From a virus: a stretch of 21,949 nucleotides of DNA. Within the stretch, counting starts at the first letter, position 1, and each line of letters begins with the position of its first letter. A model generated the notes under the pieces. It ran no database searches and was not told the origin of the DNA. It saw only the letters and a list, made by a program, of their open reading frames with translations. Shown piece after piece: positions 1 through 21,949 of this stretch. The stretch lies in the IMG/VR virus record IMGVR_UViG_3300025647_000320, positions 1-21,949 of that record; one strand, 5' to 3'. The position numbers were made by a program, and so were the translations under genes.

Positions 1-3000
1 TTGATAATCTTAACGCACAAATAGGCGAACTTTCGTCTTTGAGAGACGAAAATTATCCTCAATCTGATGAAGAACCTTATTTCTTTGCAAAAAGATTGGT
101 TGAGTCTCGCGGTCTTGTGGTGCCCGACTTCTTTACGGACGGAGATTTAATCAATTATCTTTTACAAAAAGATGACAATGAGATTTTCGAACAGAACATA
201 TCCGATGTGAAGAACAGAATCTATCACAATATTTACAATAATTTAACTTATATCCTCAAGTCAAAAGGAACCGAGAAATCCTTCCGCAATCTTCTTCGAT
301 GTTTTGGTATTGATTCCGAAGTTGTTCGATTGAGCCTTTATGCAGACGATGGCACCTATGTTATCCAAGAAAACTACGAGGACACATCAATCGAGAAAAA
401 GTTTCTCAATCTTAACAACAGAGACAACTTTGAAGGAACGATATACAACGTATCGTCCTCGGATACAAACTTTACATACATTTCCTCATCCGAAGGTTCC
501 CAAGAAGAACATACCGCCATGACGGTTGAATGCGAAACCTTCTTTCCTTTTAAATTAACAAGAAGAGATGATGGTTATTTTGAAACAACGTTTTTGACAT
601 CGTCTATTTATGGTTTCCATAGAGCACTCACGTCATCAGCTAGCGATTACACTTGGCACTCAGATGATACTGACATTCAAGTATATGCCGTGCGAAATGA
701 ACGTGAGGGCAAGGATGGTTACTTTGTATTGACATCATCTCTTGGATTCGAGATCACTTCATCAACATACTTCAATTTGTACGACAATAACAAATGGAAC
801 TTTGCTGTTCGTGTTCGTAACGAAAAGTATCCGTATACATCAGGACTGTCAGGATCAACAGGCGCTGATTATTTGGTTGAGTTCGTTGGTTATAATTCAA
901 TTGGAAACTACGTACAAAATAATTTTTCTTTGTCCTCGAGCATTTCCAATGCGATTGGAAAGCAATTGCTATGCAACAGCAAGCGACTTTACGCTGGAGC
1001 TCACCGAACAAACTTCACCGGATCGACACTTTTAAAATCTGATGTCCTTGTGTCCGATGTTAAATTCTGGCAATCTTATCTTGATGACGAGACCATCAAG
1101 CTTCATTCATATAATCCCGACAACGTCGGCACCAAGACGCCATTCCGGCCCGACAATGTGAACACGGGCATCGAGAATCTTGAGCTAACAGATCTTGAGA
1201 CGCTCGCTCTTCACTGGCGCATGGACACACAGACAACCTCTGACTCAAGCGGAGAGTTCACTGGCTTTGACTTTGCTTCTGGTTCTACCGAGAACGCTTC
1301 CCGAAACTCATGGCTCGGTGGCGTCACTGGCCATAAGTATCCATTCAGAGGCGAAGGTTTTGTCACATCCTCTGCAAAAGCTTTCGACAAACGCTTCATA
1401 TATTCAGCGAAGCAACGAAAGTTCGGAGTTCTTATGTCGTCTGATGGTGTTACGATCAAGAACGATGCCAACACTCTGTTATTCACCGATGACGATGTAA
1501 GCGACAACTTCTACGCTTTTGAGAAGTCATACTCGGGCGTAATCTCCGAGGAGATGTTAAAATTATTTGCTTCTCTTGTTGAGTTCAATGATCTCGTTGG
1601 TCAGCCAATCGACGGCTACAAGCGCTCATACAAAGAGTTGGAGAAGCTTTCTCGATTGTTCTTCGAAAAGGTCGAGAACAGAATCGAGCCCGAAAAGTTC
1701 TTTGATTTCTATCGCTGGATTGACAACTCAATCATGTTCGCTCTTAAGCAACTTTTCCCAGCGTCAGCGAAATACTCGGACACATCAAGGAACATCATCG
1801 AAAGCCATCTTCTTGAAAGGAACAAATACGATAGAAAGTTCCCATTGCTTGTTGATGTAACAGCAACCGAAGGTTATGCCAAAGGTATAAGCGAACTTCT
1901 TTATAATTGGAAGTTTGGACATGCACCAGTACCTCAAAACTTTGCGACTTCATTAAAATTTGGTAAGACATCCTCTGCGGCAAGATTAATTGATTCTAGC
2001 ACACCTTCATATCCAACAACCGGCGGCTTTTCGTTAGCTGCGTGGATAAAAGTTGAAGATTTTGGAGGCAATGCTGTAATTTATACGGCGCAAAATAGCA
2101 GTAGCCAAACTTCGATTTTATTTTTTGTTAATGAAAACGCACTGAGTTTTCAAGCCACAGACCCTTCTGGAAACGCAAATGTTTATCAGTATTCGATTAC
2201 AGGCATTGTTGACTGGAATAATTGGAATTATGTCGCTGTTTCTTGGGACGGTAATTTTGCTAATGATGCGGAATTTTATTTGAATGGCGTCACAAGCATT
2301 GCTCCAACTACTATAACCAAGCTTGGTTCTGGAACAACTCTAAGAGATATCGATAAAATTATAATTGGAGATCCAAGTATTAGTGAAATTTTTTATGTCT
2401 CTTCTTTAGCTATTTGGAACTCAAGTCTCTCTAGTAACTCTGTTGGCGATCATTATTATTTTGGAGAATTCAATCCAATTGAAAATAATAGACAATATTC
2501 TGATCTGATCTCATATTATAAATTTGGTATCAATGACGCAGCAGGGGCTGTCACTAGTGTTACAGATATTATTTCTGGCTTTGATGTAACTAAAGATGGC
2601 TCTGGGGATTTGGATTATGTTTTAGATTCACCGTATTCCTTTTATGGCATCTCTGAAAATGAAAACTGCAATTGGCAAAAACACAGAAAAGATAGAAAAT
2701 ATACTTATGGAAAATTTGATGCCACGACCGATCGTCAAACCATATTAGATTCCCTAAATAATGGCAATAATGTTAAACATTTAGCGAAGATAACCAAAGA
2801 TGGTACAATCTATGCGGGTAGCACCTATGCGTTAAGAAACTTTACGAATTTAAGCAAGTTTTCGGTAGAAATGGATAAGAATTACCATGGTGGTACAAAT
2901 TACTCCGAGAACAAGAATCGAGACGCTGTTTGGGATGCGACATACGTCCAAGGCCCCGTGTCCACTGATTATCCAAAAGGTATCCCTCAAAATGTCCTTG

Positions 3001-5141
3001 CTGTCGGATTGGGCGAAGGCCAAGGCACGGAAGCCTTTATTGATTGCGTTGATGTCGAGAACCCAAATGAAAAACGCAAGTGGAGATTTACAACGGTCTC
3101 TGGTCGCAAGACATCCACTCCAAGTGCCGGCGAAACAGTAGCAAGAACCGCTGCTGAAGATTATCAAGCTATTGTCAAAGGCGAAATAACATGGCCAGCC
3201 AATCTTGTATCAGCCTCGGTAACAACTGGCTATCAGTCCGAGGTTGTATCAAAGTTCAAGCAAGGCGTTGTAATTACAAATCTTCACTCTGATACATATG
3301 CTCCGGGCAACGAGATCGGAATGCAGGGCCCGTTCACCGAGGCTTGGGTTGGAGGCCACCAATCACGCCATGTTAATTTGAATAGAGATAAAGGCTCCGG
3401 CGGTTTAGTATCACAGACAAATGCTACCGCCGTAATTACAATAGCCGATCTTCCTAATCCTGGAGACACAATAACTTTTGGAGACGGCGTAACTGGTCCT
3501 ACTGTTTTTACATATTCATTGTTTTCAAACATGGGGGACAACATTTTAAGAGGTGCAACCGCCGCAGCTACAAGAACCAGCACTAAGTCCAAATTAGAGG
3601 CCCGCTTCAATGTTAATGTCAATATAAACGGTGATGATCTTGAAATAACAAATAATAATGCTGGCCCAGTAGGTAATGTAACGTTAAGCGAAACTTTTAC
3701 ATCTGCCAATAATACAGTCAGTGGATTTACTGGTGGTGAGAATATCTATGGAACAACAAACAATCTTGATGATCAATATTCTCGTGAAGAAGGCTGGAGA
3801 CTGCTTTTAAAAGAATGTTCAGATGCCGCTTGGTATAGTGGATCAATTGAAGGTGCCAACGATGGTGCCATGGGTTTCGTTGGTCCCGACTACGGTGGCC
3901 CTTATCCCGATACATCTCGCAAGTACGCTGTGCATTATCGTGAAGAGCGAGCCAAGCGTCCCGTCAATGTCAAGAACATTCAAACAACAACGTCGTCCGT
4001 TCGTGCTGGAAACTTTACAGAGAACTACGAAGTCTTCAATACCACCGGTCGTCTTGAGAATAGACGAGGAGCAACATTGACAACAGCGAGCGTTTTGTCT
4101 CCATTTTATGATGGGCTTCCGCAAACAACTCAAGAAGCATCTTTGATCGGCACAACAGTGCCTACAAAAGCCACGGCAATTTTGGAATTTCCAACAAATC
4201 CCTCGGCCAGTGATACAATAACGATTGCTGATGGTGTAAACGAACCGATCACTTATGAATTTGTAAGCTTGGTGGCAACAGGCAATCAGATACATATTCA
4301 AGGATCAGCACCCGAGACCGCTCTTGAACTACAAGCAGCAATCGAATCTGACTTTAATATCTCTATGCCGATTGGCTTTTCTTCAACAATCACATTGACT
4401 AATAACAATTTAATTGGACAGAGAGCCAATGTTAGTCTATCAGCGTCTTTTACGCCGATTGAAAATTCCATTACAGATTTTTCTGGTGCCTTCGGCGGCG
4501 GGAATCTGGCCATCAATTTCAATGGAAACAACCGTATTCCTCAAGAAATTAGAGATCAACAAGTATATGATCCCAATGTTCGATCAAACTCAATTATTGC
4601 AACTCGCTTTTCTGCTCCCGGCGGCTTTGAGACAATGTCCGAGGTTTACCTTGATGTTCCATCAAAAGAATACTCTGCGTATAACGCCATGCCATTTAGA
4701 AACCTGATGGTTCGAGGCTCGGGCTCCGGTGAGGACGGTACAATTCGCTTGAACGACATTCACGGAAACCGCTTCGGTCTTCAAACACATCTCCGACGAC
4801 ATGCCGGTCAATTTGGTTATGACTCTGCTGTGGGTTCCGAGACAACAGAGACTAATTATGTAACAACAGGAAGCTTTCACAAGATTAATAGAAATCGCTT
4901 GATTCACCTTGGAAACGAAACCAAAGCCGATTATACGGCAGTTACTTCTTCGCAATACGACAATGGCTTCGTGACACACCAGATTCCAAGATCGGATTAT
5001 CAGAACTCATGGATCACATCGTCACTGGCCGGAGATAGAATTAACGAAAGGTTCTATGGCTTCGCACCTGAAAATGGATTTGTTTCTTCATCAACAGATG
5101 GAATACGCAACGCTTACAATTGGAAATTGAAAAGAGATTGA
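1..5141 (+). CDS. Giant virion structural protein with LamG-like domains (5' end outside window)
   Basis: The reading frame is open to the left edge: codons from base 3 read DNLNAQIGELSSLRDENYPQ, so the TTG at 39 is not the start and the gene begins outside. More than 1710 residues are visible, ending in TGA at 5139-5141. The motif YNNLTYILKSKGTEKSFRNL (bases about 240-300), followed by CFGI, resembles a segment I recall from large marine phage structural proteins. A LamG/concanavalin-like region lies at about 520-1110 and a clear LamG jelly-roll at about 1941-2620. Two related beta domains lie at 3423-3743 and 4170-4502. The motif GPFTEAWVGGHQSRHVNLN (about 3330-3380) is also typical of these proteins. 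There are no transmembrane segments, and Ser/Thr runs (TSS, SSS) are frequent. The next gene starts one base after the stop, so it is co-transcribed with other structural genes. Role as virion surface, tail or baseplate protein is inferred; the exact position in the particle is unknown. Confidence 0.8.
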   Translation, partial: DNLNAQIGELSSLRDENYPQSDEEPYFFAKRLVESRGLVVPDFFTDGDLINYLLQKDDNEIFEQNISDVKNRIYHNIYNNLTYILKSKGTEKSFRNLLRCFGIDSEVVRLSLYADDGTYVIQENYEDTSIEKKFLNLNNRDNFEGTIYNVSSSDTNFTYISSSEGSQEEHTAMTVECETFFPFKLTRRDDGYFETTFLTSSIYGFHRALTSSASDYTWHSDDTDIQVYAVRNEREGKDGYFVLTSSLGFEITSSTYFNLYDNNKWNFAVRVRNEKYPYTSGLSGSTGADYLVEFVGYNSIGNYVQNNFSLSSSISNAIGKQLLCNSKRLYAGAHRTNFTGSTLLKSDVLVSDVKFWQSYLDDETIKLHSYNPDNVGTKTPFRPDNVNTGIENLELTDLETLALHWRMDTQTTSDSSGEFTGFDFASGSTENASRNSWLGGVTGHKYPFRGEGFVTSSAKAFDKRFIYSAKQRKFGVLMSSDGVTIKNDANTLLFTDDDVSDNFYAFEKSYSGVISEEMLKLFASLVEFNDLVGQPIDGYKRSYKELEKLSRLFFEKVENRIEPEKFFDFYRWIDNSIMFALKQLFPASAKYSDTSRNIIESHLLERNKYDRKFPLLVDVTATEGYAKGISELLYNWKFGHAPVPQNFATSLKFGKTSSAARLIDSSTPSYPTTGGFSLAAWIKVEDFGGNAVIYTAQNSSSQTSILFFVNENALSFQATDPSGNANVYQYSITGIVDWNNWNYVAVSWDGNFANDAEFYLNGVTSIAPTTITKLGSGTTLRDIDKIIIGDPSISEIFYVSSLAIWNSSLSSNSVGDHYYFGEFNPIENNRQYSDLISYYKFGINDAAGAVTSVTDIISGFDVTKDGSGDLDYVLDSPYSFYGISENENCNWQKHRKDRKYTYGKFDATTDRQTILDSLNNGNNVKHLAKITKDGTIYAGSTYALRNFTNLSKFSVEMDKNYHGGTNYSENKNRDAVWDATYVQGPVSTDYPKGIPQNVLAVGLGEGQGTEAFIDCVDVENPNEKRKWRFTTVSGRKTSTPSAGETVARTAAEDYQAIVKGEITWPANLVSASVTTGYQSEVVSKFKQGVVITNLHSDTYAPGNEIGMQGPFTEAWVGGHQSRHVNLNRDKGSGGLVSQTNATAVITIADLPNPGDTITFGDGVTGPTVFTYSLFSNMGDNILRGATAAATRTSTKSKLEARFNVNVNINGDDLEITNNNAGPVGNVTLSETFTSANNTVSGFTGGENIYGTTNNLDDQYSREEGWRLLLKECSDAAWYSGSIEGANDGAMGFVGPDYGGPYPDTSRKYAVHYREERAKRPVNVKNIQTTTSSVRAGNFTENYEVFNTTGRLENRRGATLTTASVLSPFYDGLPQTTQEASLIGTTVPTKATAILEFPTNPSASDTITIADGVNEPITYEFVSLVATGNQIHIQGSAPETALELQAAIESDFNISMPIGFSSTITLTNNNLIGQRANVSLSASFTPIENSITDFSGAFGGGNLAINFNGNNRIPQEIRDQQVYDPNVRSNSIIATRFSAPGGFETMSEVYLDVPSKEYSAYNAMPFRNLMVRGSGSGEDGTIRLNDIHGNRFGLQTHLRRHAGQFGYDSAVGSETTETNYVTTGSFHKINRNRLIHLGNETKADYTAVTSSQYDNGFVTHQIPRSDYQNSWITSSLAGDRINERFYGFAPENGFVSSSTDGIRNAYNWKLKRD
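520..1110 (+). other. N-terminal LamG/ConA-like domain within the giant structural protein
   Basis: The segment has the alternating-strand pattern of a laminin-G/concanavalin-like sandwich: a start at MTVECETFFPF, then FLTSSIYGFH, a central NKWNFAVRVRNE strand like the 'W-n-hvavv' strand of LamG folds, and a late strand leading to VSDVKFWQSYLDDETIKLH, which matches the usual closing 'i.d.riw...ls..ei..l' element. Such domains bind glycans or act as structural beta sandwiches in phage tails. The assignment rests on pattern recognition only. Confidence 0.5.
1941..2620 (+). other. LamG jelly-roll domain, AT-rich inserted module
   Basis: The translation shows the standard LamG_3 order: SLKFG...S (first strand), FSLAAWIKVED, a strand ending in ILFFVNENALSF, then DWNNWNYVAVSWDGN (the hallmark W-n-yvAvswdg strand), AEFYLNGV, KIIIGDPS and IFYVSSLAIWNSSLSSNSV, which matches the closing 'dvaiwn.aLs..ev' element. 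These domains bind carbohydrates or serve as surface sandwiches. Base composition here is far more AT-rich than in the flanking parts of the same gene, which suggests it was acquired separately. Confidence 0.8.
3423..3743 (+). repeat. Beta-domain repeat A (about 107 aa) in the giant structural protein
   Basis: The domain starts ATAVITIADLPNPGDTITFG, continues with a TVFTYSLFSN strand, a GATAAAT...LEARFN helix-like piece, DDLEITNNNAGPVGNVTLSE, and ends VSGFTGGEN. The same layout recurs at 4170-4502. This resembles the 'ATATITV...GDT.T..DG...F.F......A.....I........VT.T....G..GN..I' domains scattered through tail proteins of marine phages. The copies are alignable only at protein level. Confidence 0.7.
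4170..4502 (+). repeat. Beta-domain repeat B (about 111 aa) in the giant structural protein
   Basis: This is the second copy of the domain at 3423-3743. It opens ATAILEFPTNPSASDTITIA, has ITYEFVSLVATGNQIHI, a helix-like ETALELQAAIESDFN, then STITLTNNNLIGQRANVSLS, and ends SITDFSGAFGGG. The N-terminal ATAxxxxxxxPxxxDTITxxDGV and the NNNxxGxxxNVxLSxxF signatures are shared with copy A, while the intervening residues have diverged. Confidence 0.7.
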
Positions 5142-5142
5142 T

Positions 5143-8100
5143 ATGACTACAAAAGATTATTTTGGTTTAAACATTAGAGTTTATGATGCCATTGAGGGTG
5201 ACTCTGGCTCATTTGGTCAAACTAATACTCTTGGCTTCGATGAGAGCACCAAAGATACCTACTGGTATAACTACGGTGGCTTGGCGGATGATTCTACAGA
5301 TACACTCTCTAGTTTGAATCTTCATCGCAATGGTCCTTACGGATTTCCTATCTTCAAGCAAATAAGAATAAGTGACAATCATCTTTCGAGGTACCACAAA
5401 AAGAACAACATAATGACGGTCTGCCTGCCGGGACAACAACGAGAAATTACCGTCAATGGCAAGAATCTATTAATAGAGGAAAGATTCGGAAACATCGAGA
5501 GATTCATTGAGCCTCCTTTGGTTACTTGCTATTATCCTATCAACATAAATCTCGGCCAATACGTTGGATCCGACGACCAGAAGTATTTGGAGAAGTTCGG
5601 ATTGTCATTCGATTACTCAAATAACATCACGTATTTCTCCGATGCTAGGCTTAACGAGATCCTTGAGCTTGGTGAACTTGACGATGATGTATACGAAAAG
5701 ATCAAAGAACTTTATCTTAACGGCGCCCTTGAGTCTCCAAACAGCGAGATCTCGTACTTTGAATTTTTGAGATACCAACAGACAATCTTTCCAAGACAAG
5801 AGAATGCTTTTAAATCTTATGTACGAACAAGACCAAATTACAACAACACTTTCTGGAGAGACGCAAGATCTAATAGGATTGCATATCAAGATAATGGTTT
5901 TGGTTACACAACTTATGAAAGTATATGGAACCTAGACGGAGATACTAATTTTACTACTAGGTCAGGCTCTAATGGATCGAATCCGGGCTTTGATACTTCT
6001 TCCGTAGAAGGGTGGAAATACACAGATTATGGTGAATTTATCAGGCCCACTTCTGGTGACATACCTTTTAATGGAATTCTTTTAAATAATTATAATCACT
6101 TCCAAAGACGATATTCTGATCAGATGGTAACGGCGTCTTATATAGATTCTTTGCGTAATGTTGCCCCTGTATACGCACGACGCCATACAATTCATGAAGC
6201 ATCTGGTGCAACAAGCAACTTTGATGTGGGCTGGATTGCTCTGTCTTCTTCTGTTGTAAATCCGTTCAGTTCTTATGCAACACAAATTTTAAACAGCGAA
6301 TCGATGGGCCCAATTTATCAAGGTGATGCTGTTTGGGAAGCTGGTCGCTTCGCAGGTAAGAATCCTGCATACGATACCTATGGAGCTTTCTTTGATGATC
6401 TTCGTGGGCTTGGCAAAGACTTCTCAACTGTGCCAGAATACAGAATGAGCGATTTTGTTGATAAGTATCTTGAAAGCGGATCTCTTGTTAAAATCGACGA
6501 GATCTTCAAAATGGAGGGCGGCCTTGAAGGCTCTGCCGATTCGTCCGAGGGAACATTTTATAAAACTTACTCGACAACCGATTTCATGAGGCATTTTGCT
6601 GAAATCAAAGAAGACCACGAAGGATTTACCGATCCGTCATTGATTACCTTAAAATGCAAAGCTTTAAAGAAGTTCTTGGCTTACGATGGTTTCTATCCGG
6701 CAGAAAGAACAGTCACATTGGCTGAGCAATTCGATGCTGCCTACGGCGAGAGAATAAAGCAATACGCTAGTGAAAATGATTACAATTATTCGAAACAATA
6801 TGTATATGACTCTTTGTTTGCGCCCGGTGTTCTTTACAACACAATGAAGTCTGGTATCGCTGTTGACTATCCTATTGTTTCGAACACAACTTTTGAAAGA
6901 ACTGAAACATCAAATGGTTACTTGATAAAATCCAACTTTGATAGAAGAATACAATTTGAATCATTGGTTGATCCAAACAATTATCTCAATGGCATAACAT
7001 TTAGAAACAATTCTCCCGAAAACACAGCCTATGACGGCTATGATAAGACCACCTACTTTAGAAGAAGAAACGCTGCGCCTCTTTACTACAAAATGGCGAA
7101 CAACTTTTTTGCTGAATCAATTGATTTCTTTCTTAAGAACGGGCAATTGACAACTCTCTATTCCCTTCCCCAAGGTAGTGATAACTTCGGAAACTTCATT
7201 GCGGGCCAAACTTATGGAATGAGAGTGTTTATGAACATCGATTCAGATACAGCTTTTGCTTTATACACAGGAAATACTGCGTCATTCCAACCGCCTCAAA
7301 TGACGGTTACCGGAACCAACGGCGTTGATTTTGAATTGTATTCTCGCCCATCTGCTTTTGGTCCACCGGTTGCAGGAGGAAAAGAACAACATCAGTTTAC
7401 ATTTAGGGTCAAATATGACTTTTTCGATCCCGGACTTGACGACCTATTGTTAACAATAGATTCCGATCAGTACTATATATCCGTCTTGCCATCACCGTCG
7501 GCATCTCAAGATTTTGATTCAAGCACGCCACCAACCGCTAGTTTGCGTGAGGATTATGGCTCTCATGGAGGCATCGCTGGTGCCGCAGGCGACTTAAAGA
7601 CTATTTTGGAAAACGAATTGAGCGGGACATTCGATTTTACAACTTTATATGTGAATATTATTGATGGCTCTTACTATTTCAAAATGACAAGCAAAATCGA
7701 TTCAGGTGTATCATTTATAGATGTTTCTAGTAGTTTTGAATCTAGTGAAATAGTTGTCTCCACATCTTCTCTTAGTGATTCAGAAAACACTCACTTCGAT
7801 TCTCGTGATGGCTTTAATCCATGCTACACTCCGCCTTATTACTACGGTCAATGCTGGGTCGATATGGTTTTCAAACCAACTGAGACAAAGAAATACACAA
7901 TCTCTGAAATTATCAATGAAACCACATCATCGGCTATAAGATTTGACTCGCAAGTATTTCAAACAACATATTCGGACTTTAACTTCGGTCCTATAAGTCT
8001 TGTCACATCTTCATTCGAAAATGATGACGCAGATTTAATCCCAGAAGCCCAAGATTTCTTTAACAATGATTACGCACAGGCATGCTTGTCTAACACTTAT

Positions 8101-9423
8101 CTGAATATTAACTCGAATCAGCTTTATTCAAGTTTGAATTTATTCGGCCGTGCTGTTAAGCAAGATCAGTTTATTGAAGGCGGCACCAAGAGAATTACAA
8201 CGTTCTCAACAACAGAATTATCAGATCCAAATGCTCGCTGGGTTATTCAGCCTAAATTTGAAACTCCAATGCCAACATTCAGAAGAGCAGACCTTGAATC
8301 AACAAACGGCTTTATTCCAACAACATCCTCGGTTAATCAAGCCAACGGCCAAACACCTCGTGGTATGTGGCACCAATACGGCGTGTTTGCTAAAGATGGT
8401 CATGGCGTCGACATTGGCGTAATGGACATTCCAAACAATTGGTTGCGTGAATACGATCTATTAGCGCCTGGTTCAATCACAAATGGTCAAAAGATGAGAT
8501 CTCTTCGAACCGCTCTCGGATTTACCAACGAAGATACAATTCTTGGAAAAACAAGAATATCAAAAAGAGTCCGAGAAGCCGTCGTTGCCATTCCTTATGT
8601 CGAGGAAAACACAATTAAAAAGTTTTTCCAAATCAAGGACAATAACTTCCAAGCGGCTCTCAATTATTTCAAAGCTGGTGATCTTGTAACTCAAGGTATT
8701 GACCCAAGTTCTGTGGGTCTTGTCAATCAAGATTTCTGGGCTGCAAAGACAAGCCGATCTGTCATTGATCAAATCGTTAAAATGAAGCGTTATGTTTTAC
8801 CTCCGGTCTTCGACGCAATAACCTACGACGAGGTCACTCCTGTTGCAATGTATATCTTTGAGTTCGAACACACATTTGATGCTCAAGATATTCTTGATAT
8901 TTGGCAGAACTTGCCTCCAAAAATTGGCGAATCATTCGAGACAGCCGAAGCTTCTATTTCACATCCTTTGTTGGCCAACGAACTTATGGGCGGTGGTGAT
9001 GGTGATGATGACTCAAGAACCGGCACATCTCTTCCCGATACTGTTCGTTGGATGGTATTCAAAGTTAAACAAAAAGCAAAGACGAACTATTACAGCAAGA
9101 TTGCTTCGAACTCTAATTCATTCGCCTCTGACTTTGATACTAGCGAAGACCCAGTAACATACAATTGGCCTTACGATTTCTTTTCATTAGTAGAACTAAT
9201 TAAGATTGATGCCGAAATCGAGTTCTCAGACATAGATTACGACGTTAATGTGGAAGCGCAAGATCCAAGTGAATCAAGTGGTGACACAACTTCTGCCGCT
9301 GTCGGAAGGAGAAAGAGAATTAAGCTCAAAGCCAAGCGACCTATCTCTCGAGAGCAAGCAAAAGAACAAAGTCAATCTTTATCTAAGAAGCGAGTAAAAA
9401 CAAAAAACAAATATAAGAAATAA
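5143..9423 (+). CDS. Giant virion structural protein (1426 aa) with basic C-terminal tail
   Basis: The ATG at 5143 follows the upstream TGA by one base with no strong Shine-Dalgarno, so translational coupling is likely. There is no signal peptide or membrane segment. Several motifs recall conserved marine-phage structural proteins of unknown position: YSRPSAFGPPV (about 7339), CYTPPYYYGQCWVDMVFKPT (about 7822), KRVREAVVAIPYVEENTIKK (about 8563), IFEFEHTFDAQDILDIWQNL (about 8850) and VRWMVFKVKQKAKTNYY (about 9043). A Gly/Asp-rich linker lies near 8990-9020. The last 40 residues (from about 9304) are very basic, beginning GRRKRIKLKAKRP and ending TKNKYKK, and are probably flexible or contact nucleic acid. 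The segment at about 7380-7800 looks like an extra domain. It is a member of the same structural operon as its neighbours. A virion role is well supported; tail or baseplate placement is inference. Confidence 0.75.
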   Translation: MTTKDYFGLNIRVYDAIEGDSGSFGQTNTLGFDESTKDTYWYNYGGLADDSTDTLSSLNLHRNGPYGFPIFKQIRISDNHLSRYHKKNNIMTVCLPGQQREITVNGKNLLIEERFGNIERFIEPPLVTCYYPININLGQYVGSDDQKYLEKFGLSFDYSNNITYFSDARLNEILELGELDDDVYEKIKELYLNGALESPNSEISYFEFLRYQQTIFPRQENAFKSYVRTRPNYNNTFWRDARSNRIAYQDNGFGYTTYESIWNLDGDTNFTTRSGSNGSNPGFDTSSVEGWKYTDYGEFIRPTSGDIPFNGILLNNYNHFQRRYSDQMVTASYIDSLRNVAPVYARRHTIHEASGATSNFDVGWIALSSSVVNPFSSYATQILNSESMGPIYQGDAVWEAGRFAGKNPAYDTYGAFFDDLRGLGKDFSTVPEYRMSDFVDKYLESGSLVKIDEIFKMEGGLEGSADSSEGTFYKTYSTTDFMRHFAEIKEDHEGFTDPSLITLKCKALKKFLAYDGFYPAERTVTLAEQFDAAYGERIKQYASENDYNYSKQYVYDSLFAPGVLYNTMKSGIAVDYPIVSNTTFERTETSNGYLIKSNFDRRIQFESLVDPNNYLNGITFRNNSPENTAYDGYDKTTYFRRRNAAPLYYKMANNFFAESIDFFLKNGQLTTLYSLPQGSDNFGNFIAGQTYGMRVFMNIDSDTAFALYTGNTASFQPPQMTVTGTNGVDFELYSRPSAFGPPVAGGKEQHQFTFRVKYDFFDPGLDDLLLTIDSDQYYISVLPSPSASQDFDSSTPPTASLREDYGSHGGIAGAAGDLKTILENELSGTFDFTTLYVNIIDGSYYFKMTSKIDSGVSFIDVSSSFESSEIVVSTSSLSDSENTHFDSRDGFNPCYTPPYYYGQCWVDMVFKPTETKKYTISEIINETTSSAIRFDSQVFQTTYSDFNFGPISLVTSSFENDDADLIPEAQDFFNNDYAQACLSNTYLNINSNQLYSSLNLFGRAVKQDQFIEGGTKRITTFSTTELSDPNARWVIQPKFETPMPTFRRADLESTNGFIPTTSSVNQANGQTPRGMWHQYGVFAKDGHGVDIGVMDIPNNWLREYDLLAPGSITNGQKMRSLRTALGFTNEDTILGKTRISKRVREAVVAIPYVEENTIKKFFQIKDNNFQAALNYFKAGDLVTQGIDPSSVGLVNQDFWAAKTSRSVIDQIVKMKRYVLPPVFDAITYDEVTPVAMYIFEFEHTFDAQDILDIWQNLPPKIGESFETAEASISHPLLANELMGGGDGDDDSRTGTSLPDTVRWMVFKVKQKAKTNYYSKIASNSNSFASDFDTSEDPVTYNWPYDFFSLVELIKIDAEIEFSDIDYDVNVEAQDPSESSGDTTSAAVGRRKRIKLKAKRPISREQAKEQSQSLSKKRVKTKNKYKK

Positions 9424-9427
9424 ATAA

Positions 9428-10411
9428 ATGTCATTCTTCAATAATAAAAACCAAGTTTTAAAATTTGAACTCACACCATACGGCAGGTACTTGATGTCTC
9501 AAGGCAAACTTGATCCTTATTGTTATGAGTTTGTTGATGATGATGTTCTTTATGACGATCAGCAAGTTGGCGGTTCGGAAATTCAAAACGAGACATTTGA
9601 AAGAATAAAGTTCGAAACTCCCAAGCTAATCCCAAATCCAAATAAATCTTCTATCAAGAGAGGGACTTGGTCTTACAGGACAAAGGATGAATTTGGAGGC
9701 CTCAATCTTAAAAGCAATCAAGTCCACCAGATGCCACTTGGCAAGAACAGTCCAGAGACCGTAAAGACACCAGCATTCTCAATGTTGATGCTTGATGGCG
9801 AGATATCAGGATCAAAGAAAGTTTATAACGGTAATTCTCTCGAAACTAACGACGGAAGTTTTGAGAATACAATGATTCCTCAATTTGATTTCGAATTGGA
9901 CTTTTATCTTCGCCGCAGAAATCAATTCAGATTTGAGAAAACATTTGATATCAGAAATGAGACAGCGCCTTTGGATGACGGCAGGATCATGTATGTTGAA
10001 GAAGACAATATTATGATTTATCTCAAAGAATTCGGATCAGAGTACGAGAAAGAAAATTATGATATTGAAGTTTTTGAAATAACGAACGAAGAGTCGGGCT
10101 CTTTCAAAGAAACATTAAGAACGCTATACTTTGACTTGGACGAACGTAGGCTGGTTAATGATATGATTATTGAATCAAACGCATTACGCCCTAAGCTTGA
10201 GATAAGAGACGATCTAACTGTTGCACATTATTTTGAGCTAGCAGTCGATTCCGAAATCAATCCAGACGAACTTTGCGAGAAGATAAGAGATATTAAAGTC
10301 GACAATATTTTCTTGGATGATGATTTGCAATGTCCTGAGTATGATCCTCTTGACAAGTTCGACATTTACGCTACAAGAGTCTCGCCTGAAGATCTGGAGG
10401 ATTGTGATTAA
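9428..10411 (+). CDS. Phage structural protein, LTPYGR/DDD-motif family (327 aa)
   Basis: The ATG at 9428 lies four bases after the upstream TAA; the spacer is AT-only with no visible Shine-Dalgarno. The N-terminal 40 residues carry LKFELTPYGRYLMSQGK followed by a YEFVDDDVLYD element. This combination recurs in altered form at the N-terminus of the 310-aa protein at 15461, so the two probably share a small domain. The rest is highly acidic, with many D/E pairs (FDFELDFYL, EYEKENYDIEVFEI, LDDDLQCPEYDPL), and ends EDLEDCD. There is no signal peptide or membrane segment. I recall similar N-termini in marine phage hypothetical proteins located among tail genes. The function is unknown and the structural assignment rests on context. 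Its stop overlaps the next start by one base (TAATG). Confidence 0.65.
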   Translation: MSFFNNKNQVLKFELTPYGRYLMSQGKLDPYCYEFVDDDVLYDDQQVGGSEIQNETFERIKFETPKLIPNPNKSSIKRGTWSYRTKDEFGGLNLKSNQVHQMPLGKNSPETVKTPAFSMLMLDGEISGSKKVYNGNSLETNDGSFENTMIPQFDFELDFYLRRRNQFRFEKTFDIRNETAPLDDGRIMYVEEDNIMIYLKEFGSEYEKENYDIEVFEITNEESGSFKETLRTLYFDLDERRLVNDMIIESNALRPKLEIRDDLTVAHYFELAVDSEINPDELCEKIRDIKVDNIFLDDDLQCPEYDPLDKFDIYATRVSPEDLEDCD

Positions 10412-11094
10412 TGTCTGATGAAGTAATTGGTACAGGGCCTCTGCCAAACGTTTACATTGATAGAGTTGACGTCAACAGGTCAAGTTTTATTATTGATCTC
10501 GCAATGAACGATTTCGCAGAAAACCCTTTATGGTTTAACTCACAAATCCTCGCAGACATGCGACTTGTTATTTGCGTTGCAAGTTTTGACAACATTGGAA
10601 CTTCACCAGACAACATAATTGCTCAAAAGATTGTCGAAGATCTAAATTCAGGTGAGATTACAATCAATGAAGTTGAGCCAATTTTAAATTATGTTTACAA
10701 ATTTTCTAATTCATGCAACAACGCTCAGCTTGGCGATTCTTTTAATTCTATGAATGATTATGTTTTTAAACTAGAACCGCCCGATCCAAGCCTTAGAACT
10801 CGAGACAACATTGTTGTATACGCCATGGTTACATATGATCTGAACAATCTCAACTTGCCAGTTGAATACAAATTTCTAGATGGCCCTGTGGCTTCAGAGA
10901 TAGCCAAAGGTGAAGACGAATTGGTCAGCTATGCTTTTTATCTACCGGATGGAAGTTTGTACTCTGGGCCATGGCACCGAGCACCAGACGGAACATACAT
11001 GGTAGGCCCTGTTCATGTCGAAGGTGCAGATCAGCCAATTTTAACGAGAAGGATAGTAATTAACTATACCAATACCTCGGACATTATATTATGA
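10411..11094 (+). CDS. Phage structural protein with GPWHRAPDG/GPVH motif (227 aa)
   Basis: The start is fixed by the TAATG overlap at 10409-10413 and a GGAGG at 10396-10400, ten bases upstream and inside the preceding gene. The N-terminal half reads as a beta-rich domain (IDRVDVNRSSFIIDLAM). The C-terminal half includes YAFYLPDGSLYSGPWHR followed by DGTYMVGPVHVEGADQPIL. This 'xYxGPWHxxxDGxxMxGPVH' pattern is one I associate with uncharacterised phage tail and baseplate proteins. The stop overlaps the next gene as ATGA. No transmembrane segment or signal is visible. The specific function is unknown. Confidence 0.6.
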   Translation: MSDEVIGTGPLPNVYIDRVDVNRSSFIIDLAMNDFAENPLWFNSQILADMRLVICVASFDNIGTSPDNIIAQKIVEDLNSGEITINEVEPILNYVYKFSNSCNNAQLGDSFNSMNDYVFKLEPPDPSLRTRDNIVVYAMVTYDLNNLNLPVEYKFLDGPVASEIAKGEDELVSYAFYLPDGSLYSGPWHRAPDGTYMVGPVHVEGADQPILTRRIVINYTNTSDIIL

Positions 11095-13436
11095 AGCACA
11101 ACTTAGTTAAATCGCAGATACCGTTTTATTTCTTTAAGAATCAAGGAAAATATTCTTTATTGTATTTGGACCTCGTCAATTTGGCTTACACAAAGCTTAA
11201 GACAGCACAGTTGCTTTACGATGTTAACGAAGATTTATTCATGACATTGATGAAAGATTTTGTCGTTGGTTCTCTTGATATAAGAAAGGCGCCCTTAAAA
11301 ACAATCGAAGGCTATAATGATCTCGGAACAAAGCGTAAATTGTACGACGATGCGAACGAATATGTTCTCGCAAGAACCAAAATGAACGACGGAGCCTTCG
11401 AAGAAAGCTATTTGATGTCTTATTTTGGTAGAGAGTTCTCGGCTAATCCCAACAATCTTGTCAAGACAAACAGTACAGTTTTTAATGAAAACAGTACGGA
11501 AACATTTGACGTCTCCAAGAAAATCGGTTATATTAAGGAACTGCCTGAAAATGAAAGATTTCTGAAGCAGCTTTATCTTATCGATGAAATCTATGATGCT
11601 TTCGAAAGAAAAGATTATAAAGTAAAAATCGCATGTGAATTCAACGATAACTTCAAACGTGAGCTTCAGAAAAGATATGATGCTCTATCTGTTGAGTTAT
11701 CTCGGCTTGAGTTGATTTATTCTGGATTCTCTATTAATCCTTCGAGACAAAATATAATTAATTTCTTTTCCTCGAATGGAATTACATTAAATCCGGATCT
11801 TTCTTTCAGACAAATCGAAAGCCAAGAAGCATTTAAATCAAGTATTTTCAAAATCATTGAAAACAGAATCCACGACATCCTCGAGACCCTTAATAAAGAC
11901 AAAGGACAGAATCTAGCAACCCTTAGAAACGTAATCAAGAATCTTTATGTGAACACAGTGTCGACAGACAGCTATCGTAATGTTGTAGATTATTGTAGCA
12001 GAATTTTGAAGCAATTCAGCGAGAAGTATGATCTTCAATCAAACCCCGGAGCTAGCTCAAAGCAAACAGTCGATAGCACAACGCGAGTTGAATTTATTGT
12101 TAATAAACTTGTAAAATATCAAAGAAAAAGAAACGGAGCATTTAGATTTTTTAATCTTAATAATAACAGTCCAATTGTTAATAGAAACTATCTTATTCAG
12201 CGTGGATATGATGAGTTTAACAAATTTTTTGACACAACACCAGCTTCATCTGACATTCTTTCAATAACATCAGATCTAACTCAGGAACAAGCTCAAAAAT
12301 TTGTTGATTTTGAAACATCGCGTTATCTTTATTTTAGTCCAATTGAATTTGTAAAGAATGATGAAAAGGTCGATTTTTCATCGGGCAACCTTTCGATGTT
12401 CAAAGAAGAAGCTCATGAAGGCATCACAGATTTAAAATTCGAGGACAATGTTGGCAAACCTCCTCCAAAAAAGAAAATTAAAAACAGAGGCCGCATGCGT
12501 GGTAAACCAAAATTCCAAAATAAAAAAAGAACAAAAGGAAAAAAATTCAAAGCAAAAACAAGAGGCTTTCTTTCAACTCTTGTGGCTCGTCGACCTTTTC
12601 CACAAAACGAAATAATTGACACTGATGAAACGCGCGAGGACATAAAAGAATATCTTGGAAGTAATAGCTTAATTTTGTCTCAAACAGAAACCATAAAAGA
12701 GAAAGAAGAAAAACAACCAGACGCAGTTGTGACTATCAAAAATTATTTTGCAGACGAAGTTATTCTTGATTCATTTAAGTTTTTGTCTCTAACTAACGAC
12801 GAGTCTATTATCTTGCGGAATAAAAATCAAATTGATTTCTCTTTATTTCCTCTGCAAATCAAGGCTTTGATTCTCTCAAACTACGAGCTATCCAGATTCT
12901 CTTTTAATTTTGAAGAGACAGATCTGCTAAATGTTAAAAGATTTGCTGTTATCATGAACAACATTTTCTCAAAAATAAAGGTTGCGTCTTATATCGACGG
13001 CTTTGAAATCAACGAACTTGGTTTGAGAAACTTGTCCGAGCCTATTTACATGCCCGTAAGTAACGATGTTGTGAACTCTACCAAGACCTTGGCTGTATTT
13101 CTCGAGGACTATAAAAATAATTTTGTTCAAATTGTAGAAGAAGACAGCATTGTCTCGACTGACACCTTCATTTTGGTCGAAGGCGAAGGCTTATCCGAAC
13201 AAGCTACCCCAATGCGACAAGAGCTGAACGACACTATCCCGGACAGATATGTCAAGCGTTACTCTAGCAATAACCAAATACGACAAAGCCCGAAATCACA
13301 GCAGCTCATGAAAATAAAAGTAACACCTGCGATCGATAATCAAACACAGCAGCAAACAAATAGACCAACACAAACTCAAAATCAACCAAACAGAACACCG
13401 ACAAGAAGACTTAGACCCAGCGGAGGAGGCTACTAA
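11091..13436 (+). CDS. Virion-module protein with internal polybasic patch and Q/N/T/P-rich tail (781 aa)
   Basis: The ATG at 11091 overlaps the upstream TGA (ATGA); no Shine-Dalgarno is seen, so coupling is likely. Residues 1-450 look like a mixed helical protein with coiled-coil-like stretches (about residues 180-215, rich in K/R/E/L). Residues about 456-493 (bases 12456-12569) are extremely basic, with KPPPKKKIKNRGRMRGKPK followed by more Lys/Arg. Residues about 500-730 form another folded-looking region. The C-terminus is disordered, rich in Gln, Asn, Thr and Pro, and ends RRLRPSGGGY. Those last codons, GGA GGA GGC TAC TAA TG, double as the ribosome-binding site and start of the next gene. 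I do not recognise the family. The position among structural genes suggests a virion component or assembly factor, and the basic patch suggests contact with nucleic acid or another acidic partner. Confidence 0.6.
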   Translation: MKHNLVKSQIPFYFFKNQGKYSLLYLDLVNLAYTKLKTAQLLYDVNEDLFMTLMKDFVVGSLDIRKAPLKTIEGYNDLGTKRKLYDDANEYVLARTKMNDGAFEESYLMSYFGREFSANPNNLVKTNSTVFNENSTETFDVSKKIGYIKELPENERFLKQLYLIDEIYDAFERKDYKVKIACEFNDNFKRELQKRYDALSVELSRLELIYSGFSINPSRQNIINFFSSNGITLNPDLSFRQIESQEAFKSSIFKIIENRIHDILETLNKDKGQNLATLRNVIKNLYVNTVSTDSYRNVVDYCSRILKQFSEKYDLQSNPGASSKQTVDSTTRVEFIVNKLVKYQRKRNGAFRFFNLNNNSPIVNRNYLIQRGYDEFNKFFDTTPASSDILSITSDLTQEQAQKFVDFETSRYLYFSPIEFVKNDEKVDFSSGNLSMFKEEAHEGITDLKFEDNVGKPPPKKKIKNRGRMRGKPKFQNKKRTKGKKFKAKTRGFLSTLVARRPFPQNEIIDTDETREDIKEYLGSNSLILSQTETIKEKEEKQPDAVVTIKNYFADEVILDSFKFLSLTNDESIILRNKNQIDFSLFPLQIKALILSNYELSRFSFNFEETDLLNVKRFAVIMNNIFSKIKVASYIDGFEINELGLRNLSEPIYMPVSNDVVNSTKTLAVFLEDYKNNFVQIVEEDSIVSTDTFILVEGEGLSEQATPMRQELNDTIPDRYVKRYSSNNQIRQSPKSQQLMKIKVTPAIDNQTQQQTNRPTQTQNQPNRTPTRRLRPSGGGY

Positions 13437-15430
13437 TGGCTAATAGAATAATTGATGCTGGAAACATTCATATTGATAATGTTAATAAAGATCTGATTCG
13501 AAAAGAGTTTGGACAATACTTTGAGGTTGTCAACAATGCTGTTGTTGAGACAAATAAAAACAATGCAATCTTGACAATTAATGAAGGACCTGTGGAGCAA
13601 GATACCACGGCTATTCTACCAGTGTTTAGGCAGACCATTACAGCATCTTCCTATCTTGCGCAAAATGATTTCCAAAGTTTCCAAAGACAGATGACGTCGT
13701 TGTTCAGTACCAATACGTTTATTGATCATTACTTTGTTGCCAAATACGCTGATGTATCACTTGAGGCTGTTAACAATTTTGAAGCATTTGATTACGAAGC
13801 GTTTACAAAAGTCAACAATCCTCTGGGAATGCTCAACATTTATGACGAAGAAGATTTTAGTCCACTTGAGACAACAGAGCCAATCATACAGAGCGGCTTC
13901 TTGGATAACTTTTCTTTTAATAATGCCGAGGCCACAAGTCGAAAAAATCTTTTTATAACCGATAATAAAATGATTGTACCTCAAGTCGGATATACGCATG
14001 AAGATTATAATGCTTTTATCAAAATAAAAGAAGAATATAATTTAAATTATTCTGATGGAGCTTTGCATTTTGCTTTGCACAACAATAAAATGACAGATAA
14101 ATTGTTCTCTTTTTTGAAAAGAACAGGTCAAATTAATTTAAGCTTTTATTCAGACAGGGATAGCTCAAATGTTCAAATAAACACAAAAGATTTGACACAA
14201 TTTTTAACAGAATACGACACATCTTTCTTTGTTCCCGAGGTAGACGAAAAGTTCTATTCTGATTGGCAAGAACCTTCAAGGTTCGAGAACCAAATATTAT
14301 TTTTTAATTTGTATTCTGCGATTAGAGGAATCTGCCAAGTGTCATCTTTCAGAAGTACATTTCAGCAGCTATTGGACATGGATGAGGCACCTCACTATCA
14401 ACTTGGGCTAAAAATACAGAAATATTCTCTTGGATCAAATACACCCTTACAAACAATTTACATAACGACTCCGTCTAATCGAGATTATCTCGACACATTA
14501 ATCTCTTATGACACAACGTATAGATATAAAATCTCACAGATTGTCGCTGTGTTTGGTAACCAATACAGCTACTCGAATTTAAGGTTTGATCAAGATCTTG
14601 GAAAAGCTTATTTCAATTTAACAAACAGGCCATCAGTTCAAATTCTTGAATTGCCCTTGCTTGACGAAAGAATGGTGGTGACTGACATCCCGACTCTCCC
14701 ACCAGAGATTGAATTTTTTAATGAATCAGGCAAAAGAAATCAAGCTATGATTTATTTCTCGCAAAATGAAAACATTGTGTTTCGAAATGAGCAGTTGCAA
14801 TCAACATCTGTCGGATACTACGACCAGCTTTTTCAAGATGACAACATAAGCTATTATAAAGTTAACTTGCAGCACGGAACTAACGAGATTGCTTTTAGTA
14901 ATAAATATTTATCAAATCGTTTCCAGATTTACCGTTTGGACGAAAAACCAACGAAAATGCGAGATTTTGAAAATGCTCTGTTGACAACGATCGGAGAAGC
15001 TGGCGAAGAAATAAATGTTAATTCATTTACTGATTTCATAGCGCCTAACAGAAAATATTACTATTTATTTAGAAGTTTGACTAATTTTGGTATTCCTTCA
15101 AATCCTAGTCCTATCTTTGAGGCCGAACTAATTGAAGACTCCGACGAATCTTATATAACATACAAAGAATTTAAATTGGGAATGCTTAATACATATAGAA
15201 CAGATAAGCAATTTAAAAGATTCATGCAGCTCAAACCGAATATGGAACATTTGATTTTCAAGGACAGCATTTATACGACAAATCCAGACTTGAATGGCAT
15301 AAATGACGTTGGGGACACGAGTCCTCTCATTTGGAATAAAAAATTTAAAATCAGAATTACTTCAAAGAAGACAGGAAAGAAATTTGATTTAAACTTAAAG
15401 TTTAATTTAAAAGACGAAAATAGTCCTTAA
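13436..15430 (+). CDS. Phage structural protein, possible Fn3-like C-terminal region (664 aa)
   Basis: The start is defined by the TAATG overlap at 13434-13438 and GGAGGAGG about six bases upstream, encoded in the last codons of the previous gene. The opening MANRIIDAGNIHIDNVNKDL is not secreted. Around bases 15020-15150 the segment IAPNRKYYYLFRSLTNFGIP, followed by SNPSPIFEAELI, looks like the last strands of a fibronectin type III-like domain. The extreme C-terminus, FKIRITSKKTGKKFDLNLKF, is a strand-rich Lys-containing end I recall from marine phage structural proteins. The gene lies between other structural genes and is followed by the only sizeable gap (30 bases) in the module. The exact role is unknown. 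Confidence 0.6.
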   Translation: MANRIIDAGNIHIDNVNKDLIRKEFGQYFEVVNNAVVETNKNNAILTINEGPVEQDTTAILPVFRQTITASSYLAQNDFQSFQRQMTSLFSTNTFIDHYFVAKYADVSLEAVNNFEAFDYEAFTKVNNPLGMLNIYDEEDFSPLETTEPIIQSGFLDNFSFNNAEATSRKNLFITDNKMIVPQVGYTHEDYNAFIKIKEEYNLNYSDGALHFALHNNKMTDKLFSFLKRTGQINLSFYSDRDSSNVQINTKDLTQFLTEYDTSFFVPEVDEKFYSDWQEPSRFENQILFFNLYSAIRGICQVSSFRSTFQQLLDMDEAPHYQLGLKIQKYSLGSNTPLQTIYITTPSNRDYLDTLISYDTTYRYKISQIVAVFGNQYSYSNLRFDQDLGKAYFNLTNRPSVQILELPLLDERMVVTDIPTLPPEIEFFNESGKRNQAMIYFSQNENIVFRNEQLQSTSVGYYDQLFQDDNISYYKVNLQHGTNEIAFSNKYLSNRFQIYRLDEKPTKMRDFENALLTTIGEAGEEINVNSFTDFIAPNRKYYYLFRSLTNFGIPSNPSPIFEAELIEDSDESYITYKEFKLGMLNTYRTDKQFKRFMQLKPNMEHLIFKDSIYTTNPDLNGINDVGDTSPLIWNKKFKIRITSKKTGKKFDLNLKFNLKDENSP

Positions 15431-15460
15431 ATCTATTTATTAATGTATTAGGAGAAAAAT

Positions 15461-16393
15461 ATGGGATTCCAAGATAATAGTGGTGACATTATTTTAGATG
15501 TCGTCTTGACCGACGAAGGAAGAAGAAGATTGTCCCGAGGCGATGGAAGCTTTGAGATTGTCAAGTTTGCTCTTGGCGATGATGAAATCAATTACTCGCT
15601 TTACAACGCAACAGCCTCCAATGGCCAAGAAGACGTCGAGATTCTTCAAACTCCAATCTTAGAAGCATTCACAAATAATGCGTCATCAATGAAATCAATG
15701 CTTGTTTCAATTCCACGAAACGATATTCTTTTCATGCCGATTCTTCGATTGAACGAGAAAGAAACTCAAAGCTCTCAACACTCGAGCGGAGTTTTTATTG
15801 TTGCTGTCGATGCTGACACTGAAGATAATAGCGCAAAAAATTTAAATACCAGTATTGGATACATCGAAGGAACACATCAGCAAGGTGTAATGTTCGGCGC
15901 TAATCCTCAAATCGATGTAAGTACAATTATTAAAATTGACGCCGGCATTGATTCTGCAGCAACTTTAGATGTTCCTGCGGATCTTGCTGAAGAACAATTC
16001 ATGATTACAATTGATAATCGTCTTGGTTCTATTGTTGATGTAAGTGGTCAAACAATGCTCAGACCTGTTGCTGTTGACGATGATAACATTGCTACTTATC
16101 TTGTCTCCAAGACTGATCAAAATAGCTTTGTGACAACTCCATCTCAAGGTTCGCTTCTTGGAAATGATAGCCCAATCAACGGACCTCTTTCTGCGAGACT
16201 ACAATTTAAAATTAAATCACGACCTGAGTTGGTTAATGGCAACTATTTGTTTGATCTTATTGGATCAACTGCTGACATTACAAATAATGCCAATACTCCA
16301 TCGTCTTGTAAAATCATTGATACAATCGTCAGAGTTACAGGGCGCAACATTGGCTACTCGATCGACATCCCAGTCAGATTTGCAAAGTTATAA
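15461..16393 (+). CDS. Phage structural protein, ILDVVLTDEGR/GDDE-motif family (310 aa)
   Basis: The ATG at 15461 is preceded by AGGAGA (15450-15455), the best ribosome-binding site in the left module, which suggests high expression. The N-terminus reads DIILDVVLTDEGRRRLSRGD, then FEIVKFALGDDEINY. This is a widespread signature in marine phage structural genes as I recall them, and it is related to the N-terminus of the 9428 gene (LTxxGRxxxSxG, then a YxF/KFxxxDD element). The remainder is beta-rich, ending GRNIGYSIDIPVRFAKL. No signal or membrane segment is visible. The strong Shine-Dalgarno and position suggest an abundant particle protein, but its location (sheath, tube, baseplate or fibre) cannot be told from sequence. 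Confidence 0.65.
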   Translation: MGFQDNSGDIILDVVLTDEGRRRLSRGDGSFEIVKFALGDDEINYSLYNATASNGQEDVEILQTPILEAFTNNASSMKSMLVSIPRNDILFMPILRLNEKETQSSQHSSGVFIVAVDADTEDNSAKNLNTSIGYIEGTHQQGVMFGANPQIDVSTIIKIDAGIDSAATLDVPADLAEEQFMITIDNRLGSIVDVSGQTMLRPVAVDDDNIATYLVSKTDQNSFVTTPSQGSLLGNDSPINGPLSARLQFKIKSRPELVNGNYLFDLIGSTADITNNANTPSSCKIIDTIVRVTGRNIGYSIDIPVRFAKL

Positions 16394-16403
16394 GGTGAAA
16401 TAA

Positions 16404-17471
16404 ATGGCTAGTATTTATAAAACAATTAGAAATGAAGACATCGCAACTTCAAGAACAATTCTTCATGAGGCTATTCCTCTAACTGGAACAATTGTATCTG
16501 GAACTTACGCTGATGGTAATATTAAAAATTATTCTCACGGCATGTTCCAGTCGGTTTATGATTATCCTTATTTGAGTTCTTCTGCGAATCACATCTTTGA
16601 TATCTCTGTTGGCATCAGCACAGGATCCGCTTTGTACTCAAGCGTGTCTTCGCAGCAAGCAAAAAAGAAAAATGTCTACAATCAAATGGCACAAGTTCTC
16701 GTTGGATACGACAAGAACGGAAACATTCAGAGATTTGACGAAGATGGTGATCTTACTGGTGGTAATAAGCTTGATGATGTTGTCTTCTTGACATTTTCTC
16801 GCCTTCTTGTAAAGGACGAGATTCAAAAGGGAACCTTTTCTCTTGAACTTGGTGTATCTGGTACTTATGCTTCGCCATTTGATGACAATAGAATTACACT
16901 CAAGGACACCGGCGCCGCATCAGATTATCGTGTGAATTCACCTGCTGGTGACTACGGTATTCTTTATGTTAGCAATAGTGTTGGAACCCCGTTGAATGGA
17001 ATCACCGGCTCTACCCAACAAGCCGCAGGCTTGATTTATTATCAAGCTGGTGTTGCTGTATTGACCGCATCTGTGTTTACAGATGGACTTCTGTCTTCTT
17101 CGGTTGAATGGAATTCATCTGCTGAAAACTTGACAGCGTCATTTACTGGCTCTCTGATCGAGACAAACGCTAATAACTTGAGACATAGATTCTATAATCT
17201 TTCTTTCAATAATTCAATTGAGCTTAACTCAACAATTTATTTTTGTCACATTGGAGCAAATGAGTTCAACTATTCATCTAATCCAACGTACCTTAGCGGA
17301 TCGCAGATTGTAATCAAGAATAGCCAATCGAACAATCCTCCGATCTCATACGCTACAACAATCGGCCTTTATTCTTCCGATAATCAGCTTATGGCAACAG
17401 CAAAGCTTTCGGAGCCAATTAAGAAAACATCAGCTAATTCTCTTACATTCAGGGTGCGCCTCGATTACTAA
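16404..17471 (+). CDS. Phage structural protein, first of two adjacent paralogues (355 aa)
   Basis: The ATG at 16404 lies 10 bases after the upstream stop, with AGGTGA at 16393-16398 as ribosome-binding site. The N-terminus, MASIYKTIRNEDIATSRTIL then HEAIPLTGTI, is a recognisable opening in marine phage structural genes. The C-terminal part, with IYFCHIGANEFNYSSNPTYL, then TTIGLYSSDNQLMATAKLSE and PIKK, matches the C-terminal part of the next gene, so the two are paralogues. The middle contains IQKGTFSLELGVSG and AAGLIYYQAGVAVLTASVF, which also have counterparts in the neighbour. The protein is beta-rich and Ser/Thr-rich with no signal. It is probably a surface or tail component; its position is not determined. 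Confidence 0.65.
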   Translation: MASIYKTIRNEDIATSRTILHEAIPLTGTIVSGTYADGNIKNYSHGMFQSVYDYPYLSSSANHIFDISVGISTGSALYSSVSSQQAKKKNVYNQMAQVLVGYDKNGNIQRFDEDGDLTGGNKLDDVVFLTFSRLLVKDEIQKGTFSLELGVSGTYASPFDDNRITLKDTGAASDYRVNSPAGDYGILYVSNSVGTPLNGITGSTQQAAGLIYYQAGVAVLTASVFTDGLLSSSVEWNSSAENLTASFTGSLIETNANNLRHRFYNLSFNNSIELNSTIYFCHIGANEFNYSSNPTYLSGSQIVIKNSQSNNPPISYATTIGLYSSDNQLMATAKLSEPIKKTSANSLTFRVRLDY

Positions 17472-18622
17472 TGTCCAAGTTCAAGTTCAACAAAGAAGAC
17501 GTTTACGTCAATAGAACTAAAACTTATCCGGATTATAAGATATTTGTTAACGACGCAAACGTCACCATCAATAACGATGTTGTGACCAATGTGTCGTCAG
17601 CAGTGTCTGCCGGATATCAATCTTTGTATGAATATAATTTTGATAATCGTTTTGGTTATATTCACCCGTTCATAACAGATGGCGAGAATGTAACAAAACA
17701 AATCTTTCGACCGCAGATTTCTTCGAGCAATTTTGTGATAACAGGTTCGCAGAATCCAAATCAAGTTGTATACAACAATTTGCTGTCCTCGTCCGGTGCA
17801 AACATAACATCGTCTTATCTTGCAATGACGGCGTCTCTTAAACGAGAACAACCAATAAGCCAAAATAGATTCAGAGTGGTCAATCGTATTGCTACGAATT
17901 ATAAACTTTACAGCAGATCGTTCGATATTTCAGCAGATAGACCAGACACAAGTATTATCAACATTCCCCAAGTTATGTTTGGATCAGCTATTAAGAAAGG
18001 CTCGGTTGAGCTAAACTTTTATGCGACAGGGACTCTTGTTGCAACGGCGACGGACTACAGGCAAAATGGTGAACTAGTTCAAACAAATGGCACAAGCTCA
18101 GTTAGCGGCTCTGTTGTTGGTCTTGTATTCTATAACGAGGGTCTAATTTTTCTTTCGTCCTCCGCAGAACTTTATAACACTAGTTCAATGAATCGTTGGC
18201 TTGATTTCGGTATGGGTCTTCATGATGGAACATCAGCCGGCTCTGGCCTCGAAGAGCGATCATTCGAGATCAAATACAAAGGCACCAATTACGTCAACAC
18301 AATGACAATGTTCTGTCATGCACGAGCCGGAGAACTTAATCTCTCAAACAATCCAACATCAATCGATTGGTCGGAGGAAACACAATTTACAATTTCAGAC
18401 ACCGGATCTACATTTGGCTTTGAGGAAAGACAAAAGAAAATAAAGAATGTTGTGTCCTCGAGCATTGAGAATTTAAACGACGATTTCAAAAAGACAACAT
18501 ATATTTCAAAAATCAATATGTATGATGATAAAGGAAACCTTATTGGTGTTGCTTCATTAGCTCAACCGATAAGAAAAGAAGAAAATAACGATTATACATT
18601 TAAAATTGAATTAGATACTTGA
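17471..18622 (+). CDS. Phage structural protein, second of two adjacent paralogues (383 aa)
   Basis: The start is given by the TAATG overlap at 17469-17473; no Shine-Dalgarno is visible, so reinitiation after the upstream paralogue is likely. Shared elements with that paralogue are IKKGSVELNFYATG, GLVFYNEGLIFLSSS, a FCHARAGELNLSNNPTS motif (FCHxxAxExNxSxNPT in both), and INMYDDKGNLIGVASLAQPI then RK near the end. A charged insertion (EERQKKIKNVVSSSIENLND, about 18421-18480) has no equivalent in the 355-aa protein. It is the last gene of the structural module. Its TGA stop (18620-18622) lies inside the -35 hexamer of the promoter for the next module. Confidence 0.65.
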   Translation: MSKFKFNKEDVYVNRTKTYPDYKIFVNDANVTINNDVVTNVSSAVSAGYQSLYEYNFDNRFGYIHPFITDGENVTKQIFRPQISSSNFVITGSQNPNQVVYNNLLSSSGANITSSYLAMTASLKREQPISQNRFRVVNRIATNYKLYSRSFDISADRPDTSIINIPQVMFGSAIKKGSVELNFYATGTLVATATDYRQNGELVQTNGTSSVSGSVVGLVFYNEGLIFLSSSAELYNTSSMNRWLDFGMGLHDGTSAGSGLEERSFEIKYKGTNYVNTMTMFCHARAGELNLSNNPTSIDWSEETQFTISDTGSTFGFEERQKKIKNVVSSSIENLNDDFKKTTYISKINMYDDKGNLIGVASLAQPIRKEENNDYTFKIELDT

Positions 18623-18647
18623 CATTTAATCAAAAGTATGTTATAAT
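18619..18647 (+). promoter_or_regulatory. Perfect consensus sigma70-type promoter with extended -10
   Basis: TTGACA at 18619-18624, a spacer of exactly 17 bases, and TATAAT at 18642-18647 preceded by TGT (extended -10 TGn). All 12 hexamer positions match consensus. The predicted start of transcription falls at about 18653-18655, on the ATG of the RuvC-like gene. It marks the switch from the structural to the nucleic-acid module and is expected to be read by host RNA polymerase. Confidence 0.9.
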
Positions 18648-18652
18648 ATATT

Positions 18653-19198
18653 ATGTCTAAAAAATGTATTCTTGGTATTGATGTAAGTACCTCACGTATC
18701 GGTATTGCTGCGATTGCCGAAAACGAAAAACTTTTATTCGCTGATACTCTAACCTTTAAAAACAAAGATCTTTCTCTTGAAGATAAAGCAATTGCTTTCG
18801 AGAATACTTTGCGAAAGATTGTTGAGATCGAGAAATTAGATCCTTTGGCCGTCTTTATTGAAGAGCCTTTCTCGGCATTTGCCGGAGGAAAGACTTCTGC
18901 TAATACAATGGCGAAACTTCAACGATTCAATGGAATGTGTTGCCTTGCGACACGAAAGATCTTTGATGAAGATTCAACTCTCCTCCCAGCAAGAGAATGT
19001 CGCTCTCTCAATGAAATAAAGATTCCCCGAGGATCCGACACAAAGAAATTAATTATTGATTGGGTCTCCGCAAAATATCCGAAAGATTTTAAATATGAAT
19101 TAACAAATCACGGCAATCCAAAACCGGGCACGGATGATAAGGCAGATGCTGTTGTGGTTGCCCTTGCTGGTCTTAAAAAATATAAAAAATCTATTTGA
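18653..19198 (+). CDS. ruvC: RuvC-like Holliday junction resolvase / RNase H-fold nuclease (181 aa)
   Basis: The protein opens with CILGIDVSTSRIGIA, the first strand and metal-binding Asp (D10) of the RuvC/RNase H fold. The second acidic site is in AVFIEEPFSAF (E70/E71), and the last two are in TDDKADAVVVALAGL (D161/D162 and D165). These correspond to the four carboxylates of E. coli RuvC. At 181 aa the length is normal for a phage RuvC. The fold cleaves four-way junctions with two metal ions and in phages resolves branched DNA before packaging. The start must be the ATG at 18653, since the catalytic strand begins at residue 5. There is no Shine-Dalgarno before it, and the promoter -10 ends five bases upstream, so the mRNA is probably leaderless. 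Its own TGA stop overlaps the -35 hexamer of the next promoter. The family is clear; exact substrate preference is not. Confidence 0.88.
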   Translation: MSKKCILGIDVSTSRIGIAAIAENEKLLFADTLTFKNKDLSLEDKAIAFENTLRKIVEIEKLDPLAVFIEEPFSAFAGGKTSANTMAKLQRFNGMCCLATRKIFDEDSTLLPARECRSLNEIKIPRGSDTKKLIIDWVSAKYPKDFKYELTNHGNPKPGTDDKADAVVVALAGLKKYKKSI

Positions 19199-19223
19199 CA
19201 AATCATTTGTGCTGTGTTATCTT
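19195..19223 (+). promoter_or_regulatory. Sigma70-type promoter for the primase gene
   Basis: A perfect -35 TTGACA at 19195-19200 is followed by 17 bases and TATCTT at 19218-19223 (4 of 6 matches). A further AT-rich TATATA lies at 19223-19228 as an alternative. The predicted transcript starts near 19230, giving a leader of about a dozen bases before the ATG at 19243. The TGA stop of the RuvC-like gene (19196-19198) is contained in the -35 hexamer. Confidence 0.7.
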
Positions 19224-19242
19224 ATATACATCGAGGCACAAT

Positions 19243-20184
19243 ATGAACGAAAAAATCAAAATCATCAATAACATTCTTGGATCCTATCGCAAGCAACGGG
19301 ACGAGCATCTATACTCTTGTCCTTTCTGCGAGGACACAAAAGGAAAGAAAAAACTTTCTGTTAATTATGCAAAGAACTACGCAAAGTGTTGGAAATGCGA
19401 TTTTAGAACCAAGAACATTTACCGAATCGTCCGTCGCTTTGGAACCTATGATCAACGACAAAAGTGGCTTCAACTTGACGGACGACTTGATCTCTCCGAG
19501 TTCGATAAGTTCTTCGCCGAGATCAACGAGAAAGAAATAAAGCAAACCATCTCTCTTCCAGATGAGTTTGTTTCGCTTTGTAACAAGAATCTTCCAATGT
19601 CCTCGTCCAAAGCACTTGACTATTTAAGATCCCGAGGAATAACAAAAAAACAAATCCTCGATTGGAAAATAGGTTATGCAACAGGAGGCAAGTATGGAGG
19701 CCGAATTATTATCCCTAGTTTTAATTGGGACGGCAATTGCAGTTATTTTATCGCTCGTTCTTTTGTGGGACATCAAAGACGATATCTAAACCCTCCCGTT
19801 GGACGAGATATTGTCTTTAACGAACTATTTATTGATTGGGACGAAGATGTCGTTCTCGTTGAAGGGGTATTTGATGCAATCGTTGCTGGCTCCAATTCTA
19901 TTCCTATTTTGGGTTCTACTTTGCGTGAAAATTCACGATTATTTCAACAAATTGTAATGAATGACACGCCGGTATACCTTGCCCTAGATAAAGACGCGGA
20001 GACCAAAAGAAACTGGATTATCAAGTCCTTTTTGAGGTATGACATCGAATTATATGTTATTGACACATCGGGCTGCGAAGATATTGGCTCAATGTCCAAA
20101 GAAGAGTTCGCTCTTCGAAAATCTCAAGCGCAACCTGCCGATCTTGACGAGATTATGATTTTTGATAAATTGAGAGCAATATGA
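19243..20184 (+). CDS. DnaG/T7-gp4-type DNA primase, zinc finger plus Toprim (313 aa)
   Basis: It makes RNA primers for replication. The start is the ATG at 19243, with GAGG at 19233-19236; a possible TTG at 19195 would lie inside the promoter -35 and is rejected. A four-cysteine zinc finger is visible: SCPFC (C26, C29) and KCWKC (C49, C52). LDYLRSRGITKKQILDWKIG (about residues 125-144) matches the linker helix before the RNA polymerase domain. RIIIPSFN begins the catalytic core. The Toprim domain has VVLVEGVFDAIVAG with catalytic E207 and VYLALDKDAETK with the D249-K-D251 metal motif. There is no helicase domain: the protein ends about 60 residues after the Toprim DxD, so a separate helicase must be encoded elsewhere. 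It overlaps the next gene by ATGA. The assignment is firm at family level. Confidence 0.9.
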   Translation: MNEKIKIINNILGSYRKQRDEHLYSCPFCEDTKGKKKLSVNYAKNYAKCWKCDFRTKNIYRIVRRFGTYDQRQKWLQLDGRLDLSEFDKFFAEINEKEIKQTISLPDEFVSLCNKNLPMSSSKALDYLRSRGITKKQILDWKIGYATGGKYGGRIIIPSFNWDGNCSYFIARSFVGHQRRYLNPPVGRDIVFNELFIDWDEDVVLVEGVFDAIVAGSNSIPILGSTLRENSRLFQQIVMNDTPVYLALDKDAETKRNWIIKSFLRYDIELYVIDTSGCEDIGSMSKEEFALRKSQAQPADLDEIMIFDKLRAI

Positions 20185-20384
20185 AATTAGAACTTGGAGA
20201 CTTGGTTCAACTAAACCAGCAACGATCCCTTTCAAACTGGTATATGCCTGAATTGCCTTTTCGAGGCCTTGGTGTTGTGGTTAAAATCGACGGCAGTGCT
20301 ATTGATGTTTACTGGATTGCAAAGAAAAAAATATCAACAATCTCCAGAACTTTATTAATAAAAGTACTTGACAAAAAAGATTAA
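20181..20384 (+). CDS. Small phage protein of SH3/KOW-like appearance (67 aa)
   Basis: The start overlaps the primase stop as ATGA (20181-20184), so it is translated by coupling with the primase. The sequence pattern, LELGDLVQL, then GLGVVVKIDGSAIDVYWIAK, is that of a small five-stranded barrel resembling SH3/KOW-type domains often seen as tiny phage proteins near replication genes. There is no signal or membrane segment. The C-terminal codons (V-L-D-K) contain the TTGACA -35 of the next promoter. The function is unknown; nucleic-acid or protein binding is a guess from the fold type. Confidence 0.6.
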   Translation: MKLELGDLVQLNQQRSLSNWYMPELPFRGLGVVVKIDGSAIDVYWIAKKKISTISRTLLIKVLDKKD

Positions 20385-20396
20385 ACAGGTTATATT
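20368..20396 (+). promoter_or_regulatory. Sigma70-type promoter for the lipoprotein/thioredoxin/speD operon
   Basis: TTGACA at 20368-20373, a 17-base spacer, then TATATT at 20391-20396 (5 of 6). The predicted start near 20403 gives a 25-base leader containing AAGGAG (20416-20421) six bases before the ATG at 20428. The -35 lies inside the end of the 67-aa gene. Confidence 0.8.
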
Positions 20397-20427
20397 ATAA
20401 ACACTCAAAAACAATAAGGAGACTTAA

Positions 20428-20646
20428 ATGAGTATTATGTTATTTAGCATGCTGTGGGCGTGCTCTGGCGACAAATCTGAAGATTCCGCCGTTCCCGAAG
20501 ACGACACTGTTGTCGCTGAACCTGCTGAAGAACCAGCAGACACTGGATCAGAAGATTCAGGATCAGAACCAGAAGACACGGCTAGTGAGCCTGAAGATAC
20601 GGGCTCTGAACCACAAGATACAGCACAAGACTCTGGAGGTGAATAA
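20428..20646 (+). CDS. Micro-lipoprotein 1, Asp/Glu/Thr/Ser-rich (72 aa)
   Basis: AAGGAG six bases upstream and an in-frame TAA directly before the ATG fix the start. The N-terminus MSIMLFSMLWAC is a very short hydrophobic stretch ending in a lipobox-like L-W-A-C (Cys12). It has no Lys/Arg in the n-region and is shorter than classical lipoprotein signals. After the cysteine the chain has a single Lys, is strongly acidic and looks disordered, with three tandem SEPEDTx heptads (residues about 46-66) and other DTGSEDSG-type motifs. If lipidated, it would be an envelope protein with an acidic tether. Phage lipoproteins of comparable size include superinfection-exclusion proteins and outer-membrane spanins, but no sequence similarity to either is claimed. 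Its last codons encode the ribosome-binding site of the next gene. The function is unknown. Confidence 0.6.
   Translation: MSIMLFSMLWACSGDKSEDSAVPEDDTVVAEPAEEPADTGSEDSGSEPEDTASEPEDTGSEPQDTAQDSGGE
20563..20625 (+). repeat. Three tandem 21-base units encoding SEPEDTx
   Basis: Units at 20563-20583, 20584-20604 and 20605-20625 encode SEPEDTA, SEPEDTG and SEPQDTA. Synonymous and a few non-synonymous changes separate the units, so it is an older in-frame duplication rather than a perfect minisatellite. Confidence 0.75.
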
Positions 20647-20648
20647 TG
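20635..20648 (+). promoter_or_regulatory. Embedded ribosome-binding site and stop-start junction (copy 1)
   Basis: GGAGGTGAATAATG encodes Gly-Gly-Glu-stop of micro-lipoprotein 1 and provides GGAGG six bases before the ATG of micro-lipoprotein 2, whose A is the last base of the stop codon. The same 14 bases occur at 21065-21078. Confidence 0.8.
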
Positions 20649-20864
20649 AGTATGCTTTTGTCCTTTCTAATTGCTTGCGGTGGCGACACTGCTGAAACCA
20701 CCGAGGTCATTGAAACGACCGCAACGGTGACCGAAGAAGGAGTCGAAGTTGTCGAAACAACAACAACCGAGACGACAACGACGGAAGAAGTCACGATCGA
20801 AAATACGACGACTGAAACAACTGAAACAACTGAAAATACAGAAACTACGAACGAAACCGAGTAG
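20646..20864 (+). CDS. Micro-lipoprotein 2, Thr/Glu-rich (72 aa)
   Basis: The start is set by the TAATG overlap and the embedded GGAGG; a TGA lies in frame just upstream, so no longer form exists. MSMLLSFLIAC gives an 11-residue hydrophobic start with a good lipobox (L-I-A-C, Cys11), again without positive residues. After CGGD the chain is almost only Thr, Glu and Val, with runs such as ETTTTETTTTEEVT and ETTETTENTETTNETE. It is low-complexity, acidic and presumably extended, like an O-glycosylatable stalk, although glycosylation is speculation. The reverse strand is also open here because of the repeats, but shows no plausible protein. A terminator hairpin follows its TAG stop. The function is unknown. 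Confidence 0.6.
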   Translation: MSMLLSFLIACGGDTAETTEVIETTATVTEEGVEVVETTTTETTTTEEVTIENTTTETTETTENTETTNETE

Positions 20865-20876
20865 TTCACAGGGTTT

Positions 20877-20906
20877 GCGGCTCCCTCCAAAAGCCGCTTT
20901 TCTTTT
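20877..20906 (+). terminator. Intrinsic (rho-independent) terminator
   Basis: GCGGCT (20877-20882) pairs with AGCCGC (20892-20897) across a nine-base loop and is followed by TTTTCTTTT (20898-20906). Six G/C-rich pairs plus a U-tract are enough for a moderate terminator. No promoter is visible between it and the downstream genes, so it probably acts as a partial terminator that lowers expression of the third lipoprotein, thioredoxin and speD. Confidence 0.7.
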
Positions 20907-20917
20907 ATGGAGGACAA

Positions 20918-21076
20918 ATGATATTATTTTTATTTCTTGCTTGCGAGAAACCAGATTGCCTTGAATTGCAAGAACAGCCAGCCGAACAATGGAATGTTGA
21001 ACAAATGCACGGTGGTGATGATGATTTGGATTCAGGCGATCCACTAGATACTGCTTACGATACCGGAGGTGAATAA
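20918..21076 (+). CDS. Micro-lipoprotein 3, Asp-rich (52 aa)
   Basis: This very short gene begins at the ATG at 20918 with GGAGG at 20909-20913. It reads MILFLFLACEKPDCLELQEQ at the start, with an eight-residue hydrophobic stretch and lipobox L-A-C (Cys9), plus a second cysteine at residue 14. The C-terminal part, GDDDLDSGDPLDTAYDTGGE, repeats the DSG/DTG style of micro-lipoprotein 1 and ends with the same embedded Gly-Gly-Glu-stop. There is no Lys/Arg before the cysteine. The hydrophobic start, acidic body, coding-type spacing and overlap with thioredoxin (TAATG) support a real gene despite its size. The function is unknown; it is probably an envelope lipoprotein. Confidence 0.6.
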   Translation: MILFLFLACEKPDCLELQEQPAEQWNVEQMHGGDDDLDSGDPLDTAYDTGGE

Positions 21077-21078
21077 TG
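21065..21078 (+). promoter_or_regulatory. Embedded ribosome-binding site and stop-start junction (copy 2)
   Basis: The 14 bases are identical to 20635-20648 (GGAGGTGAATAATG), here joining micro-lipoprotein 3 to thioredoxin. GGAGG lies six bases before the thioredoxin ATG at 21076. Confidence 0.8.
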
Positions 21079-21402
21079 GAATTTATAGCAGATGGCGATT
21101 TCGCCAACAAGACGAGCCAAGGAATTGTGCTCGTTGATTTTTATGCTTCATGGTGTATGCCATGTTTACGAATGGAAAAGCAAGTCGAAGATTTTGCTTC
21201 AAACAATCCAAATGTGACTGTTTATAAATATAATGTCGACAAAGGTGTTAAAATTTGGAATGAGGCCAAACAAAGACACAATGTTCGATCTATTCCTTTT
21301 GTCGTAATCTACAAAGATGGAGAACCTGTAGCTGCCGAAGTCGGATATAAATCTTCAGAAGAATTACAAAAAATTTTCAATGATATTGTCTCTGGAGGTT
21401 AG
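21076..21402 (+). CDS. Thioredoxin, WCMPC active site (108 aa)
   Basis: A full-length single-domain thioredoxin. VLVDFYASWCMPCLRME contains the redox pair C27 and C30, the usual Trp before it, and the buried Asp21 equivalent to Asp26 of E. coli. RSIPFVVIYKDGEPV holds the cis-proline P74 and the last strands. The residue pair between the cysteines is Met-Pro instead of the usual Gly-Pro, which may alter redox potential or partner choice. There is no signal peptide, so it is cytoplasmic. Phage thioredoxins commonly feed ribonucleotide reductase or assist DNA polymerase; neither partner is in the window. The GGAGG encoded at its end (Ser-Gly-Gly-stop, 21394-21398) serves as ribosome-binding site for the decarboxylase gene, whose ATG follows two bases after the TAG. 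Confidence 0.92.
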   Translation: MEFIADGDFANKTSQGIVLVDFYASWCMPCLRMEKQVEDFASNNPNVTVYKYNVDKGVKIWNEAKQRHNVRSIPFVVIYKDGEPVAAEVGYKSSEELQKIFNDIVSGG

Positions 21403-21404
21403 CG

Positions 21405-21875
21405 ATGGAAAATTTTGTTTATGATGGTCGTCATTTGATGATCGATGCGATTTGTCTTAATAAAGACCTGCTATGTGACCCAGACATAGCAATAAGAGCA
21501 ATGGAGGAAATTGTCGAAACAATAGACATGACTATGATTCTTCCACCAGTTACAGTAAAATTTCCACATTCTGTTTGTGAAATGAACAGAGTTCTTAAAA
21601 AATTAGAAGCCGAAGGTTTAGCCAATTCTAATACCGCTCAAGAAATCAAGAAAGATCTTAAACTTCGAAAAGAAGAATCTTATGGTTTTTCTACATTTCT
21701 TATGATTGCCGAATCGCACATAAGCATTCATACATTCCCAGAATTGAATTATTTTTCTTTCGATTGTTATTCTTGTAAATGGTTTGATGCCGAAACTGTT
21801 TATCTTATTCTTAATAGAATTTTTAATATACAGAATGAGACAACACAATTAATTGAAAGAAAAATTCCACAATAA
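21405..21875 (+). CDS. speD: Pyruvoyl-dependent S-adenosylmethionine decarboxylase family (156 aa)
   Basis: The enzyme makes decarboxylated AdoMet, the aminopropyl donor for spermidine. The core motif is IAESHISIHTFPE: self-cleavage is expected between E103 and S104, with S104 forming the pyruvoyl group. H109 and C124 (in CYSCKWFD) lie 5 and 20 residues after it, the same spacing as Ser63, His68 and Cys83 of Thermotoga SpeH. The N-terminal YDGRHLMIDA matches the GRHL strand of the family. About 40 extra residues separate GRH from the cleavage site compared with Thermotoga, mostly a charged helical stretch (residues about 58-92). The start has GGAGG six bases upstream. Some bacterial and viral homologues have become ornithine or arginine decarboxylases, so family is sure but substrate is not. 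It lies in an operon with thioredoxin and lipoproteins and is followed by a new promoter. Confidence 0.9.
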   Translation: MENFVYDGRHLMIDAICLNKDLLCDPDIAIRAMEEIVETIDMTMILPPVTVKFPHSVCEMNRVLKKLEAEGLANSNTAQEIKKDLKLRKEESYGFSTFLMIAESHISIHTFPELNYFSFDCYSCKWFDAETVYLILNRIFNIQNETTQLIERKIPQ

Positions 21876-21877
21876 AC

Positions 21878-21906
21878 TTGACAACACACAACAATCGTGA
21901 TACAAT
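21878..21906 (+). promoter_or_regulatory. Near-perfect sigma70-type promoter with extended -10
   Basis: TTGACA at 21878-21883, a 17-base spacer, and TACAAT at 21901-21906 preceded by TGA (extended -10). The predicted start near 21913 leaves a short leader with AAGGAGG (21914-21920) four bases before the ATG at 21925. Confidence 0.85.
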
Positions 21907-21924
21907 AATACAAAAGGAGGGCTT

Positions 21925-21949
21925 ATGCTCATTGCACACATTTCAGACA
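21925..21949 (+). CDS. Probable metallophosphoesterase, first 8 codons (cut by window edge)
   Basis: The ATG at 21925 follows a strong AAGGAGG and its own promoter. The visible residues, MLIAHISD, match the opening strand of calcineurin-like phosphoesterases, in which the Asp of H-I-S-D is a metal ligand, usually followed by xH. Only eight residues are present, so the call rests on this short but characteristic start. Phages carry such enzymes as SbcD-like nucleases or general phosphatases; which one applies cannot be decided here. Confidence 0.5.

What the first reader, a model, noticed from the sequence alone, without database searches (positions are those of the whole stretch)
20428..21076. 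Three consecutive micro-lipoproteins with ultra-short, uncharged signal sequences
Three neighbouring genes (72, 72 and 52 aa) each begin with a hydrophobic stretch of only 8-11 residues ending in a lipobox-like cysteine (LWAC, LIAC, LAC) and continue as acidic low-complexity chains. The repeated architecture suggests one functional module rather than chance. None has Lys/Arg before the cysteine, which is odd for Sec/Lgt substrates. Established knowledge: small phage lipoproteins can block receptors (T5 Llp type) or act as outer-membrane spanins. By inference this could be a superinfection-exclusion or surface-masking cassette active in infected cells. Alternatively these are cytosolic acidic peptides that only mimic lipoproteins.
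Basis: partly seen in the sequence, partly recalled or inferred. Interest (0 to 1): 0.68.

Follow-up and report, generated by a model that had tools for sequence, protein, structure and literature searches.

The report
Phage micro-lipoproteins with host-style minimal signals
A group of phages carries a conserved pair (sometimes trio) of tiny probable lipoproteins whose export signals are only 8-11 residues long and uncharged, and the same strange miniature signal turns out to be used throughout the genomes of a bacterial order that probably hosts them, which makes the lower limit of a lipoprotein export signal testable.

Summary
The three ORFs are as described. LpA and LpB recur in all six distinct phage genomes found that reach this locus. 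Their Cys is invariant, the signal is under strong purifying selection (pN/pS 0.22 and 0.15), and they share a near-perfect sigma-70 promoter and a conserved terminator-like hairpin. LpC is an add-on, present in two of six. In-frame stops directly upstream show that the LpA and LpB signals cannot be longer.

The lack of Lys/Arg is not a reason to doubt lipidation. In a Myxococcota-like bacterial order (reference genome: Deltaproteobacteria UBA2385), 7-12-residue uncharged lipobox signals occur genome-wide. In one genome 77 of 77 matches were in frame and none had K/R. Proteins carrying them include FlgH, a known lipoprotein elsewhere. Other members of the phylum and Pseudomonadota lack this. 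A relative of the window phage also encodes a VWA lipoprotein with the same signal style and homologues in that order, so the order is the likely host.

Best reading: an early-expressed lipoprotein cassette written in the host's own signal grammar and probably sent to the outer membrane. Superinfection exclusion or surface masking is the most likely role, but it is inferred; an o-spanin role is less likely.

The parts
20368..20396 (+). sigma-70 promoter TTGACA-N17-TATATT (11/12) upstream of LpA
   Evidence: same two hexamers and 17-nt spacer in all 6 distinct phages
20428..20646 (+). LpA, 72-aa predicted lipoprotein MSIMLFSMLWA|CSGDK..., acidic D/E/S/P/T tail
   Evidence: in-frame stop directly upstream; conserved in 6 phages, Cys invariant
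20646..20864 (+). LpB, 72-aa predicted lipoprotein MSMLLSFLIA|CGGDT..., E/T-rich tail; start overlaps LpA stop (TAATG), SD inside the LpA 3' end
20877..20906 (+). terminator-like hairpin GCGGCT-N9-AGCCGC followed by TTTTCTTTT, closing the LpA-LpB unit
   Evidence: both stem arms identical in 6 phages; 8 IMG/VR contigs carry it; stem present in the MFE, though the whole 56-nt region is not unusually stable (z=-0.43)
20918..21076 (+). LpC, 52-aa predicted lipoprotein MILFLFLA|CEKPDC..., accessory; SD GGAGG at 20909-20913
   Evidence: only in the window phage and G003
21076..21402 (+). thioredoxin (WCMPC), translationally overlapping LpC (TAATG); context, not part of the lipoprotein unit
   Evidence: Pfam PF00085 E=4.9e-16

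Best explanation
LpA and LpB (and LpC where present) are phage-encoded micro-lipoproteins carrying the minimal, uncharged type-II signal used by the host lineage, an order of Myxococcota-like bacteria. Steps shown by sequence: conserved ORFs, invariant lipobox Cys, no possible longer signal, strong conserved sigma-70 promoter and terminator-like hairpin, and the same signal grammar genome-wide in the bacterial order, which encodes Lgt and LspA. Inferred: host RNA polymerase transcribes the unit early; the chains are exported, lipidated on Cys by host Lgt, cleaved by LspA and sorted to the outer membrane (+2 is Ser, Gly or Glu, not Asp or Lys). There the disordered acidic tails coat or block an outer-membrane structure, most likely a phage receptor, and so exclude superinfecting phages. 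I put real lipoprotein identity at about 0.85, host in or near this order at about 0.75, and the exclusion/masking role at about 0.4.
For: Conservation, selection, promoter and hairpin in 6 distinct phages. In-frame stops fix the signal length. Pattern SD-ATG-short-signal-AC over 379 genomes of the phylum: the 58 genomes of the order have median 16 hits and maximum 88, with about 0 for the reversed-pattern control; the first 100 other genomes have median 2 and maximum 9 (MWU p=7e-21). Pseudomonadota: 120 genomes, none above 6. In G021, 77/77 matches are in frame, 0/77 have K/R and lengths are 7-12 with mode 7; outside the order 51 of 67 in-frame matches have K/R. The unrestricted survey shows genes whose maximum possible signal is 6-9 residues. 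Carriers include FlgH (E=7e-46), MsrA, a sulfatase and a periplasmic-binding protein. Lgt was found in 10/10 order genomes and LspA in 10/10. Host link: relative G003 (131 kb, has LpA/B/C) encodes a VWA lipoprotein MLFFILFFLS|C with homologues concentrated in this order, one of them with signal MTLLLLIS|C (E=2e-18). Early-expressed small lipoproteins exclude superinfection in T5 (PMC9586334). A Trp at -2 (AWAC) works as a lipobox (PMC6139136). M. xanthus uses +2 Lys for inner-membrane retention (PMC3222651).
Against: No lipidation or localisation data exist. Host assignment is indirect: the phages are 37-41% GC while sampled order members are 53-72%, so the true host may be an unsampled low-GC relative. 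The cassette is not next to a recognised receptor-binding gene, as Llp and Cor are. No homology to any exclusion protein. Tails vary in length and sequence, which argues against a single precise protein-protein interface. A possible lysis module lies 3.5 kb downstream in G003.
Confidence: 0.55

Rival explanations
1. Lysis: one of the lipoproteins is the o-spanin that pairs with an inner-membrane i-spanin to fuse the membranes at the end of infection.
For: Mature chains of about 44-62 residues are in the size range of small o-spanins. In G003 a 132-aa N-terminal-TM coiled-coil protein (weak Rz-like hit, E=0.11) lies about 3.5 kb downstream.
Against: The cassette has its own strong promoter and terminator and sits in the replication gene block (RuvC, primase, SbcCD-like). 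The Rz-like gene overlaps another exported TM protein that would be its natural partner. There are two or three lipoproteins, no proline-rich stretch, and no C-terminal TM as a u-spanin needs.
Confidence: 0.15
2. Host-envelope takeover by titration: abundant tiny substrates occupy host Lgt/LspA/Lol and slow host lipoprotein traffic or trigger envelope stress.
For: Strong promoter; host-identical signal grammar; minimal, variable passenger; two similar substrates in tandem.
Against: The tails are under purifying selection (pN/pS 0.39-0.40), more than a pure decoy needs.
Confidence: 0.15
3. Cell-surface or capsule-like acidic coat that changes aggregation, grazing or matrix properties of infected cells rather than phage exclusion.
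For: Low-complexity acidic D/T/S/E tails resemble linkers of host lipoproteins such as MLALILAC...TDTGDTEGDADTDSDTDSDTDSGDTGEE. G003 also carries a VWA lipoprotein.
Against: No direct evidence. The M. xanthus matrix-sorting residue (Ala at +7, PMC3222651) is absent.
Confidence: 0.15
4. Cytosolic acidic peptides that only mimic lipoproteins (for example DNA-mimic inhibitors).
For: High acidity; signals shorter than the 16-26 residues usual for lipoproteins (PMC8689077).
Against: The signal with its Cys is the best conserved part. The same signal class sits on FlgH and other exported proteins of the likely host order.
Confidence: 0.08
5. The ORFs are not expressed or not genes.
For: Low complexity; no family hits.
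Against: Conserved frame, SD, promoter, purifying selection.
Confidence: 0.02

Closest known systems
T5 Llp / T1 and phi80 Cor superinfection-exclusion lipoproteins (PMC9586334)
   Same: Small phage-encoded lipoprotein, likely early expression (Llp is reported as expressed early); probable outer-membrane location
   Different: Llp is a folded protein with a disulphide that binds FhuA from the periplasm and is encoded next to the receptor-binding protein; LpA/LpB are predicted disordered, lie in a replication block and show no sequence similarity
o-spanin (Rz1 type) lipoproteins (PMC6139136)
   Same: Tiny phage lipoproteins; an unusual lipobox with Trp (AWAC) has been verified among spanins, supporting LWAC
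   Different: No adjacent or overlapping i-spanin, no proline-rich region, own early-type promoter
Canonical bacterial type-II (lipoprotein) signal peptides (PMC8689077)
   Same: Hydrophobic stretch and lipobox Cys
   Different: 7-12 residues instead of 16-26 on average, and no positively charged n-region
Short-signal lipoproteins of the UBA2385 order (found here)
   Same: Same length range, same absence of K/R/D/E, same [LIFMVW]-x-A-C ending, same D/T/S/E-rich tail style
   Different: Host members carry folded domains (FlgH, MsrA, sulfatase, VWA); phage LpA/LpB are tail only

Membership tests
Short uncharged lipoprotein signal class of the UBA2385 order | Signal of 6-12 residues with no K/R/D/E before the Cys | tested here: met
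   11, 10 and 8 residues, no charge; class defined
Short uncharged lipoprotein signal class of the UBA2385 order | No longer start possible | tested here: met
   LpA 0 and LpB 1 codon to the in-frame stop; LpC has 28 open codons, so it is met for two of three
Short uncharged lipoprotein signal class of the UBA2385 order | Lipidated and processed in vivo | not testable with these tools
   needs labelling in a host; host enzymes Lgt and LspA are present
T5 Llp / Cor superinfection-exclusion lipoproteins | Sequence family match | tested here: not met
   no Pfam, PHROG, NCBIfam or PADLOC family
T5 Llp / Cor superinfection-exclusion lipoproteins | Gene adjacent to the receptor-binding protein gene | tested here: inconclusive
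   neighbours are RuvC, primase, thioredoxin; the structural proteins upstream are unassigned
T5 Llp / Cor superinfection-exclusion lipoproteins | Blocks adsorption or infection | not testable with these tools
   needs an expression and plating assay
o-spanin (two-component spanin) | Adjacent, overlapping or embedded i-spanin gene | tested here: not met
   nearest Rz-like candidate is about 3.5 kb away in G003, behind the SbcCD-like gene
u-spanin | C-terminal transmembrane segment | tested here: not met
   C-termini are acidic and hydrophilic in all homologues
Canonical type-II signal peptide | Positively charged n-region and about 16-26 residues | tested here: not met
   norm from PMC8689077

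The most novel reading that the evidence does not exclude
A whole bacterial order exports and lipidates much of its lipoproteome, FlgH included, with 7-9-residue uncharged signal sequences too short to span a membrane by the usual model. That implies an adapted or alternative targeting/insertion step, and its phages have adopted the same signal for a dedicated envelope-modifying cassette.
Probability: 0.6. Interest if true: 0.85.

Novelty: new variant of a known kind. Interest (0 to 1): 0.7.

Why it matters
Signal-peptide predictors and textbooks expect a lipoprotein signal of about 16-26 residues with a positive n-region. A bacterial order that uses 7-12 uncharged residues genome-wide, mirrored by its phages, would make the minimum requirement for Sec, Lgt and LspA recognition directly testable. 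It would also mean that these lipoproteomes are under-annotated, and it gives a sequence signature for assigning phages to this poorly studied lineage. The cassette itself is a new candidate class of phage envelope-modifying lipoproteins.

Tried and rejected
1) Host-lineage search with pattern ACxGDKDTG in genome contigs: mostly chance hits, but it yielded UBA2385 (L021), which opened the host lead. 2) SpeD as an anchor: one unrelated phage (L002) with no cassette nearby; dropped. 3) Lgt expansion as the cause of short signals: order genomes have 3-5 Lgt-family matches, but genomes outside it also give 2-8, so it looks like a phylum trait; rejected as an order-specific explanation. 4) 'relatives' search for the window genome: not available for a virus record. 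5) Bacteroidota host (primase best matches are Flavobacterium phages at about 30%): disfavoured from general knowledge, since perfect TTGACA/TATAAT promoters and GGAGG Shine-Dalgarno sites are not Bacteroidota style; not tested further. 6) L165, a further promoter-pattern match, is chance. 7) Whole-region fold of the LpB-LpC gap is not unusually stable; the terminator call rests on the hairpin with T-run and its conservation. 8) No structure prediction was run, as the tails are low-complexity.

Full report
WHAT IS THERE. The window is a 21.9-kb fragment of a tailed-phage record. The finding's three ORFs exist as described: LpA 20428-20646 (MSIMLFSMLWA|C), LpB 20646-20864 (MSMLLSFLIA|C) and LpC 20918-21076 (MILFLFLA|C), with no charged residue before the Cys. 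They lie between a RuvC-like resolvase, a DnaG-type primase and a 67-aa protein on one side and thioredoxin and S-adenosylmethionine decarboxylase on the other. None matches a Pfam, PHROG, NCBIfam or PADLOC family (the E=0.009-0.17 NCBIfam hits are far below cut-off). LpA has an in-frame stop directly before its ATG, and LpB has one a single codon before, so these signals cannot be longer with any ordinary start codon. LpC has 28 open codons upstream and is less certain in this respect, although a GGAGG site precedes the called ATG.

CONSERVATION. Primase and resolvase searches brought in related IMG/VR contigs. All six distinct genomes that reach the locus (window, G003/L004, G004/L005, G005/L006, G009/L010 with its near-identical copies L007-L009, and G010/L015) carry LpA and LpB in the same place. 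LpC is only in the window phage and G003. In G004, G005, G009 and G010 thioredoxin follows the hairpin directly. The N-termini are nearly frozen (MSI[ML]L[FY][SG]ML[WF]AC and M[SNTI][MI]LLS[FLI]L[IV]AC) and the tails vary in length. Pooled pN/pS is 0.22 (LpA signal), 0.15 (LpB signal), 0.39 and 0.40 (tails) and 0.37 for thioredoxin. The pooling is over all pairs, so it is descriptive and not a test.

EXPRESSION UNIT. TTGACA-N17-TATATT ends 31 bp upstream of LpA (20368-20396), and the same two hexamers and spacing occur in all six phages. The generic promoter scan is not enriched over shuffles as a whole (11 found, 11.1 expected), but the four best sites are all on the coding strand with 17-nt spacers, and one at 18619-18647 is 12/12. 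Between LpB and LpC a GCGGCT-N9-AGCCGC hairpin followed by a T-rich run has both stem arms identical in all six phages and occurs in 8 IMG/VR contigs. The 56-nt region as a whole is not unusually stable (z=-0.43). LpA overlaps LpB, and LpC overlaps thioredoxin, through TAATG, with GGAGGTGAA inside the upstream gene's 3' end. That probably explains the shared '[ST]GGE' C-terminus. Promoters of host sigma-70 type suggest early expression; this is inference.

THE ODDITY IS A HOST RULE. Lipoprotein signals are on average 16-26 residues with a positive n-region (PMC8689077). I asked whether any bacteria break this rule in the same way. A pattern search gave Deltaproteobacteria bacterium UBA2385 (L021, G011), which has such genes. 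In samples of its genome and of G021 and G065, unrestricted surveys found lipobox genes whose maximum possible signal is 6-13 residues: 5 of 11 lipobox genes in G011, 9 of 18 in G021 and 7 of 11 in G065; control residues in place of Cys gave 0-3 per residue in G021 and G065. Two of the seven in G065 and one of the five in G011 look like chance. Longer, charged signals coexist. A pattern (GGAG, spacer, ATG, short stretch, three NTN codons, Ala, Cys) over 379 genomes of the phylum gave a median of 16 and maximum of 88 per genome in the 58 sampled genomes of that order, with about 0 for the reversed pattern. The first 100 genomes outside that sample gave a median of 2 and maximum of 9. Some later genomes outside the sample (G324, G331, G334, G337) are also high; because the order was sampled from a larger group they may belong to it, but this was not checked. 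The 120 Pseudomonadota genomes gave at most 6. The pattern restricts lengths to 7-12 by construction; the enrichment, reading frame and charge are not built in. In G021, 77 of 77 matches are in frame, none has K/R or D/E, and the mode is 7 residues (MLWLLLAC, MILLLLAC). Among listed matches from outside the order, 67 of 92 are in frame and 51 of those 67 have K/R. Proteins with these signals include FlgH (PF02107 E=7.4e-46, signal MSLVLALFVA|C), MsrA, a sulfatase, a periplasmic-binding protein and a metallophosphatase. FlgH is a known lipoprotein in enterobacteria (my own knowledge). The order encodes Lgt and LspA. Several Lgt-family matches per genome are seen both inside and outside the order, so this is not the explanation.

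HOST LINK. The 131-kb relative G003 also encodes a 323-aa VWA protein with signal MLFFILFFLS|C. Its VWA part has homologues in 107 of 379 genomes of the phylum, including nearly all sampled members of the order. One of these, in G021, has signal MTLLLLIS|C and matches at E=2e-18. The phage signals and host signals share one grammar. The weak point is GC: phages 37-41%, sampled order genomes 53-72%. The true host may be an unsampled relative.

HOW IT WORKS. Shown: conserved genes, fixed signal length, invariant Cys, strong conserved promoter, host grammar and host enzymes. Inferred: host polymerase transcribes the unit early; the chains are exported, lipidated and cleaved by host Lgt and LspA; they go to the outer membrane, because +2 is Ser, Gly or Glu and M. 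xanthus retains +2 Lys proteins in the inner membrane (PMC3222651). LpA's LWAC/LFAC lipobox is acceptable, as AWAC has been verified in spanins (PMC6139136). At the outer membrane the disordered acidic tails most likely interfere with receptor access for other phages, by analogy with T5 Llp (PMC9586334). I give that function about 0.4. Rivals are an o-spanin role (a weak Rz-like candidate lies 3.5 kb downstream in G003), titration of the host lipoprotein pathway, or a change to cell-surface properties.

STANDING. As a phage cassette this is a new variant of phage-encoded small lipoproteins. The host-wide minimal signal is the larger point, and I found no description of it in the papers searched; that library is incomplete, so absence there is weak evidence of novelty.

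Noticed in passing
G003 12347-13318 (L030): Phage-encoded 323-aa VWA-domain lipoprotein with signal MLFFILFFLSC and homologues in the likely host order; a possible host-acquired envelope gene.
   Followed up: partly
G003 96007-97126 (L034): Possible lysis-like group: a 106-aa protein with hydrophobic segments, a 132-aa N-TM coiled-coil protein (weak Rz-like hit), and a 134-aa protein with signal MILMLLASIAYGEA (also short and uncharged up to its Glu) plus a C-terminal TM segment.
   Followed up: partly
window 21405-21875: SpeD (S-adenosylmethionine decarboxylase) sits after thioredoxin here but is absent at this place in all five relatives examined; the unrelated phage L002 has a 58% identical copy followed by a spermidine synthase-like ORF.
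   Followed up: partly
window 18619-18647, 20368-20396, 21878-21906, 19195-19223: Four near-perfect sigma-70 promoters, all on the + strand with 17-nt spacers, one a 12/12 match; replication genes seem split into several host-polymerase units.
   Followed up: partly
genomes G021, G036, G047, G057, G304 and others: Lgt (PF01790) occurs in 2-8 matches per genome across this phylum, far more than the usual single copy.
   Followed up: partly
window 20181-20384: 67-aa conserved protein between primase and LpA with a weak KOW-like hit (E=0.018); the RNA/transcription link is untested.
   Followed up: no
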